Shown here: positions 1 to 64,000 of the stretch, one piece after another
Layout: the number at the start of each line of letters is the position of its first letter
Numbering within the stretch: the first letter of the stretch is position 1
Origin: a virus
Strand: one strand, 5' to 3'
Length of the DNA stretch: 64,000 nucleotides
Virus record (IMG/VR): IMGVR_UViG_3300005289_000016
Location: 62,001 to 126,000 of that record
The notes under the pieces: model-generated
Database searches by the model: none
Told to the model about the DNA's origin: nothing
Seen by the model: the letters and a program-made list of their open reading frames with translations, nothing else
Translations under genes and position numbers: made by a program

Positions 1-20
1 TTCACTAAGACCTGCACTGG

Positions 21-46
21 GGGAGAGCTTCGGCTCTCCCTCTTTT
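21..46 (+). terminator. Intrinsic terminator with TTCG tetraloop
   Basis: Eight-pair stem GGGAGAGC/GCTCTCCC closed by a TTCG loop and followed by TCTTTT. It ends a gene lying upstream of the window. Confidence 0.85.
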
Positions 47-60
47 ACGGAGAGACTCCC

Positions 61-657
61 ATGCAGCTTACCGACGATGATTTCAAACGGCTCGATGAAA
101 TGGATAAAGAAGCCAATGCTCGCATGTCCGAGCGTGACTTCACCCAGCGTCTCCTGCCGCACCTTGTGCCGAATGGTCGGGGTGAAAACGTCCGTGTTGA
201 CATTTATGTAGCCGCTGCTGGTCATGCCAACCGCATGATCGACGTCTTCGAGAATGGCAACCCAGGCAAGATCCTGTTCACCGTTCCACCGCTGATCTCC
301 CCGACTCCGATGACCATCCGCTCAATCCATGCGCGGCCTGAAACGGACATCGGTGAACTCAGCGCAGAGTACGACGCCCAAGTGACCACCAACGCCCCAG
401 GCATGGTGATTGACGGTTTCGTGCAGCGCCTCATGGCTTTGAACTACACTCCGGCTGACGCGATCTCCGCTGTCTACGGGTTGATGTGGGCCAAGATCTA
501 CCGTCGTTACAACATCCCACTGGAATTGATGTTCGGTGAAGCCGCTCCTGAAGTCGCCAAGCAATTGGGTCAGATCAGCGGTGAAGCGGATGTCGATACC
601 GGCCAGGCCAGGAAGACCCTCGATGACATTGCTGAAGACGACATCGAACCGCTCTGA
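61..657 (+). CDS. Hypothetical protein, 198 aa
   Basis: Not recognised. The start is set by GGAG at 49-52, eight bases before ATG. The product looks soluble, with no signal peptide or membrane segment, and ends in an acidic tail (residues 180-198, many Asp and Glu). It stands directly after a terminator and seven bases before the phosphoesterase gene at 665, so it probably heads that operon. Codon use matches its neighbours. The protein is real on length, codon use and ribosome site, but no function can be inferred from its residues. Confidence 0.85.
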   Translation: MQLTDDDFKRLDEMDKEANARMSERDFTQRLLPHLVPNGRGENVRVDIYVAAAGHANRMIDVFENGNPGKILFTVPPLISPTPMTIRSIHARPETDIGELSAEYDAQVTTNAPGMVIDGFVQRLMALNYTPADAISAVYGLMWAKIYRRYNIPLELMFGEAAPEVAKQLGQISGEADVDTGQARKTLDDIAEDDIEPL

Positions 658-664
658 AAGACTC

Positions 665-1777
665 ATGGCGTTCATCTCGGACATCCACTTAGCCCATCCA
701 CGTACCAACACGTACCACATCATCCAGAACCTCCGCAAGGCGTTTCCCGATGATGAGCAGACGGGCAAGCTCGATGTCATTTTCTTTGCAGGCGACGTCT
801 TTGACCGCCTGATGAGTTTGCCTCAGGATGAGGTGGACGCCATCCAAGAGTGGATCGGTGATCTTCTTCGCATCTGCGCGAAACGCAACATCCTCGTGCG
901 GGTTCTCGAAGGTACACCAAGCCATGACTGGCGCCAGTCGAAACAGTTCGTCAACGTCAACAACACGCTGGACAATCCCGCTAACCTGCGCTACGTCGAT
1001 ACATTGAGTATTGAGGTGATACAGGAGCTGGACAACCTGAGCGTGCTGTACGTGCCGGACGAGTGGAACGCTGACGCCAGTGTTACCTGGGCTCAGGTCC
1101 AAGAACTCCTTTCGATCCATGGGTTGGAAAAGGTTGACGTGGGCTGTATGCACGGCTCCTTCGACTATCAGTTGCCCATTGAGTCGAGCAAGAACCACAA
1201 CAGCGACGCGTACATGTCCATCGTTCGCCATTACATCGGCATCGGGCACGTACACATCCGCACAGAGCGAAACGGCAAGATCTTGGCCCAAGGGTCCTTT
1301 GATCGCCTGTCGCACGGTGAGGAAGCCGCTAAGGGTCATTACAGGGCATGCATCTCGCCTGCCGGTAATTACCACTGGTTCGTTGAAAACACCGGTGCCC
1401 GCATCTATAAGACGCTGGACTGCCGGGATCAGGTCATTGAGGAAACCATTGACCTGTTAGCGCAATACGAGAACGAACCCGATCAGTCGAACTTCCGACT
1501 GATGATCCAACGGGGCGGTACGGTGCACCACGGCTTGAAGGATTTGCGTAAGCGCTTCCCTCAGTTCCGGTTGACCACACAGCTTGATGATCTGAAGACC
1601 CAGGAAGAAGTCCAACTGGCTCAACAGCAGGCTCCGGTGGTGAAACCGATCAGCATCACGCCTACCAACATCACGCACCTTGTGGCTGAGCGAATGGCCC
1701 GTCAGGGAACTGACGTGACAGATCCTCGGGCATTGAAGGTCCTGGCTGTCTTGGACAAATATAAAGAGGCAGCATAG
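665..1777 (+). CDS. Calcineurin-like metallophosphoesterase, Mre11/SbcD-like
   Basis: A 370-aa two-metal phosphoesterase. Visible motifs are D6-x-H8, GDVFDR (43-48), GTPSHD (83-88, in the place of the usual GNHD/E), MHG (162-164) and GHVH (194-197), in the order and spacing of the family. Mre11, SbcD and T4 gp47 of this family are nuclease subunits that process DNA ends with an SMC-like ATPase partner. The partner gene is not in this window. I chose ATG 665 because the D-x-H motif then lies at residue 6, as in SbcD. A longer in-frame start at 536 would overlap the previous gene by 120 bases and has no motif. The ribosome site is weak (GAAAG). A role in phage recombination or replication is likely; the substrate is unknown. 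Confidence 0.85.
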   Translation: MAFISDIHLAHPRTNTYHIIQNLRKAFPDDEQTGKLDVIFFAGDVFDRLMSLPQDEVDAIQEWIGDLLRICAKRNILVRVLEGTPSHDWRQSKQFVNVNNTLDNPANLRYVDTLSIEVIQELDNLSVLYVPDEWNADASVTWAQVQELLSIHGLEKVDVGCMHGSFDYQLPIESSKNHNSDAYMSIVRHYIGIGHVHIRTERNGKILAQGSFDRLSHGEEAAKGHYRACISPAGNYHWFVENTGARIYKTLDCRDQVIEETIDLLAQYENEPDQSNFRLMIQRGGTVHHGLKDLRKRFPQFRLTTQLDDLKTQEEVQLAQQQAPVVKPISITPTNITHLVAERMARQGTDVTDPRALKVLAVLDKYKEAA

Positions 1778-1785
1778 GAGGTTGC

Positions 1786-2655
1786 ATGATTACTGATCCC
1801 AGCGCCCAAGCGGCGCTGTCGAGCCGTGAGCTGGGGCAGATCCCCATCTCCATCGGTACCAGTCTGGCCCTTGAGGGTGCCTTCGGCATCCTTGAGGACA
1901 ACCACAACCCAAAGCCAATCATCCATAATGTTGACGTCTTGTATGTCAACATCCGGACGTTGATCCGGAACATGGTGGGGGCAATCGACAACGAGCAACT
2001 GAGCGCGGTCTTCCCTGAGGACCTGGCCCACATCCTCGTGAATGAACTGACGACCATTGAGCAAGCCGTGTCACTGGTGTCCAAAGGCCGGGTGAAAGTC
2101 CAGCCTTACCTGTGCAACTACCGGGACCTGCCTCGCAAGTTCCAGTATGGCATCCTCAAGAACGCTAACACGGATCGGCAGCGGTACGCTGCCCTTCGTG
2201 AAGAGAACACGGTCATCGAGTTCAAGCGCATCCTGCACGAGCATCCGAACATTCGCCCTATCGAAACCGATATGGAGTTGCCACCCGATGCCCGCAAGGT
2301 GCTGCTGCTGTCTAACTACGCGGTAGACCTTCTACAGCGGTATAAGTTTGCAGCGATCACGCTACTGGAATCGCACACCGGCGCCACTAAGCCTCCAGCC
2401 CTGTGGTACACCAAGCTTACCAACGGTAAAGAGCTGGAGAACATTCCGTTTGATCGGATGACTCTGCAATTCTTCGGTGACAACGGTAACCTGTTCACAG
2501 GCTTCCCGATCAAGTTCCGCAGGATCATGCTCGACATCGCTCAGAAAAACCGCTGGCATGCCATGACGACGAAGGATTACATCATCGGTTGCGTCAAGAA
2601 GGCTTACGAGCCTGAACTGGAGCGACTGGTCATTAATCTGTACTCGAAAGGTTAG
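1786..2655 (+). CDS. Hypothetical protein, 289 aa
   Basis: Not recognised. AGGAGG lies six bases before the ATG, and the gene follows the phosphoesterase by eight bases, so the two are probably co-transcribed. The product is soluble and predicted mixed alpha/beta, with many Leu, Ile and Arg and no Cys pair or P-loop. Its place between a Mre11-like nuclease and an SSB-like gene suggests a role in DNA replication or recombination, but that rests on position only. Confidence 0.85.
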   Translation: MITDPSAQAALSSRELGQIPISIGTSLALEGAFGILEDNHNPKPIIHNVDVLYVNIRTLIRNMVGAIDNEQLSAVFPEDLAHILVNELTTIEQAVSLVSKGRVKVQPYLCNYRDLPRKFQYGILKNANTDRQRYAALREENTVIEFKRILHEHPNIRPIETDMELPPDARKVLLLSNYAVDLLQRYKFAAITLLESHTGATKPPALWYTKLTNGKELENIPFDRMTLQFFGDNGNLFTGFPIKFRRIMLDIAQKNRWHAMTTKDYIIGCVKKAYEPELERLVINLYSKG

Positions 2656-2738
2656 GGGAACCGGCGGGTAAAAAGAAACACCTGGGTCCTATCTTTTGAA
2701 TAGAAGCCGATCACACTTTTTGGTTTGGAGTAACACAG

Positions 2739-3521
2739 ATGAGTGAACAGAACGCGCGTCCAGAAACGATTCTGGACGACCCTTCCCTGGCCCTCAAAGC
2801 AAAGAAGCAAGACGGCATGGAAGGCGAGCCTACTCTGCGTCCGGCTTACTACGAAAACAACCCACGTCTGGTCGTGAAGACCCGCGTACCGAACGACAAG
2901 AACCACGGCAAGATCGAAGCAGCGCTGTCAAACCGCGCCTTCTTCTCGGTCCTGCGTGCTCTGGAACTCGTGGCTGAATCCACCGGCCCGATCCAAGTGT
3001 TCCTGGACAACAAAGGCCACCGCTTCGTCGATAAGAAGCGTGACCCGAACCCGTCCATCATGAGCATGATCAAGCTCGAGAAGAACAACGAAGGCGTGAT
3101 CTCGATCTGCATCAGTGCAGGCAAGAACCGTCCTTTGATCGAGTTCCCGTTCCTCGACTGCACCTACCATCAGTTCCGTGATGGCCAAGGTAGCATGCCG
3201 GTAGCGGTAGCTTCCAAGCTGTACTGCCTGGGTTGGATCGACGTCGTTCGTGAATACCTGCCAGTGGTCATCGAGAAGAACTACGCCAAGCCGGCGTGGA
3301 TGCAGCGCCGTGAGCAGAACAACGGCGGAGGCGGTGGTCAGTGGGGTGGCAACAACGGTGGTAACCGTCAAGGTGGCGGTGGCAACAGCTGGGGCGGCAA
3401 CAACAATGGCGGCGGTAATTCCGGCGGCAATAGTTGGGGCGGTAACAGTGGCGGTGGTCAACCTGCTCCTCAGGTATCTGGTGGAACCGGTTTTGACTTC
3501 AGCGATGATGTGCCTCTATAA
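2739..3521 (+). CDS. Probable single-stranded DNA-binding protein (SSB-like architecture)
   Basis: The 260-aa product has three parts. Residues 1-185 form a folded basic/aromatic domain. Residues 190-245 form a low-complexity linker made almost only of Gly, Asn, Ser, Gln and Trp. The last nine residues are FDFSDDVPL. This matches the bacterial SSB layout of OB fold, Gly-rich linker and acidic tip (E. coli SSB ends DFDDDIPF), where the tip recruits replication and repair proteins. The N-terminal domain does not read clearly as a bacterial SSB OB fold, so the DNA-binding role is inferred from tail and linker. The gene lies in a replication/transcription block, with TTTGGAG before the ATG. Confidence 0.7.
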   Translation: MSEQNARPETILDDPSLALKAKKQDGMEGEPTLRPAYYENNPRLVVKTRVPNDKNHGKIEAALSNRAFFSVLRALELVAESTGPIQVFLDNKGHRFVDKKRDPNPSIMSMIKLEKNNEGVISICISAGKNRPLIEFPFLDCTYHQFRDGQGSMPVAVASKLYCLGWIDVVREYLPVVIEKNYAKPAWMQRREQNNGGGGGQWGGNNGGNRQGGGGNSWGGNNNGGGNSGGNSWGGNSGGGQPAPQVSGGTGFDFSDDVPL

Positions 3522-3543
3522 AACGAGCCCGACATAGCCAGCA

Positions 3544-3582
3544 TCGACACAGGACCCCACGCGGTCCTGTGTCGACTCTTAT
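3544..3582 (+). terminator. Long hairpin, probable terminator
   Basis: A perfect 13-pair stem (3544-3556 with 3563-3575) with loop CCACGC, followed by CTCTTATA. It separates the SSB-like gene from the next transcription unit. Confidence 0.75.
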
Positions 3583-3616
3583 ACCCTGACGACTATCCGT
3601 TCGACGTCTTTTCGGC

Positions 3617-3627
3617 GATACATTATC
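3617..3627 (+). promoter_or_regulatory. Promoter-like motif GATACATTATC
   Basis: Identical 11-mers occur at 8579 and 25721, each 26-46 bases before a start codon in an intergenic gap. This copy lies 35 bases before the GTG at 3662. It resembles the AT-rich phiKZ early promoter core (TATATTAC); which polymerase reads it is not known. Confidence 0.6.
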
Positions 3628-3661
3628 TTTGTGAATCAGTAACCATCGAGGTTGTACCAAC

Positions 3662-5227
3662 GTGCAGATTCAGCTTAATGAACTGTCGAGTAAGGGAATC
3701 ACATCCCTGACTCTGGATCACCGCGGCAATTCAATGAAGTTGTCAGCAGGCAGCTATCATTCCGCTGCGATCATCAACCGTGAAACACTGTTCAAGGAGA
3801 CCAATGACTTCCTCTCAAGCCTGCCGGCGGAGGATCAAGCCAAGCTTTGGGACTTGTATCTCAAGGTAAACGAGTACCTTTCGTCCGAAGAGATCCGGTC
3901 GTCGTACTTCATCCGCGCTGAAATTGAAGCGGTGGTGAAGCAGATGTACAAGATCATCACTTGGCCGGTGGTACGGGATTGGGTTGAGAAAGCCCGTCTG
4001 GAAATCCCAAGCGACGTCAATGAGAAGTTCGAAGAGTACAACGAGCGCGGTCGTAACTACCGCAGTCGGACGTACATCAAGTCGGACTACATCGACCTGC
4101 AAGCGTTGGCACTGGGGTTGCGGATGATTGTGCCTGTATGGGGCATGTACATCCAGAACGTGGCGTCCACCCACGGCAACGGGTACAAGGAATCGGAAGC
4201 TGTCAAGCTGATCGAGCTGGCTGGTGTGAACCAGTGGCCTCCTTATGTCCGCATGATGGAGTACATCGAGGCATCGGTGGACAAAGAGATCAGCATGACC
4301 ATGGTCATGGCCGGTCTGTCGAGTGAAGAAGTACCACGTCACTTGATGGCTATGGCATTGGTGCGCAAGATCTCCATCGGGCCGTTGTCCACTCCGGTGG
4401 ATCGGGACAGTCTGGCCCGGATTCTGTTCAACTACGTGACTGGCACTCACCTGCGCATGGACGGTCGCTTCCAAAGCGTCACCGGCGTAGTGCAGGCTAA
4501 ACGGTCCCGCAGTCTGGACAAAGGCGACGAAGACAACAGCTCGGTCTGGGACGACTACGGTCAAACCACCGAGATCACCGAAGGCGACCGGCAATTGCTG
4601 GAAGTGTTCAGTGAGAACACCAACGTCATCGTCGTACGTGCTGACCCAACTCTGGACATTGCTCGTGTGCAGCAATGCGTCGCCATCTGTTCTCGTCACG
4701 AAGAGCGCAAGGTGGAAGACTTCCAGAAGGCGATCATCTTCTGGGTTATCCGGACGATCTCGCCAGAAGCACGTGAGCTGCTGCTCAAGCGGACTGAGTT
4801 CCGTTTGATGGGTGTCGCTCAGGCAATCCTGGATCACTGGGGTTTCCACGAGCTGGCCATCCTGGTATCGGCGGAAGAGTACGTCAGCGATGAAGGTGAG
4901 ACCTACATCCCGACTGAAACCCGCAACAAGATCACCAAGCAGCAAGCAGAGGTATTGGACAAACAGTACCCGCACTGGCGCCAGGAAACGAAACGTCAGG
5001 AACCGGGCAAGCGTGGCAACGTAGCCGTGACTGCGATCGACATGGTCGTGGACTGGATGAGTGGCCGTGCTTGGAAACCACACGCACCTCGAGACATCAT
5101 TGAACGTGTGCCGATGCTTAATCAGACCGGCTACATGTACATCTCGGGCGACATCAGACGTCAACTAGCAGACATGATCATTCATGTCAACAACACTATC
5201 GGGAGCCGTACCCATGCAACTAATTGA
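3662..5227 (+). CDS. Large protein, candidate fifth subunit of the non-virion RNA polymerase (gp68 position)
   Basis: The 521-aa product has no motif I can name. In phiKZ the genes 68, 69, 70, 71-73 and 74 are consecutive, and gp68 is the extra non-virion RNAP subunit needed for promoter recognition. Here three large genes precede the beta and beta' C-terminal genes in the same order, and this one is first, with a length close to gp68. The assignment is therefore synteny only. The start is GTG with GAGG ten bases upstream; no ATG near it has a better site. It follows a GATACATTATC motif and overlaps the next gene by 14 bases. Confidence 0.6.
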   Translation: MQIQLNELSSKGITSLTLDHRGNSMKLSAGSYHSAAIINRETLFKETNDFLSSLPAEDQAKLWDLYLKVNEYLSSEEIRSSYFIRAEIEAVVKQMYKIITWPVVRDWVEKARLEIPSDVNEKFEEYNERGRNYRSRTYIKSDYIDLQALALGLRMIVPVWGMYIQNVASTHGNGYKESEAVKLIELAGVNQWPPYVRMMEYIEASVDKEISMTMVMAGLSSEEVPRHLMAMALVRKISIGPLSTPVDRDSLARILFNYVTGTHLRMDGRFQSVTGVVQAKRSRSLDKGDEDNSSVWDDYGQTTEITEGDRQLLEVFSENTNVIVVRADPTLDIARVQQCVAICSRHEERKVEDFQKAIIFWVIRTISPEARELLLKRTEFRLMGVAQAILDHWGFHELAILVSAEEYVSDEGETYIPTETRNKITKQQAEVLDKQYPHWRQETKRQEPGKRGNVAVTAIDMVVDWMSGRAWKPHAPRDIIERVPMLNQTGYMYISGDIRRQLADMIIHVNNTIGSRTHATN

Positions 5228-6710
5228 TCTCGTATTCCGTGAGCGTTCGGGCTACAAGGACATGCAGCTCCGTCCTTATTACGCCGATGCCACCAAAGAT
5301 TTGATCGGTGAGTTGGACCGCGATACCCGTGGTGGTGATGACCTGACTCCTGCGGCCCTGAGCCGTGTGGCAGGCCGTATCATCCGCCCGGCCGCCCAGC
5401 ACCAAGGCGCAGCTATTATCGCCAACGGCTGGGGCGAGAAGCGGTTCATGTTCATGATGACCGTTCTGGTCCGCAAGAGCCGTACCGACATCCGGACCCT
5501 GGAGATCTCCGGTTATACCGACTACGTGGGTGCTTCCCAAGGCATCCGTGGCGTCAAGCTTGATGAGAACATGGCGCTGTACTTCAACTCGGTCACAGAG
5601 CTGAACCAGAGCTACATGGATACCCCGACCCGTCGCGGTTGGCAGACCCAGATCGCCAGTTCGAACCACCTGATTGCGCCTCAAGTCATGCCGGACTTCA
5701 GCCGTGATCGGATGTCCGCCGGGACACTGGTAATGCGTCCAGAAGACGTGTTCCACAATAACCCGAAGAACGTGGTGTCTAACGCGTTCAACCGCCGTGC
5801 CGAGAAAGAGAACTACCTGGACATGCGCCATGGGTTCACCGGCAAAGGCCTGCGGATGTCCAACCGCCTCAATGACTCGTCCACTCGTTACTTGCACCGC
5901 TCGATCAAAGCGCTGGCAACTGCAAACGAAGGCGAAGTGTTTGGCCAAGGCAATGCGTTCGACCGGGACACCGGCTCGATCCTGAAGGATGCCCGTTCTC
6001 AGGTCCGTGAGAAGACCGTGAGCAGCATCCCAGTCCTGGCTGACATTGCTCGTGAGACCAACATCCTCGAGCAAGGCTTCATCACCTACGGTGAGCTGAT
6101 CGCCATGAACCCGGACTATGTCTGGGACGACGTCAAGGTGTTCTTCGAGCGCCCTGAGACTGTGGACACCTTCCACAACCGTTCTGGTTGGTCGGGTCGT
6201 GACAACAGTACCATCGCTGCGATCCAAGTGGTTCGTGCGTTGCCAGCGTTCATGGCGTTCCACCACATTGCGTACGTCGAATTCACGGCGGACAACATGT
6301 CGGCATTGGGTGAGCCAGTCATCATCATCCCGCAGTGCCTCCCGATCATTGGCAAGCAGATCACCGATCGCTCGCTGATGGCATTCGAAGAGCGCATGGT
6401 CACTGAGCTGTTCTACGACATGCTCCCGTGGCCAGACTGCATGTTTGAGATCGAAGTCCGTGCCGGTCTGGCCAACGACATCGTGATCAAGCTCAAGCTG
6501 GAAGGCGAAGATCCGTTCGAGGACACCTTCCCAGTCTTCTGTGACTCCTTGGTACCACCGGTCATTGTGAATGATCAGGACACCATCGGAGCCATGAGTT
6601 CCTCGCTGACCGACATCGTCGAAAGCCTGGGTGCTGGCCGTCGTGGCCGGGACGATCCAGACTACGCCGATGCACCGGTCCTCAGCAACAGCGGCAATTT
6701 CAATTTCTAA
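5214..6710 (+). CDS. Large hypothetical protein, 498 aa
   Basis: Not recognised. ATG 5214 is preferred to an in-frame ATG at 5184 because GGGAG lies eight bases before it and it overlaps the previous stop by only 14 bases, suggesting translational coupling. The protein is soluble and well folded by composition, ending in a short Asp/Gly/Asn-rich tail. It occupies the phiKZ gp69 position between the gp68-like gene and the RNAP beta gene. It may act with the transcription or replication machinery, but no catalytic motif is visible. Confidence 0.85.
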   Translation: MQLIDLVFRERSGYKDMQLRPYYADATKDLIGELDRDTRGGDDLTPAALSRVAGRIIRPAAQHQGAAIIANGWGEKRFMFMMTVLVRKSRTDIRTLEISGYTDYVGASQGIRGVKLDENMALYFNSVTELNQSYMDTPTRRGWQTQIASSNHLIAPQVMPDFSRDRMSAGTLVMRPEDVFHNNPKNVVSNAFNRRAEKENYLDMRHGFTGKGLRMSNRLNDSSTRYLHRSIKALATANEGEVFGQGNAFDRDTGSILKDARSQVREKTVSSIPVLADIARETNILEQGFITYGELIAMNPDYVWDDVKVFFERPETVDTFHNRSGWSGRDNSTIAAIQVVRALPAFMAFHHIAYVEFTADNMSALGEPVIIIPQCLPIIGKQITDRSLMAFEERMVTELFYDMLPWPDCMFEIEVRAGLANDIVIKLKLEGEDPFEDTFPVFCDSLVPPVIVNDQDTIGAMSSSLTDIVESLGAGRRGRDDPDYADAPVLSNSGNFNF

Positions 6711-6721
6711 GGGAGTAAAGC

Positions 6722-8161
6722 ATGGATCTCCATGAGTTCAATCCCCGTGTGCTCAATGCTATCGGGATCATCGACGAAACGGGCAAGGGTCACCTCAGCC
6801 GTGTGTTGGGCGAGAACCGTTACAGCCCGTTCATGATTGGTGAGAAGCGCGTGGTGCTGCCTACTTCCGAGCACCTGCGTAGTGACGACAAAGGGGTGGT
6901 GGTTTACCATCCCCTGTCCGAGAACATCACCCGTGGCGAATCGGACATGATCAAGTCCATGCGTGACCAGATCATGTTCAAGCTGACCGTAATCGCGGTG
7001 CAGTTGATCTCCGAGCTGGGCCGTGTGGCTGCTACTGACAGCGAGCATGGTCGCCTGGATGCAGCGTCGTCCAAGTACCTGAAGCAGGTCTCCGGCATGG
7101 ACGCTCGTTCGTACGAGTTCCTGAAGAAGGTCATCCTGCGTATCGGGCCTGAGCCTGAGAAGCGCCTGATCTCCATCAGCCTGCGTAAAGGTAACAAGGA
7201 CGGCGTCCTGCGCGCCGCCAAGTTCAAGTTCCCGGTTCTCGATCAGCTGCTGACCGACGAGCACGAACTGCTGGGTATGAAGTACCCGTCCAAGAAAGCC
7301 CGTCAGAACCTGATCGCGCTGTTCGAAATCGTGTTGGGCGACGAAGACACTCGTGCCAGCTACGACTACGGCAGCAAGAACATGGCAGCGCCGTACTTCC
7401 ATGCGCTGATGATGGGCTTCAATGCATTCGCGACGCATCTGAACGATGTGATCAAGAAGCACAAGAAGCTGCTGGGTAAAGCAGTTGACGAAGACGGCAA
7501 GGAAACTGGCCGCTGGATGTCCGACGACCTGCACATCGACCTGAGCTGGGTCGAAGGCATGGACGACCTGGCCGAGATGCGTCGCATCGTGCCTCCGCAA
7601 GAAGGTAACGAAGGCAGCATCATCGTGGCTGAGCCGAAAGACGTAGCCAAGACTGCCGAGAAGATCAGCAGCCGCATTGCGCCACCGACCCGCAGTTCTA
7701 CTGAAGGTCGTCGTGCTGAGCGTGCTGACGAAATGGATCTGCCGTTCGATGTGGACGACGATACCAATCAAGGCGCTCGCAGTGCACGTGGCGAAGTTCC
7801 TCCACCACCGCGCCGCAATGGGGCCAAGTCGCTGGACGATTACCTGTCCGGTGGCCGTGACCGTGATGACCGCCGTGGCGGTGGTGATCGCGATCGTGAT
7901 GATCGTGGTTCGAGCTGGAGTCGTGACCGTGGTCGTGATGACGACCGTCGTAGCTGGGGACGTGACCGCGATACCCGCGGTGGCCGTGACGATGATCGTC
8001 GTGGTCGTTACGATCTGGGTCTGGATCGTGATCGTGGCCGTGAAGAAGAGCGTGGCACCAGCTGGAGCCGCACTGACTTCCGTCGTGAAGAGCGTAGCAG
8101 CTCGGGTCGTCGTCCATTCGGTAGCGGTTCGCAGCAGACACAAGGCCGCGGTCGCTTCTGA
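6722..8161 (+). CDS. Hypothetical protein with long Arg/Asp-rich disordered tail
   Basis: The 479-aa product has a folded N-terminal part (about 1-350) and a C-terminal tail of about 105 residues built from Arg-Asp and Asp-Arg repeats with Gly, Ser and Trp, ending GRGRF. Such mixed-charge RD/RG tails occur in nucleic-acid-binding and condensate-forming proteins; this is an analogy. A large body domain with no nameable motif precedes it. GGGAG lies before the ATG, 11 bases after the previous stop, and a terminator follows the gene at 8174. Confidence 0.85.
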   Translation: MDLHEFNPRVLNAIGIIDETGKGHLSRVLGENRYSPFMIGEKRVVLPTSEHLRSDDKGVVVYHPLSENITRGESDMIKSMRDQIMFKLTVIAVQLISELGRVAATDSEHGRLDAASSKYLKQVSGMDARSYEFLKKVILRIGPEPEKRLISISLRKGNKDGVLRAAKFKFPVLDQLLTDEHELLGMKYPSKKARQNLIALFEIVLGDEDTRASYDYGSKNMAAPYFHALMMGFNAFATHLNDVIKKHKKLLGKAVDEDGKETGRWMSDDLHIDLSWVEGMDDLAEMRRIVPPQEGNEGSIIVAEPKDVAKTAEKISSRIAPPTRSSTEGRRAERADEMDLPFDVDDDTNQGARSARGEVPPPPRRNGAKSLDDYLSGGRDRDDRRGGGDRDRDDRGSSWSRDRGRDDDRRSWGRDRDTRGGRDDDRRGRYDLGLDRDRGREEERGTSWSRTDFRREERSSSGRRPFGSGSQQTQGRGRF

Positions 8162-8173
8162 CTGACGGCATAG

Positions 8174-8208
8174 AGAGGAGGCCACCACGGCCTCCCCTCT
8201 TTCTTTTG
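8174..8208 (+). terminator. Terminator between convergent genes
   Basis: GGCC-centred hairpin (AGAGGAGGCC with GGCCTCCCCTCT) followed by TTCTTTT. It lies between the plus-strand gene ending at 8161 and the minus-strand gene ending at 8209. Confidence 0.7.
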
Positions 8209-8547
8209 TCAGATTCGCCCTGGTGTTTGCAGGTAAAGGCTCTTGAGGGTATTGACAACTCCCAAGTCCGGCAACCGCATTTCCTTGAAGTCTCTGGTCA
8301 TCTGTGTAGGGCAGTCGAGGTCGTTTACCACCATGAAGATCAGCAAATTCTCGATCGGGTACTTCAATTCGACGATGAGCGACATGAAGTTGTATTCGAA
8401 CTTGTGAACCATCCCTGGATCTAGAGGGGTCTTTACACAGTTCGCCTTGAGGTATGCTTCGTGGGTGTGAATAAAGCTCAAGAACTCTGGTGAATGGAAG
8501 GTGGTATCGCCGTCGACCACCATCAGGTTGTTCAGTAGCTGGCTCAT
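8209..8547 (-). CDS. Small hypothetical protein, 112 aa, on the opposite strand
   Basis: Reading frame from ATG (complement of 8545-8547) to TGA at 8209. GGAG lies seven bases before the ATG on the minus strand. The frame stays open far upstream, antisense to the RNAP genes, but that part is a shadow; only this segment lies in otherwise empty DNA and has a ribosome site. The product (starts MSQLLNNLMVVDGD) is hydrophobic in the middle, without a clear membrane helix. It is the lone minus-strand gene in the first 18 kb, convergent with the gene before and divergent from the RNAP beta gene. In phiKZ a homing-endonuclease intron lies close by, but this protein shows no nuclease motif. Confidence 0.75.
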   Translation of the reverse strand: MSQLLNNLMVVDGDTTFHSPEFLSFIHTHEAYLKANCVKTPLDPGMVHKFEYNFMSLIVELKYPIENLLIFMVVNDLDCPTQMTRDFKEMRLPDLGVVNTLKSLYLQTPGRI

Positions 8548-8578
8548 GCCCGTGCTCCTCGTTTGAATTTTCTTCAGT

Positions 8579-8589
8579 GATACATTATC
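8579..8589 (+). promoter_or_regulatory. Promoter-like motif GATACATTATC
   Basis: Exact copy of the 11-mer at 3617, 46 bases before the RNAP beta start codon, in the divergent gap with the minus-strand gene. Confidence 0.6.
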
Positions 8590-8634
8590 TAGTTGGTAAG
8601 CGAGTGCTAACCTGTAGTGTAATGGGAGTAATCG

Positions 8635-10869
8635 ATGTTCAACGACAGTACCCCGTCCGTGCAAGAGCAGTTGGCCCGGCTCTACGCGCAGCAAGAATGG
8701 CACAATCCAGTCGAGCTGCACCCTGAGCTGATGTCGCTGTACGGACTCAACCCATTTATCCGGCACATCTCCGCTAGCCGAGCGGCGATGTTTACTGGTA
8801 ACTTGGCGCAAATGGTGGTTATCAAGAACCCCATGCGCAAACGCATCCGTTCTGGGATGGAGCGCCCATTTGGCGAAGCCACGTTCTCTATTGAGTTCGC
8901 TGACGACGTCGAGGTGCTCGAGATCATCCCACGCTTTGGCCATACGGCAGGCGCTAACCGCATCCGTCACTCGCCTCAAACGGCAGTCATCTACGAGAAC
9001 CTTCGCACGAAGGAACTTGGCGTGACCATGTTGACGGACTACCATGTCACTCACCAGCACTTCGGCACCGAGTTCAAGCGCAACCGTGATGCGCTGGACA
9101 AGATGCGTAAAGGTGTCCGGTTCAAGAAAGGAACCCGACTGGCGCACAGCCCGTTGATCGACGAACACAAGAACTACATGTACGGCCGCGAGACTAACGT
9201 GCTCATGGCGTCCGACGTGGCAGGGACTGAAGACGGCGTGAAGGCGCGCAGAGGCTATCTGGCCGCGCTGGCTCCCACAGGATTTGAGACCCGCGTGTTC
9301 GAATTCGGGCGAGAGTTCTTCCCAACCAACCAATCGACCGTTCCCGGCATCTACAAGATCATGCCGGACCTGGGCGAGAAAGTAAGCAGTACCGGACTGC
9401 TGGTGGCACTGCGCCGCTACGATCCGATCAGTGCCGTGGCAAACATGACTGTCGACGCACTGATGCAGCCGGACTACATCTTTGACCGCAAGCGCTTCGT
9501 GCAACATATCGATGCCGAAGTGGTGGACATCCGAGTTGAGCGTAACACCTCGATCCCGATCCCGCCGTTGCCTGTGGGCATGGACGAGCAGTTGCTCAAG
9601 TATTACAACGCCGATACCGAGTTCTACAAGAAGATCGTAGACTTCTGGACCGAGCGTCGTAAGGATGCTCGCCGCCGTGGGTATCAAGAGCTGCCGATGG
9701 AACCAGAGCTGAGCCATCTGGTGTTCGAGGCCATTGGCCGCGTGACGCCGGACTACATCCGCCCTGACGGTGGCTTCAACAAGAAGTACGATGACAACGG
9801 CAAGGTCGACAAGGTCTACCGTGGGCTGAAGTTGGATGCTTGGCGGGTAGAGATTACCTTCAAGTACCTCTCGGTACCCAACAAAGGCTATAAGATCACC
9901 GACATCAACGGGAACAAGTCGGTAGTCGTTGAAGTAGTAGATGACGAAGACATGCCGGTCGATGAGAACGGTATCGTTGCGGACATCGTGGTTGACCCGA
10001 ACAGCCGCTGGAACCGGGTAACTCCGGCCTCCCCGATCGAGATGATCATCTCCGGGGCAGCGCGTGACTTGGGTAAACGGATTCAGGCATCGTTCGGCTT
10101 CCCGCTGAATGACCAGATCTCTGAGGAAGAAGCCACAGACGTGGTGTACGCCCCAGAGAACCGTGACTTGGTAGATGCAGCCTTTAATGAGCTGCTGGAG
10201 TTCTACAAGGTTGTGGTGCCGTTCCACTGGCAAGACCTGACTGACCCCGAGTACCACCGGTTCAATCCGGAGTACAAGTACTCGCAAGTGGCCGCGGTAA
10301 TCTACGACCACATGTTCGGGCTCGACATGGAAATGCCGACCAACAACCCGATCCACATGCCGGACGTGATCCGTACCATCAAGGAGCGCTGGCCGCCGTT
10401 CATTACGCCGGTGCGTTTCCGTGGTCGTGATGGCAACATGAAGGTTTCTCGTGAACCGATGTTGATTGCCCCGTCCTATTACATCAACCTGGAAAAGACC
10501 GCAGAAGACTCGTGGATGGCGGCATCGTCTGCGAAGTGCAACGTCTTCGGTACAACTGCGCGTCTGAGCAACAATGACAAGTACGACTCTCCCGGTCGTC
10601 AGTCGTCTATCCGTGTCGGTGAGTCTGAGTTCCGGTCCGAAGCTGCCGTGTGCGGCGGTGAAGCGATCGCAGATCAGAAGGATGCGTCCAACAACCCAAT
10701 CGCGCACAAGTTCGTGCTGCGGCGGTTGTTGACCCACCCTACACCCACAAACGTCGAAGAAGTACTCGACCGTGCCGTGGTGCCTGTTGGGGGACATCGA
10801 CCGTTGGCCTACATGCGCAACATGTTCGAATGCTCCGGCAAGCAACTCACCAACGAATACGCGGAGTAA
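8635..10869 (+). CDS. RNA polymerase beta subunit, C-terminal part (non-virion RNAP type)
   Basis: The 744-aa protein carries a conserved beta block at residues 400-470: a GYKITDINGNK segment, then EDMPVDENG and a DIVVDPN segment. It lines up with E. coli RpoB GDK..GRHGNKG, EDMPYDENG and DIVLNPLG around the active site and the beta-beta' junction. Residues 48-66 recall the beta region before the rifampicin pocket. The N-terminal beta half is absent, as in phiKZ where beta is split into separate genes (gp71-73 being the C-terminal part). Unlike phiKZ gp71-73, this reading frame has no intron. GGGAG precedes the ATG; the beta' gene starts three bases after the stop. It likely forms part of the multi-subunit RNAP made after infection that transcribes later genes. 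Confidence 0.85.
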   Translation: MFNDSTPSVQEQLARLYAQQEWHNPVELHPELMSLYGLNPFIRHISASRAAMFTGNLAQMVVIKNPMRKRIRSGMERPFGEATFSIEFADDVEVLEIIPRFGHTAGANRIRHSPQTAVIYENLRTKELGVTMLTDYHVTHQHFGTEFKRNRDALDKMRKGVRFKKGTRLAHSPLIDEHKNYMYGRETNVLMASDVAGTEDGVKARRGYLAALAPTGFETRVFEFGREFFPTNQSTVPGIYKIMPDLGEKVSSTGLLVALRRYDPISAVANMTVDALMQPDYIFDRKRFVQHIDAEVVDIRVERNTSIPIPPLPVGMDEQLLKYYNADTEFYKKIVDFWTERRKDARRRGYQELPMEPELSHLVFEAIGRVTPDYIRPDGGFNKKYDDNGKVDKVYRGLKLDAWRVEITFKYLSVPNKGYKITDINGNKSVVVEVVDDEDMPVDENGIVADIVVDPNSRWNRVTPASPIEMIISGAARDLGKRIQASFGFPLNDQISEEEATDVVYAPENRDLVDAAFNELLEFYKVVVPFHWQDLTDPEYHRFNPEYKYSQVAAVIYDHMFGLDMEMPTNNPIHMPDVIRTIKERWPPFITPVRFRGRDGNMKVSREPMLIAPSYYINLEKTAEDSWMAASSAKCNVFGTTARLSNNDKYDSPGRQSSIRVGESEFRSEAAVCGGEAIADQKDASNNPIAHKFVLRRLLTHPTPTNVEEVLDRAVVPVGGHRPLAYMRNMFECSGKQLTNEYAE

Positions 10870-10872
10870 GCA

Positions 10873-12975
10873 ATGCGTCGAATCAAAGCACGTGAGTTCA
10901 TGAACCGCGACATCGTCGCGGAGTGGCCACTGGACGATGAGCGGCTGGAGATTGAGTTCGACGACGGTATCCTTGAGACCACCACTCGCCGGACTGCGTT
11001 GAGCTGGTTCTGCTGGGAGTTGCACCGTCAGTTCCCACGCACCCCGCTGAACATGAACCACCACATTGGTAATGCGTTCCCAAGTGCCGACATGGTACCG
11101 AAGACGCTGTCCAACATCGTTCGGTCGCTGCACTACACCTACTTCACCCCTGGCATTGAAATGGCCAACCACGACCTGTGCTACGACCGGGAGGACGTGT
11201 GGCGTGTGGTCAAAGATGTAGGCAACGAAATCTACAACGTGTTGTCGATCAACCTCGAAGAGTGGCATGTGCACATCAACGGCTTCCACTTGCTGGAGCT
11301 GTACGATTACCCACCGCTGGTGGCGATCCGTGGCACGCTGCAAGAGAACCAGCTATCCATCAGTAACGCGATGGATAAGACAGCCGAAGTCTTGATGAAA
11401 GACCCGGCTATTCTGCACAACCCAATCGTGCGGGGCCTGCGTTCCAAGCAGATCAAGATGGGCCAGTTCATGCAGATCATCCTCTGCTTGGGCTACCGGA
11501 CTGACCTCGACCAGGTGATCTTCCGTAAACCGATCACGGTGGGCTTCTTCGAAGGCCTGACCAAGATGCACGACATCATGATCGAGTCGTGCTCCGCGAA
11601 GAAGGCTTTACTGTTTACCAAGAAGCCCCTGCGGATCGTTGAGTACTTCAACCGGAAAATGCAGCTGTCCACTACTGTTGTGGATAAGCTCATCTGGAAC
11701 GACTGTGGCTCGGATGAATACGCCGAGATCGTAGTCGACTCCAGCCTCTGGTCTCACCTCGACGGTAAGTTCTTCTTGAACGAGAAGACCAACAAGCTCA
11801 CCCCAATCCATGCCGATAACACGGCACAGATGAAGGCGCTGAAGGGTCAGACCATCAAGATGCGGTCTGGCATGTTCTGTCGTTACCGCGGCAATGGTGA
11901 AGTCTGCCATGTCTGCTTCGGCGAACTGGCTTGGTCCATCCCTCGGGAAACCAGTCTGGGCCACGTGTGTGCTACTGAACTGTGCCGGGAAGGTTCCCAG
12001 CGAACGCTGTCCGTGAAACACTTGGACGGCTCGTCGGTGGTGGAAGAGATCGTGATTGCGGAGGAACACTTGCCGTACATCGACGTCTGTGCCAGCGACC
12101 CGGCCATGAACGACAACGCAGATGTGGAAGTGATGTCGAACGTCACGGAAGAAGCACTGGGCGAAGCAATTCCTCAGACTGCCCGTGAATCGTCGTTGCT
12201 GAAGTTCAACCCACGTCTGAAGAAGATGAAGCCAATTCTGATCCTTCAGGCATCTGCGGACAAGAACACCGACAACGGGACCGAGCTGGCAGGTATCAAC
12301 AAAGATACCGTCATCGAACGTCTGAACATCCACCGCTTCACTGCCTTCCGGGAAGTGCAGATCCGGACCACCAACTTGCGGGAAGAAACCCACGATGCTT
12401 GGATTCCGGTTTGCCAAGGTGCACGTCTGGGCTCGCTGTCGCGGCTCATGCTGTACTACATCCAGGAACACGGGTACACCATCAACGAGAACGGTGACTT
12501 CTGCATCGACCTGAGCGATTGGGACTTCGGTGCACCGGCGTTCTCCCTGCCACGCCGCCATGCCAGTACGCTGGACTTCATGGCAGCAGTTGAGGCCTTC
12601 ATCCGATCTCCGGCGAAGAAGTCGGAACGGAATGGGTTCTCGGGCAAGATGCTGACCAGCTACACGGACCCCGTGGCAGCCTTGTTGGACTTCAGTGACT
12701 TGGTGAACTCGCAGCTGCGGGTATCCATCAGCCACCTTGAAGTGATCCTGCTGTCGCTCATGCGCCCAGCCGATGACCCGGACGACTACTGCCTGCCACC
12801 GTTTGGCCGGCCAACGAAGTTCGAGGAACACCGGACCCTGATGCAGTACCGCTCCGGCGGACAGCAACTGGCGTACGAGCGTCAACCGGACATGATCGAA
12901 GACCCAGACAGCTACTTGATTACCAAGCGGCCTGCTGGACTCCTCGATCCGTTCGTGTTCCCAGAAGTGATCTGA
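10873..12975 (+). CDS. RNA polymerase beta' subunit, C-terminal part (non-virion RNAP type)
   Basis: The 700-aa protein starts within beta'. A trigger-loop and bridge-helix region lies at residues 230-285 (SAKKALL then NDCG, compare RpoC ARKGLAD and EDDCG). A Cys cluster follows (C336, C345, C348), then residues 361-385 (SLGHVCATELCREGSQRTLS), which match RpoC [21 protein letters not shown]. The beta' N-terminal half with the NADFDGD catalytic loop is missing and should be a separate gene outside the window. phiKZ has the same split (gp74 is the C-terminal part, directly after beta). GGAG precedes the ATG and the gene is co-transcribed with beta. A terminator follows at 12981. Confidence 0.87.
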   Translation: MRRIKAREFMNRDIVAEWPLDDERLEIEFDDGILETTTRRTALSWFCWELHRQFPRTPLNMNHHIGNAFPSADMVPKTLSNIVRSLHYTYFTPGIEMANHDLCYDREDVWRVVKDVGNEIYNVLSINLEEWHVHINGFHLLELYDYPPLVAIRGTLQENQLSISNAMDKTAEVLMKDPAILHNPIVRGLRSKQIKMGQFMQIILCLGYRTDLDQVIFRKPITVGFFEGLTKMHDIMIESCSAKKALLFTKKPLRIVEYFNRKMQLSTTVVDKLIWNDCGSDEYAEIVVDSSLWSHLDGKFFLNEKTNKLTPIHADNTAQMKALKGQTIKMRSGMFCRYRGNGEVCHVCFGELAWSIPRETSLGHVCATELCREGSQRTLSVKHLDGSSVVEEIVIAEEHLPYIDVCASDPAMNDNADVEVMSNVTEEALGEAIPQTARESSLLKFNPRLKKMKPILILQASADKNTDNGTELAGINKDTVIERLNIHRFTAFREVQIRTTNLREETHDAWIPVCQGARLGSLSRLMLYYIQEHGYTINENGDFCIDLSDWDFGAPAFSLPRRHASTLDFMAAVEAFIRSPAKKSERNGFSGKMLTSYTDPVAALLDFSDLVNSQLRVSISHLEVILLSLMRPADDPDDYCLPPFGRPTKFEEHRTLMQYRSGGQQLAYERQPDMIEDPDSYLITKRPAGLLDPFVFPEVI

Positions 12976-12980
12976 CCATT

Positions 12981-13010
12981 AGAGGAGCCTTCGGGCTCCT
13001 CTTCTTATTT
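12981..13010 (+). terminator. Intrinsic terminator with TTCG loop
   Basis: Nine-pair stem AGAGGAGCC/GGCTCCTCT around TTCG, then TCTTATTTTG. It ends the RNAP beta-beta' unit. Confidence 0.85.
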
Positions 13011-13017
13011 TGTTTGA

Positions 13018-13052
13018 TGGACCTCCGTGGACGTCTATGGACGTTGGTGGAC
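13018..13052 (+). repeat. Four direct TGGAC repeats with exact 10-bp period
   Basis: TGGAC begins at 13018, 13028, 13038 and 13048, so the copies lie on one face of the helix. An AT-rich stretch (AGTTTTTAATCATC) follows. The array lies in the 140-bp gap between the RNAP terminator and the helicase gene. It could be an operator for a repeated DNA-binding protein or part of an origin. Confidence 0.75.
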
Positions 13053-13079
13053 AGTTTTTAATCATCTAAATGAGGTTTG

Positions 13080-13084
13080 TTATG
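13080..13084 (+). promoter_or_regulatory. TTATG element before the helicase gene
   Basis: TTATG inside the palindrome GTTATGTAAC (13079-13088), 34 bases before the helicase ATG. It matches the spacing of other TATG elements in the window, but the motif is short. Confidence 0.4.
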
Positions 13085-13117
13085 TAACAGTCGTATGCCG
13101 CCAGTTAGGGATGTCCC

Positions 13118-14674
13118 ATGAAAATCGATGTCTATAGTCACGGTTTGAGGGTTACGGATGTAATCAACGACCGTGATCTCCAGGCGATGTTGGCGTTTTG
13201 CAGGCCCCTGATCGAGATGGGATATGAGAAGCAGGGCAGGCGATTCGTCCCCAAAGGCCTCCGTACATTTGCCTCCGCTACACGGAATCGAAAAGAGTTC
13301 TACTTCCACCGGAACCAACTCGATGCCCTGAAGCGCCACCTTTTCGGGAATCTGGGCTACGCGCAGCATCTGGTTCCAATCACTCACCACGTCGTTGCCA
13401 AGGACATCTTGCCCAAGGTAGAGTTCGACGTCCGTAAGATGTTCCCACCGCGTGAGCGCCAAGTCGGGATCATCGAATACGTCCTTGATGACCAGAACCC
13501 CAAGTGGGACCCGATCATCAAGATGGTTACATTGCAGACAGGCGGCGGTAAGACCTACGTTGCCCAGTACTGCATGAACAAGCTGCAACTGCGTACGGCT
13601 ATTCACTTTAAAGGCGGTTACGTCTCACGGTGGAAGGATGACCTTGAAGAGACGTTCAAGTTCAAGCGCGGTGAGTTCCTGATTGTCCGTGGTGGTAAGG
13701 ACATGATTGCCCTTCAGCAAATGGCGCTGGACGGTGATCTAGACAAGCTGAAAGTCGTGATCATCACGGCTGCTACCATGCGCGACTACATCAAGAACTA
13801 CGAGGAGTCCAACGGTAACAGCAAGCTGTACCCGATCAAGCCTATCGACTTCTACCCGAAGACCGGTATTGGCTTCCGGGTCACGGACGAACTGCACCAA
13901 GAGTTCCACAACAACTACCGCATCGACCTGTACACTCACACGTACAAGACGCTGGGCCTGTCCGCTACCATGGTCAGCTCGGATGCGTTCAAGAACCGGA
14001 TGTACGACATTGGCTACCCGACGTCTCAGCGACACGACGGTGGCGGTTACAACGTCTACATCGGTGTGACAGCGATCCTCTACCACATGGACCCGGATGT
14101 TCGGATCAAGTTCATGGGGGCTCAGGGTTACTCGCACACCACGTTCGAAGAATCCGTCATGCGGCATAAAGGGCTCCTGAAGTCCTACCTCAAGATCATT
14201 GACCACGCGATCTACAATCGCTTCGTGTCGGTGCGTGAGGAAGGACAGAAGGCACTGGTGTTCTTTGCCCGTGTAGACCTCTGTACGCTCATGGTAGAAC
14301 GTCTGAAGAAGATGTACCCAGAACTGAACGTCGTTCGGTACGTGGGCTCTGAAGGCGACTCCTACGATGAATTGCTGGAAGCCGACATCGGCGTGACCAC
14401 CATTGGTTCTGGTGGTACCGCGATCGACATCAAGAACCTGCGTTGCTCGTTCATGTCGACGGCTATCGATTCGCGTCAATCCAACGAACAGGTACTGGGT
14501 CGTACCCGCCCCCTGATCGGCTGGCCAGACGTGACACCTGAGTTCATTTACTTCGGGTGCCTCGAGATCGAACAGCATTGTAAATACCACCGTAACAAAA
14601 TCGAGTTCTTCAAGGGCAAAGTTGTTTCGCACATGGAAGTCATGTCGAAATACGTCCTGACACTCGCTGGGTGA
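13118..14674 (+). CDS. Superfamily 2 DNA/RNA helicase (UvsW-like)
   Basis: The 518-aa helicase carries motif I TGGGKT (141-146), motif II DELH (257-260), motif III SAT (282-284) and a motif VI block around residue 460 (NEQVLGRTRP), so both RecA-like domains are present. Length and motif forms recall T4 UvsW-like helicases that remodel forks and recombination intermediates. The N-terminal 130 residues form an extra domain before motif I. The ATG lies just after GGGATG with a weak site. The gene has its own leader (10-bp repeats and a TTATG element) and a downstream hairpin, so it may be a separate unit. phiKZ also has a helicase gene just after the RNAP beta' gene (from memory). Confidence 0.88.
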   Translation: MKIDVYSHGLRVTDVINDRDLQAMLAFCRPLIEMGYEKQGRRFVPKGLRTFASATRNRKEFYFHRNQLDALKRHLFGNLGYAQHLVPITHHVVAKDILPKVEFDVRKMFPPRERQVGIIEYVLDDQNPKWDPIIKMVTLQTGGGKTYVAQYCMNKLQLRTAIHFKGGYVSRWKDDLEETFKFKRGEFLIVRGGKDMIALQQMALDGDLDKLKVVIITAATMRDYIKNYEESNGNSKLYPIKPIDFYPKTGIGFRVTDELHQEFHNNYRIDLYTHTYKTLGLSATMVSSDAFKNRMYDIGYPTSQRHDGGGYNVYIGVTAILYHMDPDVRIKFMGAQGYSHTTFEESVMRHKGLLKSYLKIIDHAIYNRFVSVREEGQKALVFFARVDLCTLMVERLKKMYPELNVVRYVGSEGDSYDELLEADIGVTTIGSGGTAIDIKNLRCSFMSTAIDSRQSNEQVLGRTRPLIGWPDVTPEFIYFGCLEIEQHCKYHRNKIEFFKGKVVSHMEVMSKYVLTLAG

Positions 14675-14676
14675 GA

Positions 14677-14697
14677 GGGAGGGCTTCGGCCCTCCCC
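14677..14697 (+). terminator. TTCG hairpin followed by TTATGCC
   Basis: Perfect eight-pair GGGAGGGC/GCCCTCCC stem around TTCG, three bases after the helicase stop. There is no T run; TTATGCC follows at once. Confidence 0.7.
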
Positions 14698-14704
14698 TTA
14701 TGCC
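14698..14704 (+). promoter_or_regulatory. TTATGCC element after hairpin
   Basis: One of six exact TTATGCC copies placed 0-3 bases after a hairpin. The next start codon (14764) is about 60 bases downstream. CTATTATCTG at 14730 could be a second promoter motif here. Confidence 0.5.
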
Positions 14705-14763
14705 GCCTGTCAAAGAAAATGAACTCTGTCTATTATCTGAACGCACCACACCGAGACCTCACC

Positions 14764-15453
14764 ATGGATAACAACATCGTAGATTTCACTACTCGTTTCC
14801 AGCTAAAGAAAGAACTGGCTGAGAAGCCTGTACCGCTGGAAGGCTACCAGTTACCTAACAGCGAGATTCTGATGGACCCGAGCCTCAAGCTCAACGTCCT
14901 GCTCCAGCACACCGCTGATAAGTTTCTTGATGGCGATATGGATGCCTACAAGATCCATCGCCTGTTGTCACTCATGGAGCACGTCTACGCAGGGTTCGTT
15001 CCCACGTTCGACCTCAAGACTTCCATGGTCATCCGTAAGCTCCCGACCGAAACCTCCCCGACAGACTTCTCGGTCTATTCGTGGGGCATTGCCATGGACC
15101 GCATGATCGGCAAAGATCACGAGCCAGCGACTTCATTCCGTCCCAGCTATCAACTCGAAGCGCAGCTGATCGAAGTCGATGAAGGCACCGTGACCAAAGT
15201 GGGCACCATTTACCCTGACGAGTGGATGGACTTCACCTTTGCGGAGGATGACATCATCACCGCTCGCACTCCGAAGCATTTCATCCGCCGAATGAACGAT
15301 CTGGTGAAGATCAATGGCGGTAAAGGCATCGTCACTTCCGATGGTGGTTATCTCGTGGCGTTGCCTTATGGTGGACGTCTTGCGTACATGATCGCTCTTG
15401 TGCTCGAGAGCCCAATCGTACTGCTCCCTCCAGACCAACGCAAACCATTGTAA
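14764..15453 (+). CDS. Hypothetical protein, 229 aa
   Basis: Not recognised. ATG 14764 is preferred to the in-frame upstream start at 14671, because that one lies inside the helicase stop and hairpin. The product is soluble with an acidic central part; a Gly-rich segment near the C-terminus (IVTSDGGYLVALPYGGRLAY) may be a loop of a beta-rich domain. It leads a unit with the next two genes, with 9- and 2-base gaps. Confidence 0.8.
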   Translation: MDNNIVDFTTRFQLKKELAEKPVPLEGYQLPNSEILMDPSLKLNVLLQHTADKFLDGDMDAYKIHRLLSLMEHVYAGFVPTFDLKTSMVIRKLPTETSPTDFSVYSWGIAMDRMIGKDHEPATSFRPSYQLEAQLIEVDEGTVTKVGTIYPDEWMDFTFAEDDIITARTPKHFIRRMNDLVKINGGKGIVTSDGGYLVALPYGGRLAYMIALVLESPIVLLPPDQRKPL

Positions 15454-15462
15454 GGACGTTCC

Positions 15463-15951
15463 ATGGCTATTCCAGAGTACGCTGATAAACGTGCCCACAA
15501 GCACTTCACACGCGGTTTCGTCGGTAGTCGGCACGGTGACAACGGTACGCAGTACAGCACGTCGTGGGACGCCTTGAGCGAAGCCGTACCTACGACTTAC
15601 CACGTCTACGACAACGGTCACGGTCGTGTCTGTGTCTACTGTGGCAATCGTCCATTTCCCATCCAAGACCACGTAGGCGGAGCAGTCCTTGACCATGCTT
15701 GTGTCTGCGCTGATGCAATGGATGAAGTGGAATGGAAGAAGGAGTTCAACGCCCTGCTAATGAAGCAGAACCGGGAACGTGAAGAGCTGCGTAAGAAGGC
15801 TCCGAAGACTAACCCGGAAGTGTTGACCAAACTCGTCAGTCGTGTGTCTGCCAAGATCGTTGAAGAAGTCGAGCGTGGCTGGGGCCACTCCGAACTCAAG
15901 CGACTTGGCGTAAACTTCGCCGCTCCCTGTGATCAATTCGATAAGGACTAA
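15463..15951 (+). CDS. Small protein with putative zinc-binding cysteines
   Basis: The 162-aa product has C57-x2-C60 and, 20 residues on, H78-x-C80-x-C82, which could bind one zinc. The C-terminal half (85-150) is a charged, probably coiled helix rich in Lys, Glu and Arg. AAGGACG precedes the ATG. The context is small genes after the helicase. A DNA- or protein-binding adaptor is possible, but this is inference from the Cys pattern only. Confidence 0.8.
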   Translation: MAIPEYADKRAHKHFTRGFVGSRHGDNGTQYSTSWDALSEAVPTTYHVYDNGHGRVCVYCGNRPFPIQDHVGGAVLDHACVCADAMDEVEWKKEFNALLMKQNREREELRKKAPKTNPEVLTKLVSRVSAKIVEEVERGWGHSELKRLGVNFAAPCDQFDKD

Positions 15952-15953
15952 CC

Positions 15954-16949
15954 ATGCTCCCTAGCAACGAGAACATCGTCTACCACATGGCCGAACAGTT
16001 GGCTGCTAACCTCATGAATAACAATGTGGGGCACGCATACCCGCAACTGGTGCCTGTGCTCCAGACCATGGGCTTCGACCTGCGTAACGTCTTTTCCCAG
16101 CTGCTGGGAGCGCAACGTCAGGAGCTGTTCTTCGGTGAGGCACCGTGGGCCAAGCTGTACGAACTCCAGACCGGCAGAACGATTTGCGTGCCGGATCGCA
16201 CCATCCTCAAGAACCTCTGCCCAGAGCGTGGCTCGATGGTCGGTGACCGTCCTTGGGAGGAGATCCTCAAGTATTTCCTGGCTGGCTGGGAGAACCCTGA
16301 GGGCGATGAGGAGTGGCACTTCTTCCTCGGTGGACCGACGGACTACGACAACCAGGTCGTCATCAATTTCAAGAATATGTGCGCTACGTACTACTGGGCC
16401 AACAACGACATGTGCCTGACGCTGCCGGTGTTCTCTCACAGTCGTGGTCAGTTGACCTGCCCACTGTTCCATGAGCCGTATGACGTGGATGTCGAGTACC
16501 CTTACATTCAGCGTACACTACTCGATCAATTGATGGCGGGTATGTTGACGATCTGGGACAAGGCCAACCTCGACCCTGTCGACAGTGATCTACTCGTTCA
16601 TCAGTGCTATTACGGCATTGATGGTAAGGAAGTGAAGGACGAAGACAACGTCAAGCAACTGGCCGTGTTGTTCAATGGCAACATGTACAGCAAGTACGGT
16701 AAGGCGTACGGGTACGTGGATTGGAACGGCTACCGTCTTCAGTTCTCTACCAAGCGCGATTGGAACAGCGATCCGTCCATCGTTCTGAAGGTGGCGGTCA
16801 TGCATCCAATTGACGACAAGAACCCCCACGATCGTTCTGTTTACAACTGGCACAAGAACCCATTGTTGGTAGCGGACCTGCGGGCGGACATGGACACGAT
16901 CCTGGATCAGTTGATCACGCAGCATGAACTCTCGATGAAGGAACAGTAA
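15954..16949 (+). CDS. Hypothetical protein, 331 aa
   Basis: Not recognised. The start codon follows AAGGAC and lies two bases after the previous stop, indicating coupling. It is a soluble aromatic-rich protein (many Trp, Tyr, Phe) with no Cys cluster or nucleotide-binding loop. It ends the unit 14764-16949, with a terminator four bases after the stop. Confidence 0.85.
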   Translation: MLPSNENIVYHMAEQLAANLMNNNVGHAYPQLVPVLQTMGFDLRNVFSQLLGAQRQELFFGEAPWAKLYELQTGRTICVPDRTILKNLCPERGSMVGDRPWEEILKYFLAGWENPEGDEEWHFFLGGPTDYDNQVVINFKNMCATYYWANNDMCLTLPVFSHSRGQLTCPLFHEPYDVDVEYPYIQRTLLDQLMAGMLTIWDKANLDPVDSDLLVHQCYYGIDGKEVKDEDNVKQLAVLFNGNMYSKYGKAYGYVDWNGYRLQFSTKRDWNSDPSIVLKVAVMHPIDDKNPHDRSVYNWHKNPLLVADLRADMDTILDQLITQHELSMKEQ

Positions 16950-16955
16950 TAAGGC

Positions 16956-16982
16956 GAGGGCTCCGGCCCTCCCTTTCTTTTT
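16956..16982 (+). terminator. Intrinsic terminator
   Basis: Six-pair stem GAGGGC/GCCCTC with loop TCCG, followed by CCTTTCTTTTTT. Confidence 0.85.
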
Positions 16983-17004
16983 TGATTCCAAGAATCTGAA
17001 ACCC

Positions 17005-17014
17005 TACATTGTAA
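17005..17014 (+). promoter_or_regulatory. Promoter-like motif TACATTGTAA
   Basis: Variant of the GATACATTATC motif, about 32 bases before the HD gene start. It follows a strong terminator, so a promoter is needed here. Confidence 0.5.
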
Positions 17015-17045
17015 TGATGAGACAACCAATAACCAAGGAGTCACC

Positions 17046-17639
17046 ATGGGCATTGCCGAGCAGCGTATCCAAATCGTTAATGCGTTTGAAGATAAATGGC
17101 AGATCAATGATGCTGCGCATCGAGCCAATCACTTCGAAGCGGTGTTTCAGTGTGCGTTGAAGATCAGTGAACGGTTAGGGATCAATTACGATCACAAGCC
17201 GATGCTGTTCACTGCGTACTTCCATGATCTGTTTGCATGGAGTCGATTCAATCACCATGAGTTGAGTTTCCATTGGATGATGACTACGGATCATCCGGTG
17301 ATCTGTGATAACTTGAAGCCAGCGGAAATGATGCTGGTGGCGTGGGCGTGTCATCAACATCGGGCATCATTCAAAGGCAAGTTCAAGTATGAGTTCTGTG
17401 AGTTGATGAACTCTGCTGATCGGGAAGAGCCGGGTGATGTGGGTCGGATGTTGGAACGGGCGATCATGTATCGGGTCGGGAATCATCCGGAACAATCGGA
17501 TGATGAGCGGTATGCTGAATCGGTGAAGCATCTGAAAGAGAAGTTCGGGAATGGCGGTTATGCACGCTATCCTGAAATGTATCTGAAGTGCTTCAAAGAA
17601 GAGCTGCAAAAGCAGCGTGATGAAATTGCGATGTTGTAA
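17046..17639 (+). CDS. HD-domain metal-dependent phosphohydrolase
   Basis: The 197-aa product has the HD signature: H29 (RANHFEAVF), H60-D61 (TAYFHDLF), H70-H71, a later CHQHR and a further Asp (SADREE). This matches the predicted HD phosphohydrolase family with an early HxxxxF and AxxFHD. Such proteins hydrolyse phosphate esters of nucleotides or signalling molecules; the substrate is unknown. AAGGAG precedes the ATG. Codon use stands out: many codons end in G or T (GTG, TTG, CGG, GAT) where neighbours use CTG, CGT and GAC, suggesting recent acquisition from another genome. The strong terminator and own promoter motif fit an inserted single-gene unit. Confidence 0.8.
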   Translation: MGIAEQRIQIVNAFEDKWQINDAAHRANHFEAVFQCALKISERLGINYDHKPMLFTAYFHDLFAWSRFNHHELSFHWMMTTDHPVICDNLKPAEMMLVAWACHQHRASFKGKFKYEFCELMNSADREEPGDVGRMLERAIMYRVGNHPEQSDDERYAESVKHLKEKFGNGGYARYPEMYLKCFKEELQKQRDEIAML

Positions 17640-17650
17640 GGGGAAAGTTA

Positions 17651-17989
17651 ATGAGTGCTTATGGATTCAGGACGTTGCACGTTTACGGCATCTCCGAAAA
17701 GCAGGGGATGGCACAGGTGCTGGCCAAGTGTGAGGAACTTGGCTTGCAAAACACAGGCATTCACACCTGTGCACCGAACGGAGGGCAGTATCTGTCTGTC
17801 CTTCCTCGGGACAGCAAGCTGGGCTGGCCTGAAGTCGAAGAGCAGCGTCTCAAACTCTACGAGGTGATGTCCGTGTGTCATCGCTATAACGAAGAGAGTG
17901 GATGCAGAGACCTGCACTTCACGCTGCTGTACAGTTACGAGCATGAACAATTGAACAAGTGGCAATCGATCATCGAAATTTCGATCTGA
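17651..17989 (+). CDS. Small hypothetical protein, 112 aa
   Basis: Not recognised. GGGGAAAG precedes the ATG, 11 bases after the HD gene, so it is probably in the same short operon. It has three Cys and His residues spread through an alpha/beta composition but no clear metal site. Codon use is like the phage average rather than like the HD gene. Confidence 0.75.
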   Translation: MSAYGFRTLHVYGISEKQGMAQVLAKCEELGLQNTGIHTCAPNGGQYLSVLPRDSKLGWPEVEEQRLKLYEVMSVCHRYNEESGCRDLHFTLLYSYEHEQLNKWQSIIEISI

Positions 17990-17996
17990 CGGAATA

Positions 17997-18040
17997 GAGA
18001 CAGGAGCCCTAGGGCTCCTGTCTCCTTTCTTTTTTCTTTT
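17997..18040. terminator. Bidirectional terminator, 28-nt perfect palindrome
   Basis: Palindrome at 17997-18024 (GAGACAGGAGCCC and its complement around TA), followed on the plus strand by a T-rich run. It serves the converging genes ending at 17989 (+) and 18053 (-). Confidence 0.85.
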
Positions 18041-18052
18041 GCCGCTAACGGA

Positions 18053-20944
18053 TTAGCTCAACCCGTAGTATGCCAACAGATTTTGTCTGGTCTTCTCGTT
18101 GGTGATTTCCTTCAGAGAAGCGTTCCACTCGATGACCTTGATGGAGCGGTCACGAGTAGCTGGGTCAGCGGTCTGCATCAGCACAGCGGTCATGTTGTTG
18201 AAGATGCGCAGGCCTTTTGGAGTGATGGTCATTTGACCCACACCAGTGTAGACCTTCTTCGGCGACATGATGCCGTTGCTGTTCTTGTGGAAGAAGTTCA
18301 GCAGCTCGGTCCAGCCCTGCACGAAGTCTTCACCGTCCAGACGCAGGACACGGTTGATGCAACGATCCAGCATGGTCTGGTATGGTGCAGCAAGGGCGCT
18401 GTTGTCAGCAGCCTTGTTGCGGCCATCCTCGTACGCCTTCAGGTCTTCGGTAACAAACAGAACGGTCATGGTCATGGATTCCTCAGTAATGGCACTGATA
18501 CGTTTCTTGATCGCATCAGCATCGAGCAGGGTAGTTACCCCAAAAAGATCAGCAGCACGCTTGATCATGACTTCAGGACTTGCAGTGATCGCAGGCATGA
18601 TCTGTCCACGGCACCAAGCCTTGATTTCACGACGGGTCCAATGCTTCACCGGACGTGCATCACGGTTACGGTCACGTATCCAGATACCCGATGGCGTAGC
18701 AGGGACTTGTCTGCCGGTTAGAACATACGATTTGGCATCCTCGCGGTACCAGAACAACGGAACACGGAAGCGCACGTAGATTTCGTCCCACAGGGCGTCC
18801 TCAGGTGCCTTCACGGTTTCGGTGATCTCACCACGCAACCATGCTTTCAATTCCGCATCACGCCATTCGATCGCTTGCTTGAGCGGTCGGGTCGGGTCGT
18901 TGATGAAGACGCCGTTCTCCAGCGACTTGGGTTTGGAGTTGGTCAGCAGGTACTGAACGCAATCTTCATCCGACCAGTGCGCAGGGCTCACGCCAAACTG
19001 CACATCAATCAAACGACGAACGCGGAGCATTGCATCGGAGATGGAGAAGTCAGCAGTAATCTCGCCAGCAGCCAGAGCACGCAGTTCCTTCCACGACCAG
19101 TTGGTGTATTCGTCCGAACACCTCATCCGATCTTCCACCAGCGTCCCGTCAGCCAACCGCTTAGGCGAAGAGCCATTGCGAATGTAGGCCAGCAAGTGGG
19201 CATTGGTCCAATGGATATCAATGCCGTACGCTTGGCGAGCTTGGACGAAGAGGCGCTCTTCTTCTGCTTTCTCAGCAGGAAGTTCACCTTTCAACCACGC
19301 ATCCAGTTGACGCTTGGACACGGGCTTGCCGGATTCGATCGGAGGAATCGTGTCGTCGGGCAGGATGCCTGTCACGATGTACTCCTTGACTTCTTCGTCG
19401 TTCAGGCGATCAGGGATCTTGAAGCGGTTACGAGCAGCCAGCAGGATACGATCAGCGTTCACCGTAGTGCGCACTTTACCGTCAGCCCATGCCCTCAGCT
19501 CTTCCTCTCTCCAATCCCCAGGGTGCATCTTGTCACGGATGCAGTCCTCGACCAGAACCCCTGTCTCAATGCCCTCAGGAAGCTCCTGAGAGACGACAAA
19601 GGCCTTGACCGCACTGTCAGACCAGTTGATGACGAAGGCACCCAGAGCGACTCGTAGAGCCGTAATGAGAGTCTCGTCCGTGGTGTTCAGGCTGTTAGGG
19701 ATTTCACCCCGAGCCCAACCAATGAGTTCAGCCAGAGTCCACTTGGACGCACTGAGCAAACGCCGACGATCGGTGTCTGCGATTACGACATCAGGTGTCC
19801 CAGCGACAAGTGCTTCATAGACCGGCGAACCTTCCGGCACCAGATCCGTCCAGAGCACCGCAGGCGGTTCCTCCACATCCGGTTCCGGCGTCTCCGGGCT
19901 ATGATCCTCATCGCTAGGTGCATCCGGTCCAGGTTCAGGTTCTTCAGGCTCGTCAACAGGTTCTCCGTCTTCTGGATCAGAGCCTGTCTCTGGCTCTCCT
20001 CCGCCGTCGACCGGGAGTTCGGGAGGAGTGGGTACTGGGGTTGGTTCATCTTCGTCTTCCTTGGGTGGGTCGAACGCAGGATGGCGACTCAGTAGTTCAT
20101 ACTGAGCCTCTTTGTCGTTGTCTTGTTCAGCCAACACCGTCAGCTGTTCGTCACTGTACTGTTTGTAGTTGATGTCAGGGTACACATCACGGATGACGTA
20201 ATCCTTGACCATGTCCTTGGTCCAGTAGCGGCCCACATTGAACAACTGAATGGCGCGTTCCAGTACGCGCTTATCCAGACGTTCGTTGTCGATCACCAAC
20301 TCGTCCAGCAACCACGCCTCAACTTCAGCCTCAGTCCACTGATCAATCGTCTTGGCTTTGCGGTTACGGTCATTGACCAGCAGGCCGTTGGAGGTCAGAG
20401 CGGGTTTGACCTTCGTGGTGATGTACGTGCAGAAGTCTTCCCACGTGATCCCGACAGGCAGGTCGAAACGCTCACTGGCTTCGTCGAGGATGTAGAGCTG
20501 GCTCTTCTCCGGCTCACCGAAATAGCCTGCACCAAGATCCGCCAACTCAGTGTCGTTCCACTTGCTTGCATCTTTGACCCAACGATCTGGATCATTGATG
20601 TAGTAACCGTTCGGGCTCTTCGCAGGAGGACGCTCAAACAGCAGCCAGTTGTACAGATCCTCCTCACCCCACTTGACCGCATCGCGATCATCAAGTACGG
20701 CCTTGCCACGAACAGCGTCGTAGAAGTCACCTGTGCCCGTGGTGTGGAAAGAATACAGTTCACCGTTGCCCAATGCGAACAATTCAGCCAGAGTCCAGTC
20801 CTTCAACTCCTTGGCTTCACGTTCCCCGTCAGTGACCCACAGTCCATTGGAGGACTTTGGCGGCTCACGACCGGTCTCCACATAGGCTTGGGTCTCTTGC
20901 TCCGTCCAGGCCTTGGGATAATTGCCGTTGTATTTGTCAGTCAT
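18053..20944 (-). CDS. Large repeat protein with WTxxELxAWxxGE modules
   Basis: The 963-aa product is built from about nine related units of roughly 60-80 residues. A typical unit has a Trp-x(6)-Tyr-(V/I) helix, a turn with Pro, a strand like NG-(L/V/I)-W-I-x-D-x-x-R, then a helix such as WTxxELxAWLRGEI. Clear copies start near residues 24, 105, 190, 385, 450, 560, 635 and 715. An acidic Pro/Glu/Asp-rich linker (about 265-350) splits the array. The last 150 residues are a different, non-repeat domain. The helix pattern recalls LEM/HeH or Ish1-type small helical folds; that is inference. The gene lies ten bases downstream of the virion-type RNAP beta' gene on the same strand, so it is probably a late, virion-associated protein. 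The ribosome site is weak (GGGTG). Confidence 0.85.
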   Translation of the reverse strand: MTDKYNGNYPKAWTEQETQAYVETGREPPKSSNGLWVTDGEREAKELKDWTLAELFALGNGELYSFHTTGTGDFYDAVRGKAVLDDRDAVKWGEEDLYNWLLFERPPAKSPNGYYINDPDRWVKDASKWNDTELADLGAGYFGEPEKSQLYILDEASERFDLPVGITWEDFCTYITTKVKPALTSNGLLVNDRNRKAKTIDQWTEAEVEAWLLDELVIDNERLDKRVLERAIQLFNVGRYWTKDMVKDYVIRDVYPDINYKQYSDEQLTVLAEQDNDKEAQYELLSRHPAFDPPKEDEDEPTPVPTPPELPVDGGGEPETGSDPEDGEPVDEPEEPEPGPDAPSDEDHSPETPEPDVEEPPAVLWTDLVPEGSPVYEALVAGTPDVVIADTDRRRLLSASKWTLAELIGWARGEIPNSLNTTDETLITALRVALGAFVINWSDSAVKAFVVSQELPEGIETGVLVEDCIRDKMHPGDWREEELRAWADGKVRTTVNADRILLAARNRFKIPDRLNDEEVKEYIVTGILPDDTIPPIESGKPVSKRQLDAWLKGELPAEKAEEERLFVQARQAYGIDIHWTNAHLLAYIRNGSSPKRLADGTLVEDRMRCSDEYTNWSWKELRALAAGEITADFSISDAMLRVRRLIDVQFGVSPAHWSDEDCVQYLLTNSKPKSLENGVFINDPTRPLKQAIEWRDAELKAWLRGEITETVKAPEDALWDEIYVRFRVPLFWYREDAKSYVLTGRQVPATPSGIWIRDRNRDARPVKHWTRREIKAWCRGQIMPAITASPEVMIKRAADLFGVTTLLDADAIKKRISAITEESMTMTVLFVTEDLKAYEDGRNKAADNSALAAPYQTMLDRCINRVLRLDGEDFVQGWTELLNFFHKNSNGIMSPKKVYTGVGQMTITPKGLRIFNNMTAVLMQTADPATRDRSIKVIEWNASLKEITNEKTRQNLLAYYGLS

Positions 20945-20953
20945 GGGTCACCC

Positions 20954-22300
20954 TTAGGTAAATGCAGCCATCACATCGAGTTTGGCCGTCTTCAGTTCCT
21001 TGGCGTGAGCCGAGGCCATCATGATGTCCATGAACTTCGATGCAACGGAGGTACTTTCAGCACCGATAGCGAACGGAATGGCTGCCAGAGCATCGCCCAC
21101 GCACTTGGCACAGAAGTCGGTACCGCCCGTTTTGCAGAATTGAGGAGAACGGGTACGGATGGTCTTGCCTTCGAGACTCTTGGCACGGTCTTCGGTCAGT
21201 AGAGCGATGCCAGTGGACGTGATTTCCCACAATCCAGCGTAGTACTCGCCTTGACCTTTCTCGATAGTGCGTTCGATACCCAGCCGAGCACCGCAATCGT
21301 CCTCAGAAATGGCCACGTTCTGGAACACACGCATGAAGAACTTCACCGCTTCCCCGCCGAGCGCTGTCAGAGCACCCCGGTAGAAGGAACCTGCACGTGT
21401 GGAGTTGAACATCGCCACCAGTTTGTCGGTATCCCAACCTTCTTCCAGCGAGTTGACCACGAGTTCAGCGTTACCGCCCTCGTTAAAGCCCGCTTCAGGA
21501 CCGTGAATGAGGAACAAACGCTTACGTGCCGTACCCCAAGTCTTGTTCGACAGGAGGAAACCTTCAGACGGGTCGTCTTTGAGCCACGCTTTGTCTATGT
21601 CGATGAGTTCGTTCTGGATCTTAGCCACGACAACAGGGTCGTGGAGACGATCCGCGTGCTCCTCCAGCAGCTCTGCACGGCGCACACGCACCGCAGGGTC
21701 AGTCTGGAGCGACTTGGGTGTCAGTGTAGGGACGAAGACCTGTGTAAAGCCTGCCAGAGCACCTACGCAACGACCAAAGCGCATGTACATCTTCACTGGG
21801 ATCTGATCAGGACCAGGTTCGATACCCGAGATCTCAGGATCATCCACCAGTTTCTTGGCAATGATGCGTTCGATGTTGCCAATCTTCACCGGACCGACCT
21901 GATAGTCGATGCGATCATGGAAAGGTTCGACCAAAGCGATCCAGTTGAATAGCAAATCGCCAAACGTGGAGTCCACGGCAGCCTTGCAGTTCGGAATCAT
22001 GGCTGGAGTGACGTTAAGGTCATCACCTGGGTAGAACAACGGCGTCATAGCCACGGTATCTTGAATGGAGACCCACTCATTGCCACCCGAAGTCGGAACG
22101 TAGACCTCAGTGGACTCACGACCGTAGCGAATCGAGTACAAATCCCACGGTACTACGACGCCTTCGCCCATTTGCGACTCGGGAACCGGGCCTGTGAAGG
22201 ATTCCTGATCCCGTACCACCGAGAAAGCACTGATTACCCAGTCTTTCCGGCGGTATGCACCGGCTTGCAGTGCATCAATGTAAAAGTCAAGCTTCTTCAC
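20954..22300 (-). CDS. RNA polymerase beta' subunit, C-terminal part (virion RNAP type)
   Basis: A 448-aa second beta' C-terminal protein, distinct from the one at 10873. Residues 287-340 hold a trigger-loop-like segment (STRAGSFYRGA, ALGGEAVKF) ending in SEDDCGARLG, which matches RpoC TEDDCGTHEG. A Cys cluster C389-x7-C397-x2-C400 and residues 401-435 follow, in the place of the RpoC GEAIGVIAAQS block. In phiKZ the virion RNAP beta' C-terminal part (gp80) is a separate gene a few genes after the non-virion beta' gene, which fits this order. The virion RNAP is packaged and injected to transcribe early genes. The GTG start overlaps the upstream stop by four bases (GTGA), with GGAG before it. 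Confidence 0.85.
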   Translation of the reverse strand: MKKLDFYIDALQAGAYRRKDWVISAFSVVRDQESFTGPVPESQMGEGVVVPWDLYSIRYGRESTEVYVPTSGGNEWVSIQDTVAMTPLFYPGDDLNVTPAMIPNCKAAVDSTFGDLLFNWIALVEPFHDRIDYQVGPVKIGNIERIIAKKLVDDPEISGIEPGPDQIPVKMYMRFGRCVGALAGFTQVFVPTLTPKSLQTDPAVRVRRAELLEEHADRLHDPVVVAKIQNELIDIDKAWLKDDPSEGFLLSNKTWGTARKRLFLIHGPEAGFNEGGNAELVVNSLEEGWDTDKLVAMFNSTRAGSFYRGALTALGGEAVKFFMRVFQNVAISEDDCGARLGIERTIEKGQGEYYAGLWEITSTGIALLTEDRAKSLEGKTIRTRSPQFCKTGGTDFCAKCVGDALAAIPFAIGAESTSVASKFMDIMMASAHAKELKTAKLDVMAAFT

Positions 22301-23133
22301 GGGGTATTCTCCGGCGGCAGCTCAGTCAAACGCTTGCTGACGCGCTTGTAAGCCTTCTGAACCATGAACGGGTCCTGGATAATGTTCTCTGCGAAGAACA
22401 TCACTTCGTCTTGCATGGCATCGCGTGGAGTCTTGGCCACGATGGCGATGGACAGGAGCTGATCAGCCAACTCTTCCGGTGGCAACTCTGCCAGACGGCC
22501 TTGAGATTGACGCACCAGCTCTTCAGCCGAACTACCGACCTCAGTACCAGACTGCAACGACTCCATACCGACCGTGAGTTTCTCACCCACGAGGCTCTGG
22601 TGGTGGTTGAGCAGTTGGACTGCTTCCTGGACGCCTTCTTCAGCCTTCTCGAGGTAGCTGAGGTTACGCTCAACGACTTCCCGGATGGCCACGATCACCG
22701 CACCATCACACCCAGTGACGTATTCCATCAATTCGACGGCATCGCACTGCATGTAGATGGCCAGAACCTCTTGCAAGGTCTCTTCTGAATCCTCACCTGC
22801 ATCCAAAGCAGCCAGATACTCTGAATCATTATCGCTAGGTGCAAAGACCAGACACTCCAGAATCATGGATAGTTTGTCCATGCTCAGAATGTCCAGATCC
22901 AACTCGATCTTCATCTGTTGGGTCAGGGCACGCACTTGGTCGTAGACGATCGAGATCGCTTCGTCGGCCAGAGTGATAGGTTCGCGGTTATTCGCATCCA
23001 TCCGCAATTGAATGATGCGCTCTTTGTACTGGACAGCTTGATGCTTCTCCAGTGCTGCACTGAGTGACACCATTCCACTGTAGATGGCAGGGTGCACAGT
23101 GTCCTGAAGAATGTCAGAGAGTTCTTGGAACAT
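22297..23133 (-). CDS. Hypothetical helical protein, 278 aa
   Basis: Not recognised. The composition is strongly alpha-helical and acidic, with long Glu/Leu/Gln-rich stretches suggesting coiled coils. AGGA precedes the ATG. It is the first gene of the minus-strand unit and overlaps the virion-type RNAP beta' gene by four bases, so the two are translationally coupled. It may be a partner or chaperone of that polymerase or another virion protein. Confidence 0.85.
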   Translation of the reverse strand: MFQELSDILQDTVHPAIYSGMVSLSAALEKHQAVQYKERIIQLRMDANNREPITLADEAISIVYDQVRALTQQMKIELDLDILSMDKLSMILECLVFAPSDNDSEYLAALDAGEDSEETLQEVLAIYMQCDAVELMEYVTGCDGAVIVAIREVVERNLSYLEKAEEGVQEAVQLLNHHQSLVGEKLTVGMESLQSGTEVGSSAEELVRQSQGRLAELPPEELADQLLSIAIVAKTPRDAMQDEVMFFAENIIQDPFMVQKAYKRVSKRLTELPPENTP

Positions 23134-23205
23134 TGTGATTTCCTAATAAAAAAAGTTTAGCCGACCTACTATGAGTAAAGTACAAATAATTGGCCAGTCC
23201 ATTTT

Positions 23206-23217
23206 CCATATTACTGG
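23206..23217 (+). promoter_or_regulatory. Promoter-like motif CCATATTACTGG
   Basis: Lies in the divergent gap 14 bases before ATG 23231 and is close to the phiKZ early core TATATTAC. It supports the start at 23231 rather than the in-frame ATG at 23171, which has no ribosome site. Confidence 0.4.
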
Positions 23218-23230
23218 GGTTCAAAAGATC

Positions 23231-23614
23231 ATGTCCACACTGACGAAGAGCCAGGGTCTTCAAGCCCTGCACCAGCAGTCGCTGAAACTACTGCTGAGTC
23301 TTGCTAAATCCACTGTCGATGCTGCTCGCTACGACTGGACCCGTTCTCCTCACGGTAAACGTGTTGCAGAACTGACCCGCATCATCAAGCGTGATCTCGA
23401 AGAGATGAAGAAACGTCTCAATGGGATCAAGGCTAAGCACGACAAGGAGATCACCTCCGCCGTGCTGAATAATCCCAATCACCCTGTGCTTCTGAAAGCC
23501 GGTGGTGATTATTACGATTTCATTGACCAGACCACTTCGACCATTACTCCCCATTCCGGTGAGCTGATGGATCTGATTGCTGATCTGGTTCGTTCCGAAA
23601 AGCAGACGGCTTAA
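23231..23614 (+). CDS. Small helical protein, 127 aa
   Basis: Not recognised. The product is basic and helical (Lys, Arg, Leu, Gln), with a probable coiled coil around residues 40-75. Start choice: ATG 23231 has GGGG 11 bases upstream, while ATG 23171 has nothing. It begins the plus-strand unit that continues with the zinc-tailed protein at 23628, 13 bases on. Confidence 0.75.
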   Translation: MSTLTKSQGLQALHQQSLKLLLSLAKSTVDAARYDWTRSPHGKRVAELTRIIKRDLEEMKKRLNGIKAKHDKEITSAVLNNPNHPVLLKAGGDYYDFIDQTTSTITPHSGELMDLIADLVRSEKQTA

Positions 23615-23627
23615 ATAAGGCAGAGTC

Positions 23628-25226
23628 ATGAGCGACGACCAGAAACCCCAGAATGAAGGAATGGACGAGGTAGAGTTGGATACGTCTAACCTGATCCCAA
23701 ACGTAGATGCTTCGGCTGAATCGTTTGCTCAGGCGACCCAACAAGCAGCGGCCACTGCTAAAGCACCTCAAGAAGCACATGTACCTGAAGTCACCATGGA
23801 AATCGAAGGGCTGTGGAATGAGTTCGACATCCCGAACACTCACGTCACCATGCCAGAACCGATGTTCAAGCGCCAAGCCATCGACCCGCGTCGTCCGGGT
23901 TTGGTAGCGTTGAAAGTCGGTATGGATGAGATGGGGATGATCATGGAACACCGTGGTCTGAACGAACTCTCCGACGAAAAGGCCAAGGCCCTGTCTCCTG
24001 AAGACAAGCGTCTGGTCAACCTGTCCCGTAGTCTGTCGGCCATCTGGCAAGACTTGTACTTCGACGGCATCGACAAAGAAGGCGACTGGCACAACACCGT
24101 GCTGCACAACGAAACCAAACTGGGTGCTGGTAAGGTCAAACCTGCCAACATGAAAGACCCGGTCATGGCAATCCGTGCTACCTTCGGCCAAGGCTCGATG
24201 GTACAGGTTCCGTTGTGGAACACTGGTCTGTGGATCACCTTCCGTGCTCCGACCATCCAGGCCCTGCTGGACTTCGAACAGAAGACCCGCATGGAGAAGA
24301 TGAACCTCGGTCGTTCCTCCAACGGCATGGTGTTCTCGGCAGTGGAAGTCTACACTGTTGAAACCTACATGCGCTTCGCTCTGGAGCACGTGGTCTCTGT
24401 GAACTATGCGTTCGAGACCGGTGAGACCGTGGACGAACTGTTGCAGGTCATTCGCAGCCGTGACTACCAGCAAGTGCTGTGGGGTCTGGCCTGTGCAATG
24501 TACCCAGACGGCTACCCACTGCGTCAGCCATGCGTGGCCGATCCAGACAAGTGCAAGCACGTCGACGAAGTACTGATCAACTTTGCTCGTATGGGCTTCG
24601 TGGATCGTTCGAAGATCTCGGCAAGCCAAGCACTGAAGATGGCTTCGCGTAACAGCAAGCGTGATGCCAAGTGGCTGGCTGAATACCAGGCCGAGTTCAC
24701 CTTCTTCGAGAAGCGTGTCGCACTGGGCAACAACCTGACGGCTGTTCTGCGCGTGGCTTCGCTGGGCGATCAGATCGACTCTGGCCACATCTGGGTCGAC
24801 GGTATCTCCAAGGCCACCAACGATGCGTTCGGTGCACGTCTGTCCGAGATGGACCGCGTCCGACACATCATGCGCAGTGGTGCGTTGACGAACCTGCGTC
24901 AGTACAGTCACTGGATCGCTCACTTCGAGCATGCGCTTGACCCCGATAGCGCCCCGGTGATCTACGATGACCTGGTCAACAAAGACCGTATCCTCGAGAT
25001 GCTGTCCGAAGACCCGGAAGTCGGTGACAAGTTCACCACCGAGATCCTTGACTGGATCAAGAAGTCGACTGTCTCGTACATCGGCTTGCCGAAAGTCAAG
25101 TGCCCGGCCTGCCAGAAGATGCCTGAGGACCAGACGCACCCGCACCTGATCCCCATCGACATCGGTTACGTTTTTTTCACCCTAGCCGCACTGAAGATCA
25201 GCCAAGTAGAAGGCGCGGCAGTCTAA
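23628..25226 (+). CDS. Probable baseplate or tail assembly protein with C-terminal zinc motif
   Basis: The 532-aa product has an Ala/Gln-rich flexible N-terminus (to residue 55), a large folded body, and a C-terminus with C492-P-A-C495 followed by the hydrophobic sequence IDIGYVFFTLAALKI. A Cys pair followed by a hydrophobic stretch with FF recalls the T4 gp26/gp51-type baseplate hub assembly family. The following 136-aa gene would be its small partner. C-terminal location of a single CxxC suggests pairing with other ligands such as H506 and H508. The assignment is inferred from the tail only; another virion protein is possible. Confidence 0.75.
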   Translation: MSDDQKPQNEGMDEVELDTSNLIPNVDASAESFAQATQQAAATAKAPQEAHVPEVTMEIEGLWNEFDIPNTHVTMPEPMFKRQAIDPRRPGLVALKVGMDEMGMIMEHRGLNELSDEKAKALSPEDKRLVNLSRSLSAIWQDLYFDGIDKEGDWHNTVLHNETKLGAGKVKPANMKDPVMAIRATFGQGSMVQVPLWNTGLWITFRAPTIQALLDFEQKTRMEKMNLGRSSNGMVFSAVEVYTVETYMRFALEHVVSVNYAFETGETVDELLQVIRSRDYQQVLWGLACAMYPDGYPLRQPCVADPDKCKHVDEVLINFARMGFVDRSKISASQALKMASRNSKRDAKWLAEYQAEFTFFEKRVALGNNLTAVLRVASLGDQIDSGHIWVDGISKATNDAFGARLSEMDRVRHIMRSGALTNLRQYSHWIAHFEHALDPDSAPVIYDDLVNKDRILEMLSEDPEVGDKFTTEILDWIKKSTVSYIGLPKVKCPACQKMPEDQTHPHLIPIDIGYVFFTLAALKISQVEGAAV

Positions 25227-25267
25227 CCCTTCCGTTAGGCTACCATGCTGGCGATCGTCGCTTTGGG

Positions 25268-25678
25268 ATGGAGAAGCTGGAGAACAAAGAGGACATCACT
25301 GCCCTCGATGAAGTGTTGTCGAAGTTCGATGGGACTCTCGACAGCATTCCAGCCCAGATCATCATCACAGAGTGCTACGACGATTACTTCGGTGTTTACG
25401 AGCAAAGCTCCCAGGGCTCTAGTCCTTACGCTCTGGTTGCGATGCACGAGGCTGAAGACCTGGCATTGGTTGACCCGTTTGATGTGTACCTTGAACGATA
25501 CTTGGTCGCCAACGTACTCAAGTACACCGGGATGTCACTTGAAACATTCATGAAGATGCCCCGCGATCGTGCGGAAGCAGTCCTCAAGCGATGTGACAGC
25601 GTGTCGACGAAAGAAGACACAGAGGTCAGCAAGTTGATGAACGGTGTCCCGGGTCCTGCCGGTGGAAAGAAAAAGTAA
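25268..25678 (+). CDS. Small acidic protein, possible tail-assembly partner
   Basis: A 136-aa acidic helical protein with a Gly/Lys-rich C-terminus (GPAGGKKK). It follows the zinc-tailed protein by 41 bases and is closed by a terminator, so the two form one unit with 23231. ATG 25268 has only GGG before it; an out-of-frame ATG at 25245 opens a shadow frame. The function is unknown; pairing as a baseplate chaperone is inference from position. Confidence 0.7.
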   Translation: MEKLENKEDITALDEVLSKFDGTLDSIPAQIIITECYDDYFGVYEQSSQGSSPYALVAMHEAEDLALVDPFDVYLERYLVANVLKYTGMSLETFMKMPRDRAEAVLKRCDSVSTKEDTEVSKLMNGVPGPAGGKKK

Positions 25679-25680
25679 GG

Positions 25681-25704
25681 GGAGGGCTTCGGCCCTCCTT
25701 TTAT
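25681..25704 (+). terminator. Intrinsic terminator with TTCG loop
   Basis: Seven-pair GGAGGGC/GCCCTCC stem, TTCG loop, then TTTTATT. Confidence 0.88.
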
Positions 25705-25720
25705 TCGATTTGGTTAAGAC

Positions 25721-25731
25721 GATACATTATC
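25721..25731 (+). promoter_or_regulatory. Promoter-like motif GATACATTATC
   Basis: Third exact copy of the 11-mer, 26 bases before the macro-domain gene and just after a terminator. Confidence 0.6.
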
Positions 25732-25756
25732 AAGTTGTATACCAGAGGCCATCTCA

Positions 25757-26218
25757 ATGTCATTAACGATCGTGGAACAAGACCTGTTTGACGTCCCTGC
25801 CGACACCCGTGTGATCACGATCAATCTGGTCGGGGCAATGGGAGCCGGTGTGGCTCGAACTGCCCGTAACACGGTCCCAGGGCTTCACAAGCACTATCGC
25901 AAGATGTACCCAACGATTGAGCCAGGGAACATCATCACGTATAAACACGAAGACATGCGTTACCTGCTGGTGCCTACCAAACTGGACTGGAGAGATTCTT
26001 CTCCACGGAGTCTGGTGATTCATCACATCAACAAGTTAGCCGTCTTGGCCAGCCGGCACAGACTCGGACGCATTGTCTTACCACCATTAGGTTGCGGTCA
26101 TGGCGGGTTGAGTTGGGAAGACGATATTCAGTACGTCTACCGGGCTCTCTATCCGTTCATTGAAGCAGACATCACAGTCGCTCTAGGCGACAGCAGGAGA
26201 AAGAATGGAAGGTCCTAA
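25757..26218 (+). CDS. Macro-domain protein (ADP-ribose binding)
   Basis: A single macro domain of 153 aa. The phosphate-binding Gly loop is VGAMGAGVAR (25-34) and the second conserved loop is PPLGCGHGGLSW (near 113-124), in the order of the Appr-1''-phosphatase family. Macro domains bind or cleave ADP-ribose groups or related signals. In a phage this could reverse host ADP-ribosylation or remove NAD-derived defence signals; that role is inference. AGAGG precedes the ATG, and the gene has its own promoter motif. The next gene overlaps its end by 14 bases. A second macro-like protein is encoded at 57899. Confidence 0.88.
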   Translation: MSLTIVEQDLFDVPADTRVITINLVGAMGAGVARTARNTVPGLHKHYRKMYPTIEPGNIITYKHEDMRYLLVPTKLDWRDSSPRSLVIHHINKLAVLASRHRLGRIVLPPLGCGHGGLSWEDDIQYVYRALYPFIEADITVALGDSRRKNGRS

Positions 26219-27098
26219 CTATTTCCGCACGGCGTATGAATTCCTTCATCGTGGGAACGTCAAACGAGTGCCCGGTAGTCCTGATCAAGTGGCGTTGCTG
26301 AAGAGTGCTCTTACTGCACCCAAGTTCGCCTTGCCTGAAGGTGGTCGAATCCTCGATAACAACCTACGCTGCCTGCCGAACGTCATTCGGTTGCCGTACC
26401 CGGTTGTGGTCCTCGAGTATTTCCACAATGAGAACTACCTAAAAGGGATTGCGGAAGAAGCCACCCGTGAAGGTATCCCAGACCGTGTCTTGCAGTTGAT
26501 GACTCATGGCATGTACACCCGGGACAAGATCATCGTCATTGCTAGCCAGCCTGTATCTGGAGGCCCTATCAGCGTTGGAGTGATCAGTCACATCCCTGCA
26601 CAGAAAGATTGGGTAGTGGCTCCGTTCATTTGCAGCATGCCTGCCGATAAGGGCGATATGCTCCAGCACCTCGAGTCAGGTCGTATCCCGACCGAATTGT
26701 TCTCCGAGACTAGCCTGAGCAAGGTGTGGTTCGAAAAGCTGTCGTCGGCTACCCTGACTGGTCCGGTTAAGGCCATCTGTGAGTTGTGTGAGGCCTTTGC
26801 ATTCAGCAACATCTCTGAACAGGAAATCCCTGCCAAGAAGATGACCTTCACCGAACAGCGCAAGAAGGCACTTCCTTACGACAGCTACCGTGTGCTGGTC
26901 GTCAACAAGAAAGAGCGCATCGTGTCTGCTGGTCGGACCGAGACTGGTCCGTGTGGAGAACGTCGTCAGAGCCGTGAGCACGACCGTCGTGGCCATGACC
27001 GGACTTATAAACGCTCTGGCAAGATCATCTGGATCAACCCCATGATTGTGAACGCCGGAGTGGGCGGACGCATCATCAAAGACTACCAACTGAAGTAA
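26205..27098 (+). CDS. Hypothetical protein with basic C-terminal RRGHDR domain
   Basis: The 297-aa product has a C-terminal segment with R-x-HDRRGHDRTY followed by SGKIIWINP and an N-x-G segment. This resembles a short domain seen at the end of many phage proteins of unknown function (RRGHWR..K.GK..WV....VN). The first 190 residues show no known motif. AGGAG precedes the ATG, which lies inside the end of the macro-domain gene. The shared operon with a macro domain and a phosphatase suggests an early accessory or counter-defence role, by association only. Confidence 0.8.
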   Translation: MEGPNYFRTAYEFLHRGNVKRVPGSPDQVALLKSALTAPKFALPEGGRILDNNLRCLPNVIRLPYPVVVLEYFHNENYLKGIAEEATREGIPDRVLQLMTHGMYTRDKIIVIASQPVSGGPISVGVISHIPAQKDWVVAPFICSMPADKGDMLQHLESGRIPTELFSETSLSKVWFEKLSSATLTGPVKAICELCEAFAFSNISEQEIPAKKMTFTEQRKKALPYDSYRVLVVNKKERIVSAGRTETGPCGERRQSREHDRRGHDRTYKRSGKIIWINPMIVNAGVGGRIIKDYQLK

Positions 27099-27113
27099 CC
27101 CTAGGAGAAACGC

Positions 27114-27542
27114 ATGACCCGTCTCGTTAACATCAGCAAGAACCGCCTGCAACAAGTCGACCCCAAGGCCCCTGTGATCTCGATCACCGACCGTTACAGC
27201 AACGGCGTAGCCATCCCCGGCAAGGACCAACGTCCGCTGCTGCAAGTGATGTTCTTCCCTCGTGACCATGCTCCAGAACTCGACCCGGAAGGTTGCATGA
27301 CCCAAGAGCGTGCAGAAGAGATCTTCAAGTTTGCTGAAGAGCAACGCGATGCCGGTGCTGAAGTGATCTACGTCCAGTGTGGTGAAGGCCGTATTCGTTC
27401 GTTCACCATCTGTGCCACCCTCGCACAACTCGATGGCTTCGAACACGACCATGCCAACAGCTGCATCAAGTCCGGCATTCTCGATCGTTACACCTACAAC
27501 ATCCTGGGTGACGAGCTGGACAAGCGTCTCCGGGCCGAGTAA
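27114..27542 (+). CDS. CX5R phosphatase (dual-specificity/PTP-like)
   Basis: A 142-aa protein with the active-site loop V-Q-C89-G-E-G-R-I-R95, fitting C-x5-R of cysteine-based phosphatases. The loop is followed by a helix with SFTICATLAQL, as in the dual-specificity fold. D51 in PRDHAPE may be the general acid. The usual His before the Cys is Gln here, which could alter nucleophile strength. Substrates in this family include phosphoproteins, RNA 5' ends and phosphoinositides; the phage target is unknown. AGGAG precedes the ATG. It is the last gene of the macro-domain operon. Confidence 0.8.
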   Translation: MTRLVNISKNRLQQVDPKAPVISITDRYSNGVAIPGKDQRPLLQVMFFPRDHAPELDPEGCMTQERAEEIFKFAEEQRDAGAEVIYVQCGEGRIRSFTICATLAQLDGFEHDHANSCIKSGILDRYTYNILGDELDKRLRAE

Positions 27543-27561
27543 AAAAGTCCGGTTTGGAAGT

Positions 27562-27570
27562 AGTCTATGA
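27562..27570 (+). promoter_or_regulatory. TAGTCTATG element before a folded leader RNA
   Basis: The same nine bases occur at 28674, again just before a structured RNA. It fits a TATG-type promoter. Confidence 0.5.
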
Positions 27571-27574
27571 AACA

Positions 27575-27684
27575 CCGGTGGTGGCACATCGCCGGTACTT
27601 TTAGGGGGTCTGTAGAAGGCCTATTCTAGCCTGCTCCGAGACTAGCGTACCCGTCCGCAACATGGCTCGGCTATGAGACCCCCG
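27575..27684 (+). ncRNA. Structured leader or small RNA candidate
   Basis: After TAGTCTATG comes a seven-pair hairpin (27575-27581 with 27591-27597) followed by ACTTTTA. Then an eight-pair closing stem, GGGGGTCT (27604-27611) with AGACCCCC (27676-27683), encloses two hairpins: TAGAA/TTCTA and CCGAG/CTCGG. It ends 31 bases before ATG 27715. It may be a small RNA or the folded 5' leader of that gene. No tRNA T-loop is present. Confidence 0.6.
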
Positions 27685-27714
27685 CCTATTTCAATAACCG
27701 GTAAGGAACTACCG

Positions 27715-28578
27715 ATGCAACTGAATTCTTTCTACACTGGCAGCAAAGTGGTTGGCGCTATCCCAATGTCTCACGACGATTTCTGTCGTTACGTTGGCCG
27801 TGATATCGACCCAGAAGCACTGGACCTCACTGGTTATCTGGTGGAGTACCTGGACGGCGGCAAAGCCAACCACCCGGGCCACGTTGGTTACATCAGCTGG
27901 TCTCCTTCCGAAGTGTTCGAGAAGAACTACATCAGCATCGGTGACATTACCGGCCTAGCGCCGTTCATCATCCGCTTGAAGGCTGAGCGGGCTGAGAACT
28001 ACGACCGCCTCCAGAAGCTGCGTAGCTTCCTGGACATCCAGGACGAGAAGACTCGTGACGAACCTCGTACTGACGAGCGTCAAGCGTTCCTCGACAAGAT
28101 CCCGACCCTGGACATCCAGCATCTGGCCCTGCAACAAGAGCAACTGCGCCTGATGCAAGGTCTGGAAGAAGTTCTGACCCAGCGCTTGGAATTACTGGTA
28201 CCAGAAGCCCGTGTCGAGCACAAAGCCTCGATCCGTTTCTCGGTAGCCAACGGCACTCGCTTCGACATCATGCCACGCGTCTTCAAAGCGCTGGAAGGTC
28301 AGATCGACGCCTGCTGCTACACCGGCACCATCTACAACATCCCGGTCAACTCCATCAAGGTCTTCGGCCAGAATGGCGATCAACTCGATGACGCTACTGT
28401 GCGTGTTGAGAAGATGGTTCGTGGTTTCGGCATCTCTGGCGACATCGGTGAAGAACTGTTGTTCGACATCGGCATGGACGTCCAGCGCGGCATCACTCAC
28501 GTGACCAGCTCGTTCTCGGAAGACTTCCAGATCGAGATCGAAGTACAACTGGCCGACATCAATCGTCGTCTGGTGTAA
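27715..28578 (+). CDS. Hypothetical protein, 287 aa
   Basis: Not recognised as a whole. Residues 35-65 (GYLVEYLDGGK, then GYISWSP and VFEKNY) resemble a short phage domain of unknown function that I have seen in many hypothetical proteins. The middle (95-160) is a charged, coiled helix. ATG 27715 has AAGGA eight bases upstream and follows the structured leader; an upstream in-frame ATG at 27673 falls inside the leader stem. A hairpin with TTATGCC follows the gene. Confidence 0.8.
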   Translation: MQLNSFYTGSKVVGAIPMSHDDFCRYVGRDIDPEALDLTGYLVEYLDGGKANHPGHVGYISWSPSEVFEKNYISIGDITGLAPFIIRLKAERAENYDRLQKLRSFLDIQDEKTRDEPRTDERQAFLDKIPTLDIQHLALQQEQLRLMQGLEEVLTQRLELLVPEARVEHKASIRFSVANGTRFDIMPRVFKALEGQIDACCYTGTIYNIPVNSIKVFGQNGDQLDDATVRVEKMVRGFGISGDIGEELLFDIGMDVQRGITHVTSSFSEDFQIEIEVQLADINRRLV

Positions 28579-28593
28579 CACCCTCCTGCATAG

Positions 28594-28614
28594 CGCCGTG
28601 CTTAGTGCACGGCG
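28594..28614 (+). terminator. Hairpin followed by TTATGCC
   Basis: Seven-pair CGCCGTG/CACGGCG stem with loop CTTAGTG, then TTTATGCC rather than a T run. Confidence 0.65.
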
Positions 28615-28615
28615 T

Positions 28616-28622
28616 TTATGCC
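28616..28622 (+). promoter_or_regulatory. TTATGCC element after hairpin
   Basis: Exact copy of the recurring element, at the entrance of the tRNA island. Confidence 0.5.
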
Positions 28623-28647
28623 CCGTCTTTCAACTAAGTCCTTGTAT

Positions 28648-28667
28648 TCGTGTAAAAAAATACACGA
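28648..28667. promoter_or_regulatory. Inverted repeat before the tRNA island
   Basis: TCGTGTA (28648-28654) and TACACGA (28661-28667) around six A bases, just upstream of TAGTCTATG. Either an operator or a hairpin. Confidence 0.45.
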
Positions 28668-28673
28668 TGGTTA

Positions 28674-28682
28674 TAGTCTATG
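28674..28682 (+). promoter_or_regulatory. TAGTCTATG element, probable promoter of the tRNA island
   Basis: Identical to the element at 27562. A folded RNA begins within five bases of it, and the tRNA genes follow on the same strand. Confidence 0.5.
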
Positions 28683-28685
28683 TGA

Positions 28686-28737
28686 AGTGCCCTTGTCCCT
28701 TGACTTTCGGTCGTAAGCGGAAAACGTCCTGGGCACT
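28686..28737 (+). ncRNA. Stem-loop RNA at the start of the tRNA island
   Basis: AGTGCCC (28686-28692) pairs with GGGCACT (28731-28737). Inside is a smaller hairpin, GAC-TTTCG-GTC. It may be the 5' leader of the island transcript. Confidence 0.5.
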
Positions 28738-28746
28738 GAAGCGTTT

Positions 28747-28852
28747 GAGAAAGGGCCTGGCCGCCTGCGGCCGTGATCCGTGCAGCCTTTGAGCAAGCAG
28801 AGGGATCGGCAGCCTTGTGCAGCCACTTGCCGCCGGCGCTGGGCCCTTTCTC
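28747..28852 (+). ncRNA. Folded RNA candidate with 11-bp closing stem
   Basis: GAGAAAGGGCC (28747-28757) pairs perfectly with GGCCCTTTCTC (28842-28852). The interior holds hairpin GGCCG-CCTG-CGGCC, a GATCC/GGATC stem and a GGCAG/CTTGCC stem, so it reads as a multibranch RNA of 106 nt. It ends nine bases before tRNA-Tyr. It is not a tRNA: no T-loop and no CCA. It resembles in position the small stable RNAs of unknown function in the T4 tRNA cluster. Confidence 0.65.
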
Positions 28853-28861
28853 ATCCTATCC

Positions 28862-28950
28862 GGAGAGATTTCTGAGCGGTCAAAAGAATCAGACTGTAAA
28901 TCTGACGTGCGTAGCGCACTTCGTAGGTTCGAATCCTTCTCTCTCCACCA
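28862..28950 (+). tRNA. tRNA-Tyr (GTA)
   Basis: Acceptor GGAGAGA pairs with TCTCTCC, followed by A and encoded CCA. The anticodon stem is TCAGA/TCTGA with loop CTGTAAA, anticodon GTA. A long variable arm (GTGCG/CGCAC) is present, as expected for class II tRNA-Tyr, and the T-arm is canonical. Confidence 0.95.
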
Positions 28951-29015
28951 TTTCAATGACGGTCGCAGCAATGCGAGGTTGACCCCGCACTGAATCAACA
29001 GTGCCTGTCGCCATA

Positions 29016-29092
29016 GGTTCTATAGCTCAGTTGGTTAGAGCACCGGCCTGTCACGCCGGGGGTCAGGGGTTCAAGTCCCCTTAGAGCCGCCA
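29016..29092 (+). tRNA. tRNA-Asp (GTC)
   Basis: Acceptor GGTTCTA/TAGAGCC, discriminator G, encoded CCA. Anticodon stem CCGGC/GCCGG with loop CTGTCAC gives anticodon GTC. D- and T-arms are canonical. Confidence 0.95.
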
Positions 29093-29097
29093 CATTT

Positions 29098-29176
29098 AGG
29101 GGTGTAGCCAAGTCTGGCCTAAGGCAACAGGTTTTGATCCTGTCATTCTCTGGTTCGAATCCAGATGCCCCTTCCA
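29098..29176 (+). tRNA. tRNA-Gln (TTG)
   Basis: Anticodon stem ACAGG/CCTGT with loop TTTTGAT gives anticodon TTG. Acceptor AGGGGTG/TGCCCCT has a weak A1-U72 pair, in line with the weak first pair of glutamine tRNAs; discriminator T, then CCA. It starts six bases after tRNA-Asp. Confidence 0.92.
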
Positions 29177-29185
29177 TGTTGTATA

Positions 29186-29287
29186 GTTCACTGCCCATTG
29201 GCCGCATAGTCCCGCAAGCCCCTTCAAGGCGAAGCGAATGGGACTGGCAGCGCAGGGGTTCTGGGTACAGCCCAGCAGTGAACGCCA
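29186..29287 (+). ncRNA. Folded RNA candidate with acceptor-like stem and GCCA end
   Basis: GTTCACTG (29186-29193) pairs with CAGTGAAC (29276-29283) and is followed by GCCA, like the ends of tRNA-Asp and tRNA-Asn here. Inside are a six-pair stem CCCATT/AATGGG with an apical GCC/GGC hairpin, and a CTGGG/CCCAG hairpin next to the closing stem. There is no TTCGA T-loop and no recognisable anticodon arm. It shares the strings TGGCCGC and GGGA-x-x-GGCAGC with the RNA at 28747. Confidence 0.6.
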
Positions 29288-29288
29288 T

Positions 29289-29364
29289 TCCGCGATAGCT
29301 CAGTTGGTAGAGCATACGGCTGTTAACCGTAGTGTCCCTGGTTCGAGTCCAGGTCGTGGAGCCA
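29289..29364 (+). tRNA. tRNA-Asn (GTT)
   Basis: Acceptor TCCGCGA/TCGTGGA, discriminator G, encoded CCA. Anticodon stem TACGG/CCGTA with loop CTGTTAA gives anticodon GTT. It starts one base after the GCCA of the preceding RNA. Confidence 0.95.
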
Positions 29365-29563
29365 TACGCGCTCGAAAGAGCCAAACAGTAAGGTTGGTTA
29401 AATTCCGACACGCTGACCGTGGGCAGTTGCGAAGGGAGTGCGGTTCGATCCCGCATGATAAGTCTCAGAGGCAATAACCTCTGAGTAACTCTGGTGAGAC
29501 AAATGGTCAGGCCGACCCGGCCTTTAAACGCACTGGCGTAATCCAGTCGAGGGGTGGAGATAT
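29365..29563 (+). other. Spacer with orphan tRNA T-arm and several hairpins
   Basis: No protein gene. It holds hairpin GCTC-GAAA-GAGC, a canonical T-arm at 29439-29455 (TGCGG, loop TTCGATC, CCGCA) without a matching 5' acceptor strand, an eight-pair hairpin CTCAGAGG/CCTCTGAG (29464-29485), and hairpins AGGCC/GGCCT and ACTGG/CCAGT. It may be a decayed or rearranged tRNA plus small RNAs. Confidence 0.55.
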
Positions 29564-29672
29564 AGTCCTGTAGCTCAGTTGGTTAGAGCGCTGCCTTTTC
29601 AGGCCGGACCCTTCGGGGTCGTCGGCCTAACAGACACGGCGGAGGTCGGTAGTTCGAATCTACCTAGGACGA
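29564..29672 (+). tRNA. tRNA-Glu (TTC) with probable 35-nt insertion in the anticodon loop
   Basis: The D-arm GCTC/GAGC, variable loop AGGTC and T-arm GGTAG-TTCGAAT-CTACC are canonical. The anticodon stem pairs only across a gap: CTGCC (29591-29595) with GGCGG (29638-29642). The 42-nt loop starts TTTTCA and ends C. Removing 35 nt (about 29602-29636) leaves TTTTCAC, the glutamate loop with anticodon TTC. The insertion folds as AGGCCG/CGGCCT with inner GACCC/GGGTC. The acceptor has six good pairs (GTCCTG/TAGGAC) and an A-G mismatch at 1-72. CCA is not encoded. Confidence 0.7.
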
Positions 29673-29677
29673 CCCTT

Positions 29678-29740
29678 TCAATCAGCGGCATTCATGCGCG
29701 GCGCGCATGGTGTACTCGGACGAGGTCCCGCTGGTTGGAT
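29678..29740 (+). ncRNA. Folded RNA candidate with 10-bp closing stem
   Basis: CAATCAGCGG pairs with CCGCTGGTTG (one wobble). Inside is the hairpin CATGCGC-GGC-GCGCATG and a small CTCG/CGAG hairpin. It lies between tRNA-Glu and the interrupted tRNA region and is not a tRNA. Confidence 0.5.
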
Positions 29741-29750
29741 TCAGTTAGAC

Positions 29751-29898
29751 GATGATATAGCTCAGTGGTAGAGCGGTGAGGGTAAAGACGAGACTCGGGT
29801 TCGATTCCCGGAGGACTGTGCTAGAACACAGGCCTTAGCTCAGTGGTAGAGCGCGGTCGTGCACCTTGCAGGCGTCGGTTTGATTCCGGCTATCGTCG
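29751..29898 (+). tRNA. Nested, permuted tRNA-like arrangement (outer tRNA interrupted by a tRNA-Cys-like permuted unit)
   Basis: Two D-arms (GCTC/GAGC at 29760-29774 and 29838-29852) and two T-arms (29795-29811 and 29874-29890) are present, but neighbours do not pair. The first 5' acceptor GATGATA (29751-29757) pairs seven of seven with the last 3' strand TATCGTC (29891-29897). The inner 3' strand AGGACTG (29812-29818) pairs six of seven with the downstream CAGGCCT (29829-29835), joined by a short loop. The order is 5'half-A, 3'half-B, 5'half-B, 3'half-A. Joining the B halves gives a loop GTGCAAA with anticodon GCA (Cys). The anticodon of A cannot be fixed. Confidence 0.5.
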
Positions 29899-29904
29899 CA
29901 CCTA

Positions 29905-30090
29905 CACGTCTCATGGGTGTGCACGCCCAGTGAGCTGACTCTACTCGAGGTCCGTCTGAGTAGATGTCAGAGTGTTACCTGATGGACTGCTGTACGATCT
30001 GGCTCATGCCAGCCGCAGCATGTGACTCGACCGAACAGTGGTCGACAAAGCCTCTAGCTTGCTCGCTTGTCTTTTAAGGCAGGCGGGCAG
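29905..30090 (+). ncRNA. Array of stem-loops after the tRNA genes
   Basis: Consecutive hairpins: CTCA/TGAG enclosing GGG/CCC; CTACTC/GAGTAG; TGCTG/CAGCA enclosing CTGG/CCAG; TCGACC/GGTCGA; and an 11-pair stem (30061-30071 with 30078-30088, loop TTTTAA). No open frame or T-loop occurs. It could be one non-coding RNA or the 3' processing region of the island transcript. Confidence 0.5.
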
Positions 30091-30141
30091 TTATGCCGTT
30101 TCACTATCGCTTGGGGAAGCGATCCAACTAGGGAGCGTTAC

Positions 30142-30525
30142 ATGCACTACTATCTGTTTCATCCATCGATCCACGGTGCGTACGATGATAGCCCTGAACT
30201 GCTGAAGTGGTTCATGGGCATCGGGAAGTCGTACAGCCATGCTTTAGAAGTGGGGGCTGCAAAGGTCAAGCAACTAGAGAACCATGAAAGCGACAGCGAC
30301 ATGATGGCGTTGGTCAATGGGTTCACTGTTACCCAGATCGACCAAGTCCATGCCCGCGTCGTCGAGAAGGTCATTGCGTTGTTTGGCCATGATCTACGGA
30401 CAGCAGAACCTAATGCGAAGGCTTCGCTGTCAATGATCACCCTGCTGCTTAACCGTGGCCGGTACGATGTGATCGATCAGATCATCGGCGGTACACCGAT
30501 ATCTGCCACAGAGTTCAGTGCATGA
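30142..30525 (+). CDS. Hypothetical protein, 127 aa
   Basis: Not recognised. ATG 30142 has GGGAG six bases upstream; an upstream in-frame start (30067) lies inside the 11-pair hairpin. The product (HYYLFHPSIHG start) is soluble, with a helical middle. It is the first protein gene after the RNA island and may be transcribed from it. A hairpin and TTATGCC follow the stop. Confidence 0.75.
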   Translation: MHYYLFHPSIHGAYDDSPELLKWFMGIGKSYSHALEVGAAKVKQLENHESDSDMMALVNGFTVTQIDQVHARVVEKVIALFGHDLRTAEPNAKASLSMITLLLNRGRYDVIDQIIGGTPISATEFSA

Positions 30526-30528
30526 CTA

Positions 30529-30544
30529 GGAGGCTTCGGCCTCC
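30529..30544 (+). terminator. TTCG hairpin followed by TTATGCC
   Basis: Six-pair GGAGGC/GCCTCC stem around TTCG, three bases after the stop codon, with no T run. Confidence 0.65.
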
Positions 30545-30546
30545 GC

Positions 30547-30553
30547 TTATGCC
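30547..30553 (+). promoter_or_regulatory. TTATGCC element after hairpin
   Basis: Exact copy, 36 bases before the next ATG (30589). An AT-rich CATTATAATTAA lies between. Confidence 0.5.
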
Positions 30554-30588
30554 GCCACCATTATAATTAAACCATTGGGAAATACACC

Positions 30589-31029
30589 ATGCTCATGCGT
30601 AACTCGCAATACACCCGTGAAGAATGTAACGCCATCCGTTCGATGTTGCTGAATGACATCAACCGTAAGATCCAAGCCCAACTCAAATTGGACAAAGAGT
30701 TCCTCAAGCAGTTTGGGCGGGTCTATTACCTCGTGAAGATCCACAACCCTAACAAGGTAGAAGTCACTCTGTTGGCCGGTGAAGCACCTCTGAGTGTGGC
30801 ACGTAGCACGTTGCAGAATAAGCAGCTCTACGGTCAGAACTCTTACTTCGGTCGGGTCAACTGGGATGGCAAGCAGTGCCGCTTTGCACGCGAACTTAAA
30901 ATCAATGACGCGACCACGTACGCGTCTGAACGTAAGCTCCTGACGTTCTGGTTGAATGTTGGCATCGTTGCTAAGCGTCACTCGCCTGAGAACATCAAAG
31001 CTGCCTTCAAATACTACCGAGGAAAGTAA
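30589..31029 (+). CDS. Hypothetical protein, 146 aa
   Basis: Not recognised. The first ATG (30589) is followed by a second at 30595; neither has a strong ribosome site (GGGAAA is nearest). The product is basic, with Lys/Arg-rich helices at both ends, so nucleic-acid binding is possible but not shown. The next gene starts two bases after its stop, so the two are coupled. Confidence 0.75.
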   Translation: MLMRNSQYTREECNAIRSMLLNDINRKIQAQLKLDKEFLKQFGRVYYLVKIHNPNKVEVTLLAGEAPLSVARSTLQNKQLYGQNSYFGRVNWDGKQCRFARELKINDATTYASERKLLTFWLNVGIVAKRHSPENIKAAFKYYRGK

Positions 31030-31030
31030 G

Positions 31031-31507
31031 ATGCAAAAGCCACAATACTACGTTGGTCTGGTCTACGGATACTTCGTGGGCTACTTCACGGGGGTACGTT
31101 CAGCTCAGAAGTTTCTGAAGCTCAATGAGCAGTACGGAGGCATCCAGCACATCCCTACACGCGATTTGGAGAAGCTTGGACGGTCAGCCGGTATGTTCGT
31201 CGGGCGTCAACGTCTCATGCTTGCAGCGATCGCTCTGCGCCATCTGACGGGCAAGTACGTCAACAACGAGTTGCCGCACACCATCAATGTAGTCGCTAAC
31301 TATCTGGACTTCAAAGACATCGGCGCTGCCAGTCAGTCCCGCATGGAGTCCATTGCCAAATCAACGAGTGTAGTGCATGCATTGGCCACCTACGCTTCAA
31401 CTTATGATGCGTTGGACATCCCTGAGTTGCACAAGGCGATGATGGCTCAGCAACACCTGCATCTGTGGCACATGTTTGAAGACAATGTGCTACTGCGTGT
31501 GAACTAA
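31031..31507 (+). CDS. Hypothetical protein, 158 aa
   Basis: Not recognised. ATG 31031 is preferred because GAGGAAAG precedes it and the previous stop is two bases away; an upstream in-frame start (30956) would overlap the previous gene. An aromatic and Gly-rich N-terminus (YYVGLVYGYFVGYFTG) may be membrane-associated; the rest is helical. A terminator follows the stop. Confidence 0.8.
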   Translation: MQKPQYYVGLVYGYFVGYFTGVRSAQKFLKLNEQYGGIQHIPTRDLEKLGRSAGMFVGRQRLMLAAIALRHLTGKYVNNELPHTINVVANYLDFKDIGAASQSRMESIAKSTSVVHALATYASTYDALDIPELHKAMMAQQHLHLWHMFEDNVLLRVN

Positions 31508-31512
31508 GGATC

Positions 31513-31540
31513 GAGGGGGTGCACCCCCTCTTTCTTTTTG
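31513..31540 (+). terminator. Intrinsic terminator, perfect palindrome
   Basis: GAGGGGGTGCACCCCCTC followed by TTTCTTTTTG. Confidence 0.88.
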
Positions 31541-31626
31541 TTGATTCGAATATTTTTCAACAATACATGATTGCGGAGAGTAGGAAGAACAATCTACCTA
31601 CCGACCTAACCTTGTAAGGAGTCGCC

Positions 31627-32418
31627 ATGAAGACTAATCACGAGTTCTATGAAAACGGTGCTGGTTGCGTGATCGTGACCAATGAAGACGATCTGGAAAT
31701 CGACTACGGTCGTATCCGTACCTTCGAGACCGAGTCAGGTTTCAAGATCGTATCGGACATCACCAACTACGGTGATCTGGTTGAGACGTTCCGTCTCGAA
31801 TCCATGGCCATGGGCAAGTTCGACGGGTGTGCCAACTTCGATCTGCTCATCATTGTTGGCGATACTGTCACCAGCAATATCCGCATCTGGCCAACTGACA
31901 ATGCAGACGTCGATCGTCTGTGCCGTCTGCTGACCGTGGAGATGGGTGAGGTGGTCACCGTTGAATCGAAGTCCCGCATCCTGGCGGTCTACGATCGCAC
32001 CGAGCAGAAAGAGAAGGCTCACGGGCTCGATCACTTCTACCTCGACGTTGATCCGGCTGACATCGAAGCCACCACCTGGCCTCGCATGGAAATGACCTAC
32101 GACGAAGCTGTCAAGGTTCTTTCCGCTGCGACGCGTGATGAGCTGCGAGATCATGCGTTTGGTGATCGGGAAATCTACTGGACCAACAGCTACGAGCAAT
32201 CGGTGGCAACGGGCTACGTGGGCAGTGGTGGTTGTGAGATCGACTTCACTGGGTTTGACTTGACCCTCGAAGAAGATCAATATCGTGATCTCATCAACTT
32301 GGGCCAGATTGGGAACGTGGAACGTAACGACTCCACTGGGCCGGATGAGTTCGAAGAAGGTGCGTGCTTGCCAGGGCTTACTCTGGAAGGCGTCCGCAAG
32401 GAGTTAGAAGGCGAATAA
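31627..32418 (+). CDS. Hypothetical protein, 263 aa
   Basis: Not recognised. AAGGAG lies six bases before the ATG. The product is acidic throughout with many Asp, Glu and Thr and no Cys cluster or P-loop. It is a single-gene unit: a terminator precedes it, an AT-rich ATACATGATTG motif lies 55 bases upstream, and a TTATG/hairpin element follows. Codon use is typical of the phage. Confidence 0.8.
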   Translation: MKTNHEFYENGAGCVIVTNEDDLEIDYGRIRTFETESGFKIVSDITNYGDLVETFRLESMAMGKFDGCANFDLLIIVGDTVTSNIRIWPTDNADVDRLCRLLTVEMGEVVTVESKSRILAVYDRTEQKEKAHGLDHFYLDVDPADIEATTWPRMEMTYDEAVKVLSAATRDELRDHAFGDREIYWTNSYEQSVATGYVGSGGCEIDFTGFDLTLEEDQYRDLINLGQIGNVERNDSTGPDEFEEGACLPGLTLEGVRKELEGE

Positions 32419-32436
32419 AAACTTGCCTTCGAATCG

Positions 32437-32455
32437 TTATGGGGATATACTCCCC
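32437..32455 (+). promoter_or_regulatory. TTATG with short hairpin before a small gene
   Basis: TTATG at 32437-32441 runs into hairpin GGGGA-TATAC-TCCCC (32441-32455), about 42 bases before ATG 32498. Possible TATG promoter with a leader hairpin. Confidence 0.4.
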
Positions 32456-32497
32456 AACAATAAGAAACAACACTAACCAGTACAAGGAAGATACACC

Positions 32498-32863
32498 ATG
32501 GCTCAACAAATGTCCGCTAAGCAACTGAACCAGAAGTTCATCGAACGTCTGAATCAATTGGCAGCCGCTAACATCATCGATGACACCGGCTGTGACACAA
32601 TGGGGCAATACTTCCACATCGAGTATTCGAAGGAAGATGGGGAAGTGCGTTTTGACCAGTATGGCCGTGTGGTCTGCCGGGCAAAACAAACTGACATGGG
32701 CTTTGGCAAGATCGAGATCCTCGATCCTGAGATTCATGTGATGGATCTTATCGAAGCTACCTGCGATGTCTTGAACGTAGGTCCGACCATGTTGGACATG
32801 TACGGCGTCAAGCAGCGTTGGTTCACCACCAAAGGAGCTGGGGCTCTCGGCCTCAGTTTCTAA
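32498..32863 (+). CDS. Small hypothetical protein, 121 aa
   Basis: Not recognised. AAGGAAG precedes the ATG. The product has a helical N-terminus with Gln and Asn, and a central DIDDTGCDTMGQYF-type alpha/beta part; no motif can be named. It is a monocistronic gene ending in a terminator at 32877. Confidence 0.8.
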   Translation: MAQQMSAKQLNQKFIERLNQLAAANIIDDTGCDTMGQYFHIEYSKEDGEVRFDQYGRVVCRAKQTDMGFGKIEILDPEIHVMDLIEATCDVLNVGPTMLDMYGVKQRWFTTKGAGALGLSF

Positions 32864-32876
32864 GCAGCGTAAATAG

Positions 32877-32907
32877 GAGAGGGGCATTTGCCCCTCTCTT
32901 TTATTTT
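32877..32907 (+). terminator. Intrinsic terminator
   Basis: Nine-pair GAGAGGGGC/GCCCCTCTC stem, loop ATTT, then TTTTATTTTC. Confidence 0.88.
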
Positions 32908-32928
32908 CTAACCAAGGGATACATCACC

Positions 32929-34278
32929 ATGAATCGCGAAGAACTGAAGAAACACATCACCAACTTCCGCCTGAACCTGCCACACGGCATGAAGTTCGCT
33001 GTCATCGCACAATCTGCTGCCGTGCTGGAATCATCTAAGGACCTGCACTGCGATTACCTGTACGTCGCCATGGAACGCACTGGCCACTTCTGGGCCCTGC
33101 AAACCTACGGTGATGTGGAAACCCGCATCGAAGGGACGTGGACTGGTAACTCTTGGTTGAAGGTCTATCCATGCTACGACGAGGAACACCTTGTCATGGT
33201 CGATGGCATTCCTTGCCAGTATGTCGGAGAGACCAACCCGTTCATGGACGATCCGATGCTGGAGCGTCCCATCCCGAACATCACCGACTACATGAAGCAC
33301 CCTTCTAAGCAGAGCAGGGCGATACATGAGATGGCGAACATCCTTCGGGAAGGGATGACCGAACGTGATGGTCTTATCGACATCTCGCCAGAGGCCCTTC
33401 AGGCAGCTATGGATGTAGGTATCGACAAGCCGTCAATCCCGGTTGTAGTGACTGGGGCTGAACCGATGATCACTCGCAACACCTTGGAAACGCGTGAGCC
33501 TTTCCTACACAAAGGGATCATCGTTAGTCCTCCACCACTGGTGCTCACCGACAAGAACGTGGACTTCGCTGATGTCTGTGGCGACTACCTCGGTCTAGGT
33601 GGTCTGGTTGACGACATGATGGAAAGTCGTTCGGCAAGTAAGGCTCTTCTTCGGAGTCCTACCTCGCTGAAGGACACGCCACACGGTGAGTTCCAAGCGT
33701 GGCGTCGTCTTCCGTTCAACACGGCGGAGTACCGAGGTCGTTTGGTGCGGTGTTCTGAAGATCAGTTGAAGCTGACTGACGATCTAGAACAGAACCGTCG
33801 TCGTTACAACAGCGCTTCGCTGAAGGTCAAGGTGACCTACAAGCGTCGTCTGGCTGCCTGGGCTCGTGCACTGGATCGGGAGTCGATGACAGCTCAATGC
33901 ACGGTGCTATTAGACATCAACTCTGGCTGGATGACGCGTCGGACCCAAGCCGTCGTGAAAGATGACTCCGGCAATCTGCACGTTGGTTTCACTGGCAGTC
34001 ATCTGCTTCAGCCACCAGGGGGCCACATTGAACCTGAAGATCATACGGTCGATTCGATAGCCACGGCCGGCAGGTTCGGTGCACTCGTTCGCAAGCAATT
34101 GCTCGGTAAGGACTTCCATAAAGGCTACCGCATCCGCGGGCTAGACGAGGAAACAGGCCCGATCAAACAGACCGAAATGGGGGCAGACATCGATGGCGAT
34201 ATGGTAGATGGCGAGTTCTACCTTGACCCTGTCGGTAAAGCCGCTCTTGAGCGTCAGAAGAAGGAGGAAGATAAATGA
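32929..34278 (+). CDS. Hypothetical protein, 449 aa
   Basis: Not recognised. ATG 32929 is used because it follows the terminator and has AAGGGA upstream; an earlier in-frame start (32818) lies in the preceding gene. Residues 1-100 look like a compact alpha/beta domain. The middle is Pro/Glu-rich, and residues 285-335 are a basic helical segment rich in Arg and Lys. The C-terminus is acidic then Lys-rich. The next small basic gene overlaps its stop by four bases (ATGA). Confidence 0.8.
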   Translation: MNREELKKHITNFRLNLPHGMKFAVIAQSAAVLESSKDLHCDYLYVAMERTGHFWALQTYGDVETRIEGTWTGNSWLKVYPCYDEEHLVMVDGIPCQYVGETNPFMDDPMLERPIPNITDYMKHPSKQSRAIHEMANILREGMTERDGLIDISPEALQAAMDVGIDKPSIPVVVTGAEPMITRNTLETREPFLHKGIIVSPPPLVLTDKNVDFADVCGDYLGLGGLVDDMMESRSASKALLRSPTSLKDTPHGEFQAWRRLPFNTAEYRGRLVRCSEDQLKLTDDLEQNRRRYNSASLKVKVTYKRRLAAWARALDRESMTAQCTVLLDINSGWMTRRTQAVVKDDSGNLHVGFTGSHLLQPPGGHIEPEDHTVDSIATAGRFGALVRKQLLGKDFHKGYRIRGLDEETGPIKQTEMGADIDGDMVDGEFYLDPVGKAALERQKKEEDK

Positions 34279-34505
34279 GTGACGATAAGAATCTTCCCAC
34301 ACGCCTCTCGAGTCCTCAGGCGGATTTCGATGGCGACATGTTGAACGGACTGCCGTTACCTAAGGTGCTCGACCCACGTCGTGAGCGTCAACGGTTCAAC
34401 AACAAGTCCCTCACCGCAAAGAACAAGGTAAGGAGAATCAGGAAGATGTTAAGGTACTCGAAACTCACCAAGAAACAGCGAAGGGAGATGTATCCCGCCA
34501 AGTAA
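34275..34505 (+). CDS. Small basic protein, 76 aa
   Basis: Not recognised. Translationally coupled to the previous gene through ATGA. Residues 35-76 are very rich in Lys and Arg (KNKVRRIRKMLRYSKL), suggesting nucleic-acid binding. A shared motif with the upstream protein (both contain ADxDGDM-x(2)-G) suggests that this small gene arose from, or duplicates, the end of its neighbour. Confidence 0.75.
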   Translation: MSDDKNLPTRLSSPQADFDGDMLNGLPLPKVLDPRRERQRFNNKSLTAKNKVRRIRKMLRYSKLTKKQRREMYPAK

Positions 34506-34513
34506 ACCTGTGC

Positions 34514-34538
34514 ACTGGGGAGAGCGGTTCTCCCCAGT
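34514..34538 (+). terminator. Hairpin without T run
   Basis: ACTGGGGAGA pairs with TCTCCCCAGT around GCGGT, followed by CACCCCC. It separates the basic-protein gene from the small membrane protein gene. Confidence 0.6.
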
Positions 34539-34622
34539 CACCCCCCGTCAAAGCCGACGAACGGTCATTGACATGTAACGGGGAAATGTTACACTATTAA
34601 TAAGGGCCACACGGAGGACCAC

Positions 34623-34889
34623 ATGAATGTAAACAACAATAAGAGAGGCGTTATGAAGAAAGTAGCAAACTGGATCACGAACCGATTAGACAAATGGTTC
34701 AAGTTCAAAACTGTCAAGCTGTTCAATTTTGAGGCTGAAGACATGAAGGTAGTAGGATACGGATTGATGGCACTGGCTTTTGCAATTGTCGTCAACGCTG
34801 GAGCCAACATCTACGCGGTACATGAAGGGAAGGACATCCACCAGAACTTCGAAGTCAACATCATCAAGAAGGAGGAACCAAAGTCCTGA
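34623..34889 (+). CDS. Small single-pass membrane protein, 88 aa
   Basis: Residues 42-65 (VVGYGLMALAFAIVVNAGANIY) form one membrane helix after a basic, aromatic N-terminal region (Lys/Arg-rich, 8-32), so the N-terminus is probably cytoplasmic. The C-terminus is short and charged. GGAGG lies before ATG 34623. A second ATG at 34653 also fits the frame. ACTATTAATAAG 30 bases upstream may be its promoter. Many phages encode such small inner-membrane proteins; the function is unknown. Confidence 0.75.
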   Translation: MNVNNNKRGVMKKVANWITNRLDKWFKFKTVKLFNFEAEDMKVVGYGLMALAFAIVVNAGANIYAVHEGKDIHQNFEVNIIKKEEPKS

Positions 34890-34910
34890 TTACGGACACA
34901 CGAAATAGAA

Positions 34911-34938
34911 CCCAGGCCATGACGGCCCGGGCTTTATT
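34911..34938 (+). terminator. Intrinsic terminator
   Basis: GC-rich hairpin (CCCAGGCC with GGCCCGGG) followed by CTTTATTTTTTC; it lies between convergent genes. Confidence 0.7.
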
Positions 34939-34948
34939 TTTTCTTTGT

Positions 34949-36673
34949 TTACGCAGCTTGACGCAGTTCTTCCTCGAAAGCTTCCAGCAGTTCGAACGGA
35001 TCTGGTGCCTTCATCACATCGGTCATGATCTCGATTGAGTTCACCGGCCCGCCTGTGAGGTTGATACCCACCAGTCGTTGCTTGCTTGCTGTGACCCCCG
35101 CAATCCGACAGACCTCGTACATGGTCGTCATCTTCGACAGGTTCATGATGATCTCGCCGTTCGGATACGTAGACCCGATGTCGGCGTCAGACGTGTACCG
35201 ACGTACGAATGAACGTACGCTTGGCAGGTCTTTGATCATGAACACGCCATTCGCTTCCACCAAACTGGTTGGCAGCGTAATGATCCAGTCTTCCTTCCCG
35301 AGCAGCAGACGATCCAACTCGTCTTCCATCCGGTCCGAGAGCGTGCCCGTCATCATTCCGTCTTTGAGCATGTCAAAGTAGAAGTCGTTGACGTTACGTT
35401 TCGGGTTGGAGTTGAAGATGCTGTATTCCGACGACCCGGACAAGATACCGATCTGGGTGTTCAGGTCAGTAACTTTCTCATCCAGTAGCTCTACACCCAA
35501 GCAGTCGTAAACGTTATACACGACGTACGGGATCTTGAAGTGCTTCTGCATCTGCATGTGCCATTCGACACTACCCGGGTGAGCACTGGAGTCCCCAGTC
35601 GGGAAGTACAGCTTGCCGAAGTCCTCACCGAGGTTCTTCTTCAAGATCTTGTCGAGGGCGTAGCTTGGCTCCTTACCCTTGGCCCGACGGATGTTCCGAT
35701 AAACAGCCGCACTGTCGATCCAGAAGTGACTGGATGGAGTGGTCACGGTGTGCCAACGATCGTACCATGCCAAGTTCTCAGACTTACCGTCAGCCTTGAC
35801 CTTCTGATCAGGACCACGCTTGTACTTGAAGTACTTGTACTCCTTCGGCACTTCCGGAGCACTGAAGACTTCAGCGAGGTTGTAGCCCTCGTTCTCCAGA
35901 GCACGGATCATTACGGTCATGTCGAAGTCCATGTTCCAGAAGGACACGAAGTCCGGCATCCAGTCATGGCACTTGTCGACACACTCCTTGACCATGGCCC
36001 CAGGGGACTTCATGATCTTGATCTCGAACTCAATCCCACGCGGCTTGACGATATGGCCCAAGTGCGTGTTCAGGGCTTCCTTGATCTGGTTGATCGCATC
36101 GGGAATGCCTTCGATCCATGTGTCGAGGATCGTCACAATCGCCTTGTTCTTGAACGTCACCGTGGAGATGATGATGTCCTTACCGTCACCGTTCCACATG
36201 TCGGTCTCGGTATCGAGTACAGCGACTTGGTTGGCATAGAACAGACCAGGCCACTTCTCTTGGTACTGGCGTTTCAGCAGAGTGGCTGGGGCAATGTCTG
36301 CCCCGTAGATGTACTGGTTACGGCATAAGGTGCGTAACTGCTGCTTGGGGTTGCCGTACCCCATACGACGGACGATCTGGTTGTTGAGGTCTCGCTGAGT
36401 GGTCTCGCAGAGGATCAGCTTATCGAGGTCCTCTACTTCTTTTTTGTCTTTGTGGTTACGGTATTTTTCTTTTGTGATGCCGAATGGACGCTTGCGGTTA
36501 GGGTAGAACCGAAGTCGTGGCACACGAGTCCCGTCTTTCAGCCATACCAGCTCCTTTACTGTCAGGAGGTCATCGGTATCGTTGAGCTGATGTTCGGTGT
36601 AGATCGCGTGCTTGCACTCAAGACCTAATACGTCCTCTTTGTTGAACAGAGGAGCTTTCTTCACAGCTGTCAT
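34949..36673 (-). CDS. Family B DNA polymerase, exonuclease and motif A part only
   Basis: The 574-aa protein contains the 3'-5' exonuclease motifs DTETD (154-158), FWNMDFD (245-251) and YNVYD (386-390). Polymerase motif A is DIGSTYP (498-504), matching DxxSLYP. The protein ends 70 residues later, so motif B (KxxxNSxYG) and motif C (YGDTDS), which carries the second catalytic Asp, are absent. In T4/RB69 polymerases motif C lies about 200 residues after motif A. The rest of the palm, the fingers and thumb must be on another gene. AGGATTAG precedes the ATG. The gene is alone on the minus strand, divergent from the metalloprotease. It is probably the larger half of a split replicative polymerase. 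Confidence 0.85.
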   Translation of the reverse strand: MTAVKKAPLFNKEDVLGLECKHAIYTEHQLNDTDDLLTVKELVWLKDGTRVPRLRFYPNRKRPFGITKEKYRNHKDKKEVEDLDKLILCETTQRDLNNQIVRRMGYGNPKQQLRTLCRNQYIYGADIAPATLLKRQYQEKWPGLFYANQVAVLDTETDMWNGDGKDIIISTVTFKNKAIVTILDTWIEGIPDAINQIKEALNTHLGHIVKPRGIEFEIKIMKSPGAMVKECVDKCHDWMPDFVSFWNMDFDMTVMIRALENEGYNLAEVFSAPEVPKEYKYFKYKRGPDQKVKADGKSENLAWYDRWHTVTTPSSHFWIDSAAVYRNIRRAKGKEPSYALDKILKKNLGEDFGKLYFPTGDSSAHPGSVEWHMQMQKHFKIPYVVYNVYDCLGVELLDEKVTDLNTQIGILSGSSEYSIFNSNPKRNVNDFYFDMLKDGMMTGTLSDRMEDELDRLLLGKEDWIITLPTSLVEANGVFMIKDLPSVRSFVRRYTSDADIGSTYPNGEIIMNLSKMTTMYEVCRIAGVTASKQRLVGINLTGGPVNSIEIMTDVMKAPDPFELLEAFEEELRQAA

Positions 36674-36739
36674 GAGCTAATCCTGAAATCTGTTGGTGGG
36701 TATATACAAATCAATACCGAGTCTTTGTAAGAAATAACG

Positions 36740-36756
36740 CCAATCTCTATGATTGG
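36740..36756 (+). promoter_or_regulatory. TCTATG inside an inverted repeat in a divergent gap
   Basis: CCAATC and GATTGG flank TCTAT, so TCTATG sits in the centre of a six-pair palindrome, 36 bases before ATG 36792. Possible TATG promoter with operator or hairpin. Confidence 0.45.
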
Positions 36757-36791
36757 GTACCTACGCCAAGCCACCTTCACGAGACTCTGTC

Positions 36792-38108
36792 ATGAATCCA
36801 GCCCTCATTGCCTCGATGGAAGCAATTGACTTCCAACGCGACTCCACTCTTCTCAAAGAGATGGCGTTCCAGATGGATGCCTGCCTCCGCGATCCGTCGA
36901 AAGACACCTTCAACAAAGCCAGTGCGGCTCTGCATGACATTGCACAGAAAGCCACTGGCATGAACTTCCGTTTCAACTTCGCACGACTGGGCGGTCCTAA
37001 CGCCTTCGTTCTGCCACCGCAGGCTGACATCGCCAACCCGATGCGTCCTGATGAGATCGCCACCAAGGTTAAACGCTTTGGTCGTCCGATGTCCGAACAG
37101 GAACTCTTCAAGGGTACTGTGGACATCAAGACCGGCAAGGTCTCTGGCATCTACTGCGAAATCCCGATCGACATCTTCATCGCTACCGAGTTCTTCACTG
37201 ACCGTAGCATGGTAGGTATCCAAGGCATTCACATTGCGGCCATTGGTTGCCACGAGATGGGCCATGGCTTCACCTACCTGCGTTACCTCGGTCGCATGGT
37301 CATGTCCAACGTCGTGGTCTCCGAGATCACCCGCCGTCAGCACGAAGGTGCCGATGACAAGATCATTCAGGAAGTGGTCAAGGTCGCTGAGCAACGTACT
37401 GGCTGGCGTCTGCGTGATCTGGGCGAGATCAACGGTTCCACCGACCCACTGCTGATCCAGCAAGTGGTCATGGCCGGCATGGTTGAGAGCATCCGTTCTG
37501 AACTGGGCACCAAGTTCTACGACCTGCGTGCATTTGAGTTCTCCTCGGACCAGTTCGTGGCCCGTCATGGCGGTGCTCAGTACATCGTGGAAGCACTGGA
37601 CTACATGTACAAGTCCTTCCCGGCGTACTTCAAGGAATATCGTGGTCGCAAAGCCAACATCATGGCCTCCATCACCGGCTACGGCATTGCCATGCTGGGT
37701 GCGTTGGGCGTGGTAGGTGGGGTCATGACTGGCCTGATCCCCATCGCAGTCATCGGTATCTTCATGGTCTTCATGACCCTGTTCAGCGGCAGTGATGACG
37801 GCGTCTATGACCCGATCCCGAAACGTTACGAAGCCATGCGTCGTGAGCTGATCGCCTCTTCCAAGGAAGCGTACCTCTCGGTCAAGCAGCGTCAAGAGAT
37901 CATCAACCAGATTCAGGCCATCGACCAGATCCTGTCCGAAATCACCCGCAACTCCAAGGGGTACTTCGGTCCTGATGTGATCGTCGAGTACATCGCCGGT
38001 ATCTTCTCGGGCAAACCGGCAGAACAGAAGTTCCAACGCATGTTGGAAAACCTGGTCAACAACCGCCTGTTCGAACTCTCCAACCAACTTCAAGCCAAGA
38101 CGGTGTAA
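36792..38108 (+). CDS. Membrane zinc metalloprotease (HExxH, M48-like)
   Basis: The 438-aa protein has HEMGH at 154-158. E249-F-S-S-D253 follows 90 residues later, matching the ExxxD third-ligand motif of the M48 family (HtpX, Ste24). Residues 292-331 form two adjacent membrane segments. The N-terminus holds ASME (7-10), an S-x-E site like those processed in phiKZ virion proteins. Start: ATG 36792 follows a TCTATG element; an upstream TTG (36755) is unlikely. The neighbours are inner-body proteins, so it may be packaged or act in assembly or entry. It is not the serine-type prohead protease known from phiKZ. Peptide substrate unknown. Confidence 0.85.
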   Translation: MNPALIASMEAIDFQRDSTLLKEMAFQMDACLRDPSKDTFNKASAALHDIAQKATGMNFRFNFARLGGPNAFVLPPQADIANPMRPDEIATKVKRFGRPMSEQELFKGTVDIKTGKVSGIYCEIPIDIFIATEFFTDRSMVGIQGIHIAAIGCHEMGHGFTYLRYLGRMVMSNVVVSEITRRQHEGADDKIIQEVVKVAEQRTGWRLRDLGEINGSTDPLLIQQVVMAGMVESIRSELGTKFYDLRAFEFSSDQFVARHGGAQYIVEALDYMYKSFPAYFKEYRGRKANIMASITGYGIAMLGALGVVGGVMTGLIPIAVIGIFMVFMTLFSGSDDGVYDPIPKRYEAMRRELIASSKEAYLSVKQRQEIINQIQAIDQILSEITRNSKGYFGPDVIVEYIAGIFSGKPAEQKFQRMLENLVNNRLFELSNQLQAKTV

Positions 38109-38110
38109 GC

Positions 38111-38545
38111 ATGAACATCATTCGCCTCAATGAACTCCTCGGGGCCGTTGCGAACCCTGCGGAACGCAAACCCTTCCTGGAAACTGCTCTGGCTGTCGAG
38201 CTGGGCTACAGCTTCCCACTGCCATCCTCCAAGGTCGACTCGGTCGTGGTTCACTTCGAGCAGTTCCATGCCGACGTGACCAAAGAAGTCATCGGTCGCC
38301 TCAACGAGATGTACCCGTTCTCCGTGAACGTGACCTACAACATGGTCGTGGACATCTACAAGAACCGCTACGTGCTTTGCCACGAGCCTCGCCTGCTGAC
38401 CGTCGAAGACATCTGCGCACAACTGCGCCGTTCGGCCTTCGAAGCTTCGGTTGATGAAGTGCATGCCAACGTCCTCAACAACAGTGTTGGTGGCCTGATG
38501 CGCAGCGACCTGAGCGACTACATCCGTCGTTTCATCGTGGCCTGA
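38111..38545 (+). CDS. Hypothetical protein, 144 aa
   Basis: Not recognised. It starts two bases after the metalloprotease stop and is probably co-transcribed. It has no strong Shine-Dalgarno sequence (GGTGTAAG). It is a soluble helical protein with many Val, Glu and Asn, ending in a hydrophobic helix (SDYIRRFIVA). A hairpin with TTATG follows. Confidence 0.8.
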   Translation: MNIIRLNELLGAVANPAERKPFLETALAVELGYSFPLPSSKVDSVVVHFEQFHADVTKEVIGRLNEMYPFSVNVTYNMVVDIYKNRYVLCHEPRLLTVEDICAQLRRSAFEASVDEVHANVLNNSVGGLMRSDLSDYIRRFIVA

Positions 38546-38552
38546 CACCACC

Positions 38553-38574
38553 GAGAGGGGCTGCGGCTCCTCTC
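38553..38574 (+). terminator. Hairpin followed by TTATG
   Basis: GAGAGGGGC pairs with GCTCCTCTC (one mismatch) around TGCG, then GCTTTATGAGG. Confidence 0.6.
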
Positions 38575-38577
38575 GCT

Positions 38578-38582
38578 TTATG
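38578..38582 (+). promoter_or_regulatory. TTATG element after hairpin
   Basis: Near copy (TTATGAG) of the TTATGCC element, only 11 bases before ATG 38594. Its G also begins the GAGG ribosome site. Confidence 0.35.
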
Positions 38583-38593
38583 AGGATAACCTA

Positions 38594-39787
38594 ATGCCAA
38601 TGATTTCCGAATCCGGTGCGATCAGGGACATCAATGAACTCGCGGCTGCTTTGGAACTGACTCCACAAGTAACCGAAGAGATCAATGCCCTCTCGCTCGA
38701 GCAGATCTTTGACGAAGTCGACAAGTTCGTGGTGGATCAGAACCTGAGCGATGAAGACGCCGTCATCCTCACTCCGGCACTTGAAAGCCTGCGTCATGTC
38801 TACCACAGCGTGCGTGACTCCGGTCACATCTCGCGGGCTGACGCTCAGGTATTGATGGGTATGACGACGTCGCTGGAGAACTTCCGCGATCCGTTTGAAA
38901 CCATGCCTGCCAACAGCTTTACCGAGCTGCCGTCCAAGGTCAACTACACTCCGGCAATGGAAGGCATTCTGTCGTCTATCCTGCGCAAGATCTGGGAAGC
39001 CATCAAGGCGTTCGTTGCCAAGATCAAGGGTTACTACTCTGGGTCGGCCATGATGGAAACCCGCAGTGCGGTCATGGAACAGAAGGTCGAAACCGAACTG
39101 GCCAAACGGGTCATCAAGGTCGACTTCAAGAAAGTGGAGAAGGTTACGGCCCTCCCACAAGTCGATACCAAGGTCTGGAAGGACGTCAATGCCTTCTTCG
39201 ACACTGCGATCAAAGACAACCGTCTGGTCACCGTGGTGTACGCCTACGAACCATTCCTGAACTCTGCCTTGCAGAACATGGACGGTGCTCTGGCTGCTCT
39301 GTTCGATGCGAACTCCAAAGTCGCTGCTATGTTCTCGGTCGAGTTCGGCCCTGTAGAACCAAGCTGGGACCAATGGAACATCGCTGTACGGCAGATGCTT
39401 GACATCATCAAGCACTTCAATACCCTGAAAGCAACGCCTGTCAAATACAGCGTTTCTGACATGCCTACCGTGCTGCGTCAGGTTGACACTGCTGCTCAGC
39501 AGACCAAGAAGTTCGGTGTGCTGCGTATCTTTGCCCTGTGGAAGAAAGTCTGGGCGAAGTTCAATGCTGAACAACGTGAATACAACCAACAGTACCGCGA
39601 AGCCGAAGAAGCCGGCAATGAAGAGAAGGCCAACCAGTTGCTCGATTTCATCAGCAGCCGGTACTCCATCTCCCATGCGCTGGCCAACTTCAACACCATT
39701 CGTAACCTGATGGCCGGCGTCAAGCTGGACATGGCTCGTCTGGTCGATGGCGTGGAAACGCAAGTGGATGAGCTGCTCGCAGCATAA
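38594..39787 (+). CDS. Inner-body (internal head) protein with processing site
   Basis: The 397-aa protein has an acidic N-terminal propeptide-like region (1-118), then the site A121-M-E123 followed by an amphipathic helix with Trp (IWEAIKAFVAKIKGYY, 133-148). phiKZ head proteins are cut after S/A/G-x-E by the prohead protease. The same layout (acidic region, S/A-x-E, Trp helix) recurs in the proteins at 46936, 48356 and 49634. phiKZ inner-body proteins gp90, gp93, gp95 and gp97 form a similar cluster. It is probably packaged and ejected with DNA. GAGG precedes the ATG. Confidence 0.72.
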   Translation: MPMISESGAIRDINELAAALELTPQVTEEINALSLEQIFDEVDKFVVDQNLSDEDAVILTPALESLRHVYHSVRDSGHISRADAQVLMGMTTSLENFRDPFETMPANSFTELPSKVNYTPAMEGILSSILRKIWEAIKAFVAKIKGYYSGSAMMETRSAVMEQKVETELAKRVIKVDFKKVEKVTALPQVDTKVWKDVNAFFDTAIKDNRLVTVVYAYEPFLNSALQNMDGALAALFDANSKVAAMFSVEFGPVEPSWDQWNIAVRQMLDIIKHFNTLKATPVKYSVSDMPTVLRQVDTAAQQTKKFGVLRIFALWKKVWAKFNAEQREYNQQYREAEEAGNEEKANQLLDFISSRYSISHALANFNTIRNLMAGVKLDMARLVDGVETQVDELLAA

Positions 39788-39797
39788 GGCCCAACAT

Positions 39798-39825
39798 AGA
39801 GCGCAGGGCAATTGCCCTGCGCTCT
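39798..39825. terminator. Bidirectional terminator, perfect palindrome
   Basis: 28-nt palindrome (AGAGCGCAGGGCAA and its complement) between the convergent genes ending at 39787 (+) and 39832 (-). Confidence 0.85.
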
Positions 39826-39831
39826 ATGCCG

Positions 39832-42753
39832 TTACGCCGAGTGTTTCACGAACTGGATCTCGATGCTGTCAGCCACACCGAAGGTGGCGTTAGGCAGGGT
39901 CACCAGCTTCTTGCCAATGCACAGACGAGACGATTCATCTGCCATGGTGATCACACTGAAGTTGCGAGATGCACCGAGACCTGAGATGGATACGCCGGTC
40001 ACGTCATCGCCCATCGTGGTCTTCAGAAGGTTCTCAAGGCCGTTACGGGTCACTTGAAGTTCCTTGAAGGCTGCGGTAAGGGTCTTACGTGTCGCCTTAC
40101 GGATCTCTTCCTGGAGGGCCAAGTCCTTATGGACCGTGTCGGATACAAAGTACTCGACGTACAGGTGTTGAGCCGCTTGCATGTTGACTGCCAGACTGTC
40201 ATCCACGATAGCACTGATCAGACCCACCGTCGATTTCGGATGGAACCACAGTTTGGTCTTCTCCAGCAATTTCTTGCGGGTTGGGGCCAAGGTGATGTTG
40301 ACCCATTCCACGATCTGGTTAGGGACCGTGTCGCGGTAGTTGACATCCGTGGTGTTGGTCACGAAGTAGTAGGCACCGTCAAACAAGCACAGCTCTACTT
40401 GACGCAGGACCGAACGAGGAGACGAGACGATCGGTTCACCGTTTTGGTAAATGATCGAGTTGGCAGCATGAAGGATCTCAGGTCTGCCGGTCTCTTCATT
40501 GATCTTGACGTCGCCCACGCGGTGCTTGTACACCACGTACGGACGGTTCTGAGCATCGTAGGCAATCTTCACTGCCCCAGTGTCAGTCTTTTCAGGTACG
40601 TCAGAGGCCCACAGTTCGTAGACATCGTCTTCGTAGCGCAGGTATTGCTCTTCACCCACAGTCGAGCGTGCACGTGCCCACAGACCGTCGAGGACAGCGC
40701 CCAGCACGATAGTGACCTGCTCATGGTACAGGCCCATGACGGCTTCTTCGTACTTGAACTTGCCCATCAGCTGATCGATGGTGGTGTACTCGCCTGGAAT
40801 GACCAGATCCTGCAACACACCGAAGAAGATGTCGAACACGGTGGTCATGGCTGCTGGGTATGCATGCGGTGAAATCTGATCCGCTTCAAACCCATTCAGG
40901 TAGACGTTGTGCTCAGGGTCTACGTCCCAGTTCGATTCAAACTCGAACTCGAAGATCCATTCCTTGGTCTGTGGATCACGGCCCATCAAGGTACCGTTCA
41001 GGTAGACGCGTGTCACTTCACCTGGTGGAATGTACGCCAACTGAGCCACCAGCACTTCATCGTCCATTTCTTTCAACGTGTCAGTGCTGTCGGTCATCAC
41101 CTGCAACTTCCAGCCCTTTTCAGTGCGCATGAAGTTGTGGTTGTTGGAGTTCACCCCGATGCCCATGGTGCCGTTGTCTTCCACAAAGAAGCGACGGGTC
41201 AACTGTGGGTTACCGAAGTAGTACGGACGCACTTCCAGAACGTTGTCAGAGACGTCGTAGACGTAATGGAACGGCGTGTAGAAGTAATCCCCGCCTGTGA
41301 TGCGTTCGACCAGCACATCAGGCGTCAGGGCCTTCAGAGCGTCACGGTCTTCGTTGTCCACCACCGACAGGTAACCGCCTTCATCCTTGTACAGCGTGCT
41401 TGGTAGGATGGTGATCCGCTGACCGTTGTCCATCACGTCGGCCGTGGCCAAGATCTGGTCCATGGTCTTGCTCAAAGTCACGACGTTGGCACCCATCCCG
41501 GTCGACACTTCCTTGATGTCAGGGGCTGGCAGTTCACGCGACGCAGCGTACAGACGGTTGGTCACGTTGTCGATGTCAGTAACGCAACTGAAACCGGCAT
41601 CGGTCAGCAGGTCCAGTTGAGTCTGAATCTGGACGTTGGTGATCGGTACGTCGATACGACCCAGTGCGTTGTTGATGACACGCTCTTTCAGCTTCTCGAA
41701 GCTCAGGGCATTGGAACCGCCCGTTGCAGGAGCCGAGGCCATGAAGTAACCACTGACCAACTTCTGGATCGGCGAGGTGTACTTGCCGTTGTCATCGTTG
41801 TCGTAGTCATTATAGACCGCTTTGAACATGTCAGAGCTGTAACCCTGAACAGCCAACTCCAACGCACCCCGAGTGGTGTACACGTCAACACGCAGCGTCC
41901 GGTTCATTTGACCGGTGCTGTAGTAGACTTGCGGGATGGAGACGTTCAGTTGGTTGTTGTCGAGGACCTTGAGCACGGCAGTTGGGGTCAGGGGATCGTA
42001 CACCTGATCGCTGTGCGTGGTCTTGATCTCTTTCCAGCCACCGTTGCCATCACTCATGTAGACCCGGCAGAAGTAGTACTGGTCAGCGTAAGGGTAGGTC
42101 TTGTTGAAGACCCGCGAAGCCGTCAGAGGAGCCGTGTAGCTCTTCATCTCGAACTGTTGCACCGGGACTTCCAGTTGGATGTATTCCTCGTGGCCGATGT
42201 TGTAGTTCTCGATGGTCGACTTGACCTTGTTGGATTCCAACGCCATCAGTGGCGAAGGCTTCCCGTTGTCGTAAACGATCTGCAAACCGCCGTGAGGCAG
42301 CACACGCAGTTCGATCGGGTACTGCAACGTGAACGGTACATCGCCAGCCAGGATCTTGGTGTGACGCGGGATCACCAGCTTACGCATCCCAGCTTCACCC
42401 GTAGCCACAGCCTTCTCCAAGATCTCGTCCTTATGGTAGACGAGTAGGAGTGTGGTCTGAGAAGCACCAGAGAACACGTTGATGTAATCCACGTCGCTCA
42501 TGTGGTGATACAGGTCAGAACGGGTCTGAGCCAGCTCTGGGTATTGCAGACGGTTGAGGAACTCGTCCTTACGTGCCCCGTTAGCAAACAGGGTCGAGGC
42601 AAATTCCATCAAGTACACCATGGCGTTACTGGCGTCAACGATCTCGACTTCGCCATTACGGACGCGTTCGAGGTATTCGATGCCAGCACGTTGTACAGCC
42701 ATTGGATTGAGCTTGGCCAGCTCAATCATGGTATTCAGGTCGGACCTGGACAT
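39832..42753 (-). CDS. Large virion structural protein, candidate baseplate component
   Basis: The 973-aa product has a helical N-terminus (1-130), a long beta-rich body rich in Tyr, Val and Thr, and a C-terminal alpha/beta part. Length and composition resemble T4 gp6-type baseplate wedge or tail proteins, but no signature was found. It is co-oriented with the 390-aa gene at 42765 (11-base gap) in a minus-strand virion block. The start has a weak GGAGT site. Virion role is inferred from size, composition and neighbours. Confidence 0.8.
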   Translation of the reverse strand: MSRSDLNTMIELAKLNPMAVQRAGIEYLERVRNGEVEIVDASNAMVYLMEFASTLFANGARKDEFLNRLQYPELAQTRSDLYHHMSDVDYINVFSGASQTTLLLVYHKDEILEKAVATGEAGMRKLVIPRHTKILAGDVPFTLQYPIELRVLPHGGLQIVYDNGKPSPLMALESNKVKSTIENYNIGHEEYIQLEVPVQQFEMKSYTAPLTASRVFNKTYPYADQYYFCRVYMSDGNGGWKEIKTTHSDQVYDPLTPTAVLKVLDNNQLNVSIPQVYYSTGQMNRTLRVDVYTTRGALELAVQGYSSDMFKAVYNDYDNDDNGKYTSPIQKLVSGYFMASAPATGGSNALSFEKLKERVINNALGRIDVPITNVQIQTQLDLLTDAGFSCVTDIDNVTNRLYAASRELPAPDIKEVSTGMGANVVTLSKTMDQILATADVMDNGQRITILPSTLYKDEGGYLSVVDNEDRDALKALTPDVLVERITGGDYFYTPFHYVYDVSDNVLEVRPYYFGNPQLTRRFFVEDNGTMGIGVNSNNHNFMRTEKGWKLQVMTDSTDTLKEMDDEVLVAQLAYIPPGEVTRVYLNGTLMGRDPQTKEWIFEFEFESNWDVDPEHNVYLNGFEADQISPHAYPAAMTTVFDIFFGVLQDLVIPGEYTTIDQLMGKFKYEEAVMGLYHEQVTIVLGAVLDGLWARARSTVGEEQYLRYEDDVYELWASDVPEKTDTGAVKIAYDAQNRPYVVYKHRVGDVKINEETGRPEILHAANSIIYQNGEPIVSSPRSVLRQVELCLFDGAYYFVTNTTDVNYRDTVPNQIVEWVNITLAPTRKKLLEKTKLWFHPKSTVGLISAIVDDSLAVNMQAAQHLYVEYFVSDTVHKDLALQEEIRKATRKTLTAAFKELQVTRNGLENLLKTTMGDDVTGVSISGLGASRNFSVITMADESSRLCIGKKLVTLPNATFGVADSIEIQFVKHSA

Positions 42754-42764
42754 TGATTACTCCG

Positions 42765-43937
42765 TTATACAGTCGTTGAGGCAGTGGACGATGGATCGCC
42801 AGCGAAGACCAACGAATCTGGATCACTGGTATCGGCAGGCAACGCAGTCAGGGTCGCATTGAAGTTACCCTTGGTCACGGTGGCGTACTCGGCTTTGTCC
42901 ATCCACCACTCCAGCTCGTTGTTAGCTGCAAGGTTGATGAAAGGGAAGCCTTTGTAGTTGAGCAGTTTACGCTCATCAGCCGTGATCTTGACCATGTTGC
43001 TCTGGCGTACACCATCACCCATGTCAGGGTTGAACATGACCACCAACTTGTTGAATTCCCACAAGGTGATTGGGTCGTTGTATTCGGCCACTGTACATTC
43101 AAACGTGGTCTGAATGGACTTCTGGCTTTCGTTGTACGGATTGTCCCGGGAGTAGTTGAACGCACTACCCATCGACAGACCTGCTGGGAACCCTGCCCCA
43201 CACGCTGCCCACTTCTGAATGTACCGACCAGACCAATCCATCACGAAACGATAGATGCGGGTGTTGTAGTCCATCTCGTTCTGCACGATGCTGTAACCAG
43301 CCGGCTGAATCTTGGTGCCGATGTAGACACCACCGATGTACAAAAGCCACGCAAACAGCGTCAATGATATAGGATCGCCTAAGGTATTTTCGAATGTGCA
43401 GTCCAGGGAGTAGCGCCCATTGATCTCTGCAATGGTGTCGTTCATCATCCAGGATTCTTTCGCCATCCCCTCCGATGTGCTGTATGCATGGAGGGTCAGG
43501 TCAGGCCACCCGGACATGTTTGTCAGGGCGTTGCTCAACAGCGGCATAAAGGCTTGACGGTTATCGAAGATGGTGTTGTCTTTCTTTATATCTGATTCGT
43601 AACTGTCCGGCCAGAGCATCCTTCGGATGATCCGGCTGTAGCTGCGAGGGTTATCGCTGGCCAAAACCGACAATTGCCGGTACGCCATGATGTTATCGTA
43701 TGACAGGTTCAAATTCGGACGTGAGAAAAACGTCAAGCCCTGCATGTCAGTGTTAGCTGGCACCGCAGAACCCTGCTGTGTACGGTTGAAACCTCCGAGC
43801 AAATCATGGAATCGGCCGCCAATGGCACCGGTGCCTTGTTCGCGGGTCAAACGGCGCATCAAGGCGTCATCGCTGTCGAAACCTCCGTGCTGGGCAATAG
43901 TGTCCAGCACTTGTTTCATCACCTTATAATCGCTCAT
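42765..43937 (-). CDS. Probable virion structural protein, 390 aa
   Basis: Not recognised in detail. It is a Tyr/Trp/Asn-rich, beta-leaning protein with a Ser/Thr-rich C-terminus. The start is ambiguous: ATG 43937 (AAGG ten bases upstream) is preferred to GTG 43946, which would overlap the ribosome site. Its ATG is only 28 bases from the divergent gene at 43966, so the promoter must lie within one of the two genes or farther upstream. It is transcribed with the large gene below it. Confidence 0.78.
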   Translation of the reverse strand: MSDYKVMKQVLDTIAQHGGFDSDDALMRRLTREQGTGAIGGRFHDLLGGFNRTQQGSAVPANTDMQGLTFFSRPNLNLSYDNIMAYRQLSVLASDNPRSYSRIIRRMLWPDSYESDIKKDNTIFDNRQAFMPLLSNALTNMSGWPDLTLHAYSTSEGMAKESWMMNDTIAEINGRYSLDCTFENTLGDPISLTLFAWLLYIGGVYIGTKIQPAGYSIVQNEMDYNTRIYRFVMDWSGRYIQKWAACGAGFPAGLSMGSAFNYSRDNPYNESQKSIQTTFECTVAEYNDPITLWEFNKLVVMFNPDMGDGVRQSNMVKITADERKLLNYKGFPFINLAANNELEWWMDKAEYATVTKGNFNATLTALPADTSDPDSLVFAGDPSSTASTTV

Positions 43938-43965
43938 TTCTGGCACGCCTTAAAGGGAAATGTTC

Positions 43966-45360
43966 ATGGACAAAAAACTCACGTCGTACCAAGTCTCGCA
44001 AGAGTTCCTTGGTACGGGACTTCTGGTCACCGCCGGTATCGGCCTTCTTGCCAAGTACACCCCTCAGGTCGTCGCTGCTCTCACCAACAAAATCGGCGAG
44101 AAAGCAGCAGGCAAAGTCATCGAAAGTGCGAAGACTGTGCTGGCCGGTAGCAAGGAAGGCGACTTGGTTCGCTTCACACAATCTGCGCGTGTTGAGCCCA
44201 TCTTGCTGATGGACAAGCGTGCTGTGAACATCCCGTTCATTCAAGACGTGGTTCACACGGCGTACAACATGTTCACTGGTTACTGGCTTCTGGCCGTCTC
44301 TCTCGACACCAAGATCAACGGTGTGTCGGTAGGTCGTCGCCTGGACAAGTTCGCCACTGACCGTGACTTGGCTGATGCCACGCTCACCATGCTGACTGAA
44401 TCGCCTTCCATGGAATCCTTCGCCGCCTCGATGGCTGACTTCGGTCTGCCGTTCATCGACGAGATTCTGGCTGAGCAACATCAAGTCGCTATGGAATCGG
44501 TCAGCAACGGCGACATGTCCGCTGCCAACGTCGTAGCCGACATCCTCGAAGACGACCCTGTCAAAGCTGGCGCTGAAGCTTCGAAGTACGGTCAGAAGAA
44601 AGCCGAAGCCGCTGATGCTGCCTCTGCTGCTGATGCCAAGCGTAAAGCTGAAGAAGCTGAACGCAATGCCAAGATGAAGAACGGCACCGGTGTTACCAAC
44701 GCTGCCAAGTACGTCGAGAAAGTCAACAACCTCGCTGTGGGTAACGTTATCGACGTGACCATCAGTGAAGACGGCAAAGACGCTGTGGTTCCTGTGACCA
44801 TCCGTCTGCGTGTGGCTTCCATGCCTTCTGACGTCATGACTCAGACGCTGGCCGTTGGCGGTACCGACGTGACCATGCGTAGCCGCTGGAGAGCCTGGCG
44901 TGCTGGCGAGATCGGCTTCTGGTCCGACTTCGTGCTTCAGATGGACCGTGTGGATGCTCACCGTGCCGCGATGATGAAAGACGAGACTGGCTACTACAAG
45001 ACCGTCTATGCTCGCGCTGCCAAGAACTCCGCTGCCTCGGCCATGGCCGGTGGTCCTTCGCTGGGCACTGCTTCGGCAATCCTGGTAATGGACGTCAAGA
45101 CTGCTACCGACCTCGAGCGTCGGATCGGCGGTCAGCTCAGCAACTTCAAGACCCGTCAGGGCATCTTCGGTCACACCTACTCGATGCTGATGATCGTGGT
45201 GGACCCGGATTGGGAATCGGTCACCATCTACACCCGCGGTATCGAAATGCCGTCCAAGCTGAGCAAGAACGACATCAAGTCGTCGGGCAAGTCTGACAGC
45301 AAAGAGCTGATGGACATCCTGAAATCTTACCAGCTCGGCAAAGCACCAGGCCGTATCTGA
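43966..45360 (+). CDS. Probable head or inner-body protein with processing sites
   Basis: The 464-aa protein has a hydrophobic segment at 14-29 (LGTGLLVTAGIGLLA) and S148-M-E150 followed by further A-x-E triplets. A long Ala/Glu/Lys coiled stretch (about 205-235) leads into a C-terminal beta-rich domain. S-x-E triplets near the start of a virion protein fit phiKZ-type processing. ATG 43966 is chosen since AAGGG lies eight bases upstream; ATG 43960 would be too close to it. It starts the plus-strand virion block. Confidence 0.7.
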   Translation: MDKKLTSYQVSQEFLGTGLLVTAGIGLLAKYTPQVVAALTNKIGEKAAGKVIESAKTVLAGSKEGDLVRFTQSARVEPILLMDKRAVNIPFIQDVVHTAYNMFTGYWLLAVSLDTKINGVSVGRRLDKFATDRDLADATLTMLTESPSMESFAASMADFGLPFIDEILAEQHQVAMESVSNGDMSAANVVADILEDDPVKAGAEASKYGQKKAEAADAASAADAKRKAEEAERNAKMKNGTGVTNAAKYVEKVNNLAVGNVIDVTISEDGKDAVVPVTIRLRVASMPSDVMTQTLAVGGTDVTMRSRWRAWRAGEIGFWSDFVLQMDRVDAHRAAMMKDETGYYKTVYARAAKNSAASAMAGGPSLGTASAILVMDVKTATDLERRIGGQLSNFKTRQGIFGHTYSMLMIVVDPDWESVTIYTRGIEMPSKLSKNDIKSSGKSDSKELMDILKSYQLGKAPGRI

Positions 45361-45388
45361 TCCCCCATCCGTTTAAAGGAAGATAGCA

Positions 45389-46276
45389 ATGCGTATCCTT
45401 GATTTCCTGCGCCGTATGGCGTCGTCCTTCACCAAGGATGAACTGAAAGAGAAGCTGAGAATCCTTTCTCAAGCTTTGCAAAAGTCGCTCGAGACGTTCA
45501 TGAACGCCGAAGGCACACTGAACTCGTTCAAGTCCAAGGCCGGTAAGCAGTTCGAAACCGACTTGGGCAAGACCGTGCGTCTGCCCCCACGCATGACCGC
45601 CATCGGCTTCGTCCGTCAAGTCCTGACGAATATGTCGGTGACGCTGGAACTGCTCTCCTCGATCGCTGAGAAGAGCTACGGCAAGGACATCGTCGTGGAA
45701 GGTATCACCTACCGCCGGGCTGAGCTGCTGCGCACTATCGGGTACATGGACTTCGTGGTCTCGTATTCGATGCAGTTGCTGCATTACCTGCTGGTCGCTG
45801 AAGCCTGCGTCGTTTCGAAAGAGCACTCTGAAGGTGCTGAGCGTCCTCGTCCTGAACTGGCGTGGCTCAAGGCCAACCAACTGGCGTTCTTCACGCTGCT
45901 GGTGACCTTCTCGAAGCCTAGTCGTGAAATCGCCTCGCTGATCGAATCCATCCCGGACATCGTGATCGGCGAAGACGACGACAAGATCATCGCCCCTCAA
46001 GTGGGCATCCTGAAGCTCGACCCGCTGAAGAACAACTTCATCCCGGGCGTCTCCAGTGTAGCGCTGGCCATCGGTATCTGGTGGTCGACGTTGCAGGTGG
46101 CCAAGTACGAACGTCTGAAAGAAGACGCGCGTTCTATCCAGCTGCGCCTGGAGCAGCTTCGCCTTCAGAACGAAGGCAAGAACGATGCTCAACTGGAGCG
46201 GACCATCTCGAAGTATGAGGACTACCTCAACGCTACTTCCGAGAAGATCATGAAGATGGAGGCGAAGAACGCATGA
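45389..46276 (+). CDS. Probable virion protein with membrane-like segment and coiled coil
   Basis: The 295-aa protein has a hydrophobic segment around 225-240 (VSSVALAIGIWWSTL) flanked by a charged coiled coil (245-290, Leu/Glu/Arg/Gln heptads). AAGGAAG precedes the ATG and the next gene overlaps the stop by four bases. It could be an inner-head or membrane-contacting protein, inferred from its place between inner-body candidates. Confidence 0.7.
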   Translation: MRILDFLRRMASSFTKDELKEKLRILSQALQKSLETFMNAEGTLNSFKSKAGKQFETDLGKTVRLPPRMTAIGFVRQVLTNMSVTLELLSSIAEKSYGKDIVVEGITYRRAELLRTIGYMDFVVSYSMQLLHYLLVAEACVVSKEHSEGAERPRPELAWLKANQLAFFTLLVTFSKPSREIASLIESIPDIVIGEDDDKIIAPQVGILKLDPLKNNFIPGVSSVALAIGIWWSTLQVAKYERLKEDARSIQLRLEQLRLQNEGKNDAQLERTISKYEDYLNATSEKIMKMEAKNA

Positions 46277-46800
46277 GCCTGACCACTCATCGCGGCTTCA
46301 TCATGAGCACCGACGGTCGGCATGGTTACGTTGATCTCCCTGTGATCGATACGATCTATCATCATATGGAGACCAACAACCACTTTGCCGACGACTGGTC
46401 GTACGTGCAAGATGTGTTGAAAGCTGCCAAGCAAATCCTGTTCGACCGCAATGGCCAGTTCTTGCTGGCCAAGCAGTTGAACACCCCGTGCTCCCATTGG
46501 GTGTTCAACTTCACTGTGTCGACACTGGCGTTCCTTTCTGGTCAGCCCCGCAAGCTCTCTCTGGAGAACTACCGGGACCTGCTGATCTTCCATCCTGAAG
46601 ATTTGGTTTCGGTCGACTCCAAGCGTGTGGTCCGTGAACAAGATCTGGGCTGGGTGTTCGGCGCTGATGCGAGCACGATCCTTTCCCGTTGGCTGTCTCA
46701 AGAAGACGGCCTCACCGATCTGGTCATGTCGTTGAACCTGATCGGCGGTAGCCTGCCGAAAGGTTGGTACCATCAGACCGAGGCACGTCCTCCAAGCTGA
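46273..46800 (+). CDS. Hypothetical protein, 175 aa
   Basis: Not recognised. Translationally coupled to the preceding gene by ATGA. It is a soluble mixed alpha/beta protein without Cys clusters. A weak hairpin (GGCGG/CCGCC) follows at 46820, and the next inner-body gene has its own leader. Confidence 0.8.
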   Translation: MSLTTHRGFIMSTDGRHGYVDLPVIDTIYHHMETNNHFADDWSYVQDVLKAAKQILFDRNGQFLLAKQLNTPCSHWVFNFTVSTLAFLSGQPRKLSLENYRDLLIFHPEDLVSVDSKRVVREQDLGWVFGADASTILSRWLSQEDGLTDLVMSLNLIGGSLPKGWYHQTEARPPS

Positions 46801-46935
46801 TGGTTGCAGTTCACTTCGGGGCGGCTAGACCGCCTCGTTGTCAAAAAACACCGTATGGTGTGCAGAGATGCGGAACTGTCCTAGGCTCCGTCTGCGTCTC
46901 ATTCCTTCTGTTTGCAAACACGGAGTTTTATACTC

Positions 46936-48240
46936 ATGCGTAACTCGATTCTGCACAGTGCTCTGAACGTCTCCATGGAAGGCATTGACCCGAATGCCAG
47001 CCAAGAAATCAACCCGGTAACCGAAGAAACCATCGTCCAAGTGGACGAGGTTCTGGAAGAAGCCCGTGGTGATTCCGCAGTCGTTGACCAGCACGACGAA
47101 GCTGTTGAAGAACTGTCGCAAGCTGCCGACTCCATGGAAAGCCTGATCGCTTCCCTGGAAAGCGCCATCGCCGACGGCGGCATGAGCCCTCAGTCCGCTG
47201 ACATCCACGGCCGCGCTCTGGCAATCGCCACCCGTCGCCTGCCGATCGATGCTGCTGAATTCACCGTTTCCACCGAATCCTTCGGCGGTACCGGCGACAA
47301 GCTGCAAGCCTCGATGGAAGCTCTGGAAGGCGCCAAAGCCCTTCTGAGCAAAATCTGGGAAGCGATCAAGAACGCCGTTCAAGGCGCCTGGGCCGCTGTG
47401 AAGAACTTCTTCGCCACCATGGGCAAATCCGGTCCTGCCGTAGTTGCTGCTGGTCAGTCCCTGAAGCAACGCGCTGCTGCTGCCAAAGGCCAAAACCCTT
47501 CGGCTGGCAAGATCAACCTGGGCTCGGCTCTGAACTTCGTCGTCGTTGACGGCAAGCTCGCTCCTGCTCAAGCCCTGGCCGCCATCAACCATGGCTACGA
47601 CGTGGGCGTGAAGACCTACACCAACAAGATCCTGGCCGCGCTGAACCCGCTGTACCAGTCGATCCAGAAAGGTGAAGTTCATCCTGACCGTCTGAAGCAA
47701 GTTGCTGCCTCGATCAACGTCGAAGCCTGCCTGACCGAAGACATGAAGGGCAAGCTGCCTGGCGGCTACTTCTTCGACCTGACCGTCAGCGACAAAGAAG
47801 GCCTGGACGGCTTGGCCGATGCCAGCCTGAAACTGTCGCAAGACAAAGGCGCCAAAGTGGCTGCTGCTGAAGGCGACATCCCTACCGTTGACGAAATCAG
47901 CAAACTGGCTGACCAGATCGTCAACATGGGCAAGCTGATCATCTCGTCCAAGGCCGTTGCTGGCATGGCCGAAAAAGGTATCAACGACGCGGTCAAAGCT
48001 GGTAACAGCCTGGTCTCGAAAGGCGATACCCTGGACAAAGCAGAAGCTGGTTCCGCCAAAGCCGTTCTGGCCAAGCTGAACAAAGCCGCTCGCCTGACCA
48101 CTGGTTGCTCGCACCAGTATCTGTCCTTCATGGGCAGCGCTGCCAAAGCCTCCGCATCGTTCGGCGCCAAGGTGCTGTCGATGTACGGCAAAGCAGCCAA
48201 GAAAGCTGACGCCGCTGCGGCCGCTGCTCCGGCAGCCTAA
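46936..48240 (+). CDS. Inner-body (internal head) protein with processing sites
   Basis: The 434-aa protein begins with an acidic region (1-110) carrying several SME triplets. S112-T-E114 and S126-M-E128 precede a Trp-rich amphipathic helix (KIWEAIKNAVQGAWAAVKNF, 139-158) like that of the protein at 38594. The C-terminal half is Ala/Lys-rich and helical, ending in poly-Ala. The gene has its own leader and is followed by a strong terminator, which suggests high expression. Start ATG 46936 has GGAG nine bases upstream; a longer frame from 46912 lacks this. Confidence 0.75.
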   Translation: MRNSILHSALNVSMEGIDPNASQEINPVTEETIVQVDEVLEEARGDSAVVDQHDEAVEELSQAADSMESLIASLESAIADGGMSPQSADIHGRALAIATRRLPIDAAEFTVSTESFGGTGDKLQASMEALEGAKALLSKIWEAIKNAVQGAWAAVKNFFATMGKSGPAVVAAGQSLKQRAAAAKGQNPSAGKINLGSALNFVVVDGKLAPAQALAAINHGYDVGVKTYTNKILAALNPLYQSIQKGEVHPDRLKQVAASINVEACLTEDMKGKLPGGYFFDLTVSDKEGLDGLADASLKLSQDKGAKVAAAEGDIPTVDEISKLADQIVNMGKLIISSKAVAGMAEKGINDAVKAGNSLVSKGDTLDKAEAGSAKAVLAKLNKAARLTTGCSHQYLSFMGSAAKASASFGAKVLSMYGKAAKKADAAAAAAPAA

Positions 48241-48258
48241 GTAGCACTCGGCTTTAGA

Positions 48259-48296
48259 GATGTCCACCTGGCTTCGGCTGGGTGGACATCTTTTAT
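48259..48296 (+). terminator. Strong intrinsic terminator
   Basis: GATGTCCACC pairs with GGTGGACATC, with an inner GC-TTCG-GC cap, then TTTTATT. Confidence 0.9.
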
Positions 48297-48311
48297 TCCG
48301 TTTGAACGAAT

Positions 48312-48317
48312 TCTATG
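48312..48317 (+). promoter_or_regulatory. TCTATG element before an inner-body gene
   Basis: TCTATG 39 bases before ATG 48356 and just after a terminator, so a promoter is expected here. Confidence 0.45.
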
Positions 48318-48355
48318 GTGAATTATCCTCCTCCATCCTTTAAAGAGCATTTGTC

Positions 48356-49624
48356 ATGTCTGATGAAGAACTGCCAGCAATGGCGGGCAACGAGAGTGAG
48401 GGGTTCGTAGACGTCCTTGAAGCCGAGCGTGATCTGGTCCAAGGAAAGGCTCAACTCGAATCACTGCTCAATGCCACCGACGCAATGGAGTCCTTGATCC
48501 ATCATCTTGGTCACCATGATGTTGTTACTCCGGGCCACAAGGCCGCCATTACTGTTAGCTTCGAGAACCTCATCGGTAACGTTGGCCTCACGGTCGCTGA
48601 CATTATTCCCGAGTTGGAAGGCCATGAGAATGGTCAGGTCTCCACCGAATCCCTGAAGGATCGTCTGAAGGAATTGTGGAAGCGGTTGGTCTCTGTGATC
48701 CTGTCCATCCTGAAGTCCCTGAGAGGCTTCTGGGGCAAGATCTCGACTTACCGTGGCCGTCTGCGCATCTCGGCTCAACAACTCGCTAAGCACGCTGCTG
48801 TAAGGCGTTACGCCACAGTCCGTACACCGAACATTGACTTGGGGCTGGAGATCAAATCGCTGATCACTGGTAACTCGGTCATGCAAGATCCCGACGCCAT
48901 CATTCGGTCGATCAGTGCTGCACTGGAACAGTACCGGATCTTCACTGATGCTTACGGTCCCGGCATGCTGGAGATCGGTAAGCAGTTCGAGCGTATGCTG
49001 ACTGAGGGCAGTACTGGCAACAGCAAGTTGAACGAGGTGTCCAACCTGTTCTCCCAGATGCCAGTGGATCAGATCGCATCCAAGATGAAGGCCATGGTGT
49101 ACCGTGACCCTCGCTTCGGTCGTCGTCTGACCCTGACCGCTCCTCCGATCATCGGTGGTTGGTCTCTGTTCTTCCTGACGCTGGAGCCTGAACAGCGAGG
49201 TCTGGGTGCAACTAATCCATTGGCCTTCGCTCAAGCAGTTCGTACCACTGGCGTGAAGTTCGCCATGACCAACGTCAACACCAGCAGCATCACCTCAGGC
49301 ATGGTCAAGGCTGCCAGCGGGATGCAGGTCGAGATCTTGGCCAAACGGGTCATTGAGATCCTGGACGTCATAGAGGCTCAGGAGCGGGCGATCGGCTTCA
49401 GTCGTGTCGAGGCCCAGATCAAGAACGTCTTGCGTGCTGGCGAGCGTTACCAAGCCTCTGCATCGTCGTATGGCGACAGTGCAGGCGCTGACGAAAGTGT
49501 ACTTCGGTTTGTACGCAACTATTCCGGTTGGGCCATTGGTCCGGTGGATCAAATGACCACCAACTTGCTCACCGTTTCCCGTAACCTGCTGACCTATGGT
49601 CGCAAGTCTCTGACTGCTCAATAA
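48356..49624 (+). CDS. Inner-body (internal head) protein with processing site
   Basis: The 422-aa protein has an acidic N-terminal region (1-95) with further S/A-x-E triplets, then S96-T-E98 directly before an amphipathic Trp-containing helix (LKELWKRLVSVILSIL, 103-119). The rest is mixed helical. The layout matches the proteins at 38594, 46936 and 49634. AGAG is the best ribosome site. It is ten bases before the next gene of the family, so both are probably co-transcribed from the TCTATG element. Confidence 0.72.
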   Translation: MSDEELPAMAGNESEGFVDVLEAERDLVQGKAQLESLLNATDAMESLIHHLGHHDVVTPGHKAAITVSFENLIGNVGLTVADIIPELEGHENGQVSTESLKDRLKELWKRLVSVILSILKSLRGFWGKISTYRGRLRISAQQLAKHAAVRRYATVRTPNIDLGLEIKSLITGNSVMQDPDAIIRSISAALEQYRIFTDAYGPGMLEIGKQFERMLTEGSTGNSKLNEVSNLFSQMPVDQIASKMKAMVYRDPRFGRRLTLTAPPIIGGWSLFFLTLEPEQRGLGATNPLAFAQAVRTTGVKFAMTNVNTSSITSGMVKAASGMQVEILAKRVIEILDVIEAQERAIGFSRVEAQIKNVLRAGERYQASASSYGDSAGADESVLRFVRNYSGWAIGPVDQMTTNLLTVSRNLLTYGRKSLTAQ

Positions 49625-49633
49625 GGTAAAGTC

Positions 49634-51058
49634 ATGAAAGCCAGCTTGGAATCCCTGCTTGCCGATTCGCTGAATGGTGTCACTCAGCCTGTCGCCACCA
49701 ACACCGATGACCAAGGTCCTGTTGAAGGCCTGTCGCTCATCACCTCCGAACAGATCTCGGCTGATGTGGTCGAGCACATGAAGGACGATCGTTACAAGGA
49801 CCCGGAGTTCCTCTCCGAGACCTGCCGTGACTTCCTCGAGCAGAACGAACTGGAACACGCTGAATTGCGCAGTTCGATCAATGAGATCCGTGACGCGGTC
49901 GGCGGCACCATGGCTTCCATGGAAATGCTTGCCACCCTCGCTTCGATGGAAAGCATTGACTCGACGGCACTGACCACTGCCAATGGCGCGATCAGCAGCA
50001 TCAACTCGCAGTACGGCATCGGCGCTGACGTCCCGGTGCTGGTCTCCGAGAACAACGTCCTCACCACGGCCTCGATGGAAGGTCTGGTGGACTGGGTCAA
50101 GAAAGGCCTGCTCGCGATCAAGAAGTGGATCGTCGAGAAGTTCCAGAACATGGCGATCAACCAGCGTCGTTCGGTCATCAGTCGCGAATCCCTGTTGGCT
50201 CGTGCTGAAGCCGTGCGTAAGCGTATGGAATCGCTGGGTGATGACTACGGCATCCCGGCCAAGCAAATGCGCTACAACCCGAAAGCAGTGTTCTCCTGCT
50301 ATCGTGAAGGTGCATTCATTCCGTTCGAAGCGGCTGCCATGTCTGCTGCGGTGAAAGAAGCTTCCGAGATGATGGTCTTCGCCAACGAGACCCTCTACAA
50401 GGACGCTATCACTCGTTCTGACGCGATTGGTGACGTCATTGCTGACGTACTGGTGGCTCGTGACGAAATCGCCGCTGAAGAAAAGATGCGCGGTATCTTC
50501 AAGCAGGCTACTCAGCCGATGCCAATCGACACCTACATGGCTCAGCACAACGTGCGTGAACGTGAGATCGTCGGTGGTATCACCTTCATGGACCCAGCAC
50601 GCCAGTACCGTTCCAACTACCGCGATGCGGAATGGATCATGGAACTGGTGCGCATGGTCGACATGAACCAGGCGATGCTGAAGTACCGTCAAGTGGGTTC
50701 CGTACCGAACAACGTCAATGACCTGCCAGTGCTGGCAGACATCCTGAACGCTGTCGGCGACATCCTCGACAACCCAGCCATGTCCGACATGACGTTCTAC
50801 AACGAACTGGGTCAGGCATGGGGTCAGGCCAACAAGGTCTACGGTCGTCTGTATCAGATGGTCGTGTCGATGGACTTCCCGCACATGAACAACGAGCTGT
50901 GGCGTGCTCTGGACGTAGGCTGCACCGCCATGTTCATGTTCCTGGACAAAGCCTACTACCACACGCACATCCTGCGCTCGCCGATGTACCGCTACGCGGA
51001 TGGCCTGCTCTACGTGCTGGAAGAGCAGCTGAAAGCCTACGTGGCTGTCAACCGCTGA
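49634..51058 (+). CDS. Inner-body (internal head) protein with processing site
   Basis: The 474-aa protein has many S-M-E triplets in its acidic N-terminal region (e.g. 95-97, 104-106). S147-M-E149 precedes a Trp-rich amphipathic helix (VDWVKKGLLAIKKWIVEKF, 152-170). The remaining 300 residues form a helical domain rich in Met and Ala. It is the fourth member of the family in this window. An overlapping upstream unit provides transcription; a TTCG hairpin with TTATGCC follows. Confidence 0.72.
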   Translation: MKASLESLLADSLNGVTQPVATNTDDQGPVEGLSLITSEQISADVVEHMKDDRYKDPEFLSETCRDFLEQNELEHAELRSSINEIRDAVGGTMASMEMLATLASMESIDSTALTTANGAISSINSQYGIGADVPVLVSENNVLTTASMEGLVDWVKKGLLAIKKWIVEKFQNMAINQRRSVISRESLLARAEAVRKRMESLGDDYGIPAKQMRYNPKAVFSCYREGAFIPFEAAAMSAAVKEASEMMVFANETLYKDAITRSDAIGDVIADVLVARDEIAAEEKMRGIFKQATQPMPIDTYMAQHNVREREIVGGITFMDPARQYRSNYRDAEWIMELVRMVDMNQAMLKYRQVGSVPNNVNDLPVLADILNAVGDILDNPAMSDMTFYNELGQAWGQANKVYGRLYQMVVSMDFPHMNNELWRALDVGCTAMFMFLDKAYYHTHILRSPMYRYADGLLYVLEEQLKAYVAVNR

Positions 51059-51064
51059 CATCCG

Positions 51065-51086
51065 GGGGAGGGCTTCGGCTCTCCCC
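51065..51086 (+). terminator. TTCG hairpin followed by TTATGCC
   Basis: GGGGAGGGC pairs with GCTCTCCCC (one G-T) around TTCG, then TTATGCC. Confidence 0.65.
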
Positions 51087-51093
51087 TTATGCC
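51087..51093 (+). promoter_or_regulatory. TTATGCC element after hairpin
   Basis: Exact copy, about 48 bases before ATG 51141, at the start of the 51-56 kb virion unit. Confidence 0.5.
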
Positions 51094-51140
51094 GAATCGA
51101 CTGATTTTATGACAAAGATCATCCACCCGGGGGAGCCCCC

Positions 51141-52802
51141 ATGCCTAACCTACTTATCCCGTTACCAAACACCTACGATACCGTCACACGCCGTGTGGCC
51201 AAGTCGGTGATCGATAACGTCGTGCGCATCTCTCGAATCCCCGACACTCGTATTGAGATCAGGGGTGACTCGGGTGTTGCAGCACAACCCGGTACTGAAC
51301 TGGGTGACACCAAACTCATCAACCGTTGGCAACATGACGGGCGTGTGATTGTCTCTCTGCGTGAAACTTACGTGGACTCCGAGGTGATCAACAGCGAAGT
51401 CCGTCACCCGTACGCCCAGCCTATTTTTGCTGACCCAGAAATTGGCGTGCACATCAAGCCCATCTATAGCAACACCGAGATGGAGCTGAACTTCACCTAC
51501 CGTGCCAAATCTAAACAGGAAGCGGCGGTGTGGCGTGACGACATCAAGGTGCGTATGGCGGACAACCGTCAATCCCACCTGCACCAAGCCGAGTACTTCT
51601 TTGCAGTGCCTGACTTCTGTGCAGCGTTGTTGCTCCACATGCACGAGTTGCGTGAGAACGTAGCTGGCTACGGTGAAGAGCTGGGTCCCTACCTGCGTCG
51701 GTATTACACCAAGCGGGCCAAGGTACTGACCAACCAAGCCGGTAATGAGAACGTTACTCTGTTGGTCATCGGTGAAACGCAGATCGGTATCCAAGGCTGG
51801 TTTGATTTCGACCTGCCGGTGGAAGAAGAGAAGCAGGAAGACGGCCCAAGCTACCTCGTGCAGTTCAACTACAAGTTCAGTTACCTGAAACCGGTTGAGT
51901 TGAACATCGTCTACCCGCAGATCGTTCACAACCAACTCATCAAGCCTGACTTCCTCGTCGTCAAAGCGAAGACCGAAGACCCGATGCAGTTGCCGAGCTA
52001 CAAGAGTGACTACCGGTTTGCATTGGATCACTTCGACTACCTCGCCCGTATTCCGAAGAAGCCTATCGGCGGGATCATGATCCCTGACTTCGATGAGTGG
52101 ATTCCGAAATCGGTCATGCCGTACACCACATCGTTCATCAACTGGATGACGGTGATCGAACCGGCTGACTTGACCTTGGTCCTGTCGGAGAAGGACATCC
52201 TCGATGTGGGCTTCTTGCCAGAGTTCATCGAATGGATGCAGCGTCAAGGCAACAAGATGGCGACACTGGGCCGTAGCCCGATCCATTTCAGCCTGTTCCG
52301 CGGTGACGAGTTCATCGATGACGGTGACATGGAAGTGACGGTCACGGACAAAGCGTTCGAGATCCGTTGCAAGACGCCTGCTAACCTGCGCCAGACTTAC
52401 CATGTCCGCATGGGCTTCTGCACTGAGCTGGCCAAGTATACCGAAGACGCTTTGATGGGCATGCACGAAGAGGGTTACAACACCCTGCGCCTGTTCCAGA
52501 CTGTCGTGAACCGTCTGGATGTGGAAGATGCTCAGCTCAACCACATGACCGAAGATGGCAAACTCAGCATCTCGTACATCAAGCGCTTCTTTGGCTTCCT
52601 GCAAGACCAACGCATCGGTTCTGAGAACGTCGGACCGGGTCCTTCGGGCAGCAACAACAACGATCGTCACCCTAGCGAGAGCTGGTATGACAATGATGAC
52701 AACTTCGGCTTCCGTCTGGACATCCCGTACGTGATGTACTTGACGGTCATTGCTGGTAACCGTAACAGGGTGAATGAAGATGCCAGTTCCAGTAATTCCT
52801 AA
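51141..52802 (+). CDS. Probable virion structural protein, 553 aa
   Basis: Not recognised in detail. It is a large beta-rich protein with many Tyr, Val and Asp, a helical middle, and a flexible Gly/Ser/Asn stretch (about 495-515) before a short C-terminal strand. GGGGGAG precedes the ATG. It heads a chain of four overlapping or closely spaced genes (to 56189) that look like one structural operon. Tail or baseplate is the most likely location; no family signature was seen. Confidence 0.8.
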   Translation: MPNLLIPLPNTYDTVTRRVAKSVIDNVVRISRIPDTRIEIRGDSGVAAQPGTELGDTKLINRWQHDGRVIVSLRETYVDSEVINSEVRHPYAQPIFADPEIGVHIKPIYSNTEMELNFTYRAKSKQEAAVWRDDIKVRMADNRQSHLHQAEYFFAVPDFCAALLLHMHELRENVAGYGEELGPYLRRYYTKRAKVLTNQAGNENVTLLVIGETQIGIQGWFDFDLPVEEEKQEDGPSYLVQFNYKFSYLKPVELNIVYPQIVHNQLIKPDFLVVKAKTEDPMQLPSYKSDYRFALDHFDYLARIPKKPIGGIMIPDFDEWIPKSVMPYTTSFINWMTVIEPADLTLVLSEKDILDVGFLPEFIEWMQRQGNKMATLGRSPIHFSLFRGDEFIDDGDMEVTVTDKAFEIRCKTPANLRQTYHVRMGFCTELAKYTEDALMGMHEEGYNTLRLFQTVVNRLDVEDAQLNHMTEDGKLSISYIKRFFGFLQDQRIGSENVGPGPSGSNNNDRHPSESWYDNDDNFGFRLDIPYVMYLTVIAGNRNRVNEDASSSNS

Positions 52803-54198
52803 TATCGACACCGTCATCGCCAAACCGGTCAATGAGCCTGTCAAGGTCCAGCCCAAGGCATACGTCGGTGCTACGGTCGACACGAGCGAGACTACGTTCG
52901 ATCAGCTGACCAGTTACATCGCTGGCCAGTCGTGGCACATCGACTACTTCTGGCTGATCCGTGGTCGCGATGATGACAACCGTCTGCAAGAGCGGGACAC
53001 GCACCCGATCTTCCAACAGTACAAGCTCATCAAGGGCTTCGAACTGAAGGTCACTCAGGCATTGCAACCGTCTCAGGTCGGTGACACCAAAGACATGACC
53101 CTCAAAGGGTCGGCAAACGTCTACGGTGTCCTGATCCCGAAGGAAGGCGACATCTTCCTGGGTGACATCGGCGATGGTCGTGAAGGCATGTTCGGGGTCA
53201 CCTCCTCGAACCGTCTGACGCACTACACCTCGACAGTCCATGAGATCGAGTACAGCCTCATCTCGCCTGTGGACCAAGAGCTGCACGACAAGCTCTACAA
53301 CTTCAGTGCCCAAGAGACCACGATCTTCCACAAGGACTTCTTGGACACTGGCAACGATCCGATGATCTCTGAGGCTCAGACGGAACTCGTCAACAACCTC
53401 AAAGAACATTACGAGCGTTTGATCACGTTGTACTTCCACGACTTCTTCTCCCGTGAGCGTAACTCGCTCCTCGTGCCGAACCAGCGTATCGCCGGAAGGC
53501 CTCGGGTGACGTACGATCCATTCATCGTGCGCTATCTGAAGACCATCCTGACCACGCAAGATCATCCTGCCATCCGCCACATGGTGGAGTTCAACGTGCA
53601 GGGCGATCAGAAGATGTACGAGTTCACCTTCTGGAACTGCTTGGAGACCATGGACCATGCCATGCTGTCGATGAGTGTCCATGAAGCAGGCATCGTTGAC
53701 GTCAAGCAGTTCTACAACCGTCGTCCGACGTTGAACAGCGTGTATTACTCGGGTGTAGAGGCTGTCGTCTACCCTGACATGACTCGGACCGATGTTGACG
53801 GCGGTTACTATGCGTGTAACACCGATCCTGAGTTGGAACGGATCGTACGTGGTTCCGCACGTTTCAGCGACCTGGGCCGACTGGTCAAAGATACGTTGGA
53901 CATGGACCGTTCGTTGGAGATCTACGAAGCCATCTCGCCTGAGCGTACGCCTCAGATCAAGCGGGTGTCTGTCGATGACTACTACGTGCTGAGTAAAGAC
54001 TTCTATCTCCACAAGCCGGACACGAAGTTGAGTAAGCTGGAGACCTTGACCTTGGCAGCCTTGAAAGGGGAAGCCATTGACATCGCCACTCTGGACTACC
54101 TCTGCACCAACGCCATCAAGTGGGACAACGTCGAACGGTTCTATTACTTCCCGATTCTGTTCACGCTGCTGCGCGTGTTCAAAAGGAGATTCAAGTGA
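52780..54198 (+). CDS. Probable virion structural protein, 472 aa
   Basis: Not recognised. ATG 52780 has GGGTG eight bases upstream and lies 22 bases inside the previous gene; an ATG six bases earlier is also possible. The first 25 residues are Pro/Val-rich, then a globular alpha/beta body. Overlap at both ends (the next gene starts inside its stop, GTGA) indicates a tightly coupled structural set. Confidence 0.8.
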   Translation: MPVPVIPNIDTVIAKPVNEPVKVQPKAYVGATVDTSETTFDQLTSYIAGQSWHIDYFWLIRGRDDDNRLQERDTHPIFQQYKLIKGFELKVTQALQPSQVGDTKDMTLKGSANVYGVLIPKEGDIFLGDIGDGREGMFGVTSSNRLTHYTSTVHEIEYSLISPVDQELHDKLYNFSAQETTIFHKDFLDTGNDPMISEAQTELVNNLKEHYERLITLYFHDFFSRERNSLLVPNQRIAGRPRVTYDPFIVRYLKTILTTQDHPAIRHMVEFNVQGDQKMYEFTFWNCLETMDHAMLSMSVHEAGIVDVKQFYNRRPTLNSVYYSGVEAVVYPDMTRTDVDGGYYACNTDPELERIVRGSARFSDLGRLVKDTLDMDRSLEIYEAISPERTPQIKRVSVDDYYVLSKDFYLHKPDTKLSKLETLTLAALKGEAIDIATLDYLCTNAIKWDNVERFYYFPILFTLLRVFKRRFK

Positions 54199-54791
54199 CG
54201 AACAAGACCATGTTTCCCGGTCTGGACTTGACCAACATTGATTCGGTGCGCAAGCACATCTTCAATGCGACCTACCTGTACGCCATTCCCGGCTACTATC
54301 GTTACTCCAAGGAGTACAACGAGAAGGTCGGTCACCTGAGTACCGGGTCGAAGAAAGGCGATGCTGATGCCTTGTCCGAATACGTCAACGTCGGTGGCAC
54401 CATCATCGACATCCTCAAGCTGTACGAGAAGGGTGCCGACATCCTGATGCAGCACCGTGAAGACCTCGTGACCATCTACGAAGTCCTCGTGGCGCACTTG
54501 GGCTTCTGGTCGACGCACATCGACCGTGACCCGAACGTGAAGGATGCTCCGCTTCAGTCGTTGTACTTGATGTCCGACTACTGCAAGACCATCCAGGCGC
54601 AGGTCATGGGCTTCAAGCCTAAGGTGGACGATGTCCCTCAGCTCAAACGCATGTCGTCGTTGTTTGGCGGTATCGTGGGTGCGGAAGAACTGTTCAATCC
54701 ATCGGGTGTCGGCAATGCGGTGCAAGAGACTGCTCCAATCATGAGCCGTATCGAGCGTTTGCTGGCTGAACGTAACCAGAACAAAAAGTAA
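54195..54791 (+). CDS. Probable virion or assembly protein, 198 aa
   Basis: Not recognised. A GTG start overlaps the previous stop (GTGA), with AAGGAG seven bases upstream; the frame upstream is a shadow of the previous gene. It is a helical soluble protein with a Lys/Asn-rich C-terminus. Its small size among large structural genes suggests a linker or chaperone, inferred from context only. Confidence 0.78.
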   Translation: MTNKTMFPGLDLTNIDSVRKHIFNATYLYAIPGYYRYSKEYNEKVGHLSTGSKKGDADALSEYVNVGGTIIDILKLYEKGADILMQHREDLVTIYEVLVAHLGFWSTHIDRDPNVKDAPLQSLYLMSDYCKTIQAQVMGFKPKVDDVPQLKRMSSLFGGIVGAEELFNPSGVGNAVQETAPIMSRIERLLAERNQNKK

Positions 54792-54806
54792 TCGCAAGGG
54801 GTTGCC

Positions 54807-56189
54807 ATGGAATTCTCCCAGACGACCCTCAGCGCTGAATACGACCTGATCCGCCGTGATGGGCAAGAAACCTATTACAGCTACGAGGCCACCTTCGTCA
54901 CCGAAAAGGAAGAGATTCCGGTGATGATGGTGGTCAGTAGCGATTTCATCCGTGACTACCGCCATGCGGCAGCCGATGAGATCCTGATCAGTGTCGTAGT
55001 GCCCTGGGGACAATACCTGCACCGCGTTCTCCCGTTCAAGGAGAACCTCAAGATGACAGTGACGCGTACACGAGTCGGCCAACAAGGCGAACCGTCTGCT
55101 GATGCTGTCATGGTGCAGACCTTTACCGCTCACCTGCCCATTGAAGGCGAAACCGCTACAATGGCAGACAGCCCCGAGACGTCCACCGAATACGCGGCAG
55201 ACCTCTCGGGCATGAAAAAGATTCAGGTGCAGTTGCAAGAAGAAGCATTTGCCCTCAGTCGGTCTGAAATGATCGGTGGGGTCTTCCGAGACAGCACGCC
55301 GTTTGATATCCTGATCTCCGTACTCAATCGTTCGATCAAGGAAATGGATCTGGAAGTCGAACAAGCCATCCTTGGTATTGACAGCGTTCCGCCGAACAAC
55401 ACGACCAAGCGCAGCACCACGTTGATCCAGCATGGTACGCCGCTTGTATCGCTCGCTGAGAAGCTTCAGAAGCAGTTCGGTGGTATCTATACCTCGGGCA
55501 TCGGTTGCTACCTCCAGAAGGGCTTCTGGCACGTCTGGCCGCTGTACAACTACAAGCGGTACGATGAAGCCGAGTACACCGCATTGTTCGTTCTCGCTCC
55601 CTCTCAGCAGTATCGGGGCGTGGAGAAGACATGGCGCATGGTCGACAAGCATCTGACGGTGTTTGTTACCGGCGGGGTGCAGCGTCAAGACCCGTCTGAG
55701 CTGCGTTTGCTCAACGAAGGTAACGGCGCGCGGTTTGCCAACACCGATGCCATGATGGAAGGGTTCTTTGAGGTCAGTAACAACAAGGCCGTGGCAAAAA
55801 GAACAAACAATGCAAATGAGTACGAGGCAGTCAATCGAAAAGCTAACCCAATGTCCCGTGTAAGCGGTGATATGATGTCCTCCAACGCATTCAACGAAGC
55901 AAGCAAGATCGCTGAACGCAATGGTGCATTCCTGACTATGAACTGGGAGAACAGTAACCCAGACGTCATTAAGCCAGGGCTGCAAAGTGAGATCGGCTTT
56001 ATCGTGAACGGCACTCCAGCGTTTGTGAATGCAGTAGTCGTGCATGCACACTCGTACTCAGCAGTAGCAGGGACAGGGCTGCACCAGAAGATCCATCAGA
56101 TCACCACCGAGGTGGTCGTGATGGTCGACAGGACTAACCCGGCCTACCAACAATACCTGGATTCGGCAAGCGATTCGACGCAATCGTAG
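54807..56189 (+). CDS. Probable baseplate or tail structural protein, 460 aa
   Basis: The 460-aa protein is beta-rich in its first 110 residues. The middle has a conserved-looking stretch (GFWHVWPLYNYKRYDE, about 232-247), and the C-terminus (350-450) is Asn/Ala-rich. Tail hub proteins often show a similar order of small beta domains, but I cannot name a family. AAGGGG precedes the ATG. It closes the 51-56 kb unit. Confidence 0.75.
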   Translation: MEFSQTTLSAEYDLIRRDGQETYYSYEATFVTEKEEIPVMMVVSSDFIRDYRHAAADEILISVVVPWGQYLHRVLPFKENLKMTVTRTRVGQQGEPSADAVMVQTFTAHLPIEGETATMADSPETSTEYAADLSGMKKIQVQLQEEAFALSRSEMIGGVFRDSTPFDILISVLNRSIKEMDLEVEQAILGIDSVPPNNTTKRSTTLIQHGTPLVSLAEKLQKQFGGIYTSGIGCYLQKGFWHVWPLYNYKRYDEAEYTALFVLAPSQQYRGVEKTWRMVDKHLTVFVTGGVQRQDPSELRLLNEGNGARFANTDAMMEGFFEVSNNKAVAKRTNNANEYEAVNRKANPMSRVSGDMMSSNAFNEASKIAERNGAFLTMNWENSNPDVIKPGLQSEIGFIVNGTPAFVNAVVVHAHSYSAVAGTGLHQKIHQITTEVVVMVDRTNPAYQQYLDSASDSTQS

Positions 56190-56191
56190 CC

Positions 56192-56202
56192 GTACATTAT
56201 TC
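56192..56202 (+). promoter_or_regulatory. Promoter-like motif GTACATTATTC
   Basis: Variant of GATACATTATC, three bases after the previous stop and about 33 bases before ATG 56235. Confidence 0.5.
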
Positions 56203-56234
56203 AGGCGTAGTAACTCAACCTGAGGTCCACAGCT

Positions 56235-56942
56235 ATGCAGGAAAATCATACGCTGGGGAGGATTGTCGTCAGGGCAGGAGAAATACTCACCTTCACATTC
56301 GACGAATCTGTTTCTGGACATAAACGTCACCTCACAGTCGTGGCCATCGCTGACATCGAATTGAGTCGAGAGATGGCCCTGTTCTGTGAAGCGACTGATA
56401 GGTCGGGCAAGGACATCTACACGGAGAATGCTCTTCCAGAGTTTCTCCAGTCCTTGTCAGAGAAGCAGTTGATTCACGTCGGGAAAGAGATCAGCGTGCA
56501 CTTTGGCGATAGAGGTCGTCCTGCTGCACGTCTGATGAACGAGTATCGGTTCCGGATCAATCCTGAGTCTTACTGGGAGGACAAGCTAGTCAATCGCTAC
56601 ACGACTGGCTCGTTCACGGTCTTTAACCACCAACACCACTGTTTGACAGTGATGCAGGGCACAGACGCACCGTTCACTGCCCACGCTGTTATTGTGGATA
56701 TGCAAGGGGAGTATTTAGGGCACCTTCGGTTGTCCGTTCTGCCAGATCAACGACATTCTTTCATCAGTGACGAAGACATCGAACGAATCCGTCTAGCCCT
56801 ACAGGCTGACATAACCCTCAACGTTGAAGAGATCAGCGTCATGGTGGAACGAGTCACAGTGACATCCAACCCTGACTTTGGTCAAAATGTATTCAAGAAG
56901 CACTCCGCTCCACTCAAACATTCCTCAGAGAAAACAACTTAA
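56235..56942 (+). CDS. Hypothetical protein, 235 aa
   Basis: Not recognised. The ATG is preceded by TGAGG and a TACATTAT promoter-like motif. The product has an alternating hydrophobic and charged pattern typical of beta strands, with several His. The next small gene starts 14 bases after its stop. It begins the accessory block that fills the right end of the window. Confidence 0.78.
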   Translation: MQENHTLGRIVVRAGEILTFTFDESVSGHKRHLTVVAIADIELSREMALFCEATDRSGKDIYTENALPEFLQSLSEKQLIHVGKEISVHFGDRGRPAARLMNEYRFRINPESYWEDKLVNRYTTGSFTVFNHQHHCLTVMQGTDAPFTAHAVIVDMQGEYLGHLRLSVLPDQRHSFISDEDIERIRLALQADITLNVEEISVMVERVTVTSNPDFGQNVFKKHSAPLKHSSEKTT

Positions 56943-56955
56943 AGGTACCCTTGTA

Positions 56956-57279
56956 ATGGCTCAACAAAACTCGTGGAAAGGTTCTCGCCCATCCGCTACT
57001 GTGGATCGTCGTCCTAAGCCCGTCGGCAACTCCCTGAGCAGCCTCGAAGCTCTGCGTGACCTCACCGTCCCAGAGCGTAAGCCTCAGGTCCAGCCGGCTC
57101 CGCTGAAGTTCGAAGGGGCGTTGAATGCTTGGTACAAGACTGTGCGCAACGGTGTCACGTCGAAGATCTTCCTGGTCGAAATCCGTAAGGACGTCGCCCT
57201 GTTCAAGGACAAGGAAGAAGACAAACACACCCAAAGCCTGTCGCTGGCCAAATTCATGAAGTTCTACGTGGCAGCCTGA
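56956..57279 (+). CDS. Small basic hypothetical protein, 107 aa
   Basis: Not recognised. ATG 56956 is chosen (AAAGG 11 bases upstream); an upstream frame from 56878 overlaps the previous gene. The first 45 residues are Arg/Lys/Pro/Ser-rich and look disordered. The second half (50-107) is a small folded alpha/beta domain. A hairpin with TTATGCC follows the stop. Confidence 0.8.
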   Translation: MAQQNSWKGSRPSATVDRRPKPVGNSLSSLEALRDLTVPERKPQVQPAPLKFEGALNAWYKTVRNGVTSKIFLVEIRKDVALFKDKEEDKHTQSLSLAKFMKFYVAA

Positions 57280-57285
57280 CATACA

Positions 57286-57305
57286 GGGAGGGCTTCGGCC
57301 CTCCC
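57286..57305 (+). terminator. TTCG hairpin followed by TTATGCC
   Basis: Perfect GGGAGGGC/GCCCTCCC stem, identical to that at 14677, then TTATGCC. Confidence 0.7.
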
Positions 57306-57312
57306 TTATGCC
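57306..57312 (+). promoter_or_regulatory. TTATGCC element after hairpin
   Basis: Exact copy, 60 bases before ATG 57373. Confidence 0.5.
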
Positions 57313-57330
57313 CGTTAGAACAAGTTAAAA

Positions 57331-57358
57331 CATACAAACTCGATAGATGGTTTGTATG
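57331..57358. promoter_or_regulatory. Nine-bp inverted repeat in a leader
   Basis: CATACAAAC (57331-57339) and GTTTGTATG (57350-57358) with a ten-base spacer, ending three bases before the AGGAG ribosome site. It could be an operator or a hairpin next to the start codon that limits translation. Confidence 0.55.
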
Positions 57359-57372
57359 TAAGGAGTATGCAA

Positions 57373-57552
57373 ATGAAACCTGTACCGATCAGCGAGACTT
57401 TGGAGTTCGACTCTCGTGATGATCTTGAAAAGGCTTACTTCCAAGGTAAGCTGCACCGTGGTCAAAGCTACCACGTCAAGAACAAGAACGCCACCTATCG
57501 CCTTAGCGTCTGTCGCAAAGGCTTTATCGAAATGAACAACACTCAGAGGTAA
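57373..57552 (+). CDS. Small hypothetical protein, 59 aa
   Basis: Not recognised. AGGAG to ATG 57373 is seven bases; an ATG at 57367 is too close to that site. The product is basic and partly helical. Its gene carries the inverted repeat leader, so expression may be controlled. The next gene starts two bases after its stop. Confidence 0.75.
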   Translation: MKPVPISETLEFDSRDDLEKAYFQGKLHRGQSYHVKNKNATYRLSVCRKGFIEMNNTQR

Positions 57553-57554
57553 GT

Positions 57555-57899
57555 ATGGACCACATCTTCATCTGGTGGTTGGACAAATGGCATCTGATGG
57601 CAACCGAGATGGTGCTTGAAGAAGCCGAAGCGGCAAATGTCAACACGCCTGTCCTGCCCGGCCATATCCAGATGGCGTTGCGGCAGGCTAAAGGCCACTA
57701 CTACGGTGGCCAGCTCTATCCTCCCGTCACCCTGAGTATCATCGACCGGGATCACTTGAACTTCGTTGAGCATGAAGCGACTTTGGTTGCCATTCTGTCC
57801 AACGGTTGGTTCGGTATCCCGTTCGAAGAAGTACACCTACCTACGATGCGCCAGTACCCGGGCATCCTCACCACTTTCGGCCTAAAGGCGATCAAATAA
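57555..57899 (+). CDS. Hypothetical protein, 114 aa
   Basis: Not recognised. It starts two bases after the previous stop (AGAGG site) and its TAA overlaps the next ATG (TAATG), so it is translationally coupled both ways. An N-terminal Trp/His-rich stretch and a central GHIQMALRQAKGHYYGG segment give an alpha/beta impression; no motif named. It lies in one operon with the macro-like protein. Confidence 0.78.
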   Translation: MDHIFIWWLDKWHLMATEMVLEEAEAANVNTPVLPGHIQMALRQAKGHYYGGQLYPPVTLSIIDRDHLNFVEHEATLVAILSNGWFGIPFEEVHLPTMRQYPGILTTFGLKAIK

Positions 57900-58510
57900 T
57901 GCGCTTTCTCGACTTCCTCGTAAACACTGACAAACAACGTACCCTCAACGCACCTCAGGCTGTGGAAACCGGCCTGCTCCGTGCCAACATCACCGCACAG
58001 ACTGCCCAGCAGATCAAGGCCCGTTACGACGTCTTGTTCACCCCGGGCAACAGCTTCGGCCACATGACCGGTGGCTTCGATCTGGCAGTGGTAGATGTCT
58101 TCGGTCGTGAAGTGCAGACCAAAGTGCTGCGCGCTATCCGTGAGAAGTACTCCGGCATGATGCCTGTCGGTTACGCTGAAGTTGTCGTGGTCGATGACAA
58201 GGCTGTGGTCTACGTGCCCACCATGTTCGCCCCGACCTCCAACGTCGATCCGATTGCCCCGTACATGGCGATGCACATCGCGCTGCGTGCCTTGGCTGAG
58301 TACGAAGAAGAGAACGACGCGTACTTCGACCGTGCGCTGGTTCCGCTGTTCTGCACCGGGACTGCGAACATCCCTCATGAAGTGGCACTGTTCCAGCAGA
58401 ACGAAGCCCTTGTGGAATTCCAACGTGCCCGTCACCAGGAAGACCTCGGCTGCGTGCATCTGTTCGACGACGGCATGGCGCGCTACAACGCTCTGATCCA
58501 ACCACGCTAA
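57899..58510 (+). CDS. Macro-domain-like protein
   Basis: The 203-aa product contains TPGNSFGHMTGGFDLAV (48-64), then PVGYAEVV and YVPTMFAPTSNV, and a helix with YMAMHIALRAL. This order (N-S-F-G-x-M-x-G-G-x-D, then G-x-A, then PT) is that of the macro-like family found in phages, as distinct from the classical macro domain at 25757. It probably binds ADP-ribose or a related nucleotide. ATG 57899 overlaps the previous stop by one base. It may counter host ADP-ribose-based immunity; inferred. Confidence 0.8.
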   Translation: MRFLDFLVNTDKQRTLNAPQAVETGLLRANITAQTAQQIKARYDVLFTPGNSFGHMTGGFDLAVVDVFGREVQTKVLRAIREKYSGMMPVGYAEVVVVDDKAVVYVPTMFAPTSNVDPIAPYMAMHIALRALAEYEEENDAYFDRALVPLFCTGTANIPHEVALFQQNEALVEFQRARHQEDLGCVHLFDDGMARYNALIQPR

Positions 58511-58518
58511 GGACAGCT

Positions 58519-58839
58519 ATGACAGCGCCTCTTAACCTCTCGGACTTCTGGGGTCCGTACACCGCTACCATTTGTGAGCTGTTCAATTGGTTGGGTGGTG
58601 GCGGTGTTCTTGTATTCGGCGTCATCATGTTGATGTTCATCCCATCGGCAATTGACGACGATGAGCATCACAGCTACTGCACTCGGTTCTGCAAGCCGTA
58701 CAAGATGAGTATTTGGCGCAAGTTCGGTATCTGGGCTGGCTATGCTTGTGGTGGCTGTGCAGCTATCTGGGCGCTGTACTTTATTGCGGCGATGTTGACG
58801 CATGCGTTTCTGATCATCAAGTTCATTGTTTGGGGGTAG
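58519..58839 (+). CDS. Small two-pass membrane protein, 106 aa
   Basis: Hydrophobic segments at 22-44 (FNWLGGGGVLVFGVIMLMFIPSA) and 70-104 (Gly, Ala, Ile, Leu-rich) form two membrane helices, or two plus a third short one. The loop between them is acidic (DDDEHH) with C54 and C58. AAGGAC precedes the ATG. The family is unknown; such proteins may act at the inner membrane, for instance in superinfection exclusion. Confidence 0.8.
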   Translation: MTAPLNLSDFWGPYTATICELFNWLGGGGVLVFGVIMLMFIPSAIDDDEHHSYCTRFCKPYKMSIWRKFGIWAGYACGGCAAIWALYFIAAMLTHAFLIIKFIVWG

Positions 58840-58841
58840 GG

Positions 58842-59486
58842 ATGGATTTCTGGAAGGCGATCGGATGGAACTGGCGTTTCACTTGGTGCGGTGTAGGTAG
58901 CCGCAATGACTTACCTGCCGAGTGGGAGCCATTACTGCGCTGGGTTGGGCAGTGTATGGCCATGCTGGGCGGTGTGTTGTGTACAGGTGATGCTCCGGGT
59001 TCTGACACCGTCTTCTGGGAAGGCTACGAGCTCGGTAAAGGTCCCATGATGCCTCCGGCTCAGATCTACTACACCAAACTCAAGAACATGCGGAACCTGA
59101 AACAGGATCACCTGAAGGGACACCATGAAGCGGAGTGGTACGGTACGTACGATGAAGCCCAAGCAATGGCCTTCAAAGCGCGTGGGAGCTTCAATGGCCT
59201 GTTCCCCTCTGGGATAGCCCTGCATACTCGCAATGCCTTTCAGGTGTTGTCTGAGGACCTCGATAAGCCACGGTGGATCACGGTCTTCTGGGCTGTACCA
59301 ACCGGCAAGAAAGGTCTCGTGAAGGGCGGCACCAACACCGCAGTACAATTGTCCATCATGAACCACATCCCGATTGTGAACCTCTACGTAGAGGAACAGC
59401 GGACTCAGTTCATCGAGTGGATCAAAGCACAAATGACTAAGCAGGGTCTTGAGATCCCGCCTTTAGAACTACCCGTAGCGGCTTAA
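58842..59486 (+). CDS. SLOG-type (DprA/LOG-like) nucleotide-binding protein
   Basis: The 214-aa product has GVGSRNDLP (17-25) then GGVLCTGDAPGSD (43-55), the two nucleotide-binding Gly-rich loops of the SLOG/Rossmann-like group. A late segment GGTNTAVQLS followed by IPIVNLY closes the fold, with HTRNAFQVLSEDLDKP between, as in a known phage protein family. SLOG proteins bind or cleave nucleotide-type ligands, some in anti-phage signalling. ATG 58842 follows TAGGG and the previous stop by two bases. A role in sensing or removing nucleotide signals is inferred. Confidence 0.75.
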   Translation: MDFWKAIGWNWRFTWCGVGSRNDLPAEWEPLLRWVGQCMAMLGGVLCTGDAPGSDTVFWEGYELGKGPMMPPAQIYYTKLKNMRNLKQDHLKGHHEAEWYGTYDEAQAMAFKARGSFNGLFPSGIALHTRNAFQVLSEDLDKPRWITVFWAVPTGKKGLVKGGTNTAVQLSIMNHIPIVNLYVEEQRTQFIEWIKAQMTKQGLEIPPLELPVAA

Positions 59487-59511
59487 ATGCCGCATCACCA
59501 AGGAATTCACC

Positions 59512-59991
59512 ATGGCCACTGTCAAGCTGACTCAGACAATCACAACCACCGTCCACATGAGCAAGGTAACCATCGGTCCCCAGTCATCGGTCAAGACATT
59601 CTTTGAATCCAAGGACGACGAGTTGGTCTTGTCCTCATGGAGCCTGGACGTCGATCTGGAAAAGAACGATTACTGGAACCTGTACGACGAGCGCGACAAC
59701 CGTCGCTATCTCGTTGAGTTCCCTAAGGGGACTTTCAAAGGCAACCCGCAATTGGTCACCAGTGCGTTGCTCAAGGAGTATGTTGAGTGGAAGAGTCTGG
59801 TCTTCGGCGAATGGTACAACAAGTTCCACGGGAAGGTTGTCCAGATCCTCAATAACACCTTGACTCACCATACTGACGTGGAACCTATTCCGGATAGAGA
59901 CCGTATCTATTACTGGACTCGACCTGGTAATGATCGTGTGTTTAACCGCAGGGCAGTCAAGAAACATAAACGATACACCACGACCATCTAG
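59512..59991 (+). CDS. Hypothetical protein, 159 aa
   Basis: Not recognised. AAGGAAT precedes the ATG. It is a basic protein; the C-terminus (140-159) has many Arg, Lys and His and may bind nucleic acid. It shares the operon with the SLOG-type gene (25-base gap) and a 44-aa gene (ten-base gap). Confidence 0.78.
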   Translation: MATVKLTQTITTTVHMSKVTIGPQSSVKTFFESKDDELVLSSWSLDVDLEKNDYWNLYDERDNRRYLVEFPKGTFKGNPQLVTSALLKEYVEWKSLVFGEWYNKFHGKVVQILNNTLTHHTDVEPIPDRDRIYYWTRPGNDRVFNRRAVKKHKRYTTTI

Positions 59992-60001
59992 GAGATCTGC
60001 C

Positions 60002-60136
60002 ATGGAACCTAAATACAAACTGACTGACATGCACGGTTGCAGAGGGGTTCTTGTCGAGGTCAAAGAACCCGTCCGTGTAAAAGGCTTCACCTTCGCCCAG
60101 TTGTTCAACCTCGCCCACTACAACACCAGGAGCTAA
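60002..60136 (+). CDS. Very small protein, 44 aa
   Basis: Not recognised; too short for motif calls. ATG 60002 has AGGAG seven bases upstream and the stop lies one base before the dTMP kinase ATG. A good ribosome site, phage-like codons and tight packing argue for a real gene. An upstream in-frame start overlaps the previous gene and lacks a site. Confidence 0.65.
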   Translation: MEPKYKLTDMHGCRGVLVEVKEPVRVKGFTFAQLFNLAHYNTRS

Positions 60137-60137
60137 C

Positions 60138-60818
60138 ATGCTGTTACCGCACCACAAGGGCTTCTTGCTCGCAATCGAAGGACCAGATGGGGCTGGCAAG
60201 ACCACCCTGCGTGAATGGCTGAAAGAGTGGTTCCTGACCCACAGCATCACCCCAATCATCACCCGTGAGCCAGGCGGTACTCCGGAAGCTGAGATGATCC
60301 GTCAGGACATCCTGCGCAAACGTAAGATCCATGAAGAACCTGTCTGCGCCCTGACTCAGACGCTCAAGTTCATGGCTGCTCGTGCTCAGCACATTGAGAC
60401 GCTCATCAAGCCTCGTTTGGCAAACGGTGAGCTGATCATCACGGATCGGTTCTGTGACAGTACGTTTGCCTACCAGACTCAAGAGGGCGTCCCTACCAGC
60501 AAGCTGCGTGTGCTGCACGACGTGGCGTTCGATAACTTCAAGCCGGATTTGACGATCCTACTCGATGGCAATCCTGAAGTATTCCGTGAGCGTATGGCAG
60601 AACGAGGCGAAGATGCCTTGAACTTCTACGACCTCAAGCCGATCGAGTTCCATCACGCTACGCGCAAGGTATACAACGAATGTGCGTGGATGGATGCCAA
60701 CCGTTACGCGGTCATCGACGCTGAGCAGAACTTCGAACAGGTGCAGGCTCAGTTGATCCCGTACCTGATGCAGATCGACGCGCACATGCGCAAGCGTCCT
60801 GTTAACGCAACTGCATAA
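60138..60818 (+). CDS. tmk: Thymidylate kinase
   Basis: The 226-aa enzyme phosphorylates dTMP to dTDP with ATP, feeding phage DNA synthesis. It shows the P-loop GPDGAGKT (15-22), REPGG (43-47, binds dTMP), DRFCDST (103-109) and Y112-x-x-Q, and a lid region near AERGEDALNFYD (160-173). Length fits bacterial and phage Tmk. AGGAG precedes the ATG. It is the last gene before a hairpin with TTATGCC. Confidence 0.92.
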   Translation: MLLPHHKGFLLAIEGPDGAGKTTLREWLKEWFLTHSITPIITREPGGTPEAEMIRQDILRKRKIHEEPVCALTQTLKFMAARAQHIETLIKPRLANGELIITDRFCDSTFAYQTQEGVPTSKLRVLHDVAFDNFKPDLTILLDGNPEVFRERMAERGEDALNFYDLKPIEFHHATRKVYNECAWMDANRYAVIDAEQNFEQVQAQLIPYLMQIDAHMRKRPVNATA

Positions 60819-60828
60819 CCCCGCGAGT

Positions 60829-60844
60829 GGTGGCTTCGGCCACC
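60829..60844 (+). terminator. TTCG hairpin followed by TTATGCC
   Basis: Six-pair GGTGGC/GCCACC stem around TTCG, followed by GCTTTATGCC. Confidence 0.65.
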
Positions 60845-60847
60845 GCT

Positions 60848-60854
60848 TTATGCC
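60848..60854 (+). promoter_or_regulatory. TTATGCC element after hairpin
   Basis: Exact copy, only about 14 bases before ATG 60868. If it is a promoter, the transcript starts very near the ribosome site GAGGAGG. Confidence 0.4.
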
Positions 60855-60867
60855 CGAGGAGGGTAGC

Positions 60868-61182
60868 ATGACCATCATCATGACCACTATCTTGGCTGGT
60901 GAAGAAGAGCCGATGCAACCTGTCGGGGTTGACCCACATGGCGTACACCGTTTCCTTGAGAACCGTATCGTTCGTGATCTTCTTGATAAGAGCAGTCAAG
61001 TGGGCTTCTCTTTGAACGAAATCGCGGTGGGTAACTACAGCCAAGCGGAACGCCGTCAAGTAGCCCAGCTCATTGGCTACAGTGTCAGCGGCTACTCCGA
61101 TCTGTCGTACGTGGATGACGATTCATACTTCCGTGCGACCGAACGGTCAGAGGCATTGCTGGAAGATTCAAACGAGTCCTGA
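60868..61182 (+). CDS. Hypothetical protein, 104 aa
   Basis: Not recognised. GAGGAGGG precedes ATG 60868; an upstream ATG (60850) lies inside the TTATGCC element. The product is acidic with a short hydrophobic N-terminus. It ends just before a TACATTAC motif. Confidence 0.75.
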   Translation: MTIIMTTILAGEEEPMQPVGVDPHGVHRFLENRIVRDLLDKSSQVGFSLNEIAVGNYSQAERRQVAQLIGYSVSGYSDLSYVDDDSYFRATERSEALLEDSNES

Positions 61183-61185
61183 GCC

Positions 61186-61193
61186 TACATTAC
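61186..61193 (+). promoter_or_regulatory. Promoter-like motif TACATTAC
   Basis: Variant of the TACATTAT motif, 27 bases before ATG 61221. Confidence 0.5.
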
Positions 61194-61220
61194 AAGAGTA
61201 CATACACCTAGGAGACAATG

Positions 61221-61619
61221 ATGTCGAACACCAACGCAAAGAAGCTGGCTGACGCAGTTAAAGCTGTCGAAGTCAACATCAACACCATCGAAGAACTCGT
61301 AGCCCAATCCTTCGCCAACGCCGACTTTAACTTCGTCGATCAGTTCCGCGGTGCGCGTGGTGCAACGCTGGAAGAGTCCGGCCTCATCATGAAGATGCTG
61401 GTTGGCAAGATGCAGGACAAGTTGGGCACCCTGGCCAACGTGCTGTATATCCGCGAGCTGGAATCTACTCGTGGCTACACAGATCCGTGGCGTGAAGCCG
61501 CAACTGAAGGTCGTCGTGTTGAGGCCATCGCTCTGTTGCGTAAGTTCGCCCAGTCGCGTGCCTTTGACATCTCGGAAGCTCGGGATGTCGTTGACGCATT
61601 CCTCAAACACCCGTTCTAG
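61221..61619 (+). CDS. Hypothetical helical protein, 132 aa
   Basis: Not recognised. AGGAG lies seven bases before ATG 61221; an ATG at 61218 is also possible. The product is alpha-helical, rich in Ala, Lys and Glu, without membrane segments. The next gene begins nine bases after its stop. Confidence 0.8.
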   Translation: MSNTNAKKLADAVKAVEVNINTIEELVAQSFANADFNFVDQFRGARGATLEESGLIMKMLVGKMQDKLGTLANVLYIRELESTRGYTDPWREAATEGRRVEAIALLRKFAQSRAFDISEARDVVDAFLKHPF

Positions 61620-61627
61620 GAGGCGGT

Positions 61628-62068
61628 ATGGTTCAGCAAGATCAGTACCCTGTGCTCGTCGCCGAGGCCATCGAGCAACTGAAAACAGAAGATAAATTTG
61701 GAATGAGTCTCCTGAACATCAGTAACCCGAAGGGTGGCTACTTGGAGATTGCAATCACCAAGGAACGTCATCGAATGGAAGGCTGGCATGCCGTGTTTCA
61801 TGGCGGACCAGATCCTCGCTACTGTGACAGTACCCTTGAAGAGGTAGCTGCATCGTTTGATTCTGTCCGGTTCGACACGAAGAACCTGATGGCAGTCGAG
61901 CAGTTCACCACGCTCATGGGTAACAACTTCCACGTCAAGAAGTTTGTGGACGTAGAACATCAGTTCATCGGAATGAGCGATGATCGTCTCGTGCTCTTCC
62001 ACATCAGCAATGATTGGGGTCACGTACGTGACACTGTCGGTCAACACGTAAGCTTAGCCATTAACTAA
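61628..62068 (+). CDS. Hypothetical protein, 146 aa
   Basis: Not recognised. TAGGAGG precedes the ATG. It is a small alpha/beta protein with an internal GGYLEIAITKERHRMEGW-type stretch, with several His and Asp but no set metal motif. It is co-transcribed with its neighbours. Confidence 0.8.
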   Translation: MVQQDQYPVLVAEAIEQLKTEDKFGMSLLNISNPKGGYLEIAITKERHRMEGWHAVFHGGPDPRYCDSTLEEVAASFDSVRFDTKNLMAVEQFTTLMGNNFHVKKFVDVEHQFIGMSDDRLVLFHISNDWGHVRDTVGQHVSLAIN

Positions 62069-62078
62069 GGGAATCATC

Positions 62079-63539
62079 ATGCATACTTCTCAAACGACCC
62101 ATCACCGCATCTTCTTCGCCAACGTTACCAAACCAGACTACCTTGAAGGTCTGTGTCTGGACCTTGGCTTCGAGAAGGTGAGCGACACCATCTACGACCT
62201 CGTTCTGGACGAAGGCCACTCGATGAGCGTGGAAGGCGCCTGCCGTATCGCCGTCAAGGTAGCTGCACTGGGCAACGCCGAAGGCGATCCGGAAGACCTG
62301 CAATTCATGCTGGGTGCGCTGGCACGCTTGCTCGCTGAACGTGGCTACACGCCTCACAGCACCACCTTCGACGCTGACGTCGATCTGGAACTGTTGGTCG
62401 ATCAAGACATCTCGTGCCTGGAACTGTTCGACCTGCTGTCGGCATTGTCTTACGGGTACGAAGTGCGCGGCATCTACTCTCAATGGGCCATGAACAGCAG
62501 CAAGGCAGAGTTCGGTGCTCATGCTGGCGGAACCCGCATCACCATGCGCGATTTCTCCATCCCGTGCCAAGTGTATCCGAACGATGCAGAAGGTCTGATC
62601 CACCTGCTCGCTCAGCACAGTCCTGAGAACATCGGCGACATCTACCTCATGAAGCTGATCCTGCCTCTGATCGAGATGCCGGGTATCTTGAACAAGACCA
62701 TGGAGCTGTCTGTCCATGCTGCCCTAGCCCGTTTCTTGGGCGGTGTGCCTCAGATAAAGTTGTACCACGAACGCCCCAACGCACCGGTCCCGGATATTGG
62801 ACCCGACCCACTGGCTCGTGAGTACACCCCACCGATCGCTCCAGCGTTGATCGCTCAGACGTTTGCGAGTATGCAGCGTCAAGGCATCGACCCGAAAGAC
62901 ATCGAGATCAAGGGTGTAAAGTTCCGTGATTCCAAGCCTCTTACTCCGAACGACTTCCGCAACTTCCAGCCGGCACCATTGAGCGGTATTCCGGTCGACC
63001 TGCAATTCTACCTGCTGTGGTACGGCTACTCACCACTGAGCTACATCCGCGGTGAGCTGGAGATCGCTTGCGACATGGAGAAGATCTCTGCTCAGGTGCA
63101 GGCAATTCGTGAAAGTCTGGAATGTGGCGATGATTCGAAGATCCCGCCGATGGGCCGGTTCAACGAGCAGTACATCTCCTCGCCGAAAGACCCGGTCCTG
63201 CGTCCTGACGACGTTCTGGAACGCGGTCGTTCGACCATGCTGTCTCAGACTGGTTTCGAGCAGGATGCGGTGCCGTTTGACCGTGGAGTTTTGCAAGACA
63301 TCCACAATGAAGCCGCAGGCATGGCACGCAGCAGTCAACGTGACGTGATCGACCGTGAAACCCATCGCCCTACCTCGCAGAGTGAGCCGGGTATTCCAAG
63401 TGTCATGGTTCTAGAGAAGACCGGCCCAGACTATTCGGAAGTGTCTTCTTCACGCCAGTCGTTTGCTGAACCTTCCCCGTCACCGTCTCCAGACAACAGC
63501 CCAAGCAGCAGCGACAACAGCACTTCGTCGTTCGACTAA
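62079..63539 (+). CDS. Large hypothetical protein with disordered tail, 486 aa
   Basis: Not recognised. AAGGGA precedes the ATG. Residues 1-400 form a folded body with an acidic N-terminal domain and a middle block containing a FRDSKPLTPNDFRNFQPAP segment. The C-terminal 60 residues are Ser, Pro, Asp and Asn-rich and end in SFD, so they are disordered. It could be a virion or assembly protein; nothing decides this. A hairpin follows at 63552. Confidence 0.8.
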   Translation: MHTSQTTHHRIFFANVTKPDYLEGLCLDLGFEKVSDTIYDLVLDEGHSMSVEGACRIAVKVAALGNAEGDPEDLQFMLGALARLLAERGYTPHSTTFDADVDLELLVDQDISCLELFDLLSALSYGYEVRGIYSQWAMNSSKAEFGAHAGGTRITMRDFSIPCQVYPNDAEGLIHLLAQHSPENIGDIYLMKLILPLIEMPGILNKTMELSVHAALARFLGGVPQIKLYHERPNAPVPDIGPDPLAREYTPPIAPALIAQTFASMQRQGIDPKDIEIKGVKFRDSKPLTPNDFRNFQPAPLSGIPVDLQFYLLWYGYSPLSYIRGELEIACDMEKISAQVQAIRESLECGDDSKIPPMGRFNEQYISSPKDPVLRPDDVLERGRSTMLSQTGFEQDAVPFDRGVLQDIHNEAAGMARSSQRDVIDRETHRPTSQSEPGIPSVMVLEKTGPDYSEVSSSRQSFAEPSPSPSPDNSPSSSDNSTSSFD

Positions 63540-63551
63540 CCAAACATAACC

Positions 63552-63571
63552 GGAGGGGCGTGTGCCCCTCC
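63552..63571 (+). terminator. Hairpin, probable terminator
   Basis: Eight-pair GGAGGGGC/GCCCCTCC stem with loop GTGT; no T run follows. Confidence 0.6.
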
Positions 63572-63605
63572 ACCTTAACCGTATAGACAACTAGGAGTTT
63601 CACCC

Positions 63606-64000
63606 GTGGACGAAACCACCAAAGCAGTTGACAATATCGAATTCGATACTCTGAAACAAGAGTCGGCCATCTTGGACATGTTCGAGGCGATCAAGAACCC
63701 GAACTACAAGAAGGTCAAGAAGTTTGCTGCTCGCATGTACAACGAGTGCACCCTCGAGATCCAGAAGCGTCTGTGCCGGGACATCTACCGCGCTGACGAT
63801 CCGGTCAAGTACATGCGTTCGTGCATCAACAAGATTCGTGACTGTGCCATTCTCGTGGAACAGTTCATCGAAGACGGTTGCCACGGCATGATCTTCACCG
63901 GCGCCAACGGTACTGACGTGTGGCCTGTCCAACTGACCACTCGCATTGCCGTGAGCTGGTTGGAAGACGGCAAGCGTTGGGACGAAGAGCAGGAAATGAT
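63606..64000 (+). CDS. Partial gene, runs off the window
   Basis: An open frame from GTG 63606 to the window end (131 codons). TAGGAG lies nine bases before the GTG, and codons are phage-like. The visible part (starts DETTKAVDNIEF) is helical and charged, with a Cys at three places. Not recognised; the C-terminus is missing. Confidence 0.7.
   Translation, partial: MDETTKAVDNIEFDTLKQESAILDMFEAIKNPNYKKVKKFAARMYNECTLEIQKRLCRDIYRADDPVKYMRSCINKIRDCAILVEQFIEDGCHGMIFTGANGTDVWPVQLTTRIAVSWLEDGKRWDEEQEM

Follow-up and report, generated by a model that had tools for sequence, protein, structure and literature searches.

The 64,000-nucleotide stretch analysed here (the window), from an IMG/VR virus genome of 276,032 bases, carries at 28682-30098 on the + strand an island in which eight or nine further structured RNAs accompany four standard tRNAs, all encoded on one strand (Table 1). 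ARAGORN calls the four tRNAs, and Rfam at gathering scores returns the same four plus a fifth, insert-bearing one. No conserved gene lies between the island RNAs in the window genome; small ORFs do occur between them in relatives, and the set of RNAs varies from one relative to another. A first-pass annotation had picked out four folded non-tRNA segments among the tRNAs, naming covariation and an Rfam search as checks; its refuting condition, stems that lack covariation or are missing from related phages, was checked and the outcome favours the RNAs. Conserved structured RNAs are indeed present there: all four segments were recovered with small corrections, and their stems are kept in relatives with compensatory changes. 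That account is extended here by RNAs A, C, R5 and N, by the tRNA with an insert, and by the promoter and the setting of the island in its phage.

Table 1. Features of the RNA island in the window, and loci of RNA family G in relatives.
Feature	Position	Strand	Description	Evidence
phiKZ-type late promoter	28679..28682	+	TATG	Candidate from motif; kept in L008, L009, L025
RNA A	28682..28741	+	5' leader	Homologues L008, L009, L025; closing stems differ
RNA B	28746..28853	+	12-bp clamp around three-way junction	Covariation, covariance model
tRNA-Tyr(GTA)	28862..28950	+		ARAGORN, Rfam
RNA C	28953..29014	+	~60 nt, hairpin TCGCA-gcaa-TGCGA	Homologue L025
tRNA-Asp(GTC)	29016..29092	+		ARAGORN
tRNA-Gln(TTG)	29098..29176	+		ARAGORN
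RNA E	29184..29287	+	9-bp clamp, then GCCA	Homologues L008, L009
tRNA-Asn(GTT)	29289..29364	+		ARAGORN
RNA R5	29407..29560	+	T-arm-like hairpin (GTGCGG TTCGATC CCGCAT) and three more hairpins	
Glu-type tRNA body	29564..29672	+		Rfam RF00005, 50 bits
RNA D	29676..29743	+	68 nt, 10-bp stem and two hairpins	Homologues L008, L009
RNA N	29747..29902	+	Predicted nested tRNA	Compensatory changes, window vs L025
N, outer body	29751-29757/29891-29897; 29760-29774; 29874-29890		Acceptor; D1; T2	
N, inner body	29795-29811; 29812-29820/29827-29835; 29838-29852		T1; closed acceptor; D2	
RNA F	29905..30098	+	Helices and pseudoknot, terminator hairpin, TTATGCCG	Covariation, covariance model
RNA G (relatives)	L008 8121-8244; L009 8105-8228; L025 15123-15246; L045 5730-5852; L046 4249-4113			

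Late promoters of phiKZ consist of TATG, with the last G as the transcription start (PMC4666361), and the start G predicted in this way at the left edge of the island, 28682, is where RNA A begins. The island's 3' end is formed by a terminator hairpin and then TTATGCCG (to 30098). This sequence occurs in seven copies in the window, at 14162, 14698, 30091, 30547, 36321, 43542 and 51087, against 1.0 expected, and as it stands directly 3' of hairpins at 30091 and 30547 it is probably the terminator tail of the clade.

The nearest named relative of the window genome is Pseudomonas phage pPa_SNUABM_DT01 (DT01, MW735835), and IMG/VR holds five further relatives of full or near-full length, namely G001 (locus L008), G002 (L009), G005 (L025), G003 (L016/L045) and G004 (L018/L046), as well as L007, a 94 kb contig nearly identical to L008. 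Chimallin, as a homologue of phiKZ gp54 (24-25% identity), is encoded in all seven clade genomes, and in each it is adjoined by a homologue of gp55, an RNA polymerase subunit; with both genes present throughout, the clade is, judged by gene content, one of divergent nucleus-forming-type jumbo phages. Stems of the island are kept through compensatory changes in the six relatives, the alignments of the RNA families holding 2-7 sequences each, with C, N and R5 resting on two solid ones. Covariance models were run on 16 genomes, comprising the seven of the clade and phiKZ, PhiPA3, 201phi2-1, OBP, EL, Phabio, Noxifer, D6 and RVTF4.

RNA B had been reported as a stem of 11 pairs at 28747-28852, and it proves one pair longer, with 12 perfect pairs (28746-28757/28842-28853); it is the sole stem in the 64 kb window with at least 11 pairs and a loop of 30-110 nt. 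The same fold is predicted independently in seven genomes, with clamps of 11-16 bp that vary widely in sequence and yet contain canonical pairs only, and the covariation score exceeds that of all 500 shuffles even on a plain, sequence-only MAFFT alignment. The covariance model (CM R3) finds B as a single copy in each clade genome (7/16) and not in the nine phiKZ-like phages outside the clade. In L007, 103 nt corresponding to RNA B are lost at a GGC repeat (L007 7000-7010 vs L008 7005-7118), the two being otherwise identical across ~1.9 kb around it; with B missing from so close a relative, either this is a natural deletion and B is dispensable in nature, or the hairpin was lost in assembly.

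The clamp of RNA E, previously counted as 8 pairs, has 9 perfect pairs (29186-29194/29275-29283) before the GCCA end, and four pairs show double compensatory change in the L008 and L009 homologues. The suggestion that B and E form one family did not hold and was dropped: the B model, built from seven genomes, misses 29184-29287 at E<=1, L008 reads GGTCGC where the window has the shared motif GGGA-x-x-GGCAGC, and the folds of B and E differ.

In the alignment of RNA F, 98.3% of cells are paired, against 33-43% with the partner slid, and double changes occur in 21 of 43 pairs, against 2-4 with the partner slid. The region had been described as five hairpins in a row, and the hairpins are there together with the terminator, but a pseudoknot makes it more than such a row: the hairpin loop TCCRTC pairs with GATGGA, with two half-changes and no break across seven genomes. 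A second pairing, GAGG/CCTC, is constant. Model CM R2 finds F as a single copy in every clade genome (7/16) and in none of the nine phiKZ-like phages outside the clade. Identity to L008 at the DNA level is 90.8% in F and 72% and 62% in the flanking genes. BLAST of B, F, G and a 200-nt RNA of G004 against 50,697 phage records returned only DT01, for F, the weak matches being probably due to chance; one IMG/VR locus, L015, was rejected because it matched the F pattern by chance, apparently within a coding region. RNA G is absent from the window genome and present in G001-G005, with double changes in 10 of 28 pairs and a near-invariant core (AAAGTAACCCTCGTAAGGTGAA...GGAAAA...CACGAGAGGA) within a covarying 12-bp clamp.

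Among the smaller RNAs, D does contain the ten pairs described earlier (29679-29688/29728-29737), though they are not all perfect, a G-U being included, and three of its pairs show double compensatory change. R5 has seven such pairs relative to its L025 homologue. RNAs A and C are established as conserved, covarying RNAs less securely than B, E, R5, D, N, F and the Glu-type element. In A (z -1.39), the stem 28686-28692/28731-28737 closes a conserved loop, GTCCCTT...GCGRAAAACGTC. The 3' end of C, CTGTCGCCA, resembles that of a tRNA, and the L025 homologue has a compensatory hairpin, CCGTA-gcaa-TACGG, and the end CTGCCACCA, in a comparison of two sequences only.

The Glu-type element, which ARAGORN does not call, has a cloverleaf of acceptor, D-arm and T-arm that is paired in three genomes, and within the anticodon loop it carries an insert consisting of a 28-nt hairpin (29601-29628) and the tail AACAGACA (AACA...). 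The insert hairpin is kept with sequence change in L008 and L009. The element does not combine a 7-nt anticodon loop with a conserved usable anticodon, and in L008 the loop has another length and another putative anticodon. The insert shows no bulge-helix-bulge motif, its internal loop being 4-5 by 8-9 nt. The tRNA splicing endonuclease PF01974 is absent from ten phage genomes in a search whose control was positive, neither RtcB nor the RNA ligase PF09414 is encoded in the clade, and in the PF09511 search the control itself gave no match. Bodies similar by eye are seen in Noxifer (L005 3485-3576), in D6, as 'tRNA-OTHER' (L003 3506-3588), and in G004 (L046 4911-4830). At L009 7297-7500, a Leu/Ser-like tRNA whose variable arm is very large also has an anticodon-loop hairpin, followed by the same AACA as the Glu-type tail.

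RNA N reads from 29751 as acceptor 5' strand, D-arm, arm 1, T-arm and a closed 9-bp hairpin, and onwards to 29902 as D-arm, arm 2, T-arm and acceptor 3' strand. All seven positions of the outer acceptor are paired, as GATGATA/TATCGTC in the window and as GACGTCA/TGACGTC in L025, and three of these pairs show compensatory change, two on both sides and one on a single side. Two pairs of the inner, closed acceptor likewise carry double changes; in the register of two tandem tRNAs the acceptors would pair in just 2-3 of seven positions. All helices of N are paired in both genomes, including the module of T-arm, closed acceptor and D-arm. As predicted from these pairings, N consists of two tRNA-like bodies, one lying within the anticodon arm of the other, and the inner one is circularly permuted because the acceptors pair nested rather than in tandem. 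Arms 1 and 2, which take the anticodon positions, are identical but for one base between the two genomes, and this near-identity suggests a putative binding site. A search for the two arms in IMG/VR, and for one of them also in 84,980 prokaryote genomes, matched only the relative G005. In L018 a candidate third N agrees in helix order (7/7, 8/8, 5/5, 4/4) with other sequences, but its first D-arm does not fit, and it is therefore taken as tentative. Matches of YrlA (RF02553) to N fall at the same place in both genomes with 23.1 and 27.1 bits, against a cut-off of 69, and were dropped as evidence since ordinary tandem tRNAs in L025 reach 24.9 bits. No TROVE/Ro protein was found in ten phage genomes.

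For the island RNAs, stability alone is weak evidence, as the z-scores are modest and the island does not stand out in a sliding scan, and covariation is decisive. Folded with exact ends, B reaches a z-score of -3.25, D (29676-29743) -3.22, E -2.74 and the F core -2.38, the remaining RNAs lying between -1.05 and -2.20, and in a sliding 110-nt scan the island mean of -0.53 equals that of the rest of the window. Double compensatory changes were found in each of E, R5, D, the Glu-type insert and N, counted over helix arms picked by hand from the folds in 2-3 sequences each. Rfam at the gathering cut-off returned only tRNA matches for the window and relatives, leaving B, E, D, R5, F and G without a family; at permissive thresholds there were sub-threshold matches alone, chiefly to tRNA-like families.

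The whole of 28682-30098 is best explained, with moderate confidence, as a non-coding RNA operon of the phage. Read from TATG to terminator by the non-virion RNA polymerase that the phage itself encodes, it would give one transcript, host tRNA-maturation nucleases would excise the tRNAs and thereby free the RNAs between them, and the long clamp stems may shield the freed RNAs from exonucleases. As every member of the clade has kept B and F, these two are core phage RNAs and probably bind protein. More tentatively, the tRNA-shaped RNAs (the Glu-type element, N, and perhaps C and R5) might be non-decoding tRNA mimics that occupy tRNA-binding host factors, for which tRNA-cleaving defence nucleases, processing or decay enzymes, and ribosomes are candidates; in the Glu-type element a hairpin takes up the anticodon loop, and in N a second tRNA body replaces the anticodon arm. 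It is a still more speculative idea that a two-headed tRNA mimic, hairpin-loaded tRNAs and new RNA families are brought together in one operon in order to intercept tRNA-targeting defences or to take over translation.

The most serious rival takes the extra RNAs for processing spacers, structured linkers or signals that keep tRNAs apart, direct RNase P, RNase E or RNase Z and are functionless once released. Their placement between tRNAs, the NCCA at the end of several, the clamps, which would isolate each fold, and the variable set among relatives all fit such a role, yet every clade genome has B and F, whose conserved loops and pseudoknot go beyond the needs of a spacer, no tRNA follows F at the end of the island, and in relatives Tyr and Asp, or Gln and Asn, adjoin without a spacer; on this evidence the spacer reading is possible, if somewhat unlikely. 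Phage tRNA clusters turn over fast, and this, together with the single-sequence energies and the sliding scan described above, would suit decaying tRNA genes among random hairpins, the tRNA-like pieces being pseudogenes. That reading is very improbable, as the helices are preserved by compensatory changes, which contradict it for B, F, G and N, and in N the swapped acceptors covary where the tandem register pairs poorly.

It is also conceivable, though improbable, that the genes of the Glu-type tRNA and of N contain introns, the insert being spliced out to leave a working tRNA and, from N, a circular permuted tRNA as well. The canonical place of tRNA introns is position 37/38 (PMC4090602), the Glu-type insert lies at or beside it, excision in the window would leave the Glu-type loop TTTTCAC, and N does resemble a permuted tRNA inside a tRNA. 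Against this, a bulge-helix-bulge and the splicing and ligation enzymes sought in the clade are missing, the inserts are too short for group I or II introns, and L008 has one T fewer, so that the same splice would give the anticodon TCA rather than TTC. Equally doubtful is N as a phage Y RNA working with a Ro/Rsr protein or polynucleotide phosphorylase, for which the order of T-arm, closed acceptor and D-arm and the weak YrlA matches in both genomes may be cited; those scores are far under the cut-off and within reach of tandem tRNAs, Ro is lacking, and an outer tRNA body is foreign to Y RNA.

The non-coding RNA operon preferred here has partial counterparts elsewhere. The T4 tRNA cluster includes species 1 and 2, stable non-tRNA RNAs that are co-transcribed with the phage tRNAs. 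As a precedent, T4 had been raised in the first-pass annotation and is a fair analogy of setting, but it has two such RNAs, whereas the clade encodes ten or more kinds of structured RNA. A closer precedent with data is phiKZ, where a Northern-verified, 3'-UTR-derived ncRNA of ~100 nt lies between PHIKZ298 and PHIKZ297 and ends in a terminator (PMC8545117); like the island RNAs it belongs to a jumbo phage, is of similar size and has its gene next to tRNA-Asn and tRNA-Asp, but it is a single two-hairpin RNA, and neither F nor B is found in phiKZ by CM R2 and R3. The bacterial Y RNA is a circularly permuted tRNA mimic of T-arm, closed acceptor hairpin and D-arm (PMC11472068), a permuted layout that YrlA shares with the inner body of N; unlike YrlA, N has an outer body with its own acceptor, D-arm and T-arm, and lies in a phage genome without Ro. 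In archaea and algae, permuted tRNA genes have the gene order of the inner part of N and intron-bearing tRNA genes have inserts, like that of the Glu-type element, near 37/38, but these phages have neither a BHB motif nor a splicing endonuclease.

Over half of the cluster is RNA of other kinds, at least ten across the clade, none in Rfam and most with compensatory changes. The usual interpretation of a phage tRNA cluster is that it serves codon supply or the replacement of tRNAs. The old puzzle of the stable T4 cluster RNAs becomes testable in the culturable phage DT01, the covariance models can be used to find more such RNAs, and N may represent a new tRNA topology, a tRNA nested in a tRNA.

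Further structured RNAs were noted nearby and in relatives. At 27600-27690, directly after a second TCTATG and in the leader of an ORF at 27715, lies one with the stem GGGGGTCT/AGACCCCC (-33.5 kcal/mol), kept in L008, L009, L025 and partly in DT01. G003 and G004 have in common a tRNA-like RNA of ~200 nt (L016 2960-3165; L018 6027-5845, - strand) that starts with GGGATCTTAGCATAG, ends with GGGGGTTCGAATCCTCAATTTCCCGCCA and has no Rfam match. In G004 (L046 5960-5300, - strand) the ORF of a NUMOD4 homing endonuclease comes after a tRNA-Asn-like 5' half, which looks as if the endonuclease had entered the tRNA gene, and L016 has a similar ORF close to RNA F. Structured stretches between tRNAs of D6 (L003 3098-3215, 3590-3720 and 3730-3785) repeat the motif TAAAACGA, which echoes GGTAAAGACGAG in arm 1 of N. 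Upstream of the island, the ORF at 25757-26218 is macro-domain-like (21 bits, just under the Pfam cut-off) and the DT01 counterpart of that at 27114-27542 is annotated as a tyrosine phosphatase; both possibly have RNA end-healing functions.
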